Source of the DNA: Chloroflexaceae bacterium
GTDB taxonomy: Bacteria; Chloroflexota; Chloroflexia; Chloroflexales; Chloroflexaceae
DNA length: 64,000 nucleotides
NCBI GenBank assembly: GCA_028282325.1
Contig: JANQID010000041.1
Coordinates: forward strand, 1-64,000
Direction: 5' to 3'
Shown: one piece after another, positions 1 to 64,000 of the stretch
How positions within the stretch are numbered: the first letter of the stretch is position 1
How the letters are laid out: every line of letters begins with the position of its first letter
Made by a program: the position numbers and the translations under genes
Notes under the pieces: generated by a model
Databases searched by the model: none
Told to the model about the DNA's origin: nothing
Seen by the model: only the letters and a program-made list of their open reading frames with translations

Positions 1-108
1 TACCGCAAGCGGTCATTCTGAGCGCAGCGAAGAATCCCGGCTGTCGGGAACGCTGAGACCCTTCGCTCCGCTCAGGGTGACATGCGGCCTGTTCATTATC
101 GTTTGGTA
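1..108 (-). repeat. Dispersed inverted-terminal-repeat element, copy 1 (cut by window start)
   Basis: This copy ends in GTTTGGTA and contains the family core, an outward pair of GTCATTCTGAGCGCAGCGA and CGCTCCGCTCAGGGTGACAT arms. It matches the 127-bp copy at 31922-32048 in reverse orientation. About 19 bp of the other end lie outside the window. No ORF of its own. Confidence 0.85.
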
Positions 109-156
109 GCGACGCTCCAGACTCCCGGAGATTACCTTGCCATACGCCCCAAAACA

Positions 157-1737
157 TTAGACCAGACCTGGAACAGGTTTCGGATCAGGTTGCCAATTCC
201 AGCGCTTGCGAGGAATTGGAACCGGCTTTGCCACAATATGCATAAGGCTATTGATCAGACCCATTGATGTTCCAACCAGAATCATGCTTTGTCCTTCCCA
301 GGACATATCAACATAAGTATAGATAAAATGCATAATGACATAGAGAACGGCGAAGGCTGCCGTCATACTTAAATCACCGCCCGGCATCCGATACAATGTT
401 CGCACTCCAACGACAATCGACATACCTATCAATATCAGCAGTGAGAAAAAGGCCCCCGCCCCGGCATACATCCAGATCCATAAGAAAGAGTTGTGAGTGA
501 GATATTCATAGAAGGGGAAATTGTTGCTAATATCAGCCATCTGGACGATAATATAAAATCTATTCCCAAAACCAATGCCCGTAAGCGGTTTACTGTGAAT
601 ATTAAAGAGTATATTGAGGTTCTCTTGTTCCCGATAGATATTCGAAGAGGCATCTCGGAGATCAGGCTCGCCAATAACCGAACGCACTGCTTTGGCAGGC
701 GCTCCCAACGGACCGCCAGCATTCCAGAATACAACTGTATAGGCAATACCAATCGCAGCTACCATTGGGACAATCAACCAGAAAGCTTTTCGATTGACCC
801 GATACAATACGATAGCCATCAAGACGAGCACGATACCCAGGCTAATAAATGAAGCGCGCCGATTGTTAGCTACATAAGCCAGCATCACAAACGGCAGCAT
901 ACTTATAATCACCGTGCGTTTTGAAGATGACGCTCGAAACATCACTATCGCACACAGGATAATATAGATCGCATTAAAGTGAATAGAGAGCGAATGTTCA
1001 GCAATGCGCTCAACGCCGCCAAGATCAAACTGCAACACAGTTGCCACATAGGTGCTGCCAGATATTCCATCAATACAGATAGGTAGAATAATTGCCCACA
1101 TAAGCCAGCTAATGTGCTCACGTCGCTCAATGAGATTTCCCACAAATAGTACCATCATTGGCAGATAAAATATCGTGCGACTTTGCCACAGCGCCATAGT
1201 CAGATTGCCGCCGGTCAAGATGCCATAAAACAGACTAAAGGCAATAAAGGCAATAAATGTCAGCACCGGTATAGAGAGTGGTCCCCAATAGACCTTCCAT
1301 TGGCGAGTAAACGCCATTCTGGATAGCCATGAAATAAGCGTTAATCCAAGGTATGATTCGAGAGGCGTAAAACTCACCGAGTTGTTCAGAAAAAGGAGGG
1401 ACTCGAAGCTTGAGAAGTTTTTATTAAATGGATACCACGGTGATAAAAGGGCATCCCCAAGCAAGGTAAAGAAGACAATAAGATAAACGCCGTATCGTGG
1501 ACGATATACAATCGCAGCAATACCAAGAAGATAGGCGATCCAGGCCAATATAGCTGGACTCGGGCCATCTCTCAACATCATAAACCCGATCAGGCTAGTC
1601 ATGCCGAGAATACCCAACATCCAGATCAGATCACTTATGGCGCTACGCCGAGCCTGCAAATGAGCTACTCGTAAATGAGGCAGAACCGGCAGGTTATGAC
1701 TAATGGTTCGTCTGGCAAATACACTTTCTTCCAGCAT
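157..1737 (-). CDS. O-antigen ligase/polymerase-like membrane protein (Wzy-like)
   Basis: A 526-aa integral membrane protein with about eleven hydrophobic segments, a large central loop (roughly residues 340-420) and a Pro-rich cytoplasmic tail. This topology fits the O-antigen ligase/Wzy polymerase superfamily, which joins lipid-linked oligosaccharides outside the cytoplasmic membrane. It is the last gene of a minus-strand operon behind Wzz-, Wzx- and BY-kinase-like genes, which supports a role in polysaccharide polymerisation. The start ATG at 1737 has only a weak upstream purine stretch and lies 20 nt after the stop of the small gene before it. Polymerase and ligase cannot be told apart from sequence alone. 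Confidence 0.75.
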   Translation of the reverse strand: MLEESVFARRTISHNLPVLPHLRVAHLQARRSAISDLIWMLGILGMTSLIGFMMLRDGPSPAILAWIAYLLGIAAIVYRPRYGVYLIVFFTLLGDALLSPWYPFNKNFSSFESLLFLNNSVSFTPLESYLGLTLISWLSRMAFTRQWKVYWGPLSIPVLTFIAFIAFSLFYGILTGGNLTMALWQSRTIFYLPMMVLFVGNLIERREHISWLMWAIILPICIDGISGSTYVATVLQFDLGGVERIAEHSLSIHFNAIYIILCAIVMFRASSSKRTVIISMLPFVMLAYVANNRRASFISLGIVLVLMAIVLYRVNRKAFWLIVPMVAAIGIAYTVVFWNAGGPLGAPAKAVRSVIGEPDLRDASSNIYREQENLNILFNIHSKPLTGIGFGNRFYIIVQMADISNNFPFYEYLTHNSFLWIWMYAGAGAFFSLLILIGMSIVVGVRTLYRMPGGDLSMTAAFAVLYVIMHFIYTYVDMSWEGQSMILVGTSMGLINSLMHIVAKPVPIPRKRWNWQPDPKPVPGLV

Positions 1738-1757
1738 AACAGTTTGATCTCAGTTGA

Positions 1758-1901
1758 CTACGTTTTGTCAAAGATGTAGTACATCACGCCAACAACCATA
1801 GTCAGACCAACGATAATCCACACACTCCACTGTAAATCTTTTTTCCCCAGGAAAATCCCAGTAAAAAATGCCGCCATAATAAACGTTAAGAAGACAGTCA
1901 C
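1758..1901 (-). CDS. Small membrane protein, 47 aa, in exopolysaccharide operon
   Basis: An ORF of 47 codons with two hydrophobic segments separated by a short charged turn (GKKDLQW), ending ...VMYYIFDKT. The chosen GTG start at 1901 has an AGGAG seven bases upstream, embedded in the last codons of the preceding gene. An alternative GTG at 1910 overlaps that gene's stop as GTGA. Either start implies translational coupling. I do not recognise the family. Its place between the BY-kinase-like gene and the Wzy-like gene suggests an accessory membrane subunit of polysaccharide export (inference). Confidence 0.6.
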   Translation of the reverse strand: MTVFLTFIMAAFFTGIFLGKKDLQWSVWIIVGLTMVVGVMYYIFDKT

Positions 1902-1906
1902 CGCGA

Positions 1907-2716
1907 TCACTCCTGAGGTATCAGGTTGTATAACCATTTGGGAGTATGTATACGATTCTTATTCATCACAACGCCAAGCATCGACATATGCCGGATTTCA
2001 TCGAGCGCCAATTGCAAACTGTTTGTTGTTGTTACACCTTGTTGTACAACCACTACTGCGGCTTCGCTTAAGGATGCCGCTGCGATTGCATCGCTTGACT
2101 CCAGGATCGCTGGAACATCCAAAAACAAGTGGTCATATTCCTGGCTCAACCTATCGATAAGATCCTTCAGTTCATTGCTGCGAGCAAATATCGGACGTTG
2201 CGCTATTGGCAAATCGCCAGCTGGCAACAATGATAAATTTGGCAAGTTTGTCGATACAAGCGCCTCCTCTATAGAACTCTTCCTGGTTAGTATGCCCGCC
2301 AAACCAGGGCTAACCGAAAGGTTTGTAGGTTCCATATTGGGAGAGGCGTCGGTCTTTTTTCGACGTTTTTCTTTTTCACTCACCGTATGCTGATGCTGAG
2401 ACGATAAGAGCTTCTGCATTCCCGGCGACCACCAGTTAAGCTCAACAAGACCAATTTTGGCGGGCATATCATGCGCCATAATCGCTGCCAATGCGAGCGA
2501 AACATATGTCACGCCCTCGCCGCGTAATGCTGACACAACAGAGACCCGTGATGGAAACGCTTCGCGCCAGAGCAAACCGGTAACCATCCGGCGACAGGCA
2601 TCTACCACATCTCCAGAGAAGACAATTAGTGGTTGACCATCAGGCCGATGCAGCGCTACGGCACTCTTCAAGGCCGTTGTCGGAGCCTTCTTTTTGCGGA
2701 TTAGAGCATTAAGCAT
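1907..2716 (-). CDS. BY-kinase/CapB-like P-loop protein with degenerate Walker A
   Basis: A 269-aa soluble protein with the fold pattern of the cytoplasmic ATPase domain of bacterial tyrosine kinases (CapB, CpsD, Wzc-C). A P-loop-like segment VSALRGEGVTYVSLALA lies near residue 64, a Walker A'-like LVELNWWSP follows, and a Walker B-like HLFLDVPA lies near residue 195. The usual GEGKT(T/S) lysine is replaced by valine, and the Walker A' and B aspartates are changed or shifted, so ATP hydrolysis is doubtful. There is no Tyr-rich C-terminal cluster. It starts one base after the Wzx stop, with GAGG upstream. It may be a pseudokinase partner of the Wzz-like protein. Confidence 0.7.
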   Translation of the reverse strand: MLNALIRKKKAPTTALKSAVALHRPDGQPLIVFSGDVVDACRRMVTGLLWREAFPSRVSVVSALRGEGVTYVSLALAAIMAHDMPAKIGLVELNWWSPGMQKLLSSQHQHTVSEKEKRRKKTDASPNMEPTNLSVSPGLAGILTRKSSIEEALVSTNLPNLSLLPAGDLPIAQRPIFARSNELKDLIDRLSQEYDHLFLDVPAILESSDAIAAASLSEAAVVVVQQGVTTTNSLQLALDEIRHMSMLGVVMNKNRIHTPKWLYNLIPQE

Positions 2717-2717
2717 A

Positions 2718-4223
2718 TCAAACCTCGCCTGTTGATGGTTTTGCTATACGCGCACGCAGGCGTGCAACGAGATCCTGACTTAAGTTGCGCAACACTATAA
2801 TATCCTCACGCGGAATGACACGCAGCAGCAAAATGATGCTACTATAGGTCGCCGCACCAACTATGACCGGCACTACCAAGATCATATCGCGCACAAGCCA
2901 ACAAGCTCCCATCATAGTCACGCCAGCAACGAGGCTTAATGTCGCAATGCGCACGCTGGACCAAGTTAATGTCCCACGAGGCAAGAGCAACAGCCCGCCA
3001 ATTGCCATACCAAGTTCAGTAATCATAAACGCGAACGCGCCCCCGATTGCGCCATTTCCAAATTCCTGTTGAAACCAAGGAATCATGAGCAGATCAAGCG
3101 GGATAGTTACTAGAGTTGCCACAACCATAAACGATGTCCAGATATTGACTCGATCAGTCGCGATAATGTACTGTCCAAATATTGCCGTGAGATAGATGAA
3201 GACCATCACAAATCCCATCAACGCAAGAACAGGTCCCGCTTGAGCAAACTCCTCTCCAAAGAAAAAGACCGCGAGTTGATTCGCAATACTTGCAAGACCA
3301 AATCCAATCGGAATACCAAATAAAAACATAAGATCGGTGCTTTTGCTTAACAGTTTGATTGTTCCATCCACAGTCTCATCGGAAGCATCCTTGTGGACAC
3401 GAGCAAAAGCTGGGAATACGGCCGTGGCAAGAATGGTTGGAACAAAGAGGAAGGTCGCGCTGAGCCTTACTGCCACACTGTACCATCCCATCACCACTTC
3501 ATTTACCAGGGCCGACATAATGATCATATCGATTTCCTGATAAATAGTAAGCACCAGACCAGACAGTACGAACGGTAAGCTTGACTTGAACATCCATATA
3601 ACCAGTGATTTGTCAACGCTTATGTGAATGGGAAATCGTCGGCGTAGCGCAACGAAATGCACAATAAAAGATGTGACTTCCACCAGACCAGCCGTCACAG
3701 CAACAGCATAGATGCCTAAACCTAGCCACATAATGATAAAGACAACGATAAGTTGAATGGCTTTGCCTATAACATCGGCCAGAGAAATGTACTCCATTAT
3801 CTCCAGACCAACCAAGGCGGCTGAGATAGCTCTTGACAATTGCCCTATCGGAACAAAGAATCCCAGAATAAGGATGACATAGACCGTCTCTATAGGATAA
3901 TGCATCACATAGAGATAGGTGCTCAGAGCAATGCAACTTATAACAAACAACACAGCACGAATAATAATCGCTGCACTAACCAATTTCGACGTCTTTTCGG
4001 GGAAACGAGCAATCTCCTTTGTCATAAATTTCGTAGTGCCAAATTCCATGAATTGTTCAAGCACAATCCAGATGGACAAGGCAAGCGCATATTGGCCAAT
4101 CCCGGCAGGGCCAATATAGCGGGGCAAGAAGATGGTCAGGAAGAACGCAAAGCTCCAGGTAATGAGCTGCGACCCCATTAAGACGCTCGTATTTTTGAAG
4201 ATAACCTTGCCGCTGTCATTCAT
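2718..4223 (-). CDS. Oligosaccharide flippase family protein (Wzx-like)
   Basis: A 501-aa membrane protein with about 14 hydrophobic segments. The N-terminus (NTSVLMGSQLITWSFAFF, then LPRYIGPAGIGQYALA) is typical of MOP-superfamily polysaccharide flippases, which move undecaprenyl-linked repeat units to the outer leaflet. I use the ATG at 4223. The frame is open to an in-frame TTG at 4265, but that extension (MPVRCAVKKRLQTA) is not family-like. It lies between the Wzz-like and BY-kinase-like genes and is almost contiguous with the latter. Confidence 0.88.
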   Translation of the reverse strand: MNDSGKVIFKNTSVLMGSQLITWSFAFFLTIFLPRYIGPAGIGQYALALSIWIVLEQFMEFGTTKFMTKEIARFPEKTSKLVSAAIIIRAVLFVISCIALSTYLYVMHYPIETVYVILILGFFVPIGQLSRAISAALVGLEIMEYISLADVIGKAIQLIVVFIIMWLGLGIYAVAVTAGLVEVTSFIVHFVALRRRFPIHISVDKSLVIWMFKSSLPFVLSGLVLTIYQEIDMIIMSALVNEVVMGWYSVAVRLSATFLFVPTILATAVFPAFARVHKDASDETVDGTIKLLSKSTDLMFLFGIPIGFGLASIANQLAVFFFGEEFAQAGPVLALMGFVMVFIYLTAIFGQYIIATDRVNIWTSFMVVATLVTIPLDLLMIPWFQQEFGNGAIGGAFAFMITELGMAIGGLLLLPRGTLTWSSVRIATLSLVAGVTMMGACWLVRDMILVVPVIVGAATYSSIILLLRVIPREDIIVLRNLSQDLVARLRARIAKPSTGEV

Positions 4224-4399
4224 AGCAGTTTGCAATCTCTTCTTTACAGCACATCGAACCGGCAAATATGATGGTGTTCGGATGGTATATCCAAGGTAGT
4301 GATTTCAGCGCATTATGAACTATGCACTTGTCTTTACTGACACGTTTTCTGGAGTGCCACTACTACCTTCGATGCACTACAGGCGTTAAAATAGAGCGC

Positions 4400-5494
4400 C
4401 TAATTGATCAGTGTCTCAGAAAGTGGTTCTTGTACCGATTGCGAGAGATTTGCGTCTTTCGTCTCTTTTAAACTGCTCTTTCCCTCATCGAGAGCCGCTT
4501 GCAGATCCGGGGCATCGCTTTCCTGGTGAATCGGTATCGTTGCCAACACCGGCAAATGTGTACCTACTTGCACATCGGAAGGAAAGCGCAGGCTTCTGTC
4601 AAGCAACGCGCTGCCCACCACTCCAATAATGCTCATAAATATACCAACCGCTACAAAGATAAGCCCCTGCAACGCGAGCGTTCTGAGACCTGTAAGCGGC
4701 TCGGTAGGCACAACCGGCGCATCAATAACGATGTAGGCCTGGCGAATATTCTGCTCCGCCTGGATCATTAGCAAGCGCGCGCTTTCTTCTTTCGCCATAA
4801 CATCCTGCAACTGCTCCTCCGCTTGTTGAATTGCGGACTGCAACCGTTCAACCTCCAGCGCCTCATCTTCAGGGCGTTCGCCACGGATCGGCACAGGATA
4901 CTGTTCGAGATAGAGGCGAAGATCTTCGCGAGTTTGTTCTAGTTCTTCCTGATATGCCGGTATCATTTCGGCAAAAAACTGTTGTGCAGAAGAACTGTCC
5001 TGAAAATCAGAGTTAAACTTCCAGGCAACATATGCTTCTACGAGTCGGTTCGCCAATTGATAAGCAACTTGGGGATCCGAGTAATCAGCGCCAAGACGCA
5101 CCAGACTGTCTCCCAACACCTCCACTTGTACGGTCGAACGAACCTCATCCATTATCTCGGTAGTCGTTTCAGGATCAGCCGCTAACTGCGACTCGAGGTT
5201 CGTCCCTTGAATAAGTGAGCGTATGAACGCTTCAGTTTCCAATAGCTGCGCCAACTGCGAATTAAATGCATCCGCTGGAGTTGTCCAAAACGACCTTCCA
5301 TCTAGCGAGATTTCATTCAAAGACTGCACCAGGGTTTGATCTTGTACAAATAGCGTGCCCGATGCGTTATAAGTGGGTTCGGCCGTAACGATAAAAATGC
5401 CGGCGATGCCGATCATCACGGCAATAGGCAGAAGGTTCAGCAATGGGCGACGAAAGTAGCTTTCAAGTATTCGCAGCAGAAATAAACGTATCAT
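4400..5494 (-). CDS. Wzz/CapA-type polysaccharide co-polymerase
   Basis: A 364-aa protein with an N-terminal membrane segment (about residues 19-37), a periplasm-facing region with a long coiled-coil-prone part (about 160-250, rich in Glu, Gln and Leu) and a second membrane segment (about 272-294) followed by an acidic cytoplasmic tail. This is the architecture of chain-length determinants and capsule co-polymerases. It is the first gene of the minus-strand operon. The start ATG is preceded by AAGGAGAT with a 6-base spacer. No kinase domain is fused; the separate BY-kinase-like gene downstream may supply it. Confidence 0.82.
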   Translation of the reverse strand: MIRLFLLRILESYFRRPLLNLLPIAVMIGIAGIFIVTAEPTYNASGTLFVQDQTLVQSLNEISLDGRSFWTTPADAFNSQLAQLLETEAFIRSLIQGTNLESQLAADPETTTEIMDEVRSTVQVEVLGDSLVRLGADYSDPQVAYQLANRLVEAYVAWKFNSDFQDSSSAQQFFAEMIPAYQEELEQTREDLRLYLEQYPVPIRGERPEDEALEVERLQSAIQQAEEQLQDVMAKEESARLLMIQAEQNIRQAYIVIDAPVVPTEPLTGLRTLALQGLIFVAVGIFMSIIGVVGSALLDRSLRFPSDVQVGTHLPVLATIPIHQESDAPDLQAALDEGKSSLKETKDANLSQSVQEPLSETLIN

Positions 5495-6024
5495 CTCGAC
5501 ATCTCCTTGATGATTACGATTGAATCCATGCTCTGCCGCCGTCAGTTTTCAGACTTATCCTTAACAAAACTGAGCAGGACATGTGCGGTGTTCATTTCCG
5601 ACGAAATCTGTGTCGAAATTCAATCTTGGCGTACCGAAGCTAAGGCATGGATAGAATGGACGACTATGCGCAGCATCCAACTCGCCTCATTACACCATGG
5701 TACGTATAGGGCATAAATATCAGGTGACACACTTACGGCTGAGCGATGACAAATTATAGATTACGACAGTAACAGGTTATTCAATAATAAGTATTGACGT
5801 TACTCAAGCATGCATGCGTACGCTATGGTAGCATTCATGACATACCAGCGACGTACCAGCGCCGATGCGCCAATAGCGGGGTCGTGGCAAGATCGCAATC
5901 ATCAAACCGGATCAACGCCAATACCAACGTGCCGCGGTGCTCGCATTCGTTCATGATACGAAAGTATTTTTCATTATATCAAATTATAGATGCCGCAGCA
6001 GGAGGAACGAACGTTCGGGAATAT
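5495..6024. other. Non-coding stretch upstream of the exopolysaccharide operon
   Basis: About 530 bp without a convincing gene. The short frames here lack family-like content and good ribosome-binding sites. The only clear signal is the AAGGAGAT at 5501-5508 serving the Wzz-like gene. An A+T-rich patch (5740-5800) with a minus-strand TATAAT at 5755-5760 could hold the operon promoter, but I see no matching -35 box. Confidence 0.5.
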
Positions 6025-6336
6025 TCATCGCTCGCGATAACCTTCGCGGAAGTAGAGGAAAAGCGGGAGGGCCAACGAGAGCCCAACCGTTAGATTTGCA
6101 ATAATGCAGATCCACCACTCTTTGATCCCGCGGGCTTTTGTTTCGCGGTAGAGGAAGACCCAGAATACTACCGAGGAGATGATAACATCGACCGCGAAGA
6201 ATGACGCAATTGCATTGGCAAACATTTCCGCGGCGAAGAGACGTAGATCCAGGCCATTGGAGAGGAGGAACGGGACAAAGTAGGCGTAGGGCAAGACCAG
6301 ACCGACCAGTGATAAGAGCAGGTATAGCCGTTTCAT
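6025..6336 (-). CDS. DUF2834-type small membrane protein
   Basis: A 103-aa protein with three hydrophobic segments. The ends are typical of DUF2834: N-terminal LVGLVLPYAYFVPFL, a middle segment with DVIISSVVFWVFLYRE, and C-terminal LTVGLSLALPLFLYFR. The family is of unknown function and widespread in bacteria. ATG at 6336 has GGAG nine bases upstream. It stands alone between the polysaccharide operon and the tRNA gene. Confidence 0.75.
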   Translation of the reverse strand: MKRLYLLLSLVGLVLPYAYFVPFLLSNGLDLRLFAAEMFANAIASFFAVDVIISSVVFWVFLYRETKARGIKEWWICIIANLTVGLSLALPLFLYFREGYRER

Positions 6337-6493
6337 TGCGAATGGCTCCGCATACTATGGCGCAGACAAGCGTTGAGCAACCGAGGCGCTTCGCACCGAT
6401 GGTAAGCTTAGATCACACTCTTGTCAACGCGCCGTAGCAGCGATCCGGCACGTGCATTTGCGGGCGGATCTAGCATTGCGCTGGGATAATATC

Positions 6494-6522
6494 TTGACAG
6501 TCGCGATGCTATCGGCTACAAT
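6494..6522 (+). promoter_or_regulatory. Promoter of tRNA-Thr
   Basis: TTGACA at 6494-6499, a 17-bp spacer and TACAAT at 6517-6522: a near-consensus sigma-70 promoter. Expected transcription start is about 10 bases before the tRNA 5' end. Confidence 0.85.
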
Positions 6523-6538
6523 TCTTGCCGTAGTTATT

Positions 6539-6614
6539 GCCAACGTAGCTCAGTCGGTAGAGCAGCTGTTTCGTAAACAGCAGGTCCGGGGTTCGAGCCC
6601 CCGCGTTGGCTCCA
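6539..6614 (+). tRNA. tRNA-Thr (anticodon CGU)
   Basis: A full cloverleaf can be drawn by hand. Acceptor GCCAACG/CGTTGGC, D stem GCTC/GAGC, anticodon stem GCTGT/ACAGC around loop TTCGTAA (anticodon CGT in DNA), variable loop AGGTC, T stem CGGGG/CCCCG with loop TTCGAGC. The discriminator base T is followed by an encoded CCA (6612-6614). It reads ACG threonine codons. An accessory island begins just downstream. Confidence 0.95.
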
Positions 6615-6768
6615 TTTTCCCCTCCCCTGTTTTCGTTACGAAGGGATGTTTTATGGCTGCGTCTCAACCTCCGCGTGGTACAATACGAGCAAATGACCCG
6701 AAGAGACGCACCGAGATGCTGTTAGCCTACATAGAGAACCAAACCTCAACAGATACATGGCCCATTGA

Positions 6769-6860
6769 CCTGAAGGCAGCACACTCGACGAGGCACGCGA
6801 AAACCTATATGAGGCGGTCAAGCCAGAGGCCTTGTGCGCATATCCTATCCTCCCTTTCTT
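6769..6860 (+). pseudogene. Possible HicB-like antitoxin remnant
   Basis: In one forward frame the codons from 6769 give PEGSTLDEARENLYEAVK. This resembles the conserved ...G.T.EEA..N..EAI... helix of HicB-type antitoxins. The frame is closed by a TGA directly upstream and soon after downstream, and no HicA partner is seen, so only a decayed fragment can be claimed. The match is short and may be chance. Confidence 0.3.
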
Positions 6861-6949
6861 TCCCAAAACCAACATTTGAACGCTCCCGAACCGCCTCAGC
6901 GCTGCAGCTAGTCAAGCGCTTCGAGCGCAAGAGAACCAACACAGCTTTT

Positions 6950-7194
6950 TATTATAAAGGCCTCGGTTTATTGTCTCTTCAAGGTGATCCATAAAGCGGG
7001 CGCGTTCCGCAAGCAGATCAGGATAGCGCCGAGCAGCGAGTGTCCGGCTGATGAAAAAGCCCAAGATCGAGATGATCGCATACGCCCAGGCTTCCCGCCA
7101 GCCCCAACGCCAGGAAATCAATAGCGGCAGGAATGGGATAATCACCACAAAAACCACGACCTGGACGAGAACGCGGGGGGAAATGCTTGGACGT
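6950..7194 (-). pseudogene. Remnant of isoprenylcysteine carboxyl methyltransferase-like membrane protein
   Basis: The minus strand encodes VLVQVVVFVVIIPFLPLLISWRWGW... then AYAIISILGF...RRYPDLLAERARF. This is the N-terminal membrane region typical of bacterial ICMT/NnrU-like methyltransferases. The usual C-terminal catalytic half is missing: after ARFMDHLEETINR the frame runs into unrelated sequence. At the 5' side the frame meets the repeat element at 7195-7333, so neither the start nor the end of the gene remains. Best read as a gene broken next to, or by, the repeat element. Confidence 0.55.
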
Positions 7195-7333
7195 TACCAA
7201 ACGATGATGCGTATGCTGCATGTCACCCTGAACGGAGCCGCAGGCGGAGTGAAGGGTCTCGATGGCCTGGGAATCCGAGATTCTTCGCTGCGCTCAGAAT
7301 GACCGCATACGGTGCCTCCAGTATTGTTTGGTA
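7195..7333 (+). repeat. Dispersed inverted-terminal-repeat element, copy 2
   Basis: 139 bp starting TACCAAACGATGATG and ending ATTGTTTGGTA. It contains the family core with a 12-base insertion (GAACGGAGCCGCAGGCGGAGT) in the left core arm, a variant shared with copy 5 near 50.6 kb. It abuts the broken ICMT-like gene. Confidence 0.8.
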
Positions 7334-7424
7334 GTTGATCATTCACAGTTCGTCTCATTCATTGATGCATAGCGCATGTTGTCCGATGCGGCGCAGAGAA
7401 CTCAGGAGCATTGTTGCTGAATGG

Positions 7425-8045
7425 CTACAGATAGCTTGATGTGTCAACGGCTATTCGTTCGACGTCGATAAGGTGAAGGTTGTTGTCGAGGATAATCGCG
7501 AAATCGAACGGAAGACTATCCGACGTTTCAGAAGTTGCGTCGTCAGGCGCATTCTCCGCGTCTGAGTCCCAGTGCAGGGTGACGAGAACCACGCCTGCTC
7601 CTTCCACGCGCATACGATTCGGCCCCACATCGACTGCGGTGATGGTTACGTCGGAAACCGCTTCAACGTGCGTACGCGATGCGAGCTTATGAAGTTCGTC
7701 GATATCCGTCAGAAAGATCTGACACAGAATATCCTCAATCCCTTTAATCTCGATACGCTTCTCTTTGGGGGGCGTAACAACGACCAGGTTGAACTTGCCG
7801 CCTAAACGATGCACCACTTCGTCGCGCAAGCGGCCAACCTCGTTCGTGCGCTCGTCAGACCAATTCCCAAGTTTAAACTCCATCACAATCAATTCGTCGC
7901 CCTTCCGCGCAATGAGGTCGGCGCGGGCATTCCCGATCGGGGCCTCTTTGGCGACGGCGTATCCTTGCGCGAGATACCGGGATGCTATGTCCTCAATTGC
8001 GGCATCAAGCCAGTGCTTGGCGGCGATCTCCTGTCTAATCCGCAT
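7425..8045 (-). CDS. PD-(D/E)XK nuclease-like protein, partner of RusA-like gene
   Basis: A 206-aa protein. Residues 38-60 show a restriction-endonuclease-like core: ARADLIARKGDELIVMEFKLG, with D43 and the E56-x-K58 pair in the positions of a PD-(D/E)XK site. A second half (about 110-206) is unlike anything I recognise. The start ATG at 8045 is preceded by GGGGAGG inside the end of the RusA-like gene, with only one base between that stop and this ATG, so the two are translationally coupled. An in-frame start at 8075 would overlap the neighbour and is less likely. Function is inferred: DNA or RNA cleavage, or a structural nuclease fold. Substrate unknown. Confidence 0.6.
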   Translation of the reverse strand: MRIRQEIAAKHWLDAAIEDIASRYLAQGYAVAKEAPIGNARADLIARKGDELIVMEFKLGNWSDERTNEVGRLRDEVVHRLGGKFNLVVVTPPKEKRIEIKGIEDILCQIFLTDIDELHKLASRTHVEAVSDVTITAVDVGPNRMRVEGAGVVLVTLHWDSDAENAPDDATSETSDSLPFDFAIILDNNLHLIDVERIAVDTSSYL

Positions 8046-8046
8046 A

Positions 8047-8484
8047 TTATGCCTCCCCTGCGATCTCCTGGCCAAAGAGAAACATACTTTGGTCTAAATT
8101 CCCAAACTCGACATACAACACATGATCTTCGCTGCCGATCATTTCTATGAAGTCGTCAATTACTGTATCCGGCATGCTCGAAAGATCGAACGTGGTCATA
8201 TCGGTGCTGCGTAGATCGACAACCCCGGCATGTCGCAACTGAATGACGCGATCATCTTCAAACGCCAGGCCTTCCAGGGCGTCCCAGATCGGTTTGCTCA
8301 AGTTGTCTGCGTCCAGTTGATTGTGCTGGTTGTGAAAATAGTAAACGACGCCGTAGAGCGGCTCTGCTAGCAAATCCGTCGCCGGATAGTAGGTATGATA
8401 CGCCTGACGAATCCGCTCTTGAAATCTATCGGTCATCCTCGCATTCACTGATCTGGGCCGTTGTGAACTCAGAAAGGCGCGCAT
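8047..8484 (-). CDS. RusA-like Holliday junction resolvase family protein
   Basis: A 145-aa protein with the RusA signature LDADNLSKPIWDALEG followed by FEDDRVIQ. D58, D60, K64 and D78 line up in spacing with the RusA acidic triad and lysine. RusA enzymes cleave four-way DNA junctions and are usually carried by prophages. This protein has a C-terminal extension of about 50 residues (acidic, ending FLFGQEIAGEA) not usual for RusA. No phage genes are nearby; instead it is coupled to a PD-(D/E)XK-like gene. The start ATG at 8484 lacks a strong ribosome-binding site. Confidence 0.65.
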   Translation of the reverse strand: MRAFLSSQRPRSVNARMTDRFQERIRQAYHTYYPATDLLAEPLYGVVYYFHNQHNQLDADNLSKPIWDALEGLAFEDDRVIQLRHAGVVDLRSTDMTTFDLSSMPDTVIDDFIEMIGSEDHVLYVEFGNLDQSMFLFGQEIAGEA

Positions 8485-8642
8485 CGTTGTACTCGCGGGT
8501 TTCGGGTGAGTGTCACCTTATATTATCGTATATTTTCGGCGGCGAGTCTACCCGCACATCTCCGCCTTCAGACGTAGCCCCATCCCGTCTCGCGATGGAT
8601 TTCCGGCCCTGACTTGTGCTGGAATGGTGATTCAGCCTTGCT

Positions 8643-8661
8643 CCGGGCAACAAATGCCCGG
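8643..8661 (+). other. Small hairpin upstream of lycopene cyclase
   Basis: CCGGGCA-ACAAA-TGCCCGG, a 7-bp stem with a 5-base loop, about 60 bases before the lycopene cyclase start. Could be a leader structure or a weak terminator. Nothing else is evident in the 235-bp gap. Confidence 0.4.
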
Positions 8662-8719
8662 CAGCGACGTATCATTACGTGAGAGTTGAACACAGAGACA
8701 TAGGAAAAGCGAGACGATT

Positions 8720-9946
8720 GTGAAACACTACGACATCATCATTGCCGGAAGCGGCGCCGCCGGACTCAGCCTGGCCTATCATCTAAGCCGCAGCCCGTTG
8801 CGCGAGCGCTCGATTTTGATTGTCGATAAATGCGCGAAAGATTGCAATGACCGCACCTGGGCCTTCTGGGCCGATCAACCGACGCCGTTCGAGAGTATCG
8901 TCTATCGTTCGTGGAATCGGTTGCAGGTGGTGGGTGATGATCTGGATGCCAGCGTTGATCTGCGCGACTACCGCTATCAGATGATCCGCGGCATCGATTT
9001 CTATGCTTTCGTTCGCCAGGAGCTGGCCGCCTTCACGAACATCATTTTTCTCCAGGGCGTCGTCGAGCGTATCGAGGACGGCGCCGACGCCGCGCGCGTG
9101 ATTATCGACGGCCAGGCCTACACCGCCGAGTGGGTGTTTGACAGCATCTTCAAGCCGTCCGAGATACGAGATGAACTGGCGGATTGCGAATATCTGAAGC
9201 TGTATTTCAAAGGCTGGGAGATTGAAACCGACGCGCCGATATTCAACCCGGACGCGGCGACGTTGATGGACTTTCGCACGCCGCAGAAGAATGAGACGCG
9301 CTTTTTCTATGTGCTGCCCTTCTCGCCGACGCGCGCGCTGGTCGAGTTCACGGTCTTTTCGGCAGCCAGATTCAGCCAACGCGCCTATGAGCAGGCCCTG
9401 CGCGATTATCTCGCCGACACCCTGGGCGTGAGCGATTTCCGCATCGTCGCCGAGGAATCCGGCGTTATTCCGGCGACCGACTACGACTTCACGCGCCAGC
9501 TTGGCCGCCGCGTGATGACCATCGGCACGAAGGCCGGGCGCGTCAAACCAACGACGGGATACGCTTTCCTGCGTATTTTGCAAGACTCGGCGGCGATCGT
9601 CGCATCGCTGGTCGCGAACGGTCACCCGTTCGATGTGCCCGCGGATCGCCGCGCCTATCGCTGGCTCGATGCGGTAATGCTGCGGGTGATGAGACGACAC
9701 GGCGAGCAACTCAAGCCGATCTTCACCGCTCTGTTCCGGCGCAACCCGATCGAGCGCATCTTCCGTTTTCTCGATGAGCGGGCCTCGCTCTGGGAGAGCC
9801 TGCGCCTGATCGCGTCGCTGCCGCCGTGGACATTCATGCGGACGGCGTTCCAGATGCGCAGCACGCCACAAACGCAAGTTCAACCCCAGCCGCAAGCCCG
9901 ATCGACGACGCCGATCACCGAGCGGCTGGCCGGCGGCAGTATCTAG
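8720..9946 (+). CDS. crtY: Lycopene cyclase, CrtY/CrtL family
   Basis: A 408-aa flavoprotein. The N-terminus YDIIIAGSGAAGLSLAYHL (residues 4-22) is the Rossmann dinucleotide-binding motif. CNDRTWAFW (about 47-55) is the CrtY-type motif, and GTKAGRVKPTTGYAF (about 273-287) is the second conserved flavin-binding region. The enzyme converts lycopene to cyclic carotenoids (gamma- or beta-carotene) at the membrane. It is a lone gene; no other carotenoid genes are in the window. The start is GTG at 8720 with weak Shine-Dalgarno (GAG six bases upstream). The last 25 residues are Gln/Pro/Thr-rich and probably disordered. Confidence 0.88.
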   Translation: MKHYDIIIAGSGAAGLSLAYHLSRSPLRERSILIVDKCAKDCNDRTWAFWADQPTPFESIVYRSWNRLQVVGDDLDASVDLRDYRYQMIRGIDFYAFVRQELAAFTNIIFLQGVVERIEDGADAARVIIDGQAYTAEWVFDSIFKPSEIRDELADCEYLKLYFKGWEIETDAPIFNPDAATLMDFRTPQKNETRFFYVLPFSPTRALVEFTVFSAARFSQRAYEQALRDYLADTLGVSDFRIVAEESGVIPATDYDFTRQLGRRVMTIGTKAGRVKPTTGYAFLRILQDSAAIVASLVANGHPFDVPADRRAYRWLDAVMLRVMRRHGEQLKPIFTALFRRNPIERIFRFLDERASLWESLRLIASLPPWTFMRTAFQMRSTPQTQVQPQPQARSTTPITERLAGGSI

Positions 9947-10029
9947 CGCCGATCTCGAAAGCGAGCACGTAGGAGGCAATATCAACGTTGCGGCGTTGGC
10001 GTGAGCGCAGTGGTCATCACACCCTGCTC

Positions 10030-11307
10030 TTACTCCAACGCCTTTTCGATCCGAATAGGACGCGTAATTCGGGGCATATGCACGGGCAGCAGCAACGAGA
10101 TCGTCCCGGCGGTTACTACGAAGACCGCCGCCGCCCATAGACAGCCCTCTAAGCCATGAGCCTGGTAAATCAGGCCTGACAAAACCGTGCCGATCAGTCG
10201 TCCCAGTGCGTTCGCCATATAGTAAAAGCCCACGTTCAGCGCCGCTTTGTCGCTGTCGGTATAGGCCAGGATCAGGTACGAATGCACCGCCGAATTGAGC
10301 GCGAAGATGATCCCGAAGACGATCAGCCCCGTCACAATCACGATTCCCGGTTCGACGCCGTTCAGCAGCGCCAGCGCGATGCCAACGGGAAACGCCGCCA
10401 GCGCGAACGCCAGTCCGGTCGCGGTGCGTCCATCCGGCTCACGACCCTGCCCTGCAACGCGCCGCTTGAGCATGCCCGGCGTCGCTGCTTGAACAACGCC
10501 ATAGCCGATCACCCACAACGCCAGGAAGCCGCCCACCTGCCAGAAATTCCAGCCCAGCGCCTCGTAGAGAAACACCGGCAACCCAATGACAAACCAGACA
10601 TCGCGCGAGCCGAAGAGGAACATACGCGCCGCCGCGAGCACGTTTACCGCCCGATTCTTCGAGAATATCTGGCGGAACGTCGCTTTCTTATCAGCCACGC
10701 CCAGGTCGCCGCGCATCAGGACAACCGCCGTGATCAGCGCGGTCAGCACCAGCCCGGCCAGGATGAACAGGGCGGCGCGGAAACCGACCAGCGTCAATAA
10801 TAGCCCGCCGACGAAAAAGCCGACGCCTTTGAGTGCGTTCTTCGAGCCGGTCAAAATGGACACCCACTTGAACAGCGTCGATTGAGCATCTTCGGGCACG
10901 AGGAACTTGATCGCGCTTTTGGAGCTCATCTTGGTCAGGTCTTTGGCAATGCCGGAAAGCGCCTGCGCGGCCATTACGTAGGGGACGACCAGCCAGGCCG
11001 GGTTGATGGCGAGCATGCTCAGGGCGACCAGTTGGATCGCCAGCCCGCCGAACAGCGTGGCTTTCAACCCCAGGCGCGCGCCGAGCCAGCCGCCGACCAG
11101 ATTCGTCGCCACGCCGAAGATTTCGTAGAAAATGAACAGCATCGCGACCTGAAACGGCGTGTACCCCAGGTTAAAGAAGTACAACAGCACCAACATTCGG
11201 ATCGCGCCGTCGGTCAACGTATCGGCCCAGTACGCACCGGTGACCAGCATATAGTTGCGAAGGTCGTTCGAGCGACGGGATGGCGCGGCAGTTGCATCAG
11301 TCGACAT
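10030..11307 (-). CDS. arsJ: ArsJ, organoarsenical (1-arseno-3-phosphoglycerate) efflux MFS transporter
   Basis: A 425-aa MFS protein with 12 predicted membrane helices. The segments ADTLTDGAIRMLVLLYF, MAAQALSGIAKDLTKMSSKSA and LTGSKNALKGVGFF are characteristic of ArsJ. Known role: export of 1-arseno-3-phosphoglycerate made by the partner GAPDH from arsenate, which then breaks down outside the cell. The gene lies 99 bases downstream of that GAPDH gene on the same strand, the arrangement that defines the system. The N-terminal 12 residues are hydrophilic. It is probably co-transcribed from the ArsR-type promoter at 12557-12585. Confidence 0.9.
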   Translation of the reverse strand: MSTDATAAPSRRSNDLRNYMLVTGAYWADTLTDGAIRMLVLLYFFNLGYTPFQVAMLFIFYEIFGVATNLVGGWLGARLGLKATLFGGLAIQLVALSMLAINPAWLVVPYVMAAQALSGIAKDLTKMSSKSAIKFLVPEDAQSTLFKWVSILTGSKNALKGVGFFVGGLLLTLVGFRAALFILAGLVLTALITAVVLMRGDLGVADKKATFRQIFSKNRAVNVLAAARMFLFGSRDVWFVIGLPVFLYEALGWNFWQVGGFLALWVIGYGVVQAATPGMLKRRVAGQGREPDGRTATGLAFALAAFPVGIALALLNGVEPGIVIVTGLIVFGIIFALNSAVHSYLILAYTDSDKAALNVGFYYMANALGRLIGTVLSGLIYQAHGLEGCLWAAAVFVVTAGTISLLLPVHMPRITRPIRIEKALE

Positions 11308-11406
11308 ATATTTCTCGTAGATAAGCGTGTGCGGAGTGCGTTAACACTGTCAGAAACTCGGCAGCATTGCCGCCGTACTCCGCAAGTTGTCCAATCAGGA
11401 AGTTAA

Positions 11407-12423
11407 TCAGCGTGCAGGCAGTTTCAGCGCAACCTTGCGCGCCAGTTCGATCATACGGTTGGTATAGCCCCATTCGTTATCGTACCAGGCCAGAATCTTC
11501 ACTTGTGTGCCATTAGTCACCATCGTTGATGGTGCATCAATAATCGCCGAGCGCGGATCATCGCGGAAATCGACCGAGACAAGCGGGCGTTCCTCGTAGC
11601 CCAGAATGCCGCGCAACGCTCCCGCAGCAGCGTCTCGCAGCAATGTGTTGACCTCGTCGCTGGCAGTTGGGCGCGCAACCTCAAACACACAGTCGGTGAG
11701 CGAGGCGTTGAGCAGTGGCACGCGCACGGCAATACCGTCGAGCTTACCTTGCAACTCCGGAAAGATCATGCCAATCGCCGTCGCCGAACCGGTTGTGGTC
11801 GGAATAAGCGACATACTCGCTGCGCGGGCGCGGCGCAGATCTTTGTGCGGCGCGTCAATCAACGTCTGGGTATTGGTCATATCGTGGATAGTTGTAATCA
11901 TCCCGTGGCGAATGCCGATGCCTTCGTGAATGACCTTCACCACCGGAGCGAGGCAGTTGGTGGTACACGAAGCGGCGGTGAGCAGGTGATGCTCGTCGGG
12001 CCGATACCAATCGTCATTCACCCCCATCACGATGTTCAGCGCGCCCTGCTTGACCGGTGCGGCAACGATCACTTTGCGCACGCCGGCCTGAAAATATGCA
12101 GCGAGCTTTTCGGGTGTGCGAAATTTGCCGGAGCATTCCAGCACAATATCGACGCCGGCGTCGGCCCAGGGAACCGAACCTGGTTCTGTGCGGCTGCTAT
12201 AGCCGATCGCCGTCTCGTCGATGACCAGAACATCATCTTCGCCGCGCACGGCGTGATCCCAGCGCCCATGCACCGAGTCGAAGGTCAGCAGATGCGCCGC
12301 CGCAGATGCATCGCCGTTCGGTTCGTTGACGTGAGCGAAGGTCAACTCCGGCCAGCCCCAGGCAGCGCGGAGCGCCAGCCGCCCGATGCGCCCAAATCCA
12401 TTGATGCCAATGCGAATACTCAT
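11407..12423 (-). CDS. ArsJ-associated glyceraldehyde-3-phosphate dehydrogenase
   Basis: A 338-aa type [24 protein letters not shown] at the N-terminus binds NAD. SCTTNC carries the catalytic Cys at residue 153, and [23 protein letters not shown] follows in the catalytic domain. In arsJ operons this paralogue forms 1-arseno-3-phosphoglycerate from arsenate and glyceraldehyde-3-phosphate, feeding ArsJ. I use ATG at 12423 because the protein then begins exactly at the family's start and GAGAGGAG lies upstream. A 22-residue in-frame extension to 12489 is unlike the family. A glycolytic role cannot be excluded, but position beside arsJ and a predicted arsenic-type operator argue for detoxification. 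Confidence 0.9.
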
Positions 12424-12539
12424 ACGTTGTGCCGCTCCTCTCGCGATCTGCGCAATGGACAACGTCCATACGCTCGATCTCCAGAACAATACATTGGTCG
12501 TTTCTTGATTGGTTATGCACGAATGCAGAACTTCAATTA

Positions 12540-12557
12540 TATCAATCTATATCGATA
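12540..12557. promoter_or_regulatory. Predicted ArsR-type operator
   Basis: TATCAAT-CTAT-ATCGATA: two 7-bp arms with one mismatch and a 4-bp spacer, just downstream of the -10 box of the GAPDH-arsJ promoter. Position and symmetry fit a repressor site of the ArsR/SmtB type. The likely ligand is the ArsR domain encoded at 12860-13627. Confidence 0.6.
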
Positions 12558-12585
12558 CTATAAATCCCGAAAGAGGGTTTGTCAA
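12557..12585 (-). promoter_or_regulatory. Promoter of GAPDH-arsJ
   Basis: On the minus strand TTGACA (12585-12580), a 17-bp spacer, then TATAGT (12562-12557). It lies between the repeat element and the GAPDH start, so the repeat does not interrupt it. The operator overlaps the start region. Confidence 0.75.
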
Positions 12586-12623
12586 GCAGAAAATGTTACG
12601 CAGATAGCTCGAATTTACGACTT

Positions 12624-12750
12624 TACCAAACGAATTTGGATCTACCGCAAGTGGTCATTCTGAGCGCAGCGAAGAATCCCGGCTTTTGAGGACGCTGATA
12701 CCCTTCGCTCCGCTCAGGGTGACATGCGGCCTGTTCATTATCGTTTGGTA
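12624..12750 (-). repeat. Dispersed inverted-terminal-repeat element, copy 3 (complete, 127 bp)
   Basis: Starts TACCAAACGAATTTGGATCT and ends ATTATCGTTTGGTA; the ends are inverted repeats. Core arms GTCATTCTGAGCGCAGCGAAGA and TTCGCTCCGCTCAGGGTGACAT are also complementary, so RNA from it would fold into a long hairpin. Same length as copy 4 at 31922. It sits between arsRC and GAPDH-arsJ. Confidence 0.88.
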
Positions 12751-12859
12751 TTATCGTACAAGTTCGTGATACACTTGCCCCCGGAGACGATAGATTTATA
12801 CCAAATTATATTGTTATTTTCTTGACAGCAGAGAAAATACGCTGAACGCGCGGCGACGC

Positions 12860-13627
12860 CTATGTGCGGACGCAAGCGACCAGGAGCGGCGGCAGCGCCT
12901 CGACGCGGGTGCGCAGAAGATCGCGGGCAGTGCGGAACGCGGCGATCTGATCGGCGAGGCTGCCTTCAACCATCGCCGGGTCAGGGATGCTCCAGTGGAT
13001 GCGGCGCGCGACGCCCGACCAGGTCGGGCACTGTTCGCGGGCCAGGTCACAGACGGTGATCACCACGTCGGGGCTGAGACCGACAAGGGCATCGAGTCCT
13101 TTGGCCGACTGGTGGCTGATGTCGATCCCGGCTTCGTCCATCGCCTGTATCGCCAGCGGGTGAATCGGTCGCGGTGTCGTGCCGGCGCTACGTACACGCA
13201 GGCGACCACCGCCGATGTGACGCAGCCAGCCTTCGGCCATTTGCGAGCGGGCGCTGTTGGCGGTGCAGAGGAAGAACACCGTGAGCGCGGGCAATTCGCT
13301 TGTCGGCGCGACGCCGGGCAAATACAAGCTGGCGCCGATCTGCCGATGCACGACCTGAAGCGCCGCACTATCCAGCCCATAGTAGAGGACGCGCGCGTCG
13401 GCGTCGCTGCGGTGAGCCTGAACCAGCCGGGCCTGACGAAGCACGTTCAAGTGGTAGGAGACGAGATTTTGCGGCAATTCAAGCTGTTCAACCAATTCGC
13501 CGACCTGGTAATCGCTCCAGCGGAGGGCGTTGATCAGCCGCCAGCGTGTATCGTCGGCCAGCAGCTTGAGCACGCGCAGCGTCGATTGCATCTCTGTGTC
13601 GACGTTCGGATCGTGTGGTGCGGTCAT
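12860..13627 (-). CDS. ArsR-family regulator fused to thioredoxin-type arsenate reductase ArsC
   Basis: A 255-aa fusion. Residues 13-95 form an ArsR-like winged helix (DDTRWRLINAL...VGELVEQLELPQNLVSYHLNVLRQARLV). Residues 113-255 form a low-molecular-weight phosphatase/ArsC domain: phosphate loop CTANSARS (C121, R127), a CDLAREQCP pair (C193, C200, spacing as in S. aureus ArsC C82/C89) and the SIPDP general-acid loop. This predicts reduction of arsenate coupled to thioredoxin plus DNA binding in one chain. The ArsR half has no cysteine, so the canonical As(III) site is absent. I use ATG at 13627; the frame is open to 13699, but those residues are not family-like. It is divergent from a TetR gene and upstream of GAPDH-arsJ. 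Confidence 0.82.
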   Translation of the reverse strand: MTAPHDPNVDTEMQSTLRVLKLLADDTRWRLINALRWSDYQVGELVEQLELPQNLVSYHLNVLRQARLVQAHRSDADARVLYYGLDSAALQVVHRQIGASLYLPGVAPTSELPALTVFFLCTANSARSQMAEGWLRHIGGGRLRVRSAGTTPRPIHPLAIQAMDEAGIDISHQSAKGLDALVGLSPDVVITVCDLAREQCPTWSGVARRIHWSIPDPAMVEGSLADQIAAFRTARDLLRTRVEALPPLLVACVRT

Positions 13628-13712
13628 CGCCAGCCCTGTTGCGGCAATTGCCCTGAGCGAGATCGGCGGCGGGTGCGCCTGCGTTATTCTACCACGCAAC
13701 CGGCGGGCGTAT

Positions 13713-13741
13713 TTGACAACACCGTTCGCTCGCGCTATACT
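13713..13741 (+). promoter_or_regulatory. Promoter of the tetR-permease operon
   Basis: TTGACA (13713-13718), 17-bp spacer, TATACT (13736-13741): a strong sigma-70 match, 44 bases before the TetR start codon. Confidence 0.82.
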
Positions 13742-13747
13742 AAAATA

Positions 13748-13759
13748 GACTGACCAGTC
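13748..13759. promoter_or_regulatory. Predicted TetR operator
   Basis: GACTG-AC-CAGTC, a perfect inverted repeat at about +1 to +12 of the promoter just upstream. This is typical placement for autorepression by the TetR-family protein encoded next to it. Confidence 0.6.
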
Positions 13760-13784
13760 GGTTTATTAACTCCAGGGAGCCGCA

Positions 13785-14387
13785 ATGTCGCCTCGCGCAG
13801 ATGTCAGCGCCGAGCGCCGCAACCAGATACTCGATACCGCCGCCGCAATATTCGCCCGCTATGGCTTTCACCAGGCGCGGATGGATGACATTGTGCAGGC
13901 GTCGGGGTTGAGCAAAGGCGCAATCTATTGGTACTTCAAGAGCAAGGACGAGATCATCATTGCTTTGCTGCAACGCTTCTTCGGCCAGGAGTTGGCGGGC
14001 GCGCAAGCGCTGCTAGACGACCCCAACCCCGTCGGCGAGCGCCTGTTACAGATAAGCCGGCAGATCATCGCCGATACGTTGCATGTCACCACGATTGGCC
14101 TGATTCCGCTGTTCTACGAATTCTACGCGATGGCCCAGCGCGAGGGTCAGGTCCGCGAGTTTATCCGCACCTATTTTTTCGCCTATCGCGATCTGTTGAG
14201 CACGCTGATACGCCAGGGCATCGCGCGCGGCGAATTTCGCCCCATCGATGCCGAACAGGCCGCAACTACGCTGTGCGCGCTGTACGAAGGTACGCTGCTG
14301 ATCTGGGGCGTCGTGCCAGAAGGCATTGACCTGGAACAACAGGTGCTGGCTGCGGTGCGCTTGCTCATCGCCGGAATCTCCGCCTGA
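13785..14387 (+). CDS. TetR/AcrR-family transcriptional regulator
   Basis: A 200-aa protein. Residues 10-56 form the TetR helix-turn-helix domain (RNQILDTAAAIFARYGFHQA, then DDIVQASGLSKGAIYWYF with the YWYFKSKDE tail). The C-terminal ligand/dimer domain is all-helical. ATG is preceded by AGGGAG with a 5-base spacer. It is the first gene before a large ABC-type permease, and a palindrome sits at its own transcription start, so autoregulation and control of the permease are likely. The ligand is unknown. Confidence 0.9.
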   Translation: MSPRADVSAERRNQILDTAAAIFARYGFHQARMDDIVQASGLSKGAIYWYFKSKDEIIIALLQRFFGQELAGAQALLDDPNPVGERLLQISRQIIADTLHVTTIGLIPLFYEFYAMAQREGQVREFIRTYFFAYRDLLSTLIRQGIARGEFRPIDAEQAATTLCALYEGTLLIWGVVPEGIDLEQQVLAAVRLLIAGISA

Positions 14388-14437
14388 CGCCGTATTCGAT
14401 CGTGCCGCAACCGCCGAACTGAAAGCAGTAGAGGAGT

Positions 14438-16966
14438 ATGGCACGCGATATTGACCATCACAAATCCCTCACCGGGCCGGGCGCCGCTCAAACGGCGGCG
14501 CAAGGGGCGACCTGGGTGCGCCCGATGCTCAGCCCTCGCTGGCGTAAGGTTCTCGCCGACCTGGGGAGCCACAAAGTTCGCACGCTTCTGGTAACGCTCT
14601 CGATCTTCATCGGTATCTTCACTATCGGCATGGTTGTCGGCGCGCAGGCGATCCTCGACCGCGAACTGAGAACCGGTTATCTAAACATTGATCCTGCGCA
14701 CGCCATCATCACCACCGGCGGCGTGACCGGCTACAACGAAGATTTCTCGCTCAACTCGGCGCCCGCGAACCAGGAAGGCTTTAGCGAGGAACTTATCGAC
14801 GCGGTGCGCCGGATGCCCGAAGTCGCCGACGCCGAAGGCCGCCACGTATTCGATGCGCGGGTGCGCGTAGGGGACGCCTGGAAAAGCATTCAGTTCACCG
14901 CCATCGATGATTTCGCCGACGTGCGCGTCGACAAGATCCGCTCTGTCGCCGGAGCCTGGCCGCCAGAAGAGCACGAGGTATTGATCGAGCGATCGGGCAT
15001 GGGCGTGCTCGGCGTCGAGATCGGCGATACCATCTTGATCGAACTGCCCGATGGCAAGCAGCGCGAGATGCGCGTCGCCGGCGTGGTCCATGACCTCACC
15101 CAGTGGCCAACGCCGTTCCTTGGCACAGTGTATGGCTACATCGCGTTCGACACGCTGGAATGGATGGGTGAATCGCGCGACTATAACAAGCTGATGATCC
15201 GGGTGGTCACGAATGCCGACGATAAGCAGCACAACGAAGAAGTCGCCGAGCTGGTGCATGACAAAATCCAGAAATCGGGGCTCGATCCGTCCTTTCCGCA
15301 GGTTCCCACACCCGGCGAGCATCCGCTCAATTTTATGATCGTCGCGCTCACGTCATTGATGGGGCTGCTCGGCGTATTTGCGATCTTTCTCGGCAGCTTC
15401 CTGGTGGTCAATACGATCTCGGCGCTGCTGGCCCAGCAAATCAAACAGATCGGCATTATGAAAGCGATCGGCGCACGTCCCAGGCAGATCATCGCCATCT
15501 ATATAGTTCTGGCGCTGAGCTTCGGCGTGCTCGCGCTGCTGCCGGCGATTCCGCTGGCCCAGGTTGCTACGCAGGGGTTCGCCCGCTACATCGCCGCATT
15601 CCTCAACTTTGACATTGCTGACGCCGGCATTCCGGCCTTCGTCGTTCTCATTCAGATCGGGGCAGCGCTGCTCGTACCGATGGGCGCGGCGTTTCTGCCG
15701 GTGCTGACCGGCACGCGCGTATCGGTGCGCGAGGCATTCGGCAGCGATAGCGGTCTGGGGCGATCCTACGGATCGGGAGGGATCGACCAGCTGTTGAGCC
15801 GCATACGCGGCTTGCCGCGCCCGGTGCTGCTTTCGCTGCGCAACACCTTCCGCCGCAAGGCGCGTGTGACGTTGACCTTGTTCACACTAATGGTCGGCGG
15901 GGCCTTTTTCATCTCGGTGTTCAGCATTCGCGCCTCGTTATTCCTAACGTTGGAAGAACTGGTTGAATCGCTCTATGGCTACGATGTTGATGTGTTTCTA
16001 GCCCGCTCCTACCGCGATGACTATCTGGTCGCCACGGCAGAGCGCTTGCCGGGCGTGGTCGCCGCCGAGGGTTCGGTGCAAACCAGTGTACGGCGCGTAT
16101 TTCCAGACGACCGCAAAGGGCTGGATATGCAGCTGATCGCCGTGCCACCGGAGAGCGACACGCTCAACCCGCAGATTGTGGCCGGGCGCTGGCTGCAGCC
16201 CGCCGACGAGAACGCGCTGGTAATCAGCACCGGCATGCTCAAGGACGATCCCGATCTGGCCGTTGGCAGCAAGATCACCATTGAGATCAAAGACCGTGAG
16301 ATTGTCTGGCAGGTGGTGGGCATTATGAAAGCTCTGGGCAATTCGCGCTGGGCCTATGCCAACCAGGATTACTATGGCCGGGCGGCCCGCGAAATCGATC
16401 AAGCCAGTTATCTGCGCATTGTCGCCCGCGAGCATACACCCGCCTTCCAGGCTCAACTGGCCAATAGGTTGGAGAAGCAATTCAAGCGCGAGGGCATCGA
16501 GATCAGTTACACCAAGACAATCTCCGAGTTGAGCCAGGGCGACTTCGCGGCGATCAACGTGATCACGATCAGCCTGATGCTGATTGCGGTGCTGGTGGCT
16601 GTGGTCGGCGGGCTAGGGCTGGCCGGAACGATGAGCCTGAACGTGATCGAGCGGATGCGCGAGATCGGCGTGATGCGGGCTATCGGCGCAGAAGATCGTG
16701 CCCTGTTGCAGGTGTTCATCGTCGAGGGCATGGTGATCGGCGGGCTGAGCTGGCTGATCGGCGCATTGCTATCGCTGCCGTTGGGCAAGCTGATGAGCGA
16801 CATGCTCGGCGAGCAGATTTTCTCCTCGCCGCTGTCGTTCAGCCCCTCGCTGACCGGTGCGTTGCTCTGGCTGGCGCTGTCGTTGGCGATCAGTGCGTTG
16901 GCCAGCCTATGGCCAGCCTGGAACGCCACGCGCATCCCCGTGCACGACGTACTGGCATATGAGTGA
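14438..16966 (+). CDS. ABC transporter permease, duplicated FtsX domains (MacB-like core)
   Basis: An 842-aa membrane protein. The N-terminal helix KVRTLLVTLSIFIGIFTIGMVVG is followed by a large extracytoplasmic (MacB_PCD-like) domain, three helices forming the first FtsX domain (about residues 300-430), a second extracytoplasmic part (about 500-690) and a C-terminal FtsX domain (about 700-840) with SLNVIERMREIGVMRAIGA. Such permeases work with a separate ATPase in lipoprotein or peptide transport. No ATPase gene is adjacent, so the partner must be encoded elsewhere. It lies 50 bases after the TetR gene, probably in one transcript, and ends before a strong hairpin. Confidence 0.85.
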   Translation: MARDIDHHKSLTGPGAAQTAAQGATWVRPMLSPRWRKVLADLGSHKVRTLLVTLSIFIGIFTIGMVVGAQAILDRELRTGYLNIDPAHAIITTGGVTGYNEDFSLNSAPANQEGFSEELIDAVRRMPEVADAEGRHVFDARVRVGDAWKSIQFTAIDDFADVRVDKIRSVAGAWPPEEHEVLIERSGMGVLGVEIGDTILIELPDGKQREMRVAGVVHDLTQWPTPFLGTVYGYIAFDTLEWMGESRDYNKLMIRVVTNADDKQHNEEVAELVHDKIQKSGLDPSFPQVPTPGEHPLNFMIVALTSLMGLLGVFAIFLGSFLVVNTISALLAQQIKQIGIMKAIGARPRQIIAIYIVLALSFGVLALLPAIPLAQVATQGFARYIAAFLNFDIADAGIPAFVVLIQIGAALLVPMGAAFLPVLTGTRVSVREAFGSDSGLGRSYGSGGIDQLLSRIRGLPRPVLLSLRNTFRRKARVTLTLFTLMVGGAFFISVFSIRASLFLTLEELVESLYGYDVDVFLARSYRDDYLVATAERLPGVVAAEGSVQTSVRRVFPDDRKGLDMQLIAVPPESDTLNPQIVAGRWLQPADENALVISTGMLKDDPDLAVGSKITIEIKDREIVWQVVGIMKALGNSRWAYANQDYYGRAAREIDQASYLRIVAREHTPAFQAQLANRLEKQFKREGIEISYTKTISELSQGDFAAINVITISLMLIAVLVAVVGGLGLAGTMSLNVIERMREIGVMRAIGAEDRALLQVFIVEGMVIGGLSWLIGALLSLPLGKLMSDMLGEQIFSSPLSFSPSLTGALLWLALSLAISALASLWPAWNATRIPVHDVLAYE

Positions 16967-16995
16967 TTCACGGCGTCAACCCGCCGAACGCCAAA

Positions 16996-17031
16996 AACGC
17001 TCAGAGCGACAACTATGTCGCTCTGAGCGTT
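16996..17031. terminator. Bidirectional terminator between permease and hsp20
   Basis: AACGCTCAGAGCGACA-ACTA-TGTCGCTCTGAGCGTT: a perfect 16-bp stem with a 4-base loop between convergent genes. Read on the minus strand it is followed by a short T run (TTTTTGG, partly in the stem), serving the hsp20 gene. On the plus strand the T run is missing. Confidence 0.8.
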
Positions 17032-17058
17032 GAGAAAGGAGGAAGCGATGATTTCTGT

Positions 17059-17487
17059 TTATCCGGCGTTGATCGCGACCCGGTGCGGTTTGGCGGCTTC
17101 CGACTTCGGCACGCGTACGGTCAGAATGCCGTTGGACAGCTCGGCGGCCACAGCGCCCGCCTCCACCATAGTCGGAAAGCGCACGCCGCGCGAAAACTCA
17201 CCGGAGCGGCGCTCCTGTACGTGGTAGCGTACGCCTTCGGCGCGCTCAATCGTCACTGCGCCTTTGATCGTCAACACATTCTCGTGGATCGTAATCTCGA
17301 AGCTATCGGGCGTCAGGCCCGGCGCAACCAGTTCGACCACATACTCCTGCTCGGTTTCGTAAAGATCCAGCGGCATCGGGATACGGTTGTTGGTCTGCGT
17401 CGTCGCAGCGGCTTCGCCCATCAACTGATCCATCGCATTGTGCAGCATAAACTCCTGAAATGGTCCCCGGCGAGTCAGCGCAATCAT
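17059..17487 (-). CDS. Hsp20/alpha-crystallin family small heat-shock protein
   Basis: A 142-aa protein. The alpha-crystallin domain spans about residues 38-130: MPLDLYETEQEYVVELVAPG..., a middle part with ENVLTIKGAVTIE, and the closing AELSNGILTVRVPKSE, which holds the conserved A.l.nGvL.v..pk motif. The tail PHRVAINAG lacks a clear I-x-I. It is an ATP-independent holdase for unfolding proteins. I use ATG at 17487, preceded by AGGAG with an 8-base spacer; an upstream ATG at 17505 has no such site. No CIRCE element is visible upstream. Confidence 0.92.
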   Translation of the reverse strand: MIALTRRGPFQEFMLHNAMDQLMGEAAATTQTNNRIPMPLDLYETEQEYVVELVAPGLTPDSFEITIHENVLTIKGAVTIERAEGVRYHVQERRSGEFSRGVRFPTMVEAGAVAAELSNGILTVRVPKSEAAKPHRVAINAG

Positions 17488-17818
17488 ACGAAAAACTCCT
17501 ATCATGTATCAGTATGCAATTCGTTGCTTAGTTCTCAGGCATCCGAACGACTTCGCTCGCGCCCGTGCGTTTTGCTCTTCCGCTGATAGTTATACCTGAC
17601 ATATGTTAGAACGGCGCAAACACTGTATTAGCGCCCCGTTAGCGGCGTGTTAGAGCGATGTTGGAGGCAGGAACGCTTGCGGCGCGACCGGCAGGGCGCC
17701 GGTTCTACGATCGGCGTCTAACTCGACGATTCGCGCAGGTGCAGGTATACTTGGCGGCACAACGAAAGCGATAACGGCATACGCGCAGAGCAGCCTATGC
17801 CAGGAGAGAAGAGGGGAT

Positions 17819-18358
17819 ATGGCAACCTTTGTCATCATCTACGGGACGCAGCACAATCACACTTACAAAATCGCGGGGTATCTCGCCGACACGATTCGCG
17901 CTCAGGGGCATTCGGTTGATCTGATGCCGGGGCGGGTCAAGCTGTCACGCGCCGAACTTGAGCGCTACGACGGCGTGATCATCGGTGCATCTGTGAATGC
18001 GGCGAAACACCAGCGTTACATCGAGAAGTTTGTCAAAGCTCACCGCGACCAGTTGGAGCGCTCCTCCGCAGCATTCTTTTCGGTCAGCCTGCATGCCGCC
18101 CGCCAGAAGGTAGAGAATCGCGCCGAAGTCGAGCGCTATCTGGCGAAATTCAGCGGGCGCACCGGCTGGCAGCCGCGCCGGATCGCGACGTTCGGCGGCG
18201 CGCTGTTTTACACGCGCTACGACCTGCTCAATCGCTTCATCCTGCGCCTGATCGCCAAACGCGCCGGCCTGGACACGGACACACGATCGGACTATATCTA
18301 CACCGATTGGGATGCAGTGAAACAGTTTGGCGTCGAACTCGCCGCAATGACCAGCTAA
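17819..18358 (+). CDS. Flavodoxin-domain protein (HemG-like)
   Basis: A 179-aa protein. The N-terminus FVIIYGTQHNHTYKIAGYLAD fits the FMN phosphate-binding loop of flavodoxins, with a less usual GTQHNHT loop. GVIIGASVNAAKHQRYIEKFV and AFFSVSLHAA match menaquinone-dependent protoporphyrinogen oxidase (HemG) and related flavodoxins. HemG oxidises protoporphyrinogen IX in haem synthesis, but no haem genes are nearby, so only the flavodoxin fold is firm. ATG is preceded closely by AGGGG. Confidence 0.78.
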   Translation: MATFVIIYGTQHNHTYKIAGYLADTIRAQGHSVDLMPGRVKLSRAELERYDGVIIGASVNAAKHQRYIEKFVKAHRDQLERSSAAFFSVSLHAARQKVENRAEVERYLAKFSGRTGWQPRRIATFGGALFYTRYDLLNRFILRLIAKRAGLDTDTRSDYIYTDWDAVKQFGVELAAMTS

Positions 18359-18412
18359 ACGGGCTACAGGCGACTCCGGCGGCGCACGAATGTTTGCGCC
18401 GCCTGGAGCAAG

Positions 18413-18799
18413 CTACATACCGCCAAACAGCCGGTTCACTTCCGTTTTGACCGTTTCAGAAGTCGTATCGATCGTGAGCGTAAAGGTGGAAGCCACATCC
18501 GCGATCTTGCCGTGCGGCAAATCGGCCACCTGGAAGAGAATGCGCAAGCTCTTGCGCGCCTTATTCATAATTCTGACTGCACGCCCGTTGTTGACCGAAA
18601 CCGCGTCCGCCGCTATCATCAAACGCTCCTGATCATCTTTAATGCCAATGTTAATCAGGTGACTCTCGACGGTAGCAAATTTGCGATCATCGTTTTCCAC
18701 TTCTACAAAGACGATCAAATCCTCGCCGTCACGATTCGCCGCCGATGTTGATGGTTTCCAATACCCGTTGATCGAGTCGGTAACGATCTGAAGAGCCAT
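18413..18799 (-). CDS. Hypothetical protein, 128 aa
   Basis: I do not recognise this family. The sequence has no signal peptide or membrane segment. It alternates short beta-type stretches (DLIVFVEVEND, RLMIAADAVSV, STFTLTIDT) and has a basic NKARKSLRILF segment near residue 80. The ATG is well supported by GGGAGGT with a 6-base spacer. It is a lone gene between the flavodoxin gene (convergent) and the HNH gene. A soluble, mostly beta domain is the most I can infer. Confidence 0.6.
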   Translation of the reverse strand: MALQIVTDSINGYWKPSTSAANRDGEDLIVFVEVENDDRKFATVESHLINIGIKDDQERLMIAADAVSVNNGRAVRIMNKARKSLRILFQVADLPHGKIADVASTFTLTIDTTSETVKTEVNRLFGGM

Positions 18800-18865
18800 A
18801 ACTGAACCTCCCTGGCAACAAGCGCCGTCGAATGCATTCCTACGCCGCCGTTCAAAGCCGCAGCG

Positions 18866-19153
18866 CTATTTCAAACCCGCAATGCGCCGGACTGCATTCG
18901 AGAGATATTTTGCCTCGCGTTGAAAGCGTTCGCGATACTCAGGATGCAATGCAAACCACTCGTGCGGCGACAGCGCCCCTTTCTCGGCATTGCAGGCAGC
19001 GCAGGCGGCAACCCGATTGGACTGATTGTCCAGCACGCTTCGCTTGACGCCAAATTCACGAGCGCGCGAGAGCGGCACAACATGATCGACCGTGAGCTGC
19101 TTGTCACTGCCACAGTAAACACATGCACGCTTGTGCGAGCCAATCCTTTTCAC
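18866..19153 (-). CDS. HNH endonuclease domain protein
   Basis: A 95-aa protein. CVYCG (residues 11-15) and CAACN (about 50-54) form the zinc-binding knuckles. LTVDHVVPLSRAREFG carries the DH pair and ..N..AC..CN..KG the rest of the HNH metal site. Such small HNH proteins are DNA-cleaving, McrA-like enzymes, often of unknown role. The start is GTG at 19153 with a weak upstream site. It lies 52 bases downstream of the DUF547 gene on the same strand. Confidence 0.85.
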   Translation of the reverse strand: MKRIGSHKRACVYCGSDKQLTVDHVVPLSRAREFGVKRSVLDNQSNRVAACAACNAEKGALSPHEWFALHPEYRERFQREAKYLSNAVRRIAGLK

Positions 19154-19205
19154 AGTATACTTGCCTGGATCGTACGACGAAAGGGTAAAATTGCGTTCTA
19201 TCCGG

Positions 19206-20075
19206 TCAAATGTTGAGCCCCCAGTCGTATGGCTTGTAAGTCAGTCGCACCGATTGGGCCTGTTCGAGCCAGGATCGGCGTTCGTCATCGGGCAGATAGA
19301 GCAGCAAGAAATCGACCACCGCCTCTGGGCCGCCGAAGTCGTTCATATACCAATTGAAAATCTGCGATAGCTGCACGTGGTTGCGCTGCTCGTCGATGAT
19401 CGTATCAACCGCGATAAAGTTGCGCGTGGCTAATTCAAGCTGATCGTCGATATTCGCCGCAGCATAGACGCCGATCGGCGGGCAAGACTGGCTGGCGCAG
19501 TTGAGCGCAAAGTGAATGCGTACATCGGGCGGCGACATTACCCACCGCGAGCGGCGGTCATTCGAGGCGAACTGCGCCCCCGGAATGAACGGGTTGCCAC
19601 GATTGGCGCGCAAGATGCCGTGCTCGATGTCCTCGCAACTGAATCGCATGCCGCCGACGTTGTAAGCCGCTGAGCGGAAAAAGGCCAGGCCGGCGAGCCG
19701 CTCAGTCACGCTCTTCTGCACATCATAGGCGATTACGGCATCGATCACCAGCGCGTTGTACATGTTGATCCAAAATGCCAGCCGTTCCTCGCGGGCTTCC
19801 AGCACGCTCAAGTCAAGCGCCCGTAGTTGCGGCGTCAGTTGAGTGTGGTAGTGGTTATAGGCGTCACTTCCCCGCAACGTCGAATAATCGATATGGCGAC
19901 CTTCTTCATCAAAAGCAATCGCCTGGAACGCGTTCACCGCACGTTTCAGCTCAGCGGCAACGGCGTTCCCCGGACTGATCGCAGCGCTATGCGGCGCATC
20001 GTTGAGTACACCGCCGGCGCGCGCTCCCAAGAAAAGCCTGATTGCGGTTTCACGTACATTGATTAATTCATTCAT
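19206..20075 (-). CDS. DUF547 domain-containing protein
   Basis: A 289-aa protein. The DUF547 core covers about residues 50-230: ...REERLAFWINMYNALVIDAVIAY, then MRFSCEDIEHGILRANRG, and VRIHFALNCASQSCPPIGVY with the invariant HFALNCAS.SCP. DUF547 has a papain-like (NlpC-like) fold and its function is unknown. There is no signal peptide, so it is predicted cytoplasmic. ATG at 20075 has AAGG eleven bases upstream. Confidence 0.88.
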   Translation of the reverse strand: MNELINVRETAIRLFLGARAGGVLNDAPHSAAISPGNAVAAELKRAVNAFQAIAFDEEGRHIDYSTLRGSDAYNHYHTQLTPQLRALDLSVLEAREERLAFWINMYNALVIDAVIAYDVQKSVTERLAGLAFFRSAAYNVGGMRFSCEDIEHGILRANRGNPFIPGAQFASNDRRSRWVMSPPDVRIHFALNCASQSCPPIGVYAAANIDDQLELATRNFIAVDTIIDEQRNHVQLSQIFNWYMNDFGGPEAVVDFLLLYLPDDERRSWLEQAQSVRLTYKPYDWGLNI

Positions 20076-20279
20076 ACCAATTTCAACCTTCTCTATAGCA
20101 ATCCTGGCAGGCGAGCCGGGAGTGTGCGCTTCATACAGCAGAGTCGCTTTTTAACGTCCAAGTTTATGCGCCCGGTCGGGCTCTGTTAGCAGCGTGGGGA
20201 GTTTATAAACACCATAACACACCCGCACACCCATCGCAACACCTTGGTCATACCAAATTCGGTTAGCGGCTTGCACAAA

Positions 20280-20310
20280 GACCTGACAGGAATCTAGAAA
20301 CTGCCAGGTC
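20280..20310. repeat. CCTGRCAG hairpin repeat, copy 1
   Basis: GACCTGACAG at 20280-20289 pairs with CTGCCAGGTC at 20301-20310, with one G-T pair. It shares the motif and the GAAA before the right arm with three other intergenic hairpins in the window. Confidence 0.6.
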
Positions 20311-20345
20311 TAACGAATAAACGCTTCAACTGCTATAACGAATCA

Positions 20346-20381
20346 GAGCGGGGAGCCGATTCCAGGATCAGCTCCCCGCTC
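20346..20381 (-). terminator. Terminator-like hairpin after the ArsA-like gene
   Basis: GAGCGGGGAGC pairs with GCTCCCCGCTC (11-bp stem, 14-base loop), 52 bases beyond the ArsA-like stop on the minus strand. It is not followed by a clear T run. Confidence 0.5.
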
Positions 20382-20433
20382 CGCGCATACAGGACACCCG
20401 AAGATTCAGATACATTCACCCCATAGGCTAGTC

Positions 20434-21651
20434 TCAGGTCAGATCAGGCGCCTGGCCATCGACGCCGGCCTCGTTATCATATATTTCCATCTCTTCGGGC
20501 GGGCCAAAGCGCACTTCCAGCAAACCGTTGCGGAAGAGAGCTTTTGTTGCCGGGCGTTCGGCCAGCGTCGTGGGCAAGATCATATCACGGCGGAAGTTAC
20601 CGATCTCGATGAACAACTCATCGCCGCGTTTAGTCATCGAGACCTTGCCGATCTCGACGTGCGGCAACGGCAGGCGCAGTACAAATTCCTCACCGTCAGG
20701 GATAATTTCTTGCATCTTGCCGTGGAATTGGACATCCACCGGATCGACATCCTTGAAGATCGTATTGCCGATTTCGGACAAATCGTCGAGGCCGTGAATG
20801 TCACGAGCATAGTACGGCGATTCCCAGATCGGCAGAGGCTGAAAAATATCGTAGATTTGCTTGCGATAGTCCTGCTGGATGCGCGCCATTTCGCGCATAA
20901 ACTCGCCTTCCGCCTTGTCCATCGGCAACACGCGGTTGAGCACCACGCCGTCGATCGGATAGCCGAAGAGCGACAGGTAGGTTGAGGCGCGTTGGGCCTC
21001 TTTGATCACCATACGCTCTGGGTTGACCACGAGCCGATATGAACTCACCTCCGGGTTGGTGAGCGTGTCACGCAAGGCCTCAACGCCGTTGGTCAGCCGT
21101 TCGAGCGTCTCAAACACATCGGCGCCGGGCACCAGCGCTTTCATCAACGGTCGGGCCACCTTGAGCGTCCCCGGCTCCCAATCCATTACCCGTGCCGCGT
21201 ACCACTGGAAGGTTTCCGGCATCGTCAGCAGACGCACCGTTTCGCCGGTCGGGGCTGCATCGACAACCACCACATCAAAATTGCCGTCGCGAGCCTGACG
21301 CCGAATATGAAGCAGGCTAACGACCTCCTCCATACCCGGAATAATCGCCAACTCTTCGGCGGCAACTTCATTAACGCCGCGGCGACGCAGCAATGTCGAG
21401 AAATAGACGCGAAGTTGGCCCCAATGCTGGCGCACCTCATCCAGCACGTTAATTTCTTGACCCCAGAGCTTGTCTGTCAACTCGGTGGGCAGAGGGCCAA
21501 GTGGAGTATCCAGCGCATCCGCCAGGCTATGCGCAACGTCGGTGCTTACAACCAGGGTGCGGTAGCCCAACTCTGCTGCACGCACGGCAGTCGCTGCCGC
21601 TGTGGTAGTCTTGCCAACTCCACCCTTGCCCAGATACAGGATGAGACGCAT
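20434..21651 (-). CDS. ArsA-family (Get3/TRC40-like) ATPase with C-terminal Hsp20-like domain
   Basis: A 405-aa protein. GKGGVGKTTTAAATA (residues 8-22) is the deviant Walker A. STDVAHSLADAL (about 36-47) is switch I, and VVVDAAPTGETVRLL (about 126-140) is switch II/Walker B. Residues from about 320 on (EEFVLRLPLPHVEIGKVSM, then RGDELFIEIGNFRRDMILP) form the ArsA_HSP20 domain seen in Chloroflexi, cyanobacterial and actinobacterial homologues. The single ATPase domain has no clear CxxC dimer motif or arsenite-binding cysteines, and no arsB is nearby. A role in membrane-protein targeting or unknown client handling is more likely than arsenite pumping. AAAGGAA supports the start. Confidence 0.87.
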   Translation of the reverse strand: MRLILYLGKGGVGKTTTAAATAVRAAELGYRTLVVSTDVAHSLADALDTPLGPLPTELTDKLWGQEINVLDEVRQHWGQLRVYFSTLLRRRGVNEVAAEELAIIPGMEEVVSLLHIRRQARDGNFDVVVVDAAPTGETVRLLTMPETFQWYAARVMDWEPGTLKVARPLMKALVPGADVFETLERLTNGVEALRDTLTNPEVSSYRLVVNPERMVIKEAQRASTYLSLFGYPIDGVVLNRVLPMDKAEGEFMREMARIQQDYRKQIYDIFQPLPIWESPYYARDIHGLDDLSEIGNTIFKDVDPVDVQFHGKMQEIIPDGEEFVLRLPLPHVEIGKVSMTKRGDELFIEIGNFRRDMILPTTLAERPATKALFRNGLLEVRFGPPEEMEIYDNEAGVDGQAPDLT

Positions 21652-21951
21652 CGCAGCTCGTTCCTTTACTAGTCACTCTGTCACATATTGCCAGCATATG
21701 CGCTGGCCGATCAACAATGATCGCGACGAGATTATTCGTATACTTGTTGGGGAGACGCCATCACTATTGTAAATGTTGCGTTGCGGCACGTCAAACGAAA
21801 ATACTGGCGACTCTGCCGCAACCCATGGACAATTCGCGTGATTACGACGCAACGCGTCAATATTCTCGCGTGCAAACCGGCATGCGCGAAGATCTTCTAT
21901 AATAGAATCGTGGGAATAATTCCAACCCAATATAGAGAGTAGGGGAGTATT

Positions 21952-22470
21952 GTGCTCGAAGATATTTTCCTGATCCGGCATGGCCAGCCGCTGTCGAACA
22001 CTGGCTTGAATTATCGGACGCTGCCGGGACCGGGACTGACCGAGCGCGGCAAAGAAGAGGCCCGTCAGGCTGCCGCGTTTATCGCCGACAAAGGCGTACA
22101 ACATCTGTTTGCGTCGCCCTTTGATCGCACTGCCCAGACCGCCGAGCAGATAGTCGCAACGCTGGATATCGATCTACCGATCACGTTTACCCGGCTGATT
22201 CAGGAACATGCTCCCGGCGAGTCGAACGAGCATGTGCAGGCGCGCATCCGCGAGTTTCTGGCAGGGATCGAAGATTCGCCGTTGCAGCGAATCGCATTGG
22301 TCAGCCACGGGTCGCCGATTCGCACAATGTTGCTGGAACTCAGCCCTCAGCCGATCAAGCTGAACCTGTACATTTATCCCGGCAACAACCCCGCGCCGAC
22401 AGCGGGAATCTGGCATGCCCGGCGCAGCGAGCGTGGCTGGCATTGCGATCTGGCGTTCAAGCCAACGTGA
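21952..22470 (+). CDS. Histidine phosphatase family protein
   Basis: A 172-aa protein. LIRHGQPLSN holds the catalytic RHG near residue 9, GLTERGKEEARQAA follows, FASPFDRTAQTAEQI has the conserved SP..R..QTA, and VSHGSPIRTML has the second catalytic His. It belongs to the phosphoglycerate-mutase-like superfamily; the substrate is undetermined. The start is GTG at 21952 with AGGGGAG four bases upstream. A TATAAT lies at 21898-21903. It is divergent from the ArsA-like gene. Confidence 0.88.
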   Translation: MLEDIFLIRHGQPLSNTGLNYRTLPGPGLTERGKEEARQAAAFIADKGVQHLFASPFDRTAQTAEQIVATLDIDLPITFTRLIQEHAPGESNEHVQARIREFLAGIEDSPLQRIALVSHGSPIRTMLLELSPQPIKLNLYIYPGNNPAPTAGIWHARRSERGWHCDLAFKPT

Positions 22471-22537
22471 ACGCTGGCGGAGCGGCTACGGTCGCTGGTC
22501 GGCTGGCTTATCCCGTAGCTGCACTAGCTCGACCCAA

Positions 22538-22570
22538 AGACCCGGCAGGTTGACGAAATCTGCCAGGTCT
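22538..22570. repeat. CCTGRCAG hairpin repeat, copy 2
   Basis: AGACCCGGCAG at 22538-22548 pairs with CTGCCAGGTCT at 22560-22570 with one mismatch; GAAAT precedes the right arm. It lies 68 bases after the histidine phosphatase stop and may act as its terminator. Confidence 0.6.
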
Positions 22571-22640
22571 GATAGCCCGCATCATCAGCCGAATGTGATA
22601 TGAAATTGCTGCTCGCCGCATTACTACAATGGAGATTGGT

Positions 22641-23282
22641 ATGTTCGACTCGCAAACGCTTGCATTCACCGGCATCGCCCTGCTGTTCACCCTGCTCCCC
22701 GGCGCAGATACGATGCTGGTGGTGCGCGGCGTGCTGGCCCGCGGCGCGCTGACCGGGCTGCTGACTACGCTGGGTATTTGCACGGGCCTGTTCATCCACG
22801 CGACGTTGTCGGCGTTGGGGCTATCGCTTATTCTGTTGCGCTCGGCAACCGCGTTCGAGGCAATGAAGCTGGCGGGCGCGCTCTATCTGGCATTTCTCGG
22901 CATCCAGTCGCTCTGGAATGCGCTACGCAAGCGGCCCGGCGCGCTGGCGCAACTGCCCGCCGCCGCCGTTGCGCCGGACACAACGCTTCAGTGGCGCGCG
23001 TTGCTCGACGGCCTACTCTGCAATGTGCTCAACCCGAAGGTGGCGATCTTCTACCTGGCTTTCCTACCACAGTTCATCGCCCCCGGCGACCCGGCCCTGG
23101 TCAAGTCGCTGCTGCTCGCCGGCATTCACTTCGTGCTCGGCGTCGCCTGGCTCTCGCTGGTCAGCCTGGCGCTGGGGCGACTGCGCCCGCTGTTTACCCG
23201 TCCGCGCATCCAGCGCGGCCTCGAAGCGACCACCGGCGCGATCCTGGTCGGCTTCGGCGCGCGGCTCGCGCTGGAACGATGA
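22641..23282 (+). CDS. LysE/RhtB-family amino-acid exporter
   Basis: A 213-aa protein with six hydrophobic segments. The N-terminus FTGIALLFTLLPGADTMLVVRGVLARG carries the family's PGPd-like motif (here PGAD). LCNVLNPKVAIFYLAFLPQF is the second signature. The family exports amino acids or small metabolites across the cytoplasmic membrane; the substrate is unknown. I use ATG at 22641, which has GGAG six bases upstream. The in-frame ATG at 22629 lacks a site. Confidence 0.9.
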   Translation: MFDSQTLAFTGIALLFTLLPGADTMLVVRGVLARGALTGLLTTLGICTGLFIHATLSALGLSLILLRSATAFEAMKLAGALYLAFLGIQSLWNALRKRPGALAQLPAAAVAPDTTLQWRALLDGLLCNVLNPKVAIFYLAFLPQFIAPGDPALVKSLLLAGIHFVLGVAWLSLVSLALGRLRPLFTRPRIQRGLEATTGAILVGFGARLALER

Positions 23283-23300
23283 CACTGCCATACATAAAAA

Positions 23301-23327
23301 CCTGACAGATTACAGAAATCTGTCAGG
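23301..23327. repeat. CCTGRCAG hairpin repeat, copy 3
   Basis: CCTGACAGATT pairs perfectly with AATCTGTCAGG (11-bp stem, 5-base loop), 18 bases after the LysE-type gene stop and between it and a convergent gene. A short A run on its 3' side gives T's on the other strand only. Confidence 0.7.
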
Positions 23328-23394
23328 CCTAAAAATCCAACGTCAGAACGATGGGCTGTAGATGCGCCGCTTTGGCCTTCGTTTCGTCCTCGCG

Positions 23395-23826
23395 CTATTG
23401 CGCCGGAATGGCAGTAACCTCGGCCTGGACGGCGCCCACATCGACTGTCTGGCCAAACCTGATATTGACCGGATATTCGACGCCTATGCCATCATTAGCA
23501 ACGAGCAGGATTTGCGCGCCGCGCGGAACCCCGCGTAGCTCAAACCGGCCATCGGTGTCGGTCTGAACGATGATGTCGGTGCGTTCAACGATTAACTCGG
23601 CGGATAGAGGACGACCGTAACCATCGACAACCTGGCCGACAATAACGCCGCTGCCAATGGCGCTGAAGCCGTCCGTTATCGACGGCAAGACTTTCACGAC
23701 GAGCAGGAACGCCACCAGTGCGCTCAGGGCGATGATCGCCATCCGCATCCGTTTCTGGGTCGGTGACGGCGGCGGGGTTGGAATAGCGCCCGGTGCGAAA
23801 TCTTTGAATGATTTATTAGACGACAT
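23395..23826 (-). CDS. Membrane-anchored carboxypeptidase-regulatory-like domain protein
   Basis: A 143-aa protein. A Pro/Thr-rich N-terminus is followed by a single membrane anchor (about residues 29-49) and an extracytoplasmic domain with GVIVGQVVDGYGRPLSAELIV, TDTDGRFELRGVPRGAQILLV. This is the signature of CarboxypepD_reg-like beta-sandwich domains. ATG at 23826 has GAGG eight bases upstream; the ORF opens at a GTG three codons earlier. It follows directly (10 bases) after the pilin-like LamG gene, so the two are likely co-transcribed and act at the cell surface. Confidence 0.75.
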   Translation of the reverse strand: MSSNKSFKDFAPGAIPTPPPSPTQKRMRMAIIALSALVAFLLVVKVLPSITDGFSAIGSGVIVGQVVDGYGRPLSAELIVERTDIIVQTDTDGRFELRGVPRGAQILLVANDGIGVEYPVNIRFGQTVDVGAVQAEVTAIPAQ

Positions 23827-23836
23827 ACATTTCACC

Positions 23837-24529
23837 TCACGGGATAGCTTCTACGGTTATATCATCGAAGCAGGCCCTGGTATTCGACCAGGTGCGAAAC
23901 CCAATGCCGCCTTCAGGGTAGGTCGAGTCGGTGGCTGTTACGACCGGCTCGCCATCAACGTAAGCTGTGAAGGTGTCGCCGTTGACGTCGAGTTCGATCG
24001 TGCGATTCGTGTCATACCAATCGTAATTCGCCGGTGCTCGGCCGCGCGCGATCGGTCGCGAGATTTCATAGCCGTTGACCCATTTGCGGATAACGAATTC
24101 GCCGGCGCCATATCCTGGATCATACTGGAACGAGTAGCCGCTCACTTTTTCAACATTTTGCGTGCGAAAAAATACGCCATAGCCGTTGCCGCGATGGAGC
24201 ATGCTCTTATCAATCTTTACACGGTAATTATTCCCGTCGATCGACGTGAAGATGCGGCCTTCGCCCGGACCACCGCAAAGCTGGCCGTTCTTTAGATCCC
24301 AACGTCCCCGCACATGCTGCCAGGCATCGAGACTATTGAAGTTTTCGCTAAAGAGCGAGCCACACGTCTCGTTCGCGCCCATTGCATTGGTGACGCGGCA
24401 TAAATCATTGCTGGTACTTGTACCGACATTGCTCAAGACGAGCATAACCGCCAGCGCCCCCAACCCAATAATGGCGCCGATCTCAGCTATTGACTGACCG
24501 AGCTGTTTGCGTCTAAGCGTACGTTGCAT
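23837..24529 (-). CDS. Pilin-like N-terminal anchor with LamG-like domain
   Basis: A 230-aa protein. The N-terminus RRKQLGQSIAEIGAIIGLGALAVMLVLSNVG resembles class III (Flp/TadE) prepilin signals: a short basic leader, G, then a hydrophobic helix with an E in position 5 or 6. Residues 58-230 (FSENFNSLDAWQHVRGRWDLKNGQL, and GVFFRTQNVEKVSGYSFQYDPG) look like a laminin-G/concanavalin-type beta-sandwich related to DUF1080 domains, which often bind or cleave carbohydrate. ATG has GGAG seven bases upstream. Possibly a surface adhesin assembled by a Tad system, but no tad genes are in the window. Confidence 0.68.
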   Translation of the reverse strand: MQRTLRRKQLGQSIAEIGAIIGLGALAVMLVLSNVGTSTSNDLCRVTNAMGANETCGSLFSENFNSLDAWQHVRGRWDLKNGQLCGGPGEGRIFTSIDGNNYRVKIDKSMLHRGNGYGVFFRTQNVEKVSGYSFQYDPGYGAGEFVIRKWVNGYEISRPIARGRAPANYDWYDTNRTIELDVNGDTFTAYVDGEPVVTATDSTYPEGGIGFRTWSNTRACFDDITVEAIP

Positions 24530-24918
24530 GGCTGATCTCCGTCTGTGCGTGAGTTGATAGAAAAATGTTTCTGAGAGACTGTCTGAAAAGACTAGGCCAG
24601 TCTCAAAACCGGCATATCATTGAACATCTGAACGCAATTTCCGGCGAAGACTCCGGCACACGTTTTTATGGCAGACTGGATTAGTCTGCTTTCTGCCGCT
24701 TTTTAGATCAGACAGGTTCTGAGACCATATGGTAAAGGAGTTATATAACGACGCTGTTACCGCGACGCCTGCACATTCGCCTGACATCTGCTATAATTTC
24801 CACGAAGAGACGGTGTTGGACGCACACGATTCGCGCGCCTGCCGACGCAGCGACCCGGCGGGCGCAGCGATGAACGAGCCCCCCTCCCAACCGAGCGGCG
24901 GCGACCAGAAGGAGCGTT
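24530..24918. other. Intergenic region between divergent genes
   Basis: 389 bp between the LamG-like gene (minus) and the antiporter (plus). It contains an imperfect inverted repeat pair at 24571-24725 and the antiporter's AAGGAG. The frame from 24729 is a shadow of the antiporter reading frame. Otherwise nothing recognisable. Confidence 0.5.
24571..24725. repeat. Imperfect inverted-repeat unit of about 155 bp
   Basis: CTGAGAGACTGTCTGA at the left is nearly complementary to TCAGACAGGTTCTGAG at the right. The interior includes the small palindrome CAGACTGGATTAGTCTG at 24673-24689. No second copy in the window; a short non-coding element is one possibility. Confidence 0.35.
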
Positions 24919-26934
24919 ATGGGAATTGCAGCCGACATTGCGATCATCCTGGTCGCGGCGCTGGCCGGCGGTCTGGCGGCCCAGCGGCTCGGCCAGCCGC
25001 TCATCCTGGGCTATATCCTCGCGGGCGTGCTGGTTGGCCCTTCAACCGGCGGCGTGACCGTGAACGATACCCACAACATCGAGCTGCTGGCCGAAATCGG
25101 CGTGGCCCTCTTGCTGTTCGCCCTGGGGCTGGAGTTTTCGCTCAAGGACTTGCAACCCGTGCGCAGAATCGCCCTGATCGGCGCGCCGCTGCAAATCGGG
25201 CTGAGCATCGCCTTCGGCTTCGGCGTCGGCCAATTGCTGTTCGGGTGGGAATGGCGCACCGCACTCTGGTTCGGCGGCCTCATCGCGCTCTCCAGCACGA
25301 TGGTGACGCTCAAAACGCTCAGTTCCCAGGGCGTGCTGGGCACACTGGCCAGCCGCGTGATGATCGGCATGCTGATTATGCAAGACCTGGCCGTCGTGCC
25401 GCTGATGATCCTGCTGCCGGCGCTCAACGACATTGAGCAGAGCTTTCCGGCGCTGGGCTGGGCGGCGCTGCGGGCTGTCCTGTTTCTCGTCATCATGATC
25501 CTGGTCGGCACTCGGCTGATGCCCTGGCTGCTGCGGATTATTGCCGGGTGGCGCTCGCGCGAGCTATTCCTGGTAGCAGTAGTAGCCCTCGGCGTCGGCA
25601 TCGGCTACGGCACCTACCTCTTCGGCCTATCTTTCGCTTTTGGCGCGTTTGTGGCCGGCATCGTGCTCAGCGAATCCGAGTACAGCCACCAGGCGCTCAG
25701 CGATGTCATTCCCCTGCGCGACGTATTCGGCATGCTCTTCTTCGTCTCGGTCGGCATGCTGCTCGAACCGGCATTTCTGTTCGCCAATCTGGGGCTGGTG
25801 CTCACGACGGTGACGGTTGTGCTGCTGGGCAAAGCGCTGATTTTTGGAGTTATCACGCGCGCGTTCGGGTATGGCAACAGCGCGCCGCTGGTGGTGGGGC
25901 TGGGGCTGTTCCAGGTCGGCGAGTTCTCGTTCGTGCTGGCCCGCGCCGGCGTCAGCGCCAATGCCATCTCGCACGACCTGTACACACTGACGTTGGCCAC
26001 GGCGGTGGTGACGATGGCGCTGACGCCGTTCGTCTCGCGGCTGGCCGTGCCGATCTACCGCCGCTGGCGCGCATATCGTCCCCGCGAGACGCTGAGCACC
26101 TTCAACCTTACCAGCGACCATCTGCGCGACCACGTCATCGTGGCCGGGTACGGGCGCGCCGGACGGGCCGCCACGATGGTGATGCAGCGGGTCGGGCTGG
26201 AGTTTGTCGTGATCGAAATCGACCAGCGCACAATGGAGCAAGCCAAAAGCGACGGCACGCCGATCATCTTCGGCGACGCGACCAGCCCGGTGATGCTGGA
26301 GGCGGCGGGCGTTCACACCGCCCGGCTACTGCTGATAACACTGCCCGACGCGCTGAATGTTCAGTTGATCGCCGAACGGGTGCAGGCGCTGACCCCCAAC
26401 CTGACGGTCGTGGCCCGCGCCGCCGGATCCGAACAGCTACACGCCTTGAAGCGTCTGGGGGTACAAGAGGTGGTGCAGCCGGAGCTCGAAGCCGGGCTGG
26501 AACTGGTGCGCCAGGTACTGGTGCAATTCCACATCAGCCCGACCGACATCCAGCGCTTCAGCGATACGGTCCACCAGGAACTCTACGCGCCGCTCTACGC
26601 AGCCGAGTCCGCAGACGCCGCGCCGAGCCAGACTGCGCGTCTGCTGCAACAATTGCAGCACACCAGTCGCTCGCTGCGCGTCGATTGGATCACCTTGCCG
26701 CCGGAGAGCGCGCTGGCGGGCCAGACTTTGAGCGAGGCGGCGATTCGTACACGAACAGGAGCTTCGATTGTGGCGGTATTGCGCCAGGACGTGGTAGCGC
26801 CCAACCCGTCGCCTGACTATCGCATGGCCGCCGGGGATATGCTGGCTGTGCTGGGAACCGCCGAACAGGAGCGCGCGCTGCGGGCGCTCATCGGCCAATC
26901 TAGGCGCAACGGAGCTGAGGAACAATCCGTATAG
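24919..26934 (+). CDS. CPA2-family K+(Na+)/H+ antiporter with TrkA-N and TrkA-C domains
   Basis: A 671-aa protein. Residues 1-385 are an Na+/H+ exchanger domain of about 12 helices, with [11 protein letters not shown], the ...[17 protein letters not shown] stretch and [18 protein letters not shown] typical of KefB/YbaL-type CPA2 antiporters. Residues 405-530 form an RCK/TrkA-N nucleotide-binding domain ([19 protein letters not shown]; ...[15 protein letters not shown]). Residues 575-660 form a TrkA-C domain. It moves monovalent cations against protons under nucleotide or redox control. ATG has AAGGAG four bases upstream. It stands alone. Confidence 0.92.
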
Positions 26935-26958
26935 GCGGACGCGCACATTGACAACACT

Positions 26959-27525
26959 CTACGCCGCTGTATCAAACAACCGCCCGACCGTGCAGGCGAA
27001 GCCAGGCAGCAGTGGCGAGGCAATCGTATCCTGGGCATAGAGCGTTGCCGCAAGCGTCAGGGCCGCCTGCTCGCGACGATAGATTTCGACCTGCCGGCGT
27101 TGCCAATCCACGATCCAATATTCGTGGATGCCGCGCCGCGAATAGAGCTTGCGTTTGGCCTCCCGATCGCGGCGCTCATTCACGCTTCCCGGCGACAGCA
27201 CCTCAATGACCAACTCCGGCACGGCGTGAAGCTTGCCATCCGCACCGAGCGCCGTCGCCCGTCGCGCCGCACTGATCCAGATGACATCGGGCGCTACGTC
27301 ATCATCATCGGCAAAGACCAACCCTGGCGCGGCATTGACCGTCCCCCGACCTGTTTGCTCGTTCCACTCATCGAGAAAACGACTCAAGCGCACGCAGGCG
27401 AACTGATGATGTCAATGCGGTTGTGTTGATACATACAGTTCTCCGGCTATAATTTCGTAGCGCTTACCGTCATCCGGCAGAGTCTCCAGGTCGGCGGAGG
27501 TCCAGCGCAGAAGTGACTCAGTCAT
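26959..27525 (-). pseudogene. Uma2-family endonuclease gene with in-frame TGA
   Basis: The full gene runs from ATG at 27525 (GGAG eight bases upstream) for 189 codons. Codons 1-37 (MTESLLRWTSADLETLPDDG, KRYEIIAGELYVSTQPH) are a normal Uma2/DUF820 N-terminus. Codon 38 is TGA (27414-27412), and the same frame then continues without break: HHQFACVRLSRFLDEWN... APDVIWIS ... ELVIEVLSPGS ... EYWIVD, the PD-(D/E)XK core of Uma2 proteins. A single TGG-to-TGA change would explain it. Read as a recent nonsense mutation; sequencing error is also possible. Restart at GTG 27393 would give a 144-aa fragment lacking the N-terminus. Confidence 0.8.
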
Positions 27526-27610
27526 ACGTATTTCTCCATTCCCTATGTTCCTGTAAGTCTACCATACCACCGTGATGCAGTAATCTAAAATCCTATGGAG
27601 TGAGGTTTCT

Positions 27611-28621
27611 ATGAGGTTGAAGATCCTGATCGAACTGCTGCGCAGCAAACAACTGTTCCTGTTGTTGCGCCTGTCCGCGCTTGTCACGCCGTTCTACAAA
27701 CTCAGCTACATCGCATCGCTCGTTCACAACGGTTTCTTCGCCATCCTGGCCGAACGGCCCGCGTCGTTGGAGGAGTTATCCCGGCGGCTCGAAATCGACG
27801 CCAGCCACGCCGCGAGCCTCGTCGCCTGGCTCCAGGTCGGCGTTCGCCTGAAGGAGATCGCCTTGCGCGACGGCAAGTACGCGCTGCGCGGGCTATCGGG
27901 CGCGCTGGCGCGCTCCGGGAACGACGCGCTCGTGGCCATCGTGCAAGAGGCGGCCTCGCTCCACTACACGTTGATCAGCGCCACGCCGCAGAAGCTGCGC
28001 AGCGGCGCACGGTGGACGCTGGACGATCAGGATGGCGAGGTCGTCGCGCGTTCCTCGCGCATCCTCGAACCGCTGCAACGCGAAGTGATCACGGCGCTCT
28101 TTCCGGCGACAACGCCGGTCCGCCTGCTGGAAGTCGGGTGCGGCTCAGGGGTGTACATCAAGCACGCGGCGACGCACAACCCGCAACTCACGGCGACGGG
28201 CATCGAGCTTCAGCCATCGGTCGCCGAGATGGCGCGCCGCAACATCGCCGCCTGGCAGTTGCACGACCGGGTGCGGATCGAGCACGGCGATATTCGATCC
28301 CGCGACTTCGATCAGCCGTTCGACATTGTCACGCTGTACAACAACATCTACTACTTTCCGGTCGCCGAACGAACGGCGTTGCTGCAACACTTGCGGAACT
28401 TTCTCAAGCCGGGTGGGTTTCTCGTCCTGACCACCGGCTGCCAGGGCGGGCAACCGATGATGGAACTGCTCAATCTGTGGGGCGTTTCGACGGAGGGCTG
28501 CGACAGACTGCCGTACATGGATGAGATGATCGAGCATATGCGAGCCGCCGGTTTTCGGGATGCGCGCGCCATGAACCCGTTGCCCGGCGACTCGTTCGCG
28601 GTGTTTGTCGGCTATCGTTGA
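27611..28621 (+). CDS. SAM-dependent methyltransferase with N-terminal winged-helix/dimerisation domain
   Basis: A 336-aa protein. Residues 20-95 resemble the N-terminal winged-helix dimerisation domain of O-methyltransferases (IASLVHNGFFAIL, ASLEELSRRLEID). Residues 170-330 are a class I methyltransferase domain: LLEVGCGSGVYIKHAA (motif I), GIELQPSVAEMARRNI (motif II) and the DIVTLYNNIYYFPV catalytic region. The acceptor substrate is unknown. ATG has GTGAGG five bases upstream. It is a single-gene unit. Confidence 0.85.
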   Translation: MRLKILIELLRSKQLFLLLRLSALVTPFYKLSYIASLVHNGFFAILAERPASLEELSRRLEIDASHAASLVAWLQVGVRLKEIALRDGKYALRGLSGALARSGNDALVAIVQEAASLHYTLISATPQKLRSGARWTLDDQDGEVVARSSRILEPLQREVITALFPATTPVRLLEVGCGSGVYIKHAATHNPQLTATGIELQPSVAEMARRNIAAWQLHDRVRIEHGDIRSRDFDQPFDIVTLYNNIYYFPVAERTALLQHLRNFLKPGGFLVLTTGCQGGQPMMELLNLWGVSTEGCDRLPYMDEMIEHMRAAGFRDARAMNPLPGDSFAVFVGYR

Positions 28622-28643
28622 AGCGGTCATAGCAAAAGCTGGC

Positions 28644-28748
28644 AGTGGCTCAACTACGAATGGTGTGTCATTCCGAGCGCAGCGAGGAATCTCGGCCGGA
28701 ACCCTTCCCTTTCGCTTTGCTCAGGGTGACATTCGGAACTGAGCCACT
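28644..28748 (-). repeat. Element with shared core but different terminal repeats
   Basis: The ends AGTGGCTCAACTACGAATG and CATTCGGAACTGAGCCACT are inverted repeats (16 of 19 match). Between them lies the same outward core (GTCATTCCGAGCGCAGCGAGGA ... TTTGCTCAGGGTGACAT) as in the TACCAAAC-ended elements. 105 bp, between the methyltransferase and gyrB. Confidence 0.72.
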
Positions 28749-28753
28749 ACCCA

Positions 28754-28790
28754 AAAGCCCTGGCAGGCGTTCGAAACCAGCCAGGGCTTT
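28754..28790. terminator. Bidirectional terminator (CCTGRCAG hairpin repeat, copy 4)
   Basis: AAAGCCCTGGC pairs perfectly with GCCAGGGCTTT (11-bp stem, 15-base loop holding TTCGAAAC). It lies between the convergent methyltransferase and gyrB genes, with short T runs on both sides. It belongs to the same hairpin family as copies at 20280, 22538 and 23301. Confidence 0.75.
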
Positions 28791-28808
28791 GCCGCAGCCG
28801 GATTGGCG

Positions 28809-30782
<1,974 letters not shown>

Positions 30783-30808
30783 TCAGCGTACGCCAGGCGT
30801 CGCGCGGG

Positions 30809-31729
30809 TCAATGGGCCAATCGCCGGTTGAAAAAATCGAGCCGGGCCGCCGCCAGCCCGCCGCCGATATATGCGCTGCCGATAATCGCCAACCACACGC
30901 CCCACGGTTCGGACGGTAGGCGTTGCCAGACCACTCCAAACCCGGCCACGACGATGGCGTTGATCGCCAGCAGACCGAGGGCGCTAAGCAGGTTGCGACG
31001 CACCACGTTGACGCTGTTGACAATCGCCGCCAGCGGGTTGACACGATGCAGGATAATATTTTCGACGGCAAAGCCGGTGTAGATGTACGCCCAGAAAAAC
31101 AGCCCATACCAGACCGACACGATCACCAGCGCACTCCCCGGCAACCATGAAATCAGCAGCGCCGAGAGGGCCAGAAACGGCGCGCCGACCAGGGCGATCC
31201 CCGCCGTGATCACCAATGCGTAGCCGGCGATCCGCACGGCGGCCAGCAACGTGCTGCGGGTGATGCCGGAGGGGGCCAGGCACTCGCTGCGCACCGCACC
31301 ACCCAGAATGTTCAAAAAGAGGCCGCTGAATGCCAGCGCCGCCAGGTTGATGACCGCCAGCAGGAGGAACAGCTCATCCCAATTGTAAATCGCCCATGCC
31401 GACGATGCGCCGGCGCGATTGTCGAGCGTGGCAACCGACGCCAGCGGCATAAAGTTCAGCCAGGCCAGCGCGATACGCGCATCGGCGCGTTGGAGAAGCT
31501 CGATGATCTGTTCCTGTATGCGCGGGTCGCCGGTGAATATCCCTGTCACGCGCACCAACCCAACCCGAGCGCGGCGCAGGAGCGGTTCCAGCGACAGCGG
31601 CTTTCCCAGCCACAGATATGCGTTCAGCGCAACAGGGATGAGCAACACCCACAGCCGCCGGTGCAGGGCAGTGTAACCCGCGCCGACGGTGTCGATCAAG
31701 CTCAGAGTTTGGGGCTTTGTAACGCTCAA
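30809..31729 (-). CDS. Uncharacterised polytopic membrane protein upstream of gyrB
   Basis: A 306-aa protein with about six hydrophobic segments (for example RLWVLLIPVALNAYLWL, LFLLLAVINLAALAFSGLFL, ALVITAGIALVGAPFLALSALL). A soluble loop near residues 50-105 holds an amphipathic helix with IQEQIIELLQRAD. I do not recognise a named family; similar proteins occur in Chloroflexi beside gyrB, to my memory without known function. I chose TTG at 31729 because GGAGG lies eight bases upstream and the protein then starts LSVTKPQTLSLIDT; the open frame extends to 31792 without a better start. It probably shares a transcript with gyrB, 71 bases away. Confidence 0.65.
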   Translation of the reverse strand: MSVTKPQTLSLIDTVGAGYTALHRRLWVLLIPVALNAYLWLGKPLSLEPLLRRARVGLVRVTGIFTGDPRIQEQIIELLQRADARIALAWLNFMPLASVATLDNRAGASSAWAIYNWDELFLLLAVINLAALAFSGLFLNILGGAVRSECLAPSGITRSTLLAAVRIAGYALVITAGIALVGAPFLALSALLISWLPGSALVIVSVWYGLFFWAYIYTGFAVENIILHRVNPLAAIVNSVNVVRRNLLSALGLLAINAIVVAGFGVVWQRLPSEPWGVWLAIIGSAYIGGGLAAARLDFFNRRLAH

Positions 31730-31921
31730 GAACGCTTCCTCCAACCATTGTATTATACCACAGGCGCGGCTTCCTGGGAAACAAAACCACACATTTGTAC
31801 TACTCTATCTCGTTCAGAAAGTCTGTCAGGCGCAACGTCCCGGCCCGTCGAACGGGATATGTCAGATTGATTCAGTTGATGTTGGGTTCGGTTATCATAC
31901 AACGGTCGCCCGACCTATGTC

Positions 31922-32048
31922 TACCAAACGATAATGAACAGGCCGCATGTCACCCTGAGCGGAGCGAAGGGTCTCAGCGTCCCCGACAGCCGGGATTCTT
32001 CGCTGCGCTCAGAATGACCGCTTGCGGTAGATCCAAATTCGTTTGGTA
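31922..32048 (+). repeat. Dispersed inverted-terminal-repeat element, copy 4 (complete, 127 bp)
   Basis: Starts TACCAAACGATAATGAACAG and ends CAAATTCGTTTGGTA. Opposite orientation to copies 1 and 3 and nearly identical to both. It lies between the membrane-protein gene and the polyprenyl synthase gene. Terminal TA may be the duplicated target. Confidence 0.88.
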
Positions 32049-32134
32049 GCGTCGCCAACGTTAATATGTGATGAGAAAAGCGATCGGGCTTTAGATCGCT
32101 TGCTCGCTGTGCGGTTCTGAGCCGGATGATCAAC

Positions 32135-33091
32135 CTAGAGGTTGCGCTCGATAACGAACGCGGCGATGTCTCCGAGTTGCTGACGCGCCGGGCTGTCAGG
32201 GAACATATCGAGATGGCTAAGCGCACGATCAATCACCCGCCGCGCCTCGGCTTGCGCCGGCTTGATGCCTGATGCGCGGATTTGCGCGATAGCCTGGTTG
32301 ATTTCGGCTTCGTCTTGCGAGTCGACAACGGCAGCCAGGCGCTCTCCGCCGCCTGCTTCGACTGCGTAAATCAGCGGGAGGGTGATTGTCCCCTGGCGCA
32401 GATCGCTGCCGGCTGGCTTGCCCAACGTTTGTTCGTCGCCGACAAAGTCGAGAATGTCATCGACAATCTGGAAGGCCATGCCGAGATCATAGCCAAACTG
32501 TCCGAGTGCGTCGATTTGCTCTTGCGTTCCGCCGCCGGCGGTCATACCGGCTTTACAGGCTGCCGAAAACAACACCGCGGTCTTGGCGCCGATTTTGGCG
32601 TTATATTGCTCCAACGCGGTTTCCAGAGGCGTCGCGACCATAACCGGACTCAGCTCGCCTTCGCAGATGTGCATCACGGCCTGAGAAAAATAGGTAATAA
32701 TCCGTGGGTCGGGCGCTAGAGACATCTCGCCGGCAGCCAGAGCAAAAAGGTAATCGCCGACCATCAAAGCGACGCCGTGATCCCAATGGGCGTGAACCGT
32801 AACGACGCCGCGGCGTCGTTCGGCTCCATCGATCAGGTCATCGTGGGTCAGCGAGGCGGCGTGGATCAATTCAACGGCAGTCGCAGCGTGTAAAGCTTTT
32901 TCAAGCGTATAATCGCCTAGTTGGGCGGATAACAGGGTGATCGCTGCGCGCAGCCGCTTTCCTCCAGAACTGAGCAAATGACGACCTGCTACGCTTATCA
33001 CTGCTGATTGGGAATGCAGTCGATCAAGTAAGGTCTGTTCGACTTGACGTAAATCGTCTCTGAGCGCTGGAGGAAAATCAAGATGTTTCAT
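32135..33091 (-). CDS. Polyprenyl diphosphate synthase
   Basis: A 318-aa all-helical trans-prenyltransferase. GGKRLRAAI lies near residue 43. The first Asp-rich motif is DDLID at 84-88, the second DDILD at 211-215, and GKPAGSDLRQGTITLPLIYA follows. It condenses isopentenyl diphosphate with allylic diphosphates. Small residues before the first motif (HAASLTHDD) suggest a long-chain product for quinone side chains, but chain length cannot be fixed from sequence. A divergent promoter lies 58-86 bases upstream of the start. Confidence 0.92.
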   Translation of the reverse strand: MKHLDFPPALRDDLRQVEQTLLDRLHSQSAVISVAGRHLLSSGGKRLRAAITLLSAQLGDYTLEKALHAATAVELIHAASLTHDDLIDGAERRRGVVTVHAHWDHGVALMVGDYLFALAAGEMSLAPDPRIITYFSQAVMHICEGELSPVMVATPLETALEQYNAKIGAKTAVLFSAACKAGMTAGGGTQEQIDALGQFGYDLGMAFQIVDDILDFVGDEQTLGKPAGSDLRQGTITLPLIYAVEAGGGERLAAVVDSQDEAEINQAIAQIRASGIKPAQAEARRVIDRALSHLDMFPDSPARQQLGDIAAFVIERNL

Positions 33092-33148
33092 GCACAGAAT
33101 TCCGCGAATTTATCACAATGAGTTTACAAAATGCAAACAATGCAGTTT

Positions 33149-33177
33149 AAGATACCTTAGATTCAAAGGGCTGTCAA
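33149..33177 (-). promoter_or_regulatory. Promoter of the polyprenyl synthase gene
   Basis: Minus strand TTGACA (33177-33172), 17-bp spacer, TATCTT (33154-33149). Its -35 box is one arm of the palindrome at 33171-33188. Confidence 0.7.
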
Positions 33178-33188
33178 CTTGTTGACAG
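33171..33188. promoter_or_regulatory. Palindrome carrying both -35 boxes of a divergent promoter pair
   Basis: CTGTCAAC-TT-GTTGACAG: perfect 8-bp arms with a 2-bp centre. Each arm contains a consensus TTGACA, one per strand, so the two promoters face away from each other around it. Confidence 0.75.
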
Positions 33189-33211
33189 TCCTTATACCCG
33201 ACCGCTACAAT
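33182..33211 (+). promoter_or_regulatory. Promoter of the penicillin-acylase-family gene
   Basis: TTGACA (33182-33187, within GTTGACAG), 18-bp spacer, TACAAT (33206-33211), about 50 bases before the GTG start. Confidence 0.78.
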
Positions 33212-33260
33212 AAGAATAGCTGTTTTGAAGGTGTTTCTACTGACTTTGAGGATAACCGCA

Positions 33261-35768
33261 GTGATCAATGTTCTACGCATCGGTCGTGCATTGGGTTTAA
33301 CTATCGGTGCTGCCAGCGCTGCCGTCGGCCTCGCGGGCGTCGGCGCGCTGGTGGCGTTACGTCGTCCGTTGCCTCGTATCAATGGCGAGGAAACGGTTCC
33401 TGGCTTACAGAGGCGTGTGCAGGTGCTGCGGGATCGTTGGGGCGTGCCGCATATCTATGCCGAGACGAACGCCGATCTGTTTATGGTCCTGGGGTATGTG
33501 CATGCGCAAGATCGGCTCTGGCAGATGGATCTGAATCGACGCACTGGTCATGGACAGCTGGCGGAATTGTTCGGCTTGATCGCGCTCAGTTCGGATCAGT
33601 TTGTACGGGTGTTGGGACTCTCGCGGGTCGCTCGTCGTGAGATGGATTTGCTCGACGAGGAGTCCTACAGCATCCTCGATGCGTATGCGCGCGGCGTCAA
33701 CGCGTTTATCGAATCCCACCTCAATCGATTGCCGCTCGAGTTTGTCGTTCTACGTTATCAGCCGCGCCCCTGGGAAATTGTTGACTCGTTAGTTTGGGGC
33801 AAGGTGATGGCGCTCAATCAGGCGGGCAACTGGACGACGGAGTTGTTGCATGCACGTGTTGTGGCAATGCTGGGAGAGGAGCGCGCGCGTGAGCTTTTAC
33901 CGCGCTATCTCGATGAGCAGCCGATCATCGTGCCGTCCGGCATCAGCTATAGCTGCGAGATTGGCGCCGGAGCGCTGCGAGCCGCCGCCAAAGCCGCGCC
34001 ATTCATCGGCCACCCCGATGCCGGTCAGGGAAGCAATAGCTGGGTGGTTGGCGGCCAACAGAGCGCGACCGGCAAGCCGGTGCTGGCCAATGATCCGCAC
34101 CTGGCCTTGAGTATGCCGGTGCTCTGGTATGAAGCGCACCTCAACGGCGGCGACTACGCCGTCGGCGGCGCGACATTTCCCGGCGCTCCGGGTGTGATTG
34201 CAGGGCACAACGAGCATATCGCGTGGGGCTTGACCAGCGCAATGGCTGATGTGCAAGATCTCTACATTGAGCGTTTTCACGCTGACGATCGGTTGCGTTA
34301 CGAATGGCGCGGCGATTGGAAACCCGCCGAAGTGGTGCATGAGGAAATTGCGGTCAAAGGGCGCTCCCAGCCTGTTGTTGAGGAGGTGCGTATCACGCGC
34401 CACGGTCCGGTGGTTTCGTCCATTCTTGCGCCACCTGACGGTGTGTTGGAGGGTTTTGAGGCGTCGTCTCAGACGGCGGGTGAAGCGTCTTCCGGCGTTG
34501 AAGAGATGGCGCTGCGCTGGACAGCCCTTGAGCCGGGGCGGGTCATTCACGCCGTTCTGGCGCTGAACCGCGCGCGGAACTGGGACGAGTTTCGGGCTGC
34601 GCTGGCTGAGTGGTCTGCACCGGTGCAGAATTTTAGCTATGCTGACGTGGATGGGCATTATGGCTACGCTTTGGCCGGCATGCTTCCCATCCGCGCGCAG
34701 GGTGACGGCAAGTTGCCAGTTCCCGGCTGGAACGGCGAAAACGAGTGGACGGGATACATCCCTGCGGCAGGACTTCCGGCGGCCTACGATCCTCTGGAAG
34801 GCTTTGTTGTGTTAGCTAATCACCGCATTGCGACCGATGCGTATGCCTTTAGCAAGGATCTTCAAGGCGAATGGTTAAATGGCTATCGGGCGATGCGGGT
34901 GCGGGATCTCATCAAAGCGACCCCGCAACATACCGTAACCGACTCGGCGCGAATTCAGATAGATGTGCATTCACTGCCGGGTCTCGAATTGGCTCGCCTG
35001 ATTGCTGATTTGCCCCTCCTCGATCCTTTAGAGCGCCAGGTGCGCGATATGCTGGTGCAGTGGGATGGCGAACTGCGCGCCGATAGCGTCGGCGCCTGCG
35101 TCTACACCGTGCTGCGCTACTACCTGGAACGACGTGTCTATGTAGAATTGGGCGATCTGCGTGGAGCGACGGCTGGATTGGGTGTATTCGGCCTGGTGCC
35201 GAGCAATACCTATATGTCGCGAGCATTTCCGGGCATCCTGGCGCGCATTGCTGCTGCCGAAGATCGCAACCAGCATGATCCTTGGCTAGGCGAGGGACGG
35301 ACCTGGAACGGCGTGCTGCAAGAATGCATTGCGCTGACAGTTGTTGAACTGCGCGAACGCTTGGGCAAAGATCCGCGTTCGTGGACCTATGGTCGGCTGC
35401 ATCGTTTGACGTTGCGCCATCCGCTCGGCAGCGTTCCAGCGCTGTCGCCGGTGTTTAATCGCGGGCCGTGGCCGGCTAACGGTGATGGCGATACGGTCTG
35501 TATGGGGCACGATCCGCGTGATACCGCCGCCGGGCCGTTGTTTGTCGCTCCGTCGTATCGGCAAATCTGCGATACGAGCGATTGGGACGCTAGCCTGAGC
35601 GTGCTACCCGGCGGCCAGAGCGGACATCCGGGCAGTCGCCACTACAATGATATGGTTCAGCTCTGGCGCAGCGGCAAATATCATCCGATGCTCTGGAGTC
35701 GGGAGCGCATTGAGGAAGCGACGGTTGACACCCTTATCCTGGCGCCGGATACTCCCGCTGACGAATAG
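33261..35768 (+). CDS. Penicillin acylase family (Ntn-hydrolase) protein
   Basis: An 836-aa precursor. A hydrophobic N-terminal segment (about residues 10-33, GLTIGAASAAVGLAGVGALVAL) acts as signal or anchor. VLRDRWGVPHIYAETNADLF is the alpha-chain signature. GSNSWVVGG places the predicted autocatalytic nucleophile at S258, followed by PVLANDPHLALSMPVLWYE. The C-terminal GQSGHPGSRHYNDMVQLWRSGKY is typical of the beta chain. These enzymes hydrolyse amide bonds of beta-lactams, acyl-homoserine lactones or other amides; substrate unknown. I use GTG at 33261 (GAGG nine bases upstream); the frame opens at TTG 33225. Confidence 0.9.
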   Translation: MINVLRIGRALGLTIGAASAAVGLAGVGALVALRRPLPRINGEETVPGLQRRVQVLRDRWGVPHIYAETNADLFMVLGYVHAQDRLWQMDLNRRTGHGQLAELFGLIALSSDQFVRVLGLSRVARREMDLLDEESYSILDAYARGVNAFIESHLNRLPLEFVVLRYQPRPWEIVDSLVWGKVMALNQAGNWTTELLHARVVAMLGEERARELLPRYLDEQPIIVPSGISYSCEIGAGALRAAAKAAPFIGHPDAGQGSNSWVVGGQQSATGKPVLANDPHLALSMPVLWYEAHLNGGDYAVGGATFPGAPGVIAGHNEHIAWGLTSAMADVQDLYIERFHADDRLRYEWRGDWKPAEVVHEEIAVKGRSQPVVEEVRITRHGPVVSSILAPPDGVLEGFEASSQTAGEASSGVEEMALRWTALEPGRVIHAVLALNRARNWDEFRAALAEWSAPVQNFSYADVDGHYGYALAGMLPIRAQGDGKLPVPGWNGENEWTGYIPAAGLPAAYDPLEGFVVLANHRIATDAYAFSKDLQGEWLNGYRAMRVRDLIKATPQHTVTDSARIQIDVHSLPGLELARLIADLPLLDPLERQVRDMLVQWDGELRADSVGACVYTVLRYYLERRVYVELGDLRGATAGLGVFGLVPSNTYMSRAFPGILARIAAAEDRNQHDPWLGEGRTWNGVLQECIALTVVELRERLGKDPRSWTYGRLHRLTLRHPLGSVPALSPVFNRGPWPANGDGDTVCMGHDPRDTAAGPLFVAPSYRQICDTSDWDASLSVLPGGQSGHPGSRHYNDMVQLWRSGKYHPMLWSRERIEEATVDTLILAPDTPADE

Positions 35769-35829
35769 TCATCCGGCGGCGTTGAGAATCGCACGAGCGT
35801 GGCGACCAACCGGCGCACGCCGATTATTC

Positions 35830-35858
35830 TTGCCCTGACATTGCCAATCGTGTACAAT
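35830..35858 (+). promoter_or_regulatory. Promoter upstream of the TIGR03663 gene pair
   Basis: TTGCCC (35830-35835), 17-bp spacer, TACAAT (35853-35858). It implies an untranslated leader of about 150 bases before the ATG at 36017. Confidence 0.65.
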
Positions 35859-35864
35859 GCCGGA

Positions 35865-36016
35865 AGCCATGCGGCTTGAAACAATCTCCTGGAGGGTATT
35901 GCACTGCTTTGCAGTGGGTAGTATTGCTTAATCTCCGCAACTGTGCGGGTCAAACGAGAACTGAAATATAAGCTGCATATAATGTATGTGCAGCCCTTGG
36001 TTCCCTAAAGTATACA
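35865..36016 (+). other. Structured 5' leader candidate
   Basis: Between the predicted start of transcription and ATG 36017 I can draw several hairpins: GCACTGC-TTT-GCAGTG (35902-35918 area), CCGCA-ACTG-TGCGG (35936-35949 area), and GCTGCATA...TATGTGCAGC near 35971-35993. The last lies just before the start codon, which has no good Shine-Dalgarno. I cannot match the leader to a known riboswitch. Confidence 0.35.
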
Positions 36017-38488
36017 ATGTCAACGCTTGAGCTATCGCGACCGGCGCTCGACAATCAAAGCTCAGTGGCGCCTGTGGAAGGACAGTCGCCTCCAGCAACG
36101 CGTCGTTGGACCGTCACCGTTGAACAGCTTGCGTACATACTGCTTGGCATAGCAGCGCTGGTTATGCATCTCTGGGGATTGGGAGATCGCGCGCTCCATC
36201 ACGATGAGACGCTCCACGCTGCATATTCCTGGAACCTCTATACAGGCAAGGGATATATCCACGATCCGTTGTTGCATGGCCCGTTTCTCTACTACATCGG
36301 CTCGCTCTTCTTCTTTCTGTTTAGCGATAATGACTTCACTGCCCGGCTTGGCGCCGCCCTGTTTGGCGTCGCCCTCACGGTAATGCCATATCTGGTGCGG
36401 CGTGAATTGGGCCGAACCGCGGCGTTGTTTGCTGCGGCGTACCTGCTCATTTCGCCGATCTTCCTCTATGTCGGGCGTTTTGTGCGCCACGACATCTATT
36501 CGATCGTCTTCGAGATGCTGGTCTTTGTAGCGATTGTGCGCTATGCCAGCACCCGCCGCGCCCGCTGGCTGATCACCGGCGCGGCGGCATTTGGGTTGAT
36601 GATTGCCAATCAGGAAACGAGCTATCTGTTTCTGATCATTATGGGCGTACCACTAGCTGGGTTATTCTTGTGGCGCGTCTATCGACCGGGAGTTGTCATT
36701 CTCGGATCGGTCGCCGTCGCCATTGCCGCGCTGATCTTCATATTGCCCGGCGAGGCCCATGTCGATGGGTCGCACAACGCCTTGCGCGACCCGGCGACCG
36801 ACGAGATGCAGTATGACCCTGGTCTGTTTTTTGGCTGGCGACCGCTGGAAACCGATGATAATGGCTACGCGCTGCAAATTCGTAATCGGCCTGATAATTG
36901 GGGCGGGCGTTCGCTGCTGGAAAATATCGTCATCTATGTCTCTGATCTGAGCCGCTTTTTCGGTCATCCGGCAGTGTTGCTTGCGATCGGGGTCTTGCTC
37001 GCCGGAGTCGGCTTGCTCGCCTGGTTGATCCTTAGACGCAAGGGTGAGCAGCCGAGTGTCTGGCAGCTTGCACGTGAACGCGACGATGGTGTGTTGGCAG
37101 CGTACGCCAGCCTGGGCTCTGACCGGCGGTGGTTGGCGGCGATCGGTGTGTTCCTGGCTATCTATGCCCTTCTGTTTACGGCGTTTCTTACCAACTTGCT
37201 TGGGCTAATCACCGGAACCACCGGGTCGGTGTTGTACTGGCTCGCACAACACGGCGTTGAACGCGGCGGTCAGCCGGCCCACTACTACGTTGTGATGTTG
37301 CTGATCTATGAACCGCTGCTGGTATTGTGGACTCTGGTTGGGATGGGAACTATCGTCAGTATGCTGGCGCCGTTTATCGGGCGCAGAGTGCGCAGTCGCT
37401 CCCAACAATCACAGTCACGATCCGGCGAAATGATGCCCCAGACGCTGTTATTACCGTTGCTGCTTGCGTGGTGGTCGATCGCTGCGCTGGCGATCTATTC
37501 CTGGGCCGGCGAGAAAATGCCCTGGCTGAGCGTCCATGTCGTGCTGCCAATGGTGCTGCTTAGCGCATGGGCTTTCCAGTCGGTTCTGCGCCGGGCTGGT
37601 ATTGTTGAAAACGGTGATTCTGCGCCTGGCCTGGAATATCGTGTGGCAGATCCTGCGGCGCCGCAAGGTTTTGCCAACTTGCCCTTTGCTGTATTCGGTT
37701 CGATTTTTACCGCGGTTGTCGTGCTCTGGTTTGTGTTGATGACGGTGTATGTAAGTTACGATAAGGAAATCGCGGTGCCGATCTGGCTTGTGCCGCTCTC
37801 AACCGTGTTTCTTGTCGTGATGCTCACTATCGCCGCCGGAATCCGCTGGGGATGGCGCTGGTCGCTGGCGGCGCTGGTATTGTGCGTCACGCTGGCAAGC
37901 GGCCTGTATACGTTCCGCAATGCATATCGGCTGGCATATGTCATCGGCGATGTTCCCCGCGAAATGATGATCTTCGTGCAAACGTCGCCCGATGTCACGC
38001 GGGTTGTGCGGCGGCTCGAAGAGGCGTCACGGCGGCGCGGCGGCGGGTTGGATATCCCGATCATCTACGATAATGAAACTGTATGGAAGTGGTATCTCCG
38101 CGATTTTACCAATGCAACGGAAACCGGCCCTGAACTAGCCGGGCCGCCAGGTGATGAGATTCAAGCAGTATTTATGCTACAAGAAAATCTCAACGCCCAT
38201 CCTCAGAACCGCGAGTATCTCGGTGATTTTCGGGTGCAACGTATGCCGCTGCGCTGGTGGCTTCAGGAAAACGCGGTATATCGAACCCACGCAATTCAGA
38301 CGTCGATACTTGATCGAGTTTTGTATGATCCTCTGGCCTATGAGACATCGGTGTGGCTGTGGGATTATCTGATCCATCGCGATCCCCGCTCCGAGCTTGG
38401 ATCGACCGATTTTGCGCTGGCGGTGCGTCCGCTTCTCGCCGAGCAAATTGGTCCGGGCTTTGGCGGCAGCTTGAGCAATGAACCGTAG
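36017..38488 (+). CDS. TIGR03663-type membrane glycosyltransferase-like protein
   Basis: An 823-aa protein. The N-terminal 550 residues hold about 11-13 helices with the GT-C-like first-loop acidic motif HHDE at 61-64 and LLHGPFLYYIG near 95. YVGRFVRHDIYSIVFEML and FSWAGEKMPWL-type (here YSWAGEKMPWLSVH) are TIGR03663 signatures. The family is related to PMT/Agl-type transferases that use lipid-linked sugars; no substrate is known. The C-terminal 180 residues are extracytoplasmic (VWKWYLRDFTNA). It is the first gene of a likely four-gene plus-strand operon. Confidence 0.82.
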   Translation: MSTLELSRPALDNQSSVAPVEGQSPPATRRWTVTVEQLAYILLGIAALVMHLWGLGDRALHHDETLHAAYSWNLYTGKGYIHDPLLHGPFLYYIGSLFFFLFSDNDFTARLGAALFGVALTVMPYLVRRELGRTAALFAAAYLLISPIFLYVGRFVRHDIYSIVFEMLVFVAIVRYASTRRARWLITGAAAFGLMIANQETSYLFLIIMGVPLAGLFLWRVYRPGVVILGSVAVAIAALIFILPGEAHVDGSHNALRDPATDEMQYDPGLFFGWRPLETDDNGYALQIRNRPDNWGGRSLLENIVIYVSDLSRFFGHPAVLLAIGVLLAGVGLLAWLILRRKGEQPSVWQLARERDDGVLAAYASLGSDRRWLAAIGVFLAIYALLFTAFLTNLLGLITGTTGSVLYWLAQHGVERGGQPAHYYVVMLLIYEPLLVLWTLVGMGTIVSMLAPFIGRRVRSRSQQSQSRSGEMMPQTLLLPLLLAWWSIAALAIYSWAGEKMPWLSVHVVLPMVLLSAWAFQSVLRRAGIVENGDSAPGLEYRVADPAAPQGFANLPFAVFGSIFTAVVVLWFVLMTVYVSYDKEIAVPIWLVPLSTVFLVVMLTIAAGIRWGWRWSLAALVLCVTLASGLYTFRNAYRLAYVIGDVPREMMIFVQTSPDVTRVVRRLEEASRRRGGGLDIPIIYDNETVWKWYLRDFTNATETGPELAGPPGDEIQAVFMLQENLNAHPQNREYLGDFRVQRMPLRWWLQENAVYRTHAIQTSILDRVLYDPLAYETSVWLWDYLIHRDPRSELGSTDFALAVRPLLAEQIGPGFGGSLSNEP

Positions 38489-38526
38489 AGGTGCAAGCCC
38501 GTTTACCGCAACAGTATGAGAGAGCT

Positions 38527-41500
38527 ATGGCCATAGATACGTTTCCATCACCGCGAGAAGGGGCTCATCGCGAGTCGCCATTGCCGGAAGCCTTGCGGCG
38601 ACGTCCCACGCTGGAACGCTCGATCGAAGGATCGTGGATAAACCTGGAAGTGATTGCCTATCTCGCTATTGTGGCGCTTAGCGTGCTCGCCCATGTATGG
38701 GGCCTGGATGCTATGGCGATGCATCACGATGAGTCGATCCATGCCTGGTCAAGCTGGCGTTTCTATACCGGCGCGGGCGGCTTTGAATGCGCCAATGGAT
38801 TCACTGCTCCGACCTATTGCTACGACCCGGTTTATCATGGTCCGTCGCTCTATGTGCTGACGTTGTTCTCCTACTTCCTCTTCGGCGACGGCGATGCGCA
38901 GGCGCGCTTGCCGATGGCGATGGCGGGCATTGGTCTGGTTGCGTCAAGCTGGTGGCTGCGGCCTTACCTGGGGCGGCGCGGCGCACTGGCGGCGGCGTTG
39001 TTGCTGGGGTTTGCGCCGTCGTTGCTTTACTACACTCGTTTTGCGCGCCACGATGGCCTGATGGTGTTGTGGGAACTCTGGATGGTTATCGGCGTCTTCC
39101 GCTATCTCGACAGCGGCCAGGGGCGCTGGCTTTATCTTATGTCGATCGGGCTCGCGCTGGCGATAGCGACCCACGAGTTGTACTATATTCTGCTGTTCAT
39201 CTTCGGCCTGTTTGCGCTCGTGCGCCTGCTGTCCGAGCTTCGTCTGAATCGATGGCTTTACATCGGCTTACCGGCGTTGCTGTTGGCGATGATTCTGCTG
39301 ATGATTTTCAATCCGCCATTGCCGATCGGACAAGGACTCTATCTTGGCGAAAAAGCGTTCCTGGTCGGCTCGGCATTGCTCTTGATCTGGCCGATTCTGG
39401 CGTTGTGGGATCCGCACCCGCTAGTGATCGAGCGCTTTAAGCGATTGTGGCTTGAGGATCGGACGACGCTCTGGATTGCACTGGCGATTCTGGCGGGCAT
39501 CTACCTTGTGCTTTATACCACGTTCTTTGCATACCCGCGCGGCGCGCTCGACGGCTTGTACGCCGGTCTGGCGTACTGGCTGGGCAGCCAGCAGGAATAC
39601 GCCCGCGGCGACCAGCCCTGGTATTACTACCTGATGCAGCTTCCACTTTACGAGCCGTTGGGCGTGGCAGCTGGCCTGGGGATGCTGGGCTATCTGGCTG
39701 TAGCCGTTGGACCGATTGCCTGGCGGCGAGCGCGTTCCTTCGTGATGGCGCGATCAAGGGGTGAAGCAACGCCCGATGCCAGTGTTGACAACATGCTGAA
39801 TGACTCGAACGGTGGGCAATCGAAGACCGATGCTGCGGCGCAAACCGATCATCCGGCGCCGTTCACGCCGATCGAGCTATTCCCGTTGCTGCTAGTATTC
39901 TGGTATGTTACGGCGATCATCATTTTCTCCTGGGCCGGCGAGAAAATGCCCTGGCTGGTAGTGCATATGGCGTTGCCCGGCAATCTGCTGGCCGCCTGGG
40001 TGATCGGGCGACTGCTGCGCGTGGCCTCGGCGCGCTGGCATACCGACAAAGAGACAGAGAGCGAAAAGCCTTCCGCCGGCGTTGGTGCATCCCCGCGCTT
40101 GCAGATGGGATTTGTACCGCTGGCGGTAGTGCTTATGCTTGTGGCGCTGGGTGTGGCGATCTGGCGATTGACCATACCGGCTGAAGGTCAGGAGGCCCAA
40201 CAGCACTTGTTGCAAGGCCTGGTTCCGCTCATCCTCGCCGGAGCGCTTCTCTACTGGCTGTTGAATGCTGCGTTGCGGTTCAGTACGCGTGTGGTGTTGT
40301 CGCTAGCCGGCCTGACGCTTGCGGCGTTGTTGGGCGCGTATATGATCCGCGCGACCTGGATGGCGGTGTATGAGCACCCGGATGTGCCGGTTGAGTTGCT
40401 CGTATATACGCAGAGCGCGCCTGATGTGCCGCGCTATGTCACCGATATTCGCGAGCTGGCAATCAATCTGACGCGCAATCAGCGCACGCCCGATGATGCG
40501 ACCGGCGGTTTGTCGATGCCGATCATCCTGGACAGCGGCGACTCGAACAATGGTGGCGCAGGATCGCTGGCATGGCCGTTCCAATGGTATCTACGCGACT
40601 TCAAGAAGCTTGAGTGGAAGGATGCTGCTGAGTTTCGGGATGATCCGGATCTGGCTAACTTTGAGGTGCAGTTTGCTGATGACTCCATCGGTCTGGCGCC
40701 GGCAATCGTTCTGGCAAAGAACCATGTCACGCCGGCAGTTCGGAATGTATTGCAAGAGCGCTACGTCCAGCCCTACGGCGACACAGGCGTATTCAATTGG
40801 TGGTTCCCGGAAGGGAACAAGTGCGCACCTGGTGAGCTGAATTATGGCTACAAACGCTTTTACTACAATACATGGACGCCGATCGAGAAACTGACCGTCG
40901 AAAGCGGCAGCGCCGGAAGCGGCGGTTGTGGCGCCGACATCTCCGCGAGCCTCGAATCGCCGTTAGCGCCGATTCTCTGGCCGTTTCAACGAGAAAATCA
41001 GTCGACGTTGTGGGATTTTGTGTTATATCGCAATCTCCCGTCTTCGCTTGCCCCCGGCGCACGCCAGATGGAGTTCTGGCTGCGCGACGATCTGGTGAGC
41101 GGCGCGCCGAGCAATACGGTAAGCAGTGCGCCGTCAGGTGCGGCAATACCGCTGATGGCCGATCAAGTAATCGGCGCGCCGGGCGAGTTGAATGGGCCGA
41201 CCGGAGTCGTGGTTGATGGCCGAGGGACGATCTATGTCGCCGACACGATGAACCATCGCATCCAGGTCTTCGATGCCCAGGGCAACCGCATCCGGACGCT
41301 GGGCGGATTTGGCGGCGGGTTACAGCAATTCTATGAACCGCGCGGTCTGGCGGTCGATGCTGACGACAATCTGTATGTCGCTGACACCTGGAATGCAAGG
41401 ATTTCCAAGTTTAGCCCGGAGGGTGAATGGCTGGCAAGCTGGGGCAGCGGGGCGTCTGATCTCGGCGATGGGCGTATGGCCACCATCACCAATGGCGACC

Positions 41501-42075
41501 AATTTGCAAATGAATCCCAACCGCTGGGCTTTTTCGGGCCGCGCGATGTCGCGGTTGACGCACAGGGCAATGTGTATATCGCCGATACGGGCAACAAACG
41601 CATCGTTGTCACCGACGCCGAGGGCAATTATCGTTACCAGTGGGGCTATGGCGGGTCGGATCTTGGCGAGTTCAATGAGCCGAGCGGCGTAGCCGTCGAC
41701 GCGGACGGCTATGTCTATGTCGCCGATACCTGGAACAGTCGGGTGCAAGTGTTTCCGCCGCAGCCTGATGGAATCGTCGCCCCGGTTCCGTCAGTTCACT
41801 GGCGGGTGAGCGGCTGGTTGAAGGATACGTATGAAGATCCGGCGATTGAGGTAGACAATCAGGGTCATGTTTTTGTCGGCGTGCCGCTCCAGAACATCGT
41901 GATAATGACGAATACGCGCGGTGACGTGCTGCTGCGTTGGGGCGGCGCGGGTTCGGATCTGGCCTCGCTCAATTCGCCGAGCGGAATGGCGATCGATCCA
42001 GAGGGCGACATCGTTGTGGCGGATCGTAACAGCTCCCGCGCGCTGCGCTTCACGCTGCCCAATCTACGTTCGTAA
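38527..42075 (+). CDS. TIGR03663-type glycosyltransferase fused to NHL repeats
   Basis: An 1182-aa protein. Residues 1-560 repeat the membrane architecture of the preceding gene (HHDE at 66-69, FARHDGLMVLWELW, FSWAGEKMPWLVVH). A soluble region (about 640-860) includes FQWYLRDFKKLEW. From about residue 877 to the end come at least five NHL-type beta-propeller repeats (LNGPTGVVVDGRGTIYVAD, EPRGLAVDADDNLYVADTW, GPRDVAVDAQGNVYIADTG, EPSGVAVDADGYVYVADTW, SPSGMAIDPEGDIVVADRN). I prefer ATG 38527; a GTG at 38491 overlaps the upstream stop region. The propeller probably binds glycan or protein outside the cell. Confidence 0.83.
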   Translation: MAIDTFPSPREGAHRESPLPEALRRRPTLERSIEGSWINLEVIAYLAIVALSVLAHVWGLDAMAMHHDESIHAWSSWRFYTGAGGFECANGFTAPTYCYDPVYHGPSLYVLTLFSYFLFGDGDAQARLPMAMAGIGLVASSWWLRPYLGRRGALAAALLLGFAPSLLYYTRFARHDGLMVLWELWMVIGVFRYLDSGQGRWLYLMSIGLALAIATHELYYILLFIFGLFALVRLLSELRLNRWLYIGLPALLLAMILLMIFNPPLPIGQGLYLGEKAFLVGSALLLIWPILALWDPHPLVIERFKRLWLEDRTTLWIALAILAGIYLVLYTTFFAYPRGALDGLYAGLAYWLGSQQEYARGDQPWYYYLMQLPLYEPLGVAAGLGMLGYLAVAVGPIAWRRARSFVMARSRGEATPDASVDNMLNDSNGGQSKTDAAAQTDHPAPFTPIELFPLLLVFWYVTAIIIFSWAGEKMPWLVVHMALPGNLLAAWVIGRLLRVASARWHTDKETESEKPSAGVGASPRLQMGFVPLAVVLMLVALGVAIWRLTIPAEGQEAQQHLLQGLVPLILAGALLYWLLNAALRFSTRVVLSLAGLTLAALLGAYMIRATWMAVYEHPDVPVELLVYTQSAPDVPRYVTDIRELAINLTRNQRTPDDATGGLSMPIILDSGDSNNGGAGSLAWPFQWYLRDFKKLEWKDAAEFRDDPDLANFEVQFADDSIGLAPAIVLAKNHVTPAVRNVLQERYVQPYGDTGVFNWWFPEGNKCAPGELNYGYKRFYYNTWTPIEKLTVESGSAGSGGCGADISASLESPLAPILWPFQRENQSTLWDFVLYRNLPSSLAPGARQMEFWLRDDLVSGAPSNTVSSAPSGAAIPLMADQVIGAPGELNGPTGVVVDGRGTIYVADTMNHRIQVFDAQGNRIRTLGGFGGGLQQFYEPRGLAVDADDNLYVADTWNARISKFSPEGEWLASWGSGASDLGDGRMATITNGDQFANESQPLGFFGPRDVAVDAQGNVYIADTGNKRIVVTDAEGNYRYQWGYGGSDLGEFNEPSGVAVDADGYVYVADTWNSRVQVFPPQPDGIVAPVPSVHWRVSGWLKDTYEDPAIEVDNQGHVFVGVPLQNIVIMTNTRGDVLLRWGGAGSDLASLNSPSGMAIDPEGDIVVADRNSSRALRFTLPNLRS

Positions 42076-42079
42076 TCGT

Positions 42080-43114
42080 ATGCGCTATGATCACCTGAAT
42101 CAGCTCTTTATCGATACTGATGGCGCAGGGTATCCCGATGCATGGAAGCGTACGCTGATGCATCTGGGCGACTACGTGGCGCTGATCGTGCGGGCGTTGA
42201 ATATGCGCCCGACCCGCGTTGCACTCGCCGAGCAAACCGCCCGGTATGCCCTGGTGCGCATCAGTATGCCGTCCGAGCATCTGGTGTTGCGAGTTGCGCC
42301 GGAGGCCGATCTGGCGAACGAAGTCTATTTTGGTCGTATGATGCTGACGCATCAGCTTCCGGCGGCGCGCATTATCCAGCGCGATGTTACCCGCACGCTG
42401 GTTCCCTTCGCGTATACGCTCGAACGCTATGTCTGCGGCGTTGGCGCCGATACGCTCGTCGAGGCGCATCTGTTGCGTTCGGTCGCCCGTCAGGCCGGGC
42501 GGGTGTTGCGGCGGATGCACCGAACGTCGGCTGCCGGTTGGGGTGGGCCGGGGCCGACCGGGCGCTGGCCGGATACAGCCTGGCTGGCGATGCTGAAATG
42601 GTTGCATACAATTCAGGCGCCACCGCCGACCGATGCGCTGATATTTGACGCGGCTGAACGCGAGATCGTCGCTGCGCTGATTGACGATCCGCTCCTCGAT
42701 GTAGATCAGCCTCGCTTGATCCACGGCGCACCTGGACCGCATACTGTGCGCTGCACAACGAGCGCGGATCATGTTCAGCTTGAAGCGATCGTCGATCCAG
42801 GGCCGATGGTGGCTGGCGATCCGATGATTGACCTGGCGTGGGGTCTAAACCCGGGGTATCCGGCGGCATGGCGTTCTGGCTTGTTAGAAGGCTACACATC
42901 GATAGCTTCGTTGAATGCGTACGAAAGTAATCGCCTGCAACTGCTGCTTCTGCTTACAGCGTACTGGAGTGCTTGCCAGTTGTATGCGCACGCTGAAGAT
43001 CACGAACCGGCGTATCGCCAGGCAAAAGCGTTGCTACATACGCACCAATCGCGTGAAGGTATCGAGACTGCCGTTGGTGCTGCACGCCCGCATAGTGAAG
43101 ACGTAGAACTATGA
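42080..43114 (+). CDS. APH-like kinase-fold protein lacking the catalytic Asp
   Basis: A 344-aa protein with the layout of the aminoglycoside phosphotransferase superfamily. Around residue 62-77 LVLRVAPEADLANEVYFGRMM resembles the ATP-binding lobe. RQAGRVLRRMHRTSAAG is the helix before the catalytic loop. LIHGAPGPHTVRC replaces the usual HGD..p.N catalytic loop, and AIVDPGPMVAGDPMIDLAW keeps the metal-binding D and the GDP..DLA end. With HGA in place of HGD and T in place of N, phosphotransfer is doubtful. ATG 42080 starts 4 bases after the previous stop; the frame is open further upstream but overlaps that gene. It overlaps the next gene by 4 bases. Confidence 0.68.
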   Translation: MRYDHLNQLFIDTDGAGYPDAWKRTLMHLGDYVALIVRALNMRPTRVALAEQTARYALVRISMPSEHLVLRVAPEADLANEVYFGRMMLTHQLPAARIIQRDVTRTLVPFAYTLERYVCGVGADTLVEAHLLRSVARQAGRVLRRMHRTSAAGWGGPGPTGRWPDTAWLAMLKWLHTIQAPPPTDALIFDAAEREIVAALIDDPLLDVDQPRLIHGAPGPHTVRCTTSADHVQLEAIVDPGPMVAGDPMIDLAWGLNPGYPAAWRSGLLEGYTSIASLNAYESNRLQLLLLLTAYWSACQLYAHAEDHEPAYRQAKALLHTHQSREGIETAVGAARPHSEDVEL

Positions 43115-43875
43115 ATAGCTATCGAACGCCAGAGATTGTCATTGCGCCGGATGCGATCGCTGTCCAAATGATCGCTGCGGAACATATCCTAACCCTGGCT
43201 CAAGCGTGCGTTGCTGCGACGGGGCGCTTTGTCGTAGCGCTGGCGGGGGGGAGCACGCCGCAGGGACTCTACCGCCGATTGGCGCAAGCGCCGTTTCTCA
43301 GTCAGATGCCCTGGGAACGAACATGGGCTGTGTGGGGTGATGAGCGCTATGTGCCGCACACGGATCCCGCAAGCAATTATCGAATGGCCCGCGAAGCATT
43401 ACTCGATTATGTGCCGATTCCGGAACAACAGGTAGCGCCGATCTCGGTGAGCGCCGGTGATCTGGCGGTTGACGCCGCGCATTATGCTCGCCAGGTTGAA
43501 ACGCTGCTCGCGGCGGGGAGCGGGCGATTTGATCTCGTGTTGCTGGGAATTGGTTCGGATGGCCACACCGCATCGTTGTTTCCCGACAACCCGGCCCTCG
43601 ATGCGCCTGAGGATATTCTGGCGATTGCCGTCGAAGCGGCCCCCAAACCGCCGCCGCAACGCATTTCTCTTACCGCTGCGGCGCTGAATCGATCCAACCA
43701 GGCGATGTTTCTCGCGACCGGATCGGACAAAGCCGCCGCAGTGCAAGCCATTTTACGCGGCCCGTTTGATCCGTGCCAATTTCCTGCTCAGCTTATTCAG
43801 CCATCAAATGGCGCACTCACCTGGGTATTGGATGCGGCGGCGGCGCGCCTTCTTGATGAATCAGTCGGGGAATAG
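43111..43875 (+). CDS. pgl: 6-phosphogluconolactonase
   Basis: A 254-aa DevB-type enzyme that hydrolyses 6-phosphogluconolactone in the oxidative pentose phosphate pathway. FVVALAGGSTPQGLYRRLA (about 38-56) is the sugar-phosphate-binding motif. WGDERYVPHTDPASNYRMAREALL and FDLVLLGIGSDGHTASLFP are the remaining family signatures, including the HTASLFP catalytic region. It starts within the last codons of the kinase-fold gene (ATGA overlap) and overlaps the convergent HerA-like gene by 15 bases. No glucose-6-phosphate dehydrogenase gene is nearby. Confidence 0.92.
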   Translation: MNSYRTPEIVIAPDAIAVQMIAAEHILTLAQACVAATGRFVVALAGGSTPQGLYRRLAQAPFLSQMPWERTWAVWGDERYVPHTDPASNYRMAREALLDYVPIPEQQVAPISVSAGDLAVDAAHYARQVETLLAAGSGRFDLVLLGIGSDGHTASLFPDNPALDAPEDILAIAVEAAPKPPPQRISLTAAALNRSNQAMFLATGSDKAAAVQAILRGPFDPCQFPAQLIQPSNGALTWVLDAAAARLLDESVGE

Positions 43876-45480
43876 TTCATCAGCTTCTTCTTCCGGCGAG
43901 CGCTGTTGATCGGCGCGATGGATCCCGCGACGTTCCACCGCTCGATAGAAGGCGTCGTCGTACGCGCGGGTGCGAACCACAACCGGCATCGGTACCGCAT
44001 GACCCAGCACGAGCGCTTGCTGCTTCGTATCCAGGCTGGCCAAAACGGCTTTGAGGCTGGCGCTGCCGCTGACGCCGGTGAATACGGCATCGATGTCTTT
44101 GTCGTCGTTAAGCAGGGCTGTGACGCGCGTACCAAGCTGGCTCATCACTTCAGCGTCAATCGACGATGGGCGCTGATCCACGATCAGTAACGTAACGCCA
44201 TATTTGCGCAACTCGCGCGCAATTGTGCCAAAGATAGTTTGTTTCGCCGTCGTCGGGTTGAGAAACTTGTGAGCCTCTTCGATGGTGATCATCAGTTGGC
44301 GCGGTTTGTCGGCGGCGTTGCGGGTGCTCATATAACGTTCGGTCTGCTCGACCCAGCGGCGGCGAATGCGCCGGGTGAGAATATTGGCGACCAGCATATA
44401 GGCCAGTCCGCTGTCGTGGCGACCAAACTCGACGATAATGTGGCGTCCGTTCGCCAGGGCGTCGATCATGCGATCAACCGCCGAGAAATCGGCATGTTCG
44501 CGCACAAAACTGAGGCGGGGGAGCTGTCCAAGCTTGCGCTTGAGCGCACTAATTGCGCCGATATGAGCGCTGACACTTTCGGCAAACTCTTTGATTGCCT
44601 CGCTGTCCATTTGCAGCAATTCATACAACCAGTGTTCTTTGTAGCGATCGGCTAGCAAGTAGGATGACTCGGCGGCGGTGCTGCTAAGATTAAGTTCATC
44701 TTGCAACAGTATAATGTCCTCGATATCGATCTGGTCGAGACCGATCACGATCTCGCCGTCGAAACTGACCTGACGGCGGCGCGAGGATTCCGGATCGAGT
44801 GTATAGACCATCACGTCACTGCCGAAAAGCTGGCGCAGACCTTTAACAAAACTGCCGCTTTCCGTTGTCGCATCCCATCCATACTCGCTGTGCATATCGA
44901 AGATCAGGTTGCTTGCGACATTTGCATGGATCGAGCCACACAAGAGCAGGCGGGCCAAAAAACTCTTGCCGGTTCCGCTCTTGCCGAAAATACCGTTGCT
45001 ACGTTCAACCAGACGCTCCAGGTCGATGCACACCGGCACATCCATATCAAGCGGACGTCCGATCTCGAAGCGTGCACCGTCGGCTTCGCCGAACACCCGT
45101 TGAAAATCAGCTTCTCTGGCTTCATACACGGGCGAGAAATGCTGCGGGATCGTTTTCACCGGCAACAGCCTGGCTTCCAGGTCGTTGGGCAACATTAGGC
45201 GCGGCGCTAGCAGAATCGTGCCATAGGTCGATGTACCGGCCAGCACCGCGTTGATGAAAGAGTCGCCATCGGGCGGATCGATAAGTACTTTCTGATTAGT
45301 TGCTTCCAGCACAACATCCGTTATCATTGAGAAGAACTCGTGTCGCTCGCCTTGGATGACAACAAATTTACCAACGCGCATATCTTCGATGCTTTCACTG
45401 GCTTCAAGACGAGCGGTCAGCCCCTCAATCAGCGAGCCGCTAATGATGACACCGAGTTTGCTGCGGTTCAGATCGGCCAT
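43861..45480 (-). CDS. HerA-like ATP-binding protein (DUF87)
   Basis: A 539-aa protein. An N-terminal HAS-barrel-like beta domain covers about residues 1-140. GKSGTGKSFLARLLL (near 168-182) is the Walker A. LIFDMHSEYGWD follows as in HerA, then LMITIEEAHKFLNPTT is Walker B and LLIVDQRPSSIDAEVMSQLGTRV is the sensor/arginine region. HerA forms hexameric DNA translocases, in archaea with the NurA nuclease; no NurA-like gene is adjacent here. In Chloroflexi, stand-alone copies are common. The start ATG has AGGGAT close upstream. Confidence 0.85.
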   Translation of the reverse strand: MADLNRSKLGVIISGSLIEGLTARLEASESIEDMRVGKFVVIQGERHEFFSMITDVVLEATNQKVLIDPPDGDSFINAVLAGTSTYGTILLAPRLMLPNDLEARLLPVKTIPQHFSPVYEAREADFQRVFGEADGARFEIGRPLDMDVPVCIDLERLVERSNGIFGKSGTGKSFLARLLLCGSIHANVASNLIFDMHSEYGWDATTESGSFVKGLRQLFGSDVMVYTLDPESSRRRQVSFDGEIVIGLDQIDIEDIILLQDELNLSSTAAESSYLLADRYKEHWLYELLQMDSEAIKEFAESVSAHIGAISALKRKLGQLPRLSFVREHADFSAVDRMIDALANGRHIIVEFGRHDSGLAYMLVANILTRRIRRRWVEQTERYMSTRNAADKPRQLMITIEEAHKFLNPTTAKQTIFGTIARELRKYGVTLLIVDQRPSSIDAEVMSQLGTRVTALLNDDKDIDAVFTGVSGSASLKAVLASLDTKQQALVLGHAVPMPVVVRTRAYDDAFYRAVERRGIHRADQQRSPEEEADELFPD

Positions 45481-45674
45481 ATATCCCTGTTTCTAAACGC
45501 CAGTTGAGAGTAGTACAAATATACCATTGACCGGGCGGAAGTCAAGCGGTGCATATTGAGAGTCTCACAACGCAATCGGGAAAAAAATAACGAATGACGT
45601 TTATACTATCCCTAATGACCAACGGCATATTCATATGATGAGTATACATTGACATAGTAGGGCGGTGCAGCTTC

Positions 45675-46031
45675 ATGGCCTATCGCATTATTATCGCTGA
45701 AGATGAAGTTGATGTGCGGGATTTTATGGTTCGTGCGCTTGATCGGATCTTACCGCAAGCAACAGTTACCGCTGTGTCAAATGGCGTCGAGGCGCTAGAA
45801 GTTTTTCAGAAAGACGGCGCTGATTTGATACTCAGCGATCATCGGATGCCGGTGATGAGCGGGCTGGATCTGTTGCGGGCTATTCGTTCGTTATCGGCGC
45901 TGCCGTTTGTCTTGATCTCGGCTGATTCGATGATCGAAGAGCGTGCCATAAATGCCGGCGTGTCCGACTTTCTTGCCAAACCGTTGAGCCTTGCTCAGTT
46001 GCGCGCGGTAATATGCCGCTACTTACCCTAG
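45675..46031 (+). CDS. Stand-alone response regulator receiver protein
   Basis: A 118-aa CheY-like receiver domain with no output domain. Acidic pocket E9/D10, phospho-acceptor D55 (LILSDHRMP), switch S82 (VLISADS) and invariant K102 (FLAKPLS). Its kinase is not in the window. It overlaps the beginning of the next open frame, and the HAD gene starts 14 bases after its stop, so the two are probably co-transcribed. Confidence 0.9.
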   Translation: MAYRIIIAEDEVDVRDFMVRALDRILPQATVTAVSNGVEALEVFQKDGADLILSDHRMPVMSGLDLLRAIRSLSALPFVLISADSMIEERAINAGVSDFLAKPLSLAQLRAVICRYLP

Positions 46032-46045
46032 TAGATGAAGGTTCG

Positions 46046-46837
46046 ATGAGTCGGAATCTCCTGGCGTATGATGGGTATATCTTTGACCTGGATGGAACAG
46101 TCTATCTGGGTGAGACCGTGCTGCCTGGCGTTTTTGAATTGCTGGCGCGGCTACGAGCAGCCGATCGGCGTATTGCGTTTTTGTCGAACAATCCGACTCG
46201 CACCCGTTCACAATATGTTGCCAAGCTGAACCGGCTGGGCCTGGAAGCCAGCCTGGATGAAGTTATCAACTCATCGTATGTTATGGTTCAGTGGCTGTGT
46301 GAACATGCGCCAATGGCCCGGGTATTTGTGGTGGGCGAACAGCCGCTAATCGGCGAGCTTGAGGCTGCCGGTTTCCGTTTGAGCGAATCCCCCGATGCAA
46401 TCGATTTCGTCATTGCGTCGTTCGATCGAACCTTCACCTATGCCAAACTCCAGGTCGCCTTTGATGCTATGCGGGCCGGCGCGCGCCTGATCGCTACGAA
46501 CGCCGACCGCTATTGCCCCACGCCTGATGGCGGTCAACCGGATGCGGCGGCGATCATCGCCGCGATCGAAGCGTGTGCGAATGTTCGTTGCGAACTGGTT
46601 GTCGGCAAGCCGTCGCCCATTATGGCCGGGGTGATTGGCAAGCTGTTGAACGTACCCGCCGAACGCTGTCTTATGATCGGCGATCGGTTAGAGACCGATA
46701 TTGCGATGGGCATCCAGGCTGGTATGGCAACGGCGCTTGTGCTCACCGGTGCCAGCACGCGAGCCGATCTCACAGCGTCGTCGTATCAACCCGACTACCT
46801 CTTCGAAGACCTCACGGCTATGTTGCCATCCGCGTAG
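46046..46837 (+). CDS. HAD-IIA family phosphatase (NagD/phosphoglycolate phosphatase-like)
   Basis: A 263-aa protein. GYIFDLDGTVYLGE has the catalytic D14-x-D16. AFLSNNPTRTRSQY is motif II, and GKPSPIMAGVIGKLL and LMIGDRLETDIAMGIQAGMATALVLTG are motifs III and IV of the class IIA HAD phosphatases. Likely substrates are small phosphate esters such as p-nitrophenyl phosphate, phosphoglycolate or nucleotides. I use ATG 46046; an in-frame ATG at 46013 overlaps the receiver gene and adds 11 atypical residues. Confidence 0.9.
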   Translation: MSRNLLAYDGYIFDLDGTVYLGETVLPGVFELLARLRAADRRIAFLSNNPTRTRSQYVAKLNRLGLEASLDEVINSSYVMVQWLCEHAPMARVFVVGEQPLIGELEAAGFRLSESPDAIDFVIASFDRTFTYAKLQVAFDAMRAGARLIATNADRYCPTPDGGQPDAAAIIAAIEACANVRCELVVGKPSPIMAGVIGKLLNVPAERCLMIGDRLETDIAMGIQAGMATALVLTGASTRADLTASSYQPDYLFEDLTAMLPSA

Positions 46838-46923
46838 CCTGCCAGATTCGTTCTGAAGCGCTAGAATACCTGAATCGATTGTATGTGCCCAGCATTCGCC
46901 TCGATCTGTGCTGAGATGGCGCG

Positions 46924-46952
46924 CTTTACACTATACCTGGTGCGTGGTACGA
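46924..46952 (+). promoter_or_regulatory. Promoter of the glycosyltransferase pair
   Basis: TTTACA (46924-46929), 17-bp spacer, TACGAT (46947-46952). It leaves a leader of about 150 bases before ATG 47108. Confidence 0.6.
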
Positions 46953-47107
46953 TAAAGACCGGTTTGCAACAGGTTGATTCCTTAAATTATCGCAGCCGAT
47001 AATGCTGCTGATCCGGCTTCAGGCAATAGCATCGACGAGGCTGTTGTCTCAGAATGGTTTGTCCGAATACAGATTATTTTGCAACCTGAAGCTGATGTAA
47101 GGATCCT

Positions 47108-48241
47108 ATGCCACGAATATTGTTGCTTCATGTCTCAGTCGGAACGGGTCACAAACGTGCGGCTGAGGCACTTTGCAAGGCGTTCGAGCGTCGCCAGCCC
47201 GGCGAAGTTCGCGTCGAAGACGTTCTCGACCACACATCGCGCTTATTCCGACTGGCGTACGCCCGTTCATATCTCGAACTGACTGACCGTGCGCCGCTCG
47301 TATGGGGATATTTCTACACCCAGACCAATGCCGATCCCGAATTGGCAGACATTACCAACAACATTCGCAAGCTGGTCGAGAGCATTGGTACCAACGGCTT
47401 GAAAGAAGTGCTAAGAAATTTTATGCCGGATGTGATCGTCTGTACGCATTTCTTGCCGATGGAGCTGCTGGTTCGACTCAAACGGAATGCCCAGCTTACC
47501 CAGCCGGTCTATTGTGTCATCACCGACTACGCGGCGCATACGTTCTGGACGTATACAGAGATTGACGGCTACTTCGTTGCCGATGAGCAAACACGCAAAC
47601 AATTGATTGATCGCGGCGTTTCGCCATCTCAGATCAATGTCAGCGGCATCCCGATTGATCCGGACATCGCCGAGGCAAAAGAATGCGACGTTGTGCGCAA
47701 GCAGTTAGGGCTGCCCAGTGATACATACGTGATTACGTTATTTGGTGGCGGCGTTTCCAGCGAACGCATTCGCGTGATTGTGGAGGGATTGCTGGAAAGC
47801 GATGCTGAAGGTTCCTTAATCGTTGTTGCGGGACGCAATCCAAAAGTTGTTGATGAATTGTCGGATTTGCGATCTTCGCCAACGTTGGATCTTCAGGTGC
47901 TTGGCTATATTACCTATGTCGATGACTTGATCGTCGCCAGCGATCTTGTTATTACGAAAGCCGGCGGTTTGATCGTCAGCGAAGTGCTGGCGCGGGGCGT
48001 TCCGGTTGTTGTTATTGACCCGATTCTCGGTCAGGAAGAGTGGAATGCTGATTATGTCGTCAGCAGCGGCTCTGGTGTGCAGTTGCGTATGGCCGAGTCA
48101 GCTCCGAAAACCGTGCGCCGTTTATTGCAAGCATCGGTGATTCTCGACTATATGCGCGATAGCGCCGCACTGACAGGGCGACCACGATCTGCTATGGAAA
48201 TTGCCGAGAAGGTGATCGCTGATATCAGTAGCAAAGCTTGA
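47108..48241 (+). CDS. MGDG synthase/UgtP-family glycosyltransferase (1)
   Basis: A 377-aa GT-B (GT28) enzyme. ILLLHVSVGTGHKRAAEALCKAF is the MGDG-synthase N-terminal signature with the GxGH loop. VCTHFLPMELLVRL, YCVITDYAAHTFW and FFVADEQ-like (here YFVADEQTRKQL) follow. The C-terminal GGGVSSERI and ITKAGGLIVSEVLARGVPVVV bind the nucleotide sugar. Family members transfer glucose or galactose to diacylglycerol at the membrane. Followed 33 bases on by a second family member, consistent with stepwise glycolipid synthesis. ATG has AAGGAT three bases upstream. Confidence 0.87.
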   Translation: MPRILLLHVSVGTGHKRAAEALCKAFERRQPGEVRVEDVLDHTSRLFRLAYARSYLELTDRAPLVWGYFYTQTNADPELADITNNIRKLVESIGTNGLKEVLRNFMPDVIVCTHFLPMELLVRLKRNAQLTQPVYCVITDYAAHTFWTYTEIDGYFVADEQTRKQLIDRGVSPSQINVSGIPIDPDIAEAKECDVVRKQLGLPSDTYVITLFGGGVSSERIRVIVEGLLESDAEGSLIVVAGRNPKVVDELSDLRSSPTLDLQVLGYITYVDDLIVASDLVITKAGGLIVSEVLARGVPVVVIDPILGQEEWNADYVVSSGSGVQLRMAESAPKTVRRLLQASVILDYMRDSAALTGRPRSAMEIAEKVIADISSKA

Positions 48242-48274
48242 TGGCTGCGCAGGGTCTCTTGCTCAAGGTGATCT

Positions 48275-49531
48275 ATGCATCAGATACCAACAGATGTTCT
48301 CTTTGCGATTTCGGATACCGGCGGCGGTCACCGTAGCGCCGCGGTCGCTCTTGGTGCCGCCCTCGATGCCGTTAGTGGCGGCACGATCTCCCACGAAACC
48401 GTCGATTTTCTTAAGGTGACCGGAGTTCCGCTGATCCGCAGTGCGCCGACTCTCTACGACCATCTTTCAACGCGCTGGCTGCGTTTCTATGATTTTACCT
48501 TCCAGATTACGAACGGCGTCCGGCGTGTGGATATGCTTTCTCGTCTCATCTATCCGCGCGCGCGTCGCAATGTTGCGCGTGCGTTGCAGAAGTATCAACC
48601 CAGGTTAGTTGTGGTGACACATCCGCTGGTGCATCGCATTGTACGGGCCGCCCAGCGCGTCTACCGCTTGCCTCCCTTTCGGATCATTACCGTGGTCACC
48701 GACCTTGTAACCCTGCACGCTGCGTGGACCTATCCGCGCGTAGATTTGTGCCTCTTGCCCACCGACGAAGCCTATGATCTGATGCGTCGCCGGGGTATGA
48801 AACCGGAACGAATGGTGCGCACGGGTTTCCCGGTGCATCCCAAGTTTGCCGAATATGATCGTTCGCAGGCTGAAGCTCGGCGCGAGTTGGCTGTGAGCGA
48901 GGATCGTTTTACCGTCCTCATCACCGGGGGCGGCGTTGGTTCAGGCAACGTGCGGCAGCTGGTCTATGATCTGGAGCAGGCCTATCCAGAAAAACAGCTT
49001 CTCGTCGTGACCGGAAAGAATCGTGCCCTTTATGAAGATCTGACCTCGAACCGTCGTCATTCTCATAGCCACATTTATGGTTTCGTGAACAATATGGAAG
49101 TGTTGATGGCGGCAAGCGATATTGTTATCACGAAAGCTGGCCCCGGAACGCTGATGGAGGCGCTGGTGATGCGCCGCCCGGTGATTGTGACGGAAGCTGT
49201 AGGTATGCAAGAGCGCGGCAATATCGATTTCGTGCTCAACCACGAGTTGGGGACGTTCTGTCCTTCGCTTGAGCGCATTGTTGCGGCGGTGGATGAATTG
49301 ACCGATCAGCGGCGATATGCAGATATTGTGTCGCATCTCAGCGATGCGGTGCCCTGTGATGGCTCAACGCAGATTGCGCATATCATCCTAGAACAACTTG
49401 CCGGGATCGAAGAACAACCCCCGGTTCAACGTCCTCGACGGCGTCTACCCCTTCCGCGCGTTCGAAATCTAGGCAAAGCATTGCGGTTTCGTTGCATCGG
49501 CAGTTCGGCCAAGTCGATACGACGGAATTAA
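48275..49531 (+). CDS. MGDG synthase-family glycosyltransferase (2)
   Basis: A 418-aa paralogue of the preceding enzyme. LFAISDTGGGHRSAAVALGAAL has the GGGH loop. VVVTHPLVHRIV and IITVVTDLVTLHAAW match the acceptor side. VLITGGGVGSGNVRQL and IVITKAGPGTLMEALVMRRPVIV bind the sugar nucleotide. Divergence from the first copy is large, so it may add a second sugar or use another acceptor (inference). The C-terminal 35 residues are Arg/Pro-rich and may bind the membrane. It ends before a strong hairpin. Confidence 0.87.
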   Translation: MHQIPTDVLFAISDTGGGHRSAAVALGAALDAVSGGTISHETVDFLKVTGVPLIRSAPTLYDHLSTRWLRFYDFTFQITNGVRRVDMLSRLIYPRARRNVARALQKYQPRLVVVTHPLVHRIVRAAQRVYRLPPFRIITVVTDLVTLHAAWTYPRVDLCLLPTDEAYDLMRRRGMKPERMVRTGFPVHPKFAEYDRSQAEARRELAVSEDRFTVLITGGGVGSGNVRQLVYDLEQAYPEKQLLVVTGKNRALYEDLTSNRRHSHSHIYGFVNNMEVLMAASDIVITKAGPGTLMEALVMRRPVIVTEAVGMQERGNIDFVLNHELGTFCPSLERIVAAVDELTDQRRYADIVSHLSDAVPCDGSTQIAHIILEQLAGIEEQPPVQRPRRRLPLPRVRNLGKALRFRCIGSSAKSIRRN

Positions 49532-49606
49532 GCCCTTGCCATACTCCCGTGGCTGCTGCGTGTGCTGACTGTGCAGTGGAGCCAGGAGTGATCACACGAT
49601 CGCAAA

Positions 49607-49639
49607 ACCAGAGCGGCTCAATTGTTGAGCCGCTCTGGT
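49607..49639. terminator. Bidirectional terminator between glycosyltransferase and sortase genes
   Basis: ACCAGAGCGGCTCAA-TTG-TTGAGCCGCTCTGGT: a perfect 15-bp stem with a 3-base loop. On the minus strand it is followed by TTTT, serving the sortase gene. On the plus strand it follows the glycosyltransferase stop by 75 bases. Confidence 0.85.
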
Positions 49640-49655
49640 CGTTTGACGTCGGTAT

Positions 49656-50513
49656 TTATCGAATAGCCCAGGAGGAGGCGTTTGCGATGTTCGTGTGGTC
49701 TTCAACCGAGCCGAATGGGGTCGCGCGTACGACAACCCGCTGAGTAAATCGATCAGGCCCGGTTGGCGGCCAGCAGGTGACCAGCGTGACCATCTCGCTA
49801 TCGGTTGGTTGAATGTATCGTGCATTTGCCGCGCGTTGTTCAGCTGTCACGCCTTCTTCGTCGAGCACGAGCCGTTCGCGCACTACGTAGAGATATTGTT
49901 GTCCGTTGCTGTAGATGGATAGTTGATCTCCCGTCTCAACGTAAAACAGGTCTTTGAATACTTTGCCATAGCCGCCGACATGCCCGGCCAGAACTACGTT
50001 GCCGCCGTCGCCGGGATTAGCGGAGCCTTTGTGATGCCCGACTGCATACTCGGCGACCTCCCAAACGGCCACGGGCGCGCCGGCCTGCTCTTCCACTGTC
50101 CAGCCGACTTCGACCACTTTTGAGTCCGCATCAATACCTGGAATAACAATCCGATCCACCGTTGAAGGGATTCCGTCTACCAGTTCGGGCGGCGTGTCGC
50201 TATAAACCTGTCCGTTGTTATTGAATACCGGCATGTTGAAAACCGGGGGCTCGGCCTGAAACTGCAAGGCTTCGGCGTCTGCGCTGATCATTACGATGCG
50301 ATCGGCAGGAATATCGCTGTCGCCGCGCGCCGCCAGCCGCTGATAATCGATCTGAACATACATACCGCCCACGTAGAAGAGCAGATATATGCCGGCCAGC
50401 ATCAGGAGGTTGCCGATGGTCCAGATCAGCCGCGCACGTCGTGGCGTCGGCGAATGCGCTGCAGTGACGCGTGATAGTAGCTGTAATCGGTCAAGCGATA
50501 ATCGGTTAAACAT
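49656..50513 (-). CDS. Sortase family protein
   Basis: A 285-aa protein with one N-terminal membrane helix (about residues 28-48). The sortase barrel follows: RIVIPGIDADSKVVEVGW, NVVLAGHVGG with catalytic H178, and MVTLVTCWP with nucleophile C247, then Arg in PDRFTQRVVV. Sortases cleave sorting signals and link proteins to the surface or to each other. No LPxTG-type substrate gene is adjacent. It is a single-gene unit ending at a strong terminator. Confidence 0.9.
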   Translation of the reverse strand: MFNRLSLDRLQLLSRVTAAHSPTPRRARLIWTIGNLLMLAGIYLLFYVGGMYVQIDYQRLAARGDSDIPADRIVMISADAEALQFQAEPPVFNMPVFNNNGQVYSDTPPELVDGIPSTVDRIVIPGIDADSKVVEVGWTVEEQAGAPVAVWEVAEYAVGHHKGSANPGDGGNVVLAGHVGGYGKVFKDLFYVETGDQLSIYSNGQQYLYVVRERLVLDEEGVTAEQRAANARYIQPTDSEMVTLVTCWPPTGPDRFTQRVVVRATPFGSVEDHTNIANASSWAIR

Positions 50514-50589
50514 AGAGCGCTTATATATTCCTGCGACATGTTAGCAACGCTGATTGGAAATACGCAAACGGCATAGAGATAGATGTATA

Positions 50590-50782
50590 TGCCAAACGAT
50601 GCTACCCATGCCGCATATCACCCTGAACGGAGCCGCAGGCAGCGTGGATGCTACCCATGCCGCATGTCACCCTGAACGGAGCCGCAGGCAGCGTGAAGGG
50701 TCTCGGCTCGGCGTTGTGGGAATCGGAGATTCTTCGCTGCGCTCAGAATGACCCCATGCGGTGTCTCCCATATTGTTTGGTA
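50590..50782 (+). repeat. Dispersed inverted-terminal-repeat element, copy 5, with internal duplication
   Basis: Left end TGCCAAACGATGC (one base off TACCAAAC), right end TATTGTTTGGTA. It contains two tandem copies of a 49-bp unit (50598-50646 and 50647-50695, one difference) within the left arm, so it is longer than the others (193 bp). Same variant arm as copy 2. Confidence 0.78.
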
Positions 50783-50867
50783 TATGCCAGCAGCAGCAGC
50801 GCCAGTATAGCATAGCCTGTGGTTCATCGCCAGATAACTTTGTGCATACACGCACCGGATGCTGCGA

Positions 50868-51716
50868 TCACACAGCGCATTGGGTGACTGCAAACATTCC
50901 GTGCGATTCCATTTCGCTGCCCACGCTGCTGAAGCCGGCTTCACGCGCCCAACGCTCGACGCGCGCCAGCGAGCGTGTCCCCATCACCCACGGCTGACCG
51001 TGGCGATTGGTAAGCACATTGGCGATCAGCTTCAATTGAGGGTGCGAGATTTGGGTCGTGAAAAGTAAGATGCCGCCATCTCTCAAGAGGGTGCGAACGC
51101 CGGCCAGCGAGCGACAGACTGCCGCATCGTCGTTAAGAATTTCGTAGAGACCCGATGCAATGACAATATCTGGCTGGGGAGCGACTCGCGCCAGGTCGTC
51201 TGGGTTTGTTGCGTCACCGCGCTCGAAATGAATCCGATCGCTGAGCCAGAAATGACTGGCGATGCGGCGGCCTTCGGCTATGCTGCTTGCATCGATGTCG
51301 CGACATAGCGCGCGAATGTCCTCGCCGCCAAACTCGCTAATAACTTCGATGACATAGCGCCCTGGCCCTGAAGCGATATCGAAGATTTGCGTCGTATCGC
51401 CGCGGGTGCGTCGCGCTTGAATATGTTTGGTCAGGTAACGCTGAAGCAGCTCTTTGCGGGCGCGAGCGGCTCTCCAACCGAGTTGATGCAAGAAGATGCG
51501 GTCGATCCATTCGCCCGTTTTGTTTTGTCCGCTCGGCAGGTTGTGATACGCATAGTCAAGCATCAAGCCTGAGTCAAAGCCATATGCGGCGCCAATGGCC
51601 AGCCCGTCGCTAAGATGAGCGCCGACTCGCAGCGCGCTGCGGAGGAAAGCATAGTGCGGCGCGTACAAATGTAAGCTTGGCAGATTGCGCATATTCTGGG
51701 TTGTCACCAGTTGCAC
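50868..51716 (-). CDS. Class I SAM-dependent methyltransferase-like protein
   Basis: A 282-aa protein. IFDIASGPGRYVIEVI (about residues 111-126) is motif I of class I methyltransferases. CRDIDASSIAEGRRIA is motif II, and PDIVIASGLYEILND is the motif IV region. It resembles PF12147-type methyltransferases, often found with lipid acyltransferases, though none is adjacent here. The N-terminal 100 residues include AYGFDSGLMLDYAYHNLPSG. The start is supported only weakly. Confidence 0.78.
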   Translation of the reverse strand: MQLVTTQNMRNLPSLHLYAPHYAFLRSALRVGAHLSDGLAIGAAYGFDSGLMLDYAYHNLPSGQNKTGEWIDRIFLHQLGWRAARARKELLQRYLTKHIQARRTRGDTTQIFDIASGPGRYVIEVISEFGGEDIRALCRDIDASSIAEGRRIASHFWLSDRIHFERGDATNPDDLARVAPQPDIVIASGLYEILNDDAAVCRSLAGVRTLLRDGGILLFTTQISHPQLKLIANVLTNRHGQPWVMGTRSLARVERWAREAGFSSVGSEMESHGMFAVTQCAV

Positions 51717-51998
51717 GGCAATACTCCTTGTCTATCCCGTCTATAGAATTCACTACCCGATTTCGCCGTCATTGTATGTATGGTACGAGACAGCGAACCG
51801 GCAGTCGCCGGAGGGTGAAGCTGCGGGTGAAGTCGCTTGATTATGGCTCTAAAGTAGCACAGAAGCTCTGCGGTGAAACTGCGGCGGTTTGGTTGAGGGC
51901 CGAAGATGCGCGGTTAGAGGTATATTGGCAAGCGATGGTGAGAGATGGCCGATGAATCATATGTCGGGAGCAGCGATCGGTTGATTGTCAGCTCCTGA

Positions 51999-53117
51999 TT
52001 ATCGTATGGACGGCGGTTCAAGGCGTGGCGCTTGTGATAATATTTCGACGCCGTCATTATGCAACAGCGCCAGATCTTCGATGCGCACGCCGCCCCAGCT
52101 TTCCATATAGATTCCCGGTTCGATACTGAAGACGTTTCCCGCCTGAAGTTGTGCTGACTTGTCGCGCTGTTCCGGCGGCGTCTGTCGTAACGATGGCGCT
52201 TCGTGGATCGCCAGCCCGACGCCGTGGCCAAGGCCGTGACCGAAATGTTCGCCGAAACCGGCAGCGTTAATAACACCGCGCGCCAGGGCGTCAATCTCGG
52301 CGGCGCGCATGCCGGCCTGAACGCCGGTAATTGCCTGTCGTTGCGCTTCCAGTACTGTGGCGTATACGTTCCAGAACTGTTCGTTCGGTTCGCCCAGGAT
52401 GATCGTGCGGGTCAAATCGGCGTGATAGCCATCAACCCGCGCTCCCATATCGATGATGATCGGTCGTCCGGCGCCCAGACGATCATCGCCGGCGCGTGCA
52501 TGGGGTTGCGCGGCGTTTGGTCCGGCGGCGACGATAATGGGAAACGCCAGCCCTTCTGCGCCGCGTTCGCGCATGGCTACTTCGAGCATCCACGCGACCT
52601 GTTGTTCAGTCTGGTCCGGTCGCAATCCCGGCGTGATGGCTTTGAACGCCGCGTCGGTTATCGCAACCGCCCGGCGTATAGCGGCGAGTTCGTCGGCATC
52701 TTTGACCGCTCGCAGTTGCTCAATGAGTCCGTCGGCCTCGGAGAGCGTCGGCGGATTGGCGTTGTCAACGGAGGCGCGCAAGGCATCGAGAATACGTTGA
52801 TACAGCGCGACGCTCATCTGATTGGCCTCGAAACCCACTCGTTGCAGGCCCATCTCGGCGATGGCTTCAGCAAGCAAGCGATGGATGGGAGCAGTAACGC
52901 TGGATTCGCGTAGTGTGAACAATGGCGCTTCGCGCTTTGCGCGAATGCGGTAGCGCGAATCGGTAAACAACAGCGCTATGTCCTCGGTGATGAGCAGCGC
53001 ACCGCTCGATCCGCTGAATCCGCTGAGGTAACGAGCGTTGGCGTCGCTGGTGACAAACAGCGCGTCGAGTTTGCGCTCGCGCAACAGAGCGCGCAGGTTG
53101 GCAAGTCGATGGTTCAT
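51999..53117 (-). CDS. M24-family Xaa-Pro peptidase
   Basis: A 372-aa protein with a creatinase/prolidase N-terminal domain (1-130) and a pita-bread metallopeptidase domain. Expected metal ligands are present: D223 and D234 (IDMGARVDGYHADLTRT), H298 (GHGLGHGVG), E333 (SIEPGIY) and E347 (GVRIEDL). It cleaves X-Pro bonds at N-termini of peptides, in the cytoplasm. It is the last gene of a three-gene minus-strand operon after asd and an aminotransferase, with 7 bases to the latter. Confidence 0.93.
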   Translation of the reverse strand: MNHRLANLRALLRERKLDALFVTSDANARYLSGFSGSSGALLITEDIALLFTDSRYRIRAKREAPLFTLRESSVTAPIHRLLAEAIAEMGLQRVGFEANQMSVALYQRILDALRASVDNANPPTLSEADGLIEQLRAVKDADELAAIRRAVAITDAAFKAITPGLRPDQTEQQVAWMLEVAMRERGAEGLAFPIIVAAGPNAAQPHARAGDDRLGAGRPIIIDMGARVDGYHADLTRTIILGEPNEQFWNVYATVLEAQRQAITGVQAGMRAAEIDALARGVINAAGFGEHFGHGLGHGVGLAIHEAPSLRQTPPEQRDKSAQLQAGNVFSIEPGIYMESWGGVRIEDLALLHNDGVEILSQAPRLEPPSIR

Positions 53118-53124
53118 AATGCGT

Positions 53125-54333
53125 TCAACGCCAGCGCAGAGCGTCCATCGCCGCGCCGAGTTTTGCTATGCCTTGGGCAATATTCTCGCTGGATTGGTAG
53201 CTGAACGCAAGGCGGATCGCATCGTCGCCCTGGCCATCGGCATAACACTCAGTTCCGGGAAGAAATGTCACGCCATTCGCTGCGGCGATCGGCGCGAGTT
53301 TCAGCGCACGCATATCGGGCGGCAACTTACACCAGACGAAGAAGCCGCCCTCCGGCGTTTGCACCGTGACATCGATTGGAAACGATCGCTTGATGGCGTC
53401 GATCATCGTATCGCGCTTCTGACGATAGTGCGCTACCAGGCGCTCGATGTGTCGATCAAGCCGCCCTTCTGCGCAATAGCGCGCGACGACGCGGCTGATG
53501 AATGGCCCGGTCAAACCTTCGGGCTTGAATTCTATCAATCGTCTGATGATGTCGGGATGTCCGCAAGCCCAGCCAAGACGCAACCCCGGCGCAAGGATTT
53601 TTGAAAACGTGCCGATATGCAACACCCAGCGCTCAGAATCGAGCACTGCCAGGCTGGTTGGAGTTAGGTCTTCGAATCCAAGATCACCGTAGGCGTTATC
53701 TTCGACAACGACCACGCCATACTCCGCCGCGAGCGCGACCAACTTCCGCCGCCGTTCCAACGTCATTGTGACGCCGGTCGGGTTGTGATAATTGGGAATG
53801 GTATAGATAAAACGGGGGCGGATATTCTGCTGCTGCAAATCGATCAACGTCTGTTCGAGGATATCGATGTTCATGCCGGCGTGGTCGACGGGAATACTGA
53901 TCAGACGCGCACCGCCGAGTCGGAACCGCTTGATCGCGCCGAGAAAGCTGGGGCCCTCGATGATCACGATGTCGTCGACATCCACGAAAACCTGCGGCAG
54001 CAGGCCAAGGATCTGGTTTGAGCCGTAGCCGATGAATATATTGTCATAATCGGCGTGTATCCCCTGGCGCTGCAACCGCTCGATGATATGGTCAAGCAGG
54101 CCGCTATACACGTTGCCATAATTGAGCGCCGCTGCAGCGTCATCGGCCAACACGGCTGTCGCCGCGACGGCGAGATCATCGCTGGGAAAGAGAGTGGGAT
54201 CGGCCAGACCGTAAAGCAGGCTTATCTGATCTGACGCTTGGGGTTGTTCGGCGTCGGCGACTATCGGCGGCAACATTCTGGCGCGTGATGAAAAGAGATC
54301 GGACAGTTGGCGACGTGAATGTGATGTTGTCAT
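53125..54333 (-). CDS. PLP-dependent aminotransferase (LysN/2-aminoadipate type, fold type I)
   Basis: A 402-aa protein. LNYGNVYSGLLDHIIERL, IYTIPNYHNPTGVTMTLERR, VVEDNAYGDLGFE (D212) and IGTFSKILAPGLRLGW (Schiff-base K245) are typical of the 2-aminoadipate/MocR-like aminotransferase group. Located next to asd, it may act in the aspartate-family (lysine or diaminopimelate) pathway, but the amino donor and acceptor cannot be told. I use ATG 54333; the frame opens at TTG 54393 inside the asd gene. No clear ribosome-binding site precedes either. Confidence 0.88.
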   Translation of the reverse strand: MTTSHSRRQLSDLFSSRARMLPPIVADAEQPQASDQISLLYGLADPTLFPSDDLAVAATAVLADDAAAALNYGNVYSGLLDHIIERLQRQGIHADYDNIFIGYGSNQILGLLPQVFVDVDDIVIIEGPSFLGAIKRFRLGGARLISIPVDHAGMNIDILEQTLIDLQQQNIRPRFIYTIPNYHNPTGVTMTLERRRKLVALAAEYGVVVVEDNAYGDLGFEDLTPTSLAVLDSERWVLHIGTFSKILAPGLRLGWACGHPDIIRRLIEFKPEGLTGPFISRVVARYCAEGRLDRHIERLVAHYRQKRDTMIDAIKRSFPIDVTVQTPEGGFFVWCKLPPDMRALKLAPIAAANGVTFLPGTECYADGQGDDAIRLAFSYQSSENIAQGIAKLGAAMDALRWR

Positions 54334-54370
54334 AAGAATGGCATTCGTCGGTGTAACGTCAACGATATGT

Positions 54371-55420
54371 TTAACCAAGATACCCCTGAGCAACCATCAG
54401 TTCTGCGTTAAGCAGCGAGCCGCCCGCTGCCCCGCGAATAGTATTGTGGCCCAGGATGACAAATTTGTAACCAAACAGCGGGCATGCACGCACGCGGCCT
54501 ACTACTGTCGCCATACCATTGCCCGTGTCGCGGTCGCGGCGCGGCTGGGGACGATCCGGCGCATCGAGCACGACGATAGGTTGGCCCGGTGCGCTGGGAA
54601 GGCTCAGTTCCTGCGGCAATGCCTGGAAATCCCGCAACGCGGCTACAACATCTTCGATAGGCGGCTGTGTCGCCAGTTCAACCGCAACGCTTTCGAGGTG
54701 GCCTTCTAACACCGGGACGCGATTGCACTGAGCCGATGTGTTGAAACCGGCTGGTACGACTTTCTCATCGCGGAAGACACCGAGCATCTTCTGGGGCTCT
54801 GATTCGACTTTCTCCTCTTCACCGCCGATAAATGGCACTACATTGTCGACCGAGTCGTATGATGGCACGCCGGGGTAACCGGCGCCTGAGAGCGCTTGCA
54901 TACTTACAATCATCACCCGGCGCAATCCAAACTTGTCGAGCAACGGGCGCAGCGCCATCGTAAGCGGAGTAGAGGTGCAATTTGGATTGGTGGCAATAGC
55001 TCCGCTCCAGCCGCGTCGTTGGCGCTGAATATCGATCAGTTGCAGATGATCCGGGTTGACTTCGGGGATCAACAGCGGTACATCGATCTCCATACGATGA
55101 TTGGAGGCGTTCGAGCAGACGATATGTCCGGCGGCGGCCAGCCGCTCTTCGATTGGCCCGGCGACGCTACTGGGCAACGCGGAAAAAACGAGCGGCGTAT
55201 CAAGCGATGCTGTGTCTTCAAGCACTGTCATCTCACGCACAGCGGCGGGCATCTCGCTATCCAAAACCCAGCGGCAAGCCTCGCCATATGTACGTCCAGC
55301 GCTGCGCTCGCTGCCGACGACCGCGGCGATCTCAAACCAGGGATGATCCTGGAGCAATTGCACAAAGCGCTGACCGACTGTTCCTGTCGCGCCAAGAATG
55401 GCAACCTTGATGTTCGGCAT
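54371..55420 (-). CDS. asd: Aspartate-semialdehyde dehydrogenase
   Basis: A 349-aa enzyme that reduces aspartyl-4-phosphate with NADPH, for lysine, threonine and methionine synthesis. KVAILGATGTVGQRFVQLL (residues 5-23) binds NADP. ATNPNCTSTPLTMAL has the catalytic Cys at 148, and SMQALSGAGYPGV with the long ...NVVPFIGGEEEKVE insert marks the archaeal-type Asd. HNTIRGAAGGSLLNAEL near the end carries the conserved His. First gene of the operon. Confidence 0.94.
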   Translation of the reverse strand: MPNIKVAILGATGTVGQRFVQLLQDHPWFEIAAVVGSERSAGRTYGEACRWVLDSEMPAAVREMTVLEDTASLDTPLVFSALPSSVAGPIEERLAAAGHIVCSNASNHRMEIDVPLLIPEVNPDHLQLIDIQRQRRGWSGAIATNPNCTSTPLTMALRPLLDKFGLRRVMIVSMQALSGAGYPGVPSYDSVDNVVPFIGGEEEKVESEPQKMLGVFRDEKVVPAGFNTSAQCNRVPVLEGHLESVAVELATQPPIEDVVAALRDFQALPQELSLPSAPGQPIVVLDAPDRPQPRRDRDTGNGMATVVGRVRACPLFGYKFVILGHNTIRGAAGGSLLNAELMVAQGYLG

Positions 55421-55632
55421 AACGTTCCTTTCCTATAAGAAATTGCGCAAAGACGCCTGGACAAAATATTAAGGCGCATTTCCGCTTGAGTGTTCACACG
55501 GCGTTTGCATTTTGCAAATCGTACCATAGCCCTTTCAGACGGGCAAGATAACGAAGAGAGGCTACAAATCGCCAAAGATAGCAGCGCAATATCTGGAACA
55601 AATGCATAATAGCGTAAAAGCGTGAAATGTAG

Positions 55633-55638
55633 TATAAT
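55633..55638 (+). promoter_or_regulatory. Possible -10 box of the HTH gene
   Basis: TATAAT in GTAGTATAATTC. No convincing -35 box at 16-18 bp. It would give a leader of about 165 bases rich in short complementary stretches. Confidence 0.35.
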
Positions 55639-55805
55639 TCTCCATCGTGAGGGTGAAAAGATTGTTATTTAGCCCTTTCCCTGCTACCTGGCCGGTTGCT
55701 CCTTCGCAGGCGTAGGAAGCAGTTCCTTGGCAGTGTTGCTTATAGGAGACAACATCCTTTGACTGAGATGAGTTCACCGCTGATCTCGTCAGGAGGAGGA
55801 TGATC

Positions 55806-56192
55806 ATGATCAAGCCGAACGTCCAGTCCCTGATTGAACAGGCGATTGATTCACCGACAAAATTGCACCTCCTGCTTATTTTCCACGAAAATCCAAGAAT
55901 GGAAGCTACGGCGACCGGTATCGCAGAGCGTAGCTGTCGCGACATCTGGAGTGTGAGCCAGGCGCTCCAGGAAATGACTGAGGATGGGATTTTGCGAGTC
56001 CATCATGGCTCTGCTAAACCACGCTACTCATATATGCCGCTCGCGGAATATCATGAGTCCATCGAGCAATTAGTACGCGGATATGACGACCCTATCGAGC
56101 GTGATGCTCTGCATCAATCTATTCGTGATCTTGCAGGTTTCGCTTCGATACGACGGACTTCCCCCTGGGAGCTACAGGTAGCTGTACTCTAG
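55806..56192 (+). CDS. Winged-helix DNA-binding protein
   Basis: A 128-aa protein. Residues 15-75 look like a MarR/DprA-type winged helix: SPTKLHLLLIFHENPRMEATATGIAE, then DIWSVSQALQEMTEDGILRVH with a beta-wing YSYMPLAEYHE. The C-terminus is a short helix pair. Target genes are unknown. Two starts are near-equal: ATG 55800 and ATG 55806, with GGAGGAGG upstream of both; I use 55806 for better spacing. It is a single-gene unit ending at a strong hairpin. Confidence 0.7.
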   Translation: MIKPNVQSLIEQAIDSPTKLHLLLIFHENPRMEATATGIAERSCRDIWSVSQALQEMTEDGILRVHHGSAKPRYSYMPLAEYHESIEQLVRGYDDPIERDALHQSIRDLAGFASIRRTSPWELQVAVL

Positions 56193-56211
56193 TCAGGGGA
56201 GCATAAAAACG

Positions 56212-56236
56212 CGGGATGGGCAAGTCGCCCATCCCG
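56212..56236 (+). terminator. Terminator after the HTH gene
   Basis: CGGGATGGGC-AAGTC-GCCCATCCCG: a 10-bp perfect stem with a 5-base loop, 20 bases after the HTH stop, followed by TTCCTT. The convergent 35-aa gene ends 24 bases further on and may share it. Confidence 0.8.
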
Positions 56237-56259
56237 TTCCTTATGCGATCAGGGTGTAA

Positions 56260-56367
56260 TCACCAATAGAACGCAAATACCCAGATCAGCAGAATGAAGG
56301 CTACTGCTCCGCTCATCCCCAGCAAGATAACAATATCGCGCGTATTTTGATCGTCCCACCAGTTCAT
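56260..56367 (-). CDS. Small membrane protein, 35 aa
   Basis: A 35-codon ORF: MNWWDDQNTRDIVILLGMSG then a hydrophobic AVAFILLIWVFAFYW. The polar, Trp-rich N-terminus is followed by a single membrane helix. The start has GAGGAGG with a 5-base spacer, one of the best ribosome-binding sites in the window. The family is unrecognised. A 35-aa single-helix protein of this type may be a membrane-complex accessory subunit (inference only). Convergent with the HTH gene. Confidence 0.72.
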   Translation of the reverse strand: MNWWDDQNTRDIVILLGMSGAVAFILLIWVFAFYW

Positions 56368-56621
56368 AATGTCCTCCTCATAGCCCTGGCTACATCCACG
56401 CTATAGCGTGTCGTGCATTCATTATCCATATTATAGCCTAAATTGGCATGATTTGTAATAACAAGCTTCGTTGGACGATCTTCACCTGCGCCGTTTTACC
56501 ATGTTCGGTGGTACAATGTCAGCCACAACTTCCTCTCAATACTGCACATAGGCCCTGGCATTGATCTGATGCTGCACACCATGATACGACATGCAAAGTT
56601 GCATGGAGGTGAATTGCCCAT

Positions 56622-59051
56622 ATGAGCAAGCATCCATCTTCGATCCGCACCGTCGGCGAAATGTCCATAAGTCAGCCTGTTTCCGATCGATCGTTGACCC
56701 CCGAACGTCTGGCAGCTTTGAATACGATTCAACAGCGTGTGCTCTGGCTTGCGACGTTGATGATCCATCACGCAAACCACGGTCGCCCAAATCCTGATGG
56801 TATTAAGATCGGCGGACACCAGGCATCGTCGGCGTCGATGGCATCGATTCTAACGGCGCTCTATTTCCATTTCCTCAAACCGGGCGATCGGGTGGCGATC
56901 AAGCCCCATGCCTCGCCTGCGTTCCACGCTGTGCAATACCTGTTGGGACGTTTGCCGGAGCGCTATCTCACAACTTTGCGCTCCTACGGAGGTCTCCAGG
57001 CCTATCCAAGTCGGACGAAAGATCCCGATGCTGTGGACTTTTCGACGGGGTCGGTAGGATTAGGCGCCGTTGCCCCAGCTTTTGCCGCATTGACCCACCA
57101 GTATGCTCGCTTGCACTTTGGCTCGGTTACATCCGGGCGTTTTATTGCGGTCATCGGTGACGCGGAGCTGGATGAGGGCAATGTGTGGGAGGCGGTGCTC
57201 GATCCGGCGCTTGGCGGGCTGGAGAATTTGATCTGGGTTGTCGATCTTAATCGCCAGAGTCTCGACCGTGTGGTGCCTGGGATCCGCGCTGCGCAATTGA
57301 AGCGGCTGTTTGAGGATAGTGGTTGGCAAGTGCTCGAAGCAAAGTATGGCCGTCGTTTGCAGGAACTCTTTACACAACCGGGCGGAACGGCGTTTCGCCA
57401 ACGTATTGACGAGATGAGCAACGAGGAGTATCAAGCGCTTATTCGCTTGCCCGGCGAGCAATTGCGCCCACGCTTGCTGGAGTCGAAAAGCGTCGATCAC
57501 GCCGCACTCGCGGCTATTGTCGATGCAATTCCTGATGCTGAGTTGCCCAGCATTCTGGCAAATCTGGGCGGGCACGATCTGGAGGAACTGCTATCTGTTC
57601 TCGCACAGGTTGACGACGAACCAGATCGTCCGTCCATAATCTTTGCATATACCATCAAGGGTTGGCAATTGCCGATTGCCGGTCATCCGCTCAATCACTC
57701 AATGCTGCTCTCGGTAGAGCAGTTTGATGAATTGCGTGAACGTATGGGAATTGTGCGCGGCGAAGAGTGGCGCAGGTTCGATCCGGCGTCGGCTGAAGGG
57801 CAGCTTTGCGCCGCGTCGGCTGAACGAGTGTTTTCTTCTGATGGGATTGCTCCGGCGCATTTGTCCGATACAATCGTTCCTACCGATCTCGCGGTGCCCG
57901 ACCAGGGTGAGGTGAGCACCCAGGAAACGTTCGGACGCTTGCTCGTTCGGCTTGCCGATGTTCCCGAACTGCGCGAGCGGATCGTCACCACATCGCCCGA
58001 TGTGTCGGTATCGACAAATCTGGCGGGATGGATCAACAAGGTCGGCGTGTTTGCACGCCAAGATGAGCCTGACTATGAGACTGAGACCTACCGACTGATG
58101 AAATGGCAGCGCGGCCCGGACGGTCGGCATATTGAACTCGGCATTTCGGAAATGAATCTGTTTATGCTGCTGGGGATGCTCGGTCTCTCCGCCGAGTTAT
58201 GCGGTCAACCGCTCATCCCGATTGGCACCGTCTATGATCCGTTTATTTGTAGAGGCCTCGATGCGCTGATCTACGGTTTGTATTCGGAGTCGAAGTTTAT
58301 TATTGCGGGAACGCCATCCGGCATTACGCTCTCGCCGGAGGGGGGGGCGCATCAATCTTCGGTTACACCGTCTCTGGGCGTCGAGTTGCCGAATCTGTGC
58401 GCTTACGAGCCGGGCTTTGCGCAGGAAACTGCCTGGATTATGCTCGAAGCGTTGCGGCAGTGTATCGATCGGAACCATGGACGAGCGACGTATGTGCGTC
58501 TCTCGACGCGACCAGTTGATCAGTCGTTATTGGCAAACGCGCGCCGTCGCCTGGGTGATGATGCATTACGCCGACAGGTGCTGGCAGGCGGCTATCGTCT
58601 GGTGGATTGGCGTGAAAGCGGTCTTCCTGCCGGCGCGCCAGTCGTGCAGATTGTTACGTCGGGCGTTATGGTTCCTGAAGCGGTGGCGGCGGCGCGTTTT
58701 CTGCACCGCGAAGGCGTGGCGGCGCATGTGCTCAATCTGAGCAGTATGCGCCGCCTGTTTGAAACCTGGCAAGCGATGCGCCGTCAAAAACGGAATGATG
58801 TCTTCACCGAGCAAACGGCAATGCTTGACTGGCTGATCGAACCGACCGAACGCTATGCGCCGATTATCACCGTTCACGACGCGGCACCGCACGCGATGGC
58901 CTGGTTGGGAAGCGTATACGGTGCGCCGGTTACCACACTGGGGGTTGATGGCTTCGGTCAATCGGGGCAGCGCACCGATCTCTATCGCCATTTTGGAATA
59001 GATACGGAGCAGATCGTCGAGGCGGCGTTTGCGGCAGTTGATCAACTGTGA
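56622..59051 (+). CDS. AceE-like thiamine-diphosphate E1 / transketolase-family protein
   Basis: An 809-aa protein. The N-terminal thiamine domain has GGHQASSASMASILTALYFHFL, VDFSTGSVGLGAVAPAFAALT and IGDAELDEGNVWEAVLDPALGGLENLIWVVDLNRQSLDR, which is the GDG-x-N ThDP/metal motif of homodimeric pyruvate dehydrogenase E1. MSNEEYQALIRLPGEQLRPRLL is AceE-like. The middle domain has HIELGISEMNLFMLLGMLGLS, and a C-terminal transketolase domain follows. Likely oxidative decarboxylation of pyruvate or a related 2-oxoacid, but no E2 or E3 gene is adjacent. ATG 56622 lacks a strong ribosome-binding site. Confidence 0.82.
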   Translation: MSKHPSSIRTVGEMSISQPVSDRSLTPERLAALNTIQQRVLWLATLMIHHANHGRPNPDGIKIGGHQASSASMASILTALYFHFLKPGDRVAIKPHASPAFHAVQYLLGRLPERYLTTLRSYGGLQAYPSRTKDPDAVDFSTGSVGLGAVAPAFAALTHQYARLHFGSVTSGRFIAVIGDAELDEGNVWEAVLDPALGGLENLIWVVDLNRQSLDRVVPGIRAAQLKRLFEDSGWQVLEAKYGRRLQELFTQPGGTAFRQRIDEMSNEEYQALIRLPGEQLRPRLLESKSVDHAALAAIVDAIPDAELPSILANLGGHDLEELLSVLAQVDDEPDRPSIIFAYTIKGWQLPIAGHPLNHSMLLSVEQFDELRERMGIVRGEEWRRFDPASAEGQLCAASAERVFSSDGIAPAHLSDTIVPTDLAVPDQGEVSTQETFGRLLVRLADVPELRERIVTTSPDVSVSTNLAGWINKVGVFARQDEPDYETETYRLMKWQRGPDGRHIELGISEMNLFMLLGMLGLSAELCGQPLIPIGTVYDPFICRGLDALIYGLYSESKFIIAGTPSGITLSPEGGAHQSSVTPSLGVELPNLCAYEPGFAQETAWIMLEALRQCIDRNHGRATYVRLSTRPVDQSLLANARRRLGDDALRRQVLAGGYRLVDWRESGLPAGAPVVQIVTSGVMVPEAVAAARFLHREGVAAHVLNLSSMRRLFETWQAMRRQKRNDVFTEQTAMLDWLIEPTERYAPIITVHDAAPHAMAWLGSVYGAPVTTLGVDGFGQSGQRTDLYRHFGIDTEQIVEAAFAAVDQL

Positions 59052-59077
59052 TCATACTGCCGCCTGCTCTGGGGAAG

Positions 59078-60550
59078 TTATTCCTCTTCAGCGTTCTCCT
59101 GCAATTGTTTCCGCGACCGATCCAGAAAGGCGGCGCGTCTGCCTGGTCGTCCACGTACGCCAGAATGCCGCCATGCCATCGTCCCGCTAGCTCGTTTCGT
59201 CCGTGCGGATTGCTCGCTTTCCTGCCGAGCGCGCCAGGCGCGCCCTGGGGCCGGTTTGCTTGTGGGTGTGTTACGACGATCGGAGGAACCCTCATCGTTG
59301 CTTTGACGGCGTGGTGATCGTTGGCGATCCTCGAAACGTGCGTCGCTTCGCTGGGATTGGCGATAGTCGGGACGCCCGTTACGCTGTGAGCGATTGCTTC
59401 CGCCCTGCGAATAAGTCTCTGAAGGTCGTGATCTGTCACGCCATGCATCCGATCTCGCGCCGGAACGATAATCGGAGCGCTGACCAGAGCGTGAATTGGA
59501 ACGATAATCGGAGCGCTGATCGGAACGTGGGCCAGAACGATAGTCGGAGCGCTGACCAGAGCGTGAATTGGAGCGATAGTCGGAGCGTGAACCGGAACGA
59601 TAATCGCTGTAGTTGCGGGATGTGCGCTCGGAAGCTTTTTGCCGACCGTTTCGTTCGGAAGCGGATCGGTTCCTCGCTGCCCTTTGCGTTGAACGAGTGG
59701 CATAGCTCGCTGCATAGTCGTCGTTGTAGCGGCTATTTGGCGGTTGTGACGAACGGTAGCGACGTTCAGATGGTCTGACGCCATTCTTTGGTACCGTCGT
59801 CTCAGATCCAGATTGACTACGCGATTCGGCTGGGGTGATGTGGGCGCGCAACGCTTGAACTTCATGTTCAACTAGCATGCGCCATTGGCCAACCGGTAAA
59901 TCGCCAAGCTCCAGCGTGTCTTCGCGCACGCGGATTAAACGTAATACGTCGTACCCCAATGATTTTGCTACTTCGCGAATCTGGCGTTTGCGACCTTCGC
60001 GGAGCACGACGCGCACCCAGGCGCCTTCATCAACGCGTTCGATGAGTTCTACCCAGGCGGGCGTAGTGCGCGCTTCATCAATCGTGACACCATTACGCCA
60101 CTGGCGCAGATCAGATGTCTCCGGTGTGCGATCAAGCAGCACCCGATATTCTTTTTCCACCGCAAAGCCCGGATGCGTCAGATGATGCGTCAATTCACCA
60201 TCATTGGTGAGCAATAGCAACCCTTCGCTGTCGATATCGAGCCGTCCTACAGGAAAGATGCGGGTTGGAATATCGACAAGATCGATGACCGTTGGTCGTT
60301 CTTGCGGATCTGACGCTGTGGAAACAACGCCGACAGGTTTGTTTAACACAATGTAGGTGCGTTTGTCTGGCCGCTGCACGGCCTGATTATCGACGGTCAC
60401 TTCATCCTGCGATAGATCAACGCGCGTACCTTTTTCGCGCACCACGCGGCCATTTACTGCGACTCGCCCGGCAGCGATAAGCTCTTCACACTCGCGACGC
60501 GACGCGATTCCGGCGCTTGCCAGGACTTTTTGTAATCGTTCGGGACTCAC
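59078..60550 (-). CDS. RsuA/RluB-family rRNA pseudouridine synthase with Arg/Ser-rich repeat tail
   Basis: A 490-aa protein. Residues 1-60 are the S4 RNA-binding domain (RLQKVLASAGIASRRECEELI). Residues 60-235 form the RluB-type synthase domain: VLNKPVGVVSTASD, then VGRLDIDSEGLLLLTNDGEL with the catalytic Asp in GRLD, and REGRKRQIREVAKSLGYDVLRLIR. The remaining 250 residues are a disordered, Arg/Ser/Asp/Tyr-rich tail with 12-residue repeats. It modifies a uridine in 23S (or 16S) rRNA. The start is GTG with AAAGGTGA three bases upstream. Convergent with the AceE-like gene, 26 bases apart. Confidence 0.9.
   Translation of the reverse strand: MSPERLQKVLASAGIASRRECEELIAAGRVAVNGRVVREKGTRVDLSQDEVTVDNQAVQRPDKRTYIVLNKPVGVVSTASDPQERPTVIDLVDIPTRIFPVGRLDIDSEGLLLLTNDGELTHHLTHPGFAVEKEYRVLLDRTPETSDLRQWRNGVTIDEARTTPAWVELIERVDEGAWVRVVLREGRKRQIREVAKSLGYDVLRLIRVREDTLELGDLPVGQWRMLVEHEVQALRAHITPAESRSQSGSETTVPKNGVRPSERRYRSSQPPNSRYNDDYAASYATRSTQRAARNRSASERNGRQKASERTSRNYSDYRSGSRSDYRSNSRSGQRSDYRSGPRSDQRSDYRSNSRSGQRSDYRSGARSDAWRDRSRPSETYSQGGSNRSQRNGRPDYRQSQRSDARFEDRQRSPRRQSNDEGSSDRRNTPTSKPAPGRAWRARQESEQSARTKRASGTMAWRHSGVRGRPGRRAAFLDRSRKQLQENAEEE
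59466..59609. repeat. Four 36-bp tandem repeats inside the pseudouridine synthase tail
   Basis: Four consecutive 36-bp units begin CGATAATCGG or CGATAGTCGG (59466, 59502, 59538, 59574); the last is degenerate. On the coding (minus) strand they give 12-residue units of the type RSDYRSNSRSGQ. Confidence 0.85.
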
Positions 60551-61126
60551 ACTTCACCTTTCTAAAGTATTGCTCAAGCGTATTGCACACAGGTCATACA
60601 GCCTGCGGGGTTTTATTACGCATTCTCTGCTATGTTCATCATCGGTTGAGGAACCGTGCGTCGGATATCATCGGCCAGACAGATCCGTCGATACGGTTAG
60701 CGGGCGCATAGGCAGATGAAAAACACCCTTTGTATTGGGCAAATGACGCTTCTGTGCGAATGGAGTAGCATCAATGCACTAAAATGACCATTGTCGCGTA
60801 TGACAAGGTTGGGAAACCGTTAGCTGCAAATACAAAGAAGATACTGAGGCTAGCCATACAAGTTGGCAGAAAAGCATCCCAATGTCAAAAAGCGTTGTAC
60901 GTCATCATCGGAGTTGCGTTAGAGCGCTTTACTGTAAGAGTTGCCATGTATCGTTCTACATTGCGGATAGCACTGTATCTCATATGAGTATACCATGGAT
61001 TGAGACGTGAAGGAAATAGCGCCGCAATCGGATGAGTGAGGATATGCCTGCTCGCCGCAAGATGATGTGGCTGCGCCGTGCGGGTTGTGAAAATTCTGAG
61101 CTTTAGCGAAGACGCGTCTCAAAGGC

Positions 61127-61155
61127 TTGCCGCGCATTCTCAGGTCGTTTATAAT
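61127..61155 (+). promoter_or_regulatory. Promoter of the bactofilin gene
   Basis: TTGCCG (61127-61132), 17-bp spacer, TATAAT (61150-61155). It gives a leader of about 125 bases. Confidence 0.72.
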
Positions 61156-61218
61156 GGCTTCGCCAAAGGGCGAAATGTGATAAGTCTAGTCTCCCTTCGG
61201 TACGAGGAAACATGTAGT

Positions 61219-61281
61219 ATGAAGTGTTCATCTTGCCAGCCACTATGTACGGCGCACGACGAACTACATCGAGGAGGATAA
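61219..61281 (+). CDS. Possible 20-aa leader peptide with three cysteines
   Basis: ATG at 61219 opens MKCSSCQPLCTAHDELHRGG, stop TAA at 61279, four bases before the bactofilin start codon. GAGGAAA lies ten bases upstream of it. The bactofilin Shine-Dalgarno overlaps its last codons, so translation could couple the two. No family is known and coding status is unproven. Confidence 0.3.
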   Translation: MKCSSCQPLCTAHDELHRGG

Positions 61282-61285
61282 GCGC

Positions 61286-61711
61286 ATGTTTGGGTCAGGC
61301 AAAAAAACGCAGCCAGCACCCCAGGCAATTAATGGTAAACCGGAGACTATTGTTGGCATCAACACGCGGATTGTCGGAACGCTGACATCTGATGGCACGA
61401 TCCGTATTGATGGTTCAGTCGAGGGGGATATCGAGGTTTTGGGAAACTTGATTGTCGGCGAGAGCGGCCGCGTCGTCGCGACGATCAGGGCGCAAAACGT
61501 ACAAATTGCCGGCGCTGTGAAGGGTGAGATAAACGCAACCGATATGGTCGGCATTTCGCCAACTGGCAAAGTGTGGGGTGACATCACAACCGCAGCGCTG
61601 CATATTGAGCCGGGCGGTTTGTTCCGCGGCCAAAGTTCAATGACTGCGAATACCGACGAGCCGCTCTTGCTTGAGGCGCCGCGAACCTCTGATGACTCAC
61701 CGCTGAGCTAG
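61286..61711 (+). CDS. Bactofilin (polymer-forming cytoskeletal protein)
   Basis: A 141-aa protein with a right-handed beta-helix bactofilin domain (about residues 22-115): TIVGINTRIVGTLTSDGTIRIDG, SVEGDIEVLGNLIVGESGRV, AQNVQIAGAVKGEINATDMV. Bactofilins self-assemble into filaments without nucleotide and organise cell-shape or envelope machinery. The flanking tails are polar. The start has GAGGAGG eight bases upstream. It is followed 30 bases on by a DivIC/FtsB-like gene, which suggests a cell-division or envelope operon. Confidence 0.92.
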   Translation: MFGSGKKTQPAPQAINGKPETIVGINTRIVGTLTSDGTIRIDGSVEGDIEVLGNLIVGESGRVVATIRAQNVQIAGAVKGEINATDMVGISPTGKVWGDITTAALHIEPGGLFRGQSSMTANTDEPLLLEAPRTSDDSPLS

Positions 61712-61741
61712 CTAGTTACAACCAGACGAAAGGTCGCGCAT

Positions 61742-62233
61742 ATGCGACGACGCATTTTACCCAGGATGTCACGCCTGTGGGGCGCCCGGCCAAAACGCTT
61801 CCTACAACAGTTACGTCGTCTGGGCGTTCTGCTATCCGCGTTTTCTATACGCTCTAGCATCGTTCATCTATTGACGTTTGCCCTGGTGCTGGTGACGCTC
61901 TCGCTGCTCTTTAGCTTTGTCAATCAAGTGGTGCAAAGCGCGCGCCTGGAACAGCAGCGGTCTGTGCTTGAGGCGGAAGTCGCGACGCTGGAAGAAGAGA
62001 ATCGGCAAACCCAGGGTGCTGTTGATTATGCCGAGTCCGATGTCCATGTCGAACAGGTCGCTCGTGGGCAACTGGGATATGCTCGTGAGGATGAGATCGT
62101 AGTATTGCCTCAAGTCGCTTTGGCGACGCCAACTGCCGTTGCTCTTTCCCCAGAAGCGCTGCCGATGCCAACGCCGGCGCCAAACTGGCAGGGTTGGTGG
62201 CAAGCGCTCTTTCCATCTGCCGCCAGGCAATAA
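61742..62233 (+). CDS. Septum formation initiator family protein (DivIC/FtsB-like)
   Basis: A 163-aa bitopic protein. A basic N-terminal cytoplasmic part is followed by one membrane helix (about residues 41-62) and a coiled coil (about 66-95: ARLEQQRSVLEAEVATLEEENR), then the conserved ..VEQVARGQLGYAREDEIVVLP that marks DivIC/FtsB proteins. The tail is Pro/Ala-rich. It works in the FtsL-FtsB/DivIC complex at the division septum. Downstream of bactofilin in the same direction. Confidence 0.85.
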   Translation: MRRRILPRMSRLWGARPKRFLQQLRRLGVLLSAFSIRSSIVHLLTFALVLVTLSLLFSFVNQVVQSARLEQQRSVLEAEVATLEEENRQTQGAVDYAESDVHVEQVARGQLGYAREDEIVVLPQVALATPTAVALSPEALPMPTPAPNWQGWWQALFPSAARQ

Positions 62234-62290
62234 TGCCCGCAACGCAGCGTTGTTCATATCACCTCTGCGTTGTCGCGCTCACTCCGTGAA

Positions 62291-64000
62291 CTATGGCTGC
62301 TGAAATGCCTCAGCTTTTGTATATGCAGATAAGATTTCGGCAGCATTGCCGGTACTCAGAGCCAGCCGCGTCAGACTTTTCAGTATATGTGTGTTCAGCG
62401 CGGATGCGCCAATACTGGAGCTTATTGCCAACGCTCGCTGTAGAGACTGATACGCCTCGTGGGTTTCCCCATGCACCATTTGCGCTCGCGCCAACTGATG
62501 GAGCGCACTCGACTGGCCAAATCGGTCGCCAATAGCCTGGCTGATAGTCAGCGCTGACTTGCTAGCTTCGTAAGCGCGATCATGGTCATGCTGATCCGCA
62601 TACATCGCGCTGATCCGCACGAGCGCGAGCGCTTCACCGAAACGATCATCGAGAGCGCGGGCTTTGCCGATCGCGTGTTGCAGATGATTCAGCGCTTGCC
62701 GCCAGCGGTGTATCGTCGCACAGGCAGCACCGAGATTGATCAGGCAGCGAATGAAGCTTTGCTGGAGTTGGAGCGTTGCAATTGGCGTCTGGCTCGGTAG
62801 AGCGTCGGCGTTCTGTCTGATCGGTTGCGCCTGCGTGTCGTGGGCATCTAATATGCACGCAAATATGTGCAGCGCCTGGCTGTGCAGACTGTGCGCTGTT
62901 ATCGCGTGGTTCAAGTGTGTATGCGCTTCACCCTGGAGATCGAGACACACGGCGCGCAAAATAGCCGCCCGACGTGCGCGTTGCTCATTCCAGGTATGTT
63001 GTTCGAGATTCGTCGCCGTCGATAAAGCCTGGCTCGCCCGCTCGATAGCCTGGCCATAGTTTCCTTGCCACAACAGATGACGGCTCCGATAATACGCGGC
63101 GTAAGCTTGTTCCAACGGATCATTCCAACGTTCCGCTAACATCTCGATGGCGGCAATATCACTGCCTTGCGCAGTCCATTCTCCTATCTGCTCATTGAGT
63201 GTGACCCGCAGTCGCAAGAGTTCATAATACTGAACGGGATCATCGGTTAACGTCAGGGCGATGGATAAGTATTCCAAAGCAGTTTTGCAAGCGTAACGCC
63301 GGATTGCGGCATATATAACGATGCGGCAATAATGCACTTGCTTGGTGATAACGCCGGCGCGCCCGTAGTGATGCACGAGGCGTTGATATGTCTCAATTGC
63401 GTTGTGGTCGATGGAGTCGTTACGCAGCCAGATCTGCTCGTACCAGCGGGCGACTTCGGCATGAAGTTCGCGGCGTTGGCTGAAAAGCAGGCTGGCATAG
63501 GCTACTTCGTGCGTGATCTGGTGTTTGAAGCGATAGACCCACTCCGGTTCCTCCAGTTCCGGCTCGATGATTTTTAAAGCAGCCAGATGATCGAGTTGCG
63601 CCTGGAGATCTTCGCCGGCTTCGAGATTGCGATGGATGCTTTGCAGCACAGCAAGCGGGAATAATCTGCCGATCACTGCCGCGATCTTGAGGGTCAGGCG
63701 CGTCGCTTCGTCGAGACGATCCACCCTGGTTTGAATAATGCCTTGCACTGTGTCGGAGACCTCGATACCGGAGCGACTGCCAGGGGTGTGTACCACGCCG
63801 TTTTCGATGCGCAGAGCGCCGTGTTCATTTAGTGCCCGGATGTACTCCTTTATGAAGAGAGGTTGGCCTTGCGCATAGCGCTCGACATCTTGAAGCAGTT
63901 CTTGCGGTATGCTGTCAACCTGCAAGAGTTTGCGCAACAGTTCCTGTCCGGCCTCTGCATCAAGCGGATCAAGTATGAGGCGAGTGCAGCGCGTGTGTGT
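62291..64000 (-). CDS. Large ATPase/TPR-type regulatory protein, 5' end outside window
   Basis: The frame is open to the window edge (569 codons visible, start unseen). The visible N-terminal part (LQDVERYAQGQPLFIKEYIRAL, GIIQTRVDRLDEATRLTLKIAAVIGRLF, YRFKHQITHEVAYASLLFSQRRELH) is the end of an AAA/STAND-type ATPase module as seen in adenylate-cyclase-linked or LuxR-linked regulators. The rest is helical with TPR-like repeats (for example ALNHLQHAIGKARALDDRFGEALALVRISAMYADQ, QSSALHQLARAQMVHGETHEAYQSLQRAL). The N-terminal P-loop and any effector domain lie beyond 64000. Common in Chloroflexi. Confidence 0.78.
   Translation of the reverse strand, partial: THTRCTRLILDPLDAEAGQELLRKLLQVDSIPQELLQDVERYAQGQPLFIKEYIRALNEHGALRIENGVVHTPGSRSGIEVSDTVQGIIQTRVDRLDEATRLTLKIAAVIGRLFPLAVLQSIHRNLEAGEDLQAQLDHLAALKIIEPELEEPEWVYRFKHQITHEVAYASLLFSQRRELHAEVARWYEQIWLRNDSIDHNAIETYQRLVHHYGRAGVITKQVHYCRIVIYAAIRRYACKTALEYLSIALTLTDDPVQYYELLRLRVTLNEQIGEWTAQGSDIAAIEMLAERWNDPLEQAYAAYYRSRHLLWQGNYGQAIERASQALSTATNLEQHTWNEQRARRAAILRAVCLDLQGEAHTHLNHAITAHSLHSQALHIFACILDAHDTQAQPIRQNADALPSQTPIATLQLQQSFIRCLINLGAACATIHRWRQALNHLQHAIGKARALDDRFGEALALVRISAMYADQHDHDRAYEASKSALTISQAIGDRFGQSSALHQLARAQMVHGETHEAYQSLQRALAISSSIGASALNTHILKSLTRLALSTGNAAEILSAYTKAEAFQQP

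Follow-up and report, generated by a model that had tools for sequence, protein, structure and literature searches.

Fusions of an ArsR-type regulator with an arsenate reductase (ArsC) are on record from several genomes, and their function is not established (PMC6205960; PMC6514093; PMC4443643). The reported fusions are ArsRC of L. ferriphilum, which is assumed to do both jobs (PMC4443643), and proteins of Microbacterium, Sinorhizobium and the Actinobacterial clusters C4 and C7. No experimental test of ArsR-ArsC fusions as sensors was found in a literature search. The pair formed by a glyceraldehyde-3-phosphate dehydrogenase (GAPDH) and the transporter ArsJ makes and exports 1-arseno-3-phosphoglycerate, no arsenite being formed (PMC5930303; PMC6205960); for V. 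cholerae the exported species was argued to be free arsenate (PMC9601151). The var operon of V. cholerae (arsR-varG-varH-arsJ) encodes an ArsR whose As(III) motif has undergone a C-to-A replacement; this ArsR was suggested to be an arsenate sensor, and how arsenate-exporting, non-reducing bacteria sense arsenate was raised for this operon as an open point (PMC9601151). Arsenate was also proposed as the effector of TtSmtB, an ArsR/SmtB protein of T. thermophilus (PMC5658604). TtSmtB and the remark on V. cholerae were the only references to an arsenate-sensing ArsR found in the literature search.

The window, which is the whole 64,000-nucleotide stretch of Chloroflexaceae DNA that was analysed, encodes an ArsR-ArsC fusion with gapdh and arsJ downstream on the same strand. 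The features of the fusion gene are as follows.

12860..13627, (-) strand: ArsR-ArsC fusion gene, 255 aa, proposed repressor of gapdh-arsJ (ORF, profiles, AlphaFold2 model)
13325..13609, (-) strand: winged-helix (ArsR/SmtB-type) domain, residues 7-101, Cys-free (HTH_5; helices and wing in the model)
12893..13285, (-) strand: ArsC domain of the LMW-PTP fold, residues 115-245 (TIGR02691, VIA-align)
13265..13267, (-) strand: codon of C121, P-loop nucleophile (CX5R), 84/84 fusions
13049..13051, (-) strand: codon of C193, counterpart of pI258 Cys82, 84/84 fusions
13028..13030, (-) strand: codon of C200, counterpart of pI258 Cys89, 83/84 fusions, Ile in L003/L057

Like the reported ArsR-ArsC fusions, the protein has both domains on one chain and an ArsC half of the thioredoxin type. 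It differs from them in its neighbours, which are gapdh-arsJ and not an arsenite pump, in an operator defined across genomes, and in the documented pairing of an HTH that lacks a Cys site with a triad that hardly varies. With the var system it shares the proposed role of an ArsR-type protein that represses an arsenate pathway through GAPDH and ArsJ, in which no arsenite is made, but the V. cholerae ArsR is a stand-alone protein, whereas the fusion has an attached ArsC domain that may be the sensor. TtSmtB, unlike the fusion, has three Cys in the regulator and no fused enzyme, and regulates a separate arsC. Winged helix and palindromic promoter operator are common to the fusion and to canonical ArsR proteins (R773, AfArsR, CgArsR and ArArsR types); in contrast to these, the fusion has none of the described sites of two or three Cys (PMC11868830). 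The fusion type is known already, unlike the genes that it targets and the way in which it probably senses. New seems to be the combination of the fusion as regulator of gapdh-arsJ, an operator that follows gapdh-arsJ even where the two are unlinked, and an HTH free of arsenite sites with an intact triad. Our main reading, to which we give a probability of about 0.55, is that the fusion is the repressor of gapdh-arsJ and that its ArsC domain serves as the arsenate input via the Cys cycle. Judged from sequence comparison, the target genes and the DNA site are well supported; the sensing step we infer, and it is probably the enzyme half that detects arsenic.

The regulator half belongs to the ArsR/SmtB family by two profiles, both over the curated cut-off: HTH_5 (Pfam) matches residues 25-70 with 44.5 bits (cut-off 22), and the NF033788 metalloregulator profile scores 57.7 bits (cut-off 55). 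The recognition helix comprises residues 53-65, QNLVSYHLNVLRQ, and its residues S57, Y58, H59 and L60 are at least 90% conserved in the fusion alignment. The enzyme half is matched by LMWPc (Pfam) over residues 117-245 (57.9 bits, cut-off 23.2). Its nearest NCBIfam entry is TIGR02691, arsenate reductase (thioredoxin), with E 1.3e-35; the equivalog score is missed (122.5 of 174.3 bits), and the domain is a family relative that is not called an equivalog. The CX5R loop and the Cys82/Cys89 pair of the pI258 class have their counterparts in C121-X5-R127, C193 and C200. With the thioredoxin-coupled ArsC of pI258 and B. subtilis the fusion has in common CX5R, the Cys82/Cys89 spacing, the DP general acid and the fold (Z~21), and it differs in being joined to a DNA-binding domain and in scoring under the curated TIGR02691 value.

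An AlphaFold2 monomer model made from an 84-row alignment (mean pLDDT 95.6, pTM 0.90) shows a winged helix (7-101), a short linker and ArsC (115-254). The last HTH helix (87-101), which we take to be the usual ArsR dimer helix, leads through a linker of 13 residues into the strand ending at the C121 loop. Owing to this link a signal path between HTH and ArsC would be short in the model; that the path is used we infer. VIA-align placed the ArsC half with D. indicus ArsC2 (Z 21.7), B. subtilis ArsC (21.6) and pI258 ArsC (20.9), the matches including trapped-disulfide and arsenite-bound forms. No chain spanning both fusion domains was in the VIA-align list, and the match to Cg_ArsC1' (3t38) is limited to the ArsC part.

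The first-pass annotation had described a regulator half without Cys and a reductase half that keeps three redox cysteines. Both observations are borne out: residues 1-120 contain no Cys, and C121 (in FLCTANSARSQ), C193 and C200 (in CDLAREQC) are where they had been placed. A fourth Cys, C252 (LLVACVRT), had gone unmentioned and is not conserved across the aligned fusions. For a single protein the Cys-free HTH is a weak observation, because the proteins of the window contain 0.35% Cys (P~0.68 for a Cys-free stretch of 110 aa) and Cys is likewise absent from 8 of 27 stand-alone ArsR-family proteins of 13 related genomes. Chance thus stands as the cause for one protein and is overcome only by conservation across the family. 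The sources of full-length fusions were 61 genomes belonging to the order and, in a scan of GTDB, 80 named loci; conservation was counted on a non-redundant fusion alignment of 84 rows. No row has a substitution at C121 or C193, a single row has one at C200, and N124, R127, S128, D194, H211 and W212 are invariant as well. The alpha-3 CxC arsenite pair is absent from every aligned fusion; the alpha-3 region reads DYQVGELV in the window fusion versus VCVCDLE in the canonical ArsR of the same genome. Some Cys is present within the HTH columns of 30/84 fusions, the widely recurring one being a lone Cys in column 90 of Actinobacterial fusions. Close homologues had been named as a place where a normal Cys site might turn up, and in the 84-row alignment they lack one. 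By these data the fusion would not be classed with the described types of As(III)-responsive ArsR proteins, which have Cys ligands for arsenite in the ArsR chain.

ArsR-ArsC fusions occur in cultivable Chloroflexaceae, Roseiflexus, Herpetosiphon and many Actinobacteria. In a tree of the ArsC domain (140 columns, many forks unresolved) fused and stand-alone proteins are separated by 2 label changes. The fusions, all with N-terminal ArsR and C-terminal ArsC, thus appear as one clustered lineage, which does not prove a single origin. The lone column-90 Cys, at the start of the last HTH helix, is found in most Actinobacterial fusions (mostly Actinobacterial set of loci L097, L100, L104-L107, L110, L111, L114, L117-L120, L123 and L125-L131); several of these fusions have as neighbour a protein without assignment or one of the glyoxalase fold (VOC). 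A natural variant without the last redox Cys (C200 to Ile) is encoded by Chloroflexi bacterium OHK40 (L003/L057).

The promoters of fusions in other genomes have a motif in common, ATACATCAA-N6-TTGATGTAT (ATCAA-N6-TTGAT). At least 9 of its 10 core bases are present in 49 of 83 fusion promoters versus 0.4 expected from shuffles. A position matrix was built from 58 sites that match 8 or more of the 10 core bases, all from fusion promoters of other genomes and none from the window. Its two best matches in the window lie in the gap between the fusion and gapdh, and the features of this gap and of the operon are the following.

12536..12561, no strand: candidate operator on the gapdh-arsJ promoter (23.4 bits, top match in the 64-kb window)
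12795..12820, no strand: second, weaker operator-like site of the same intergenic region (18.3 bits, second in the window)
12557..12585, (-) strand: sigma-70-type promoter TTGACA-17-TATAGT for gapdh-arsJ (11/12 matches)
11407..12423, (-) strand: ArsJ-associated glyceraldehyde-3-phosphate dehydrogenase (NF033735, 566.9 bits, cut-off 450)
10030..11307, (-) strand: ArsJ organoarsenical efflux MFS transporter (NF033734, 584.3 bits, cut-off 400)

Adjacent to each other and both over cut-off, the last two genes are predicted to form a GAPDH-ArsJ arsenate efflux system. The main site lies immediately next to the -10 box of their promoter. The suggestion that the fusion has a DNA site at 12540-12557 holds as far as the site itself is concerned: its core at 12541-12556, ATCAATCTATATCGAT, has one mismatch to ATCAAN6TTGAT, and its score was matched by 3 of 2000 column-permuted matrices. 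With up to 3 mismatches allowed, the 4.6-Mb genome contains 15 pattern matches, 2 of them within the 436-bp fusion-gapdh gap (P~1e-6). Plain ATCAAN6TTGAT counts in the window are at chance level (22 seen versus 23.7 expected, no excess), so the operator is separated from the background by the position matrix only. The target promoter thus appears to carry a palindromic operator, as do those of ArsR/SmtB repressors. No operator was found upstream of the window fusion itself, and autoregulation is therefore not indicated here. Two further matches were set aside as background: the third matrix match, at 1064, lies within an ORF, and the best pattern match of the genome (C49:16639) has no recognised arsenic gene beside it.

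Related genomes have the fusion either away from gapdh-arsJ or beside it, and in the latter case it is divergent or forms a tandem with a second fusion that has diverged. Of the relatives with the fusion beside gapdh-arsJ, most have the site in front of either the fusion or the operon. In 17 genomes the closest relative of the window fusion is located on a different part of the genome from gapdh-arsJ; no good operator was found upstream of these 17 unlinked fusions themselves, and an operator of 16.7-34.9 bits precedes gapdh-arsJ in 17/17, as predicted by regulation by the fusion in trans. An ArsR-family gene is also within the fetched stretch at 6 of the 17 unlinked gapdh-arsJ loci and could be the binder; in one genus of this set (g4) a second fusion elsewhere carries an operator site. 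Co-occurrence of ArsJ and fusion in the family is mildly significant (Fisher P 0.015, from hand counts that ignore kinship). That the operator is general to canonical ArsR proteins was mostly rejected. Promoters of canonical CxC ArsR genes are mostly without it, including that of the VCVCDLE ArsR situated about 3.4 kb from an ArsM-type gene of this genome, and several such genes share another motif, ATATTGACA...TCGATAT; the exception is one CxC ArsR gene (L148) with an operator resembling that of the fusion.

A second, diverged ArsR-ArsC paralogue with an intact triad, an altered recognition helix and its own operator-like site was seen in Roseiflexus and others. It is clustered with gapdh-arsJ in tandem (L014:679-1473(-), L017, L021, L024, L026, L030) or divergently (L008:2455-3309(+), L022:426-1262(-)). 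In Anaerolineae and Herpetosiphon the neighbours of the fusion are genes for an aquaporin and a metallophosphoesterase, and frequently a separate arsC lies next to it. The calcineurin-like metallophosphoesterase, often accompanied by the aquaporin and with or without arsC, is the neighbour at L068, L069 and L073-L079, and further such loci in Anaerolineae and Herpetosiphonaceae are L082-L084, L087, L092, L093, L096 and others.

According to the main reading, the Cys-free winged helix would bind ATCAA-N6-TTGAT at 12541-12556 and block transcription. Arsenate would enter the CX5R loop and be attacked by C121, and the ArsC cycle would then run via C121-C193 and C193-C200 disulfides, with the redox helix moving. 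Movement of this helix is known from pI258 ArsC. One state of the cycle would weaken DNA binding, leading to expression of gapdh and arsJ; GAPDH would make 1-arseno-3-phosphoglycerate and ArsJ would complete export, as for the homologues of P. aeruginosa, Halomonas and V. cholerae. The switch would be returned to its starting state by thioredoxin. What the protein reads directly would thus be arsenate, on which the induced pathway acts, and not arsenite. In its strict form, in which the catalytic Cys cycle of the fused ArsC is an arsenate-specific transcription switch and arsenate is sensed by trying to reduce it, the proposal is tentative and has slightly less than an even chance of being right.

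The idea of the first-pass annotation that arsenic is read through the cysteines of the enzyme agrees with the following findings: the HTH is without described arsenite sites, close homologues have no normal Cys site, the triad is kept, and the operator lies on the gapdh-arsJ promoter. By these findings arsenic has no other obvious point of action than the ArsC half. The response of DNA binding to arsenic and the role of the cysteines in it stand as proposed there. The annotation named neither the arsenate-efflux pair as the probable target nor the earlier accounts of such fusions and of arsenate-responsive or Cys-altered ArsR proteins. The triad is near-invariant even in fusions with a separate arsC alongside. 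C193 and C200 would be superfluous in a spent enzyme or in a domain that only binds, and their retention argues that Cys chemistry matters in the fusion. The full thioredoxin cycle is not always needed, as L003/L057 has Ile for C200. The ArsR-ArsC family is a concrete candidate for an arsenate sensor, having no arsenite site, a complete ArsC attached, and a defined operator and target operon. If arsenate turnover drives the switch, this would be metalloid sensing of the trigger-enzyme type, unlike that of Cys-site ArsR proteins, and a potential part for an arsenate-selective biosensor.

The genome (99.98% complete) was searched for arsenic genes. ACR3 was not found at E 1e-20, nor was a second Trx-type ArsC at E 1e-3, and ArsB, an MIP channel (aquaporin), ArsP and a Grx-type ArsC were likewise not found in the genome. 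With ArsB, ACR3, MIP and ArsP all absent, no known arsenite exporter would follow reduction, and detoxification by ArsC plus a pump was rejected. Two ArsM-type methyltransferases are over cut-off; they would give arsenite made by the domain a fate, so a reductive branch may exist and the ArsC domain could be an ordinary enzyme. A Get3/ArsA-fold ATPase (TIGR00345) is encoded at 20434-21651(-), unlinked to an arsenite pump gene.

It is on these ArsM-type genes, together with the fact that the ArsC of the fusion is the sole one of the genome, that a plain bifunctional fusion would draw, in which the repressor responds to something other than arsenic, or to a signal that bypasses ArsC, the ArsC half being simply the arsenate reductase of the cell and feeding ArsM. 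The triad and the general acid D216 look catalytically complete in the sequence, and the domain matches ArsC enzymes at Z~21. We consider this quite unlikely, since the fusion here adjoins the arsenate-export pair and not arsM, no alternative inducer site was seen in the HTH, and beside many fusions a separate arsC already fills the reductase job. Arsenate might also be sensed by binding only. The P-loop would then hold, but not turn over, arsenate or 1-arseno-3-phosphoglycerate, and Cys chemistry would be incidental. The LMW-PTP loop binds oxyanions, its residues N124, R127 and S128 are invariant, and TtSmtB, which has no reductase domain, reportedly comes off DNA more easily in the presence of arsenate than of arsenite (PMC5658604); C193 (84/84) and C200 (83/84), however, need not be kept for binding alone, which makes this explanation quite improbable.

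Arsenite, taken up or made in situ, could instead be the signal, an As(III)-thiolate on two or three of C121, C193 and C200 in the reduced ArsC pocket releasing the DNA and the arsenate cycle not being the trigger. The described ArsR arsenite sites all consist of Cys ligands, 3 for As(III) and 2 for MAs(III) (PMC11868830), one of the solved structures (1lju) is of ArsC in complex with arsenite, and the fusions offer three conserved Cys. Yet the regulated pathway handles arsenate and not arsenite, the canonical CVCDL ArsR near arsM is already there for arsenite, and L003/L057 has only two of the three Cys; we hold an arsenite sensor to be unlikely, at perhaps one chance in a handful. The main reading, with arsenate as the input through the Cys cycle, is retained over these explanations.

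Divergent from the fusion is a gene for a TetR-family regulator at 13785-14387(+), with a promoter TTGACA-17-TATACT (13713-13741) and a palindrome, CTGACCAGTCGG. It is followed by a large ORF at 14438-16966(+), by appearance an FtsX/MacB-type permease. An interspersed palindromic repeat, GAGCGCAGCGAAGAAT ... ACCCTTCGCTCCGCTC, is present in the window at 20-73, 12662-12715 and 31957-32010, with single arms near 7280, 28675 and 50729 (9 matches versus 0.2 expected); one copy lies between the two operator sites of the fusion-gapdh gap.
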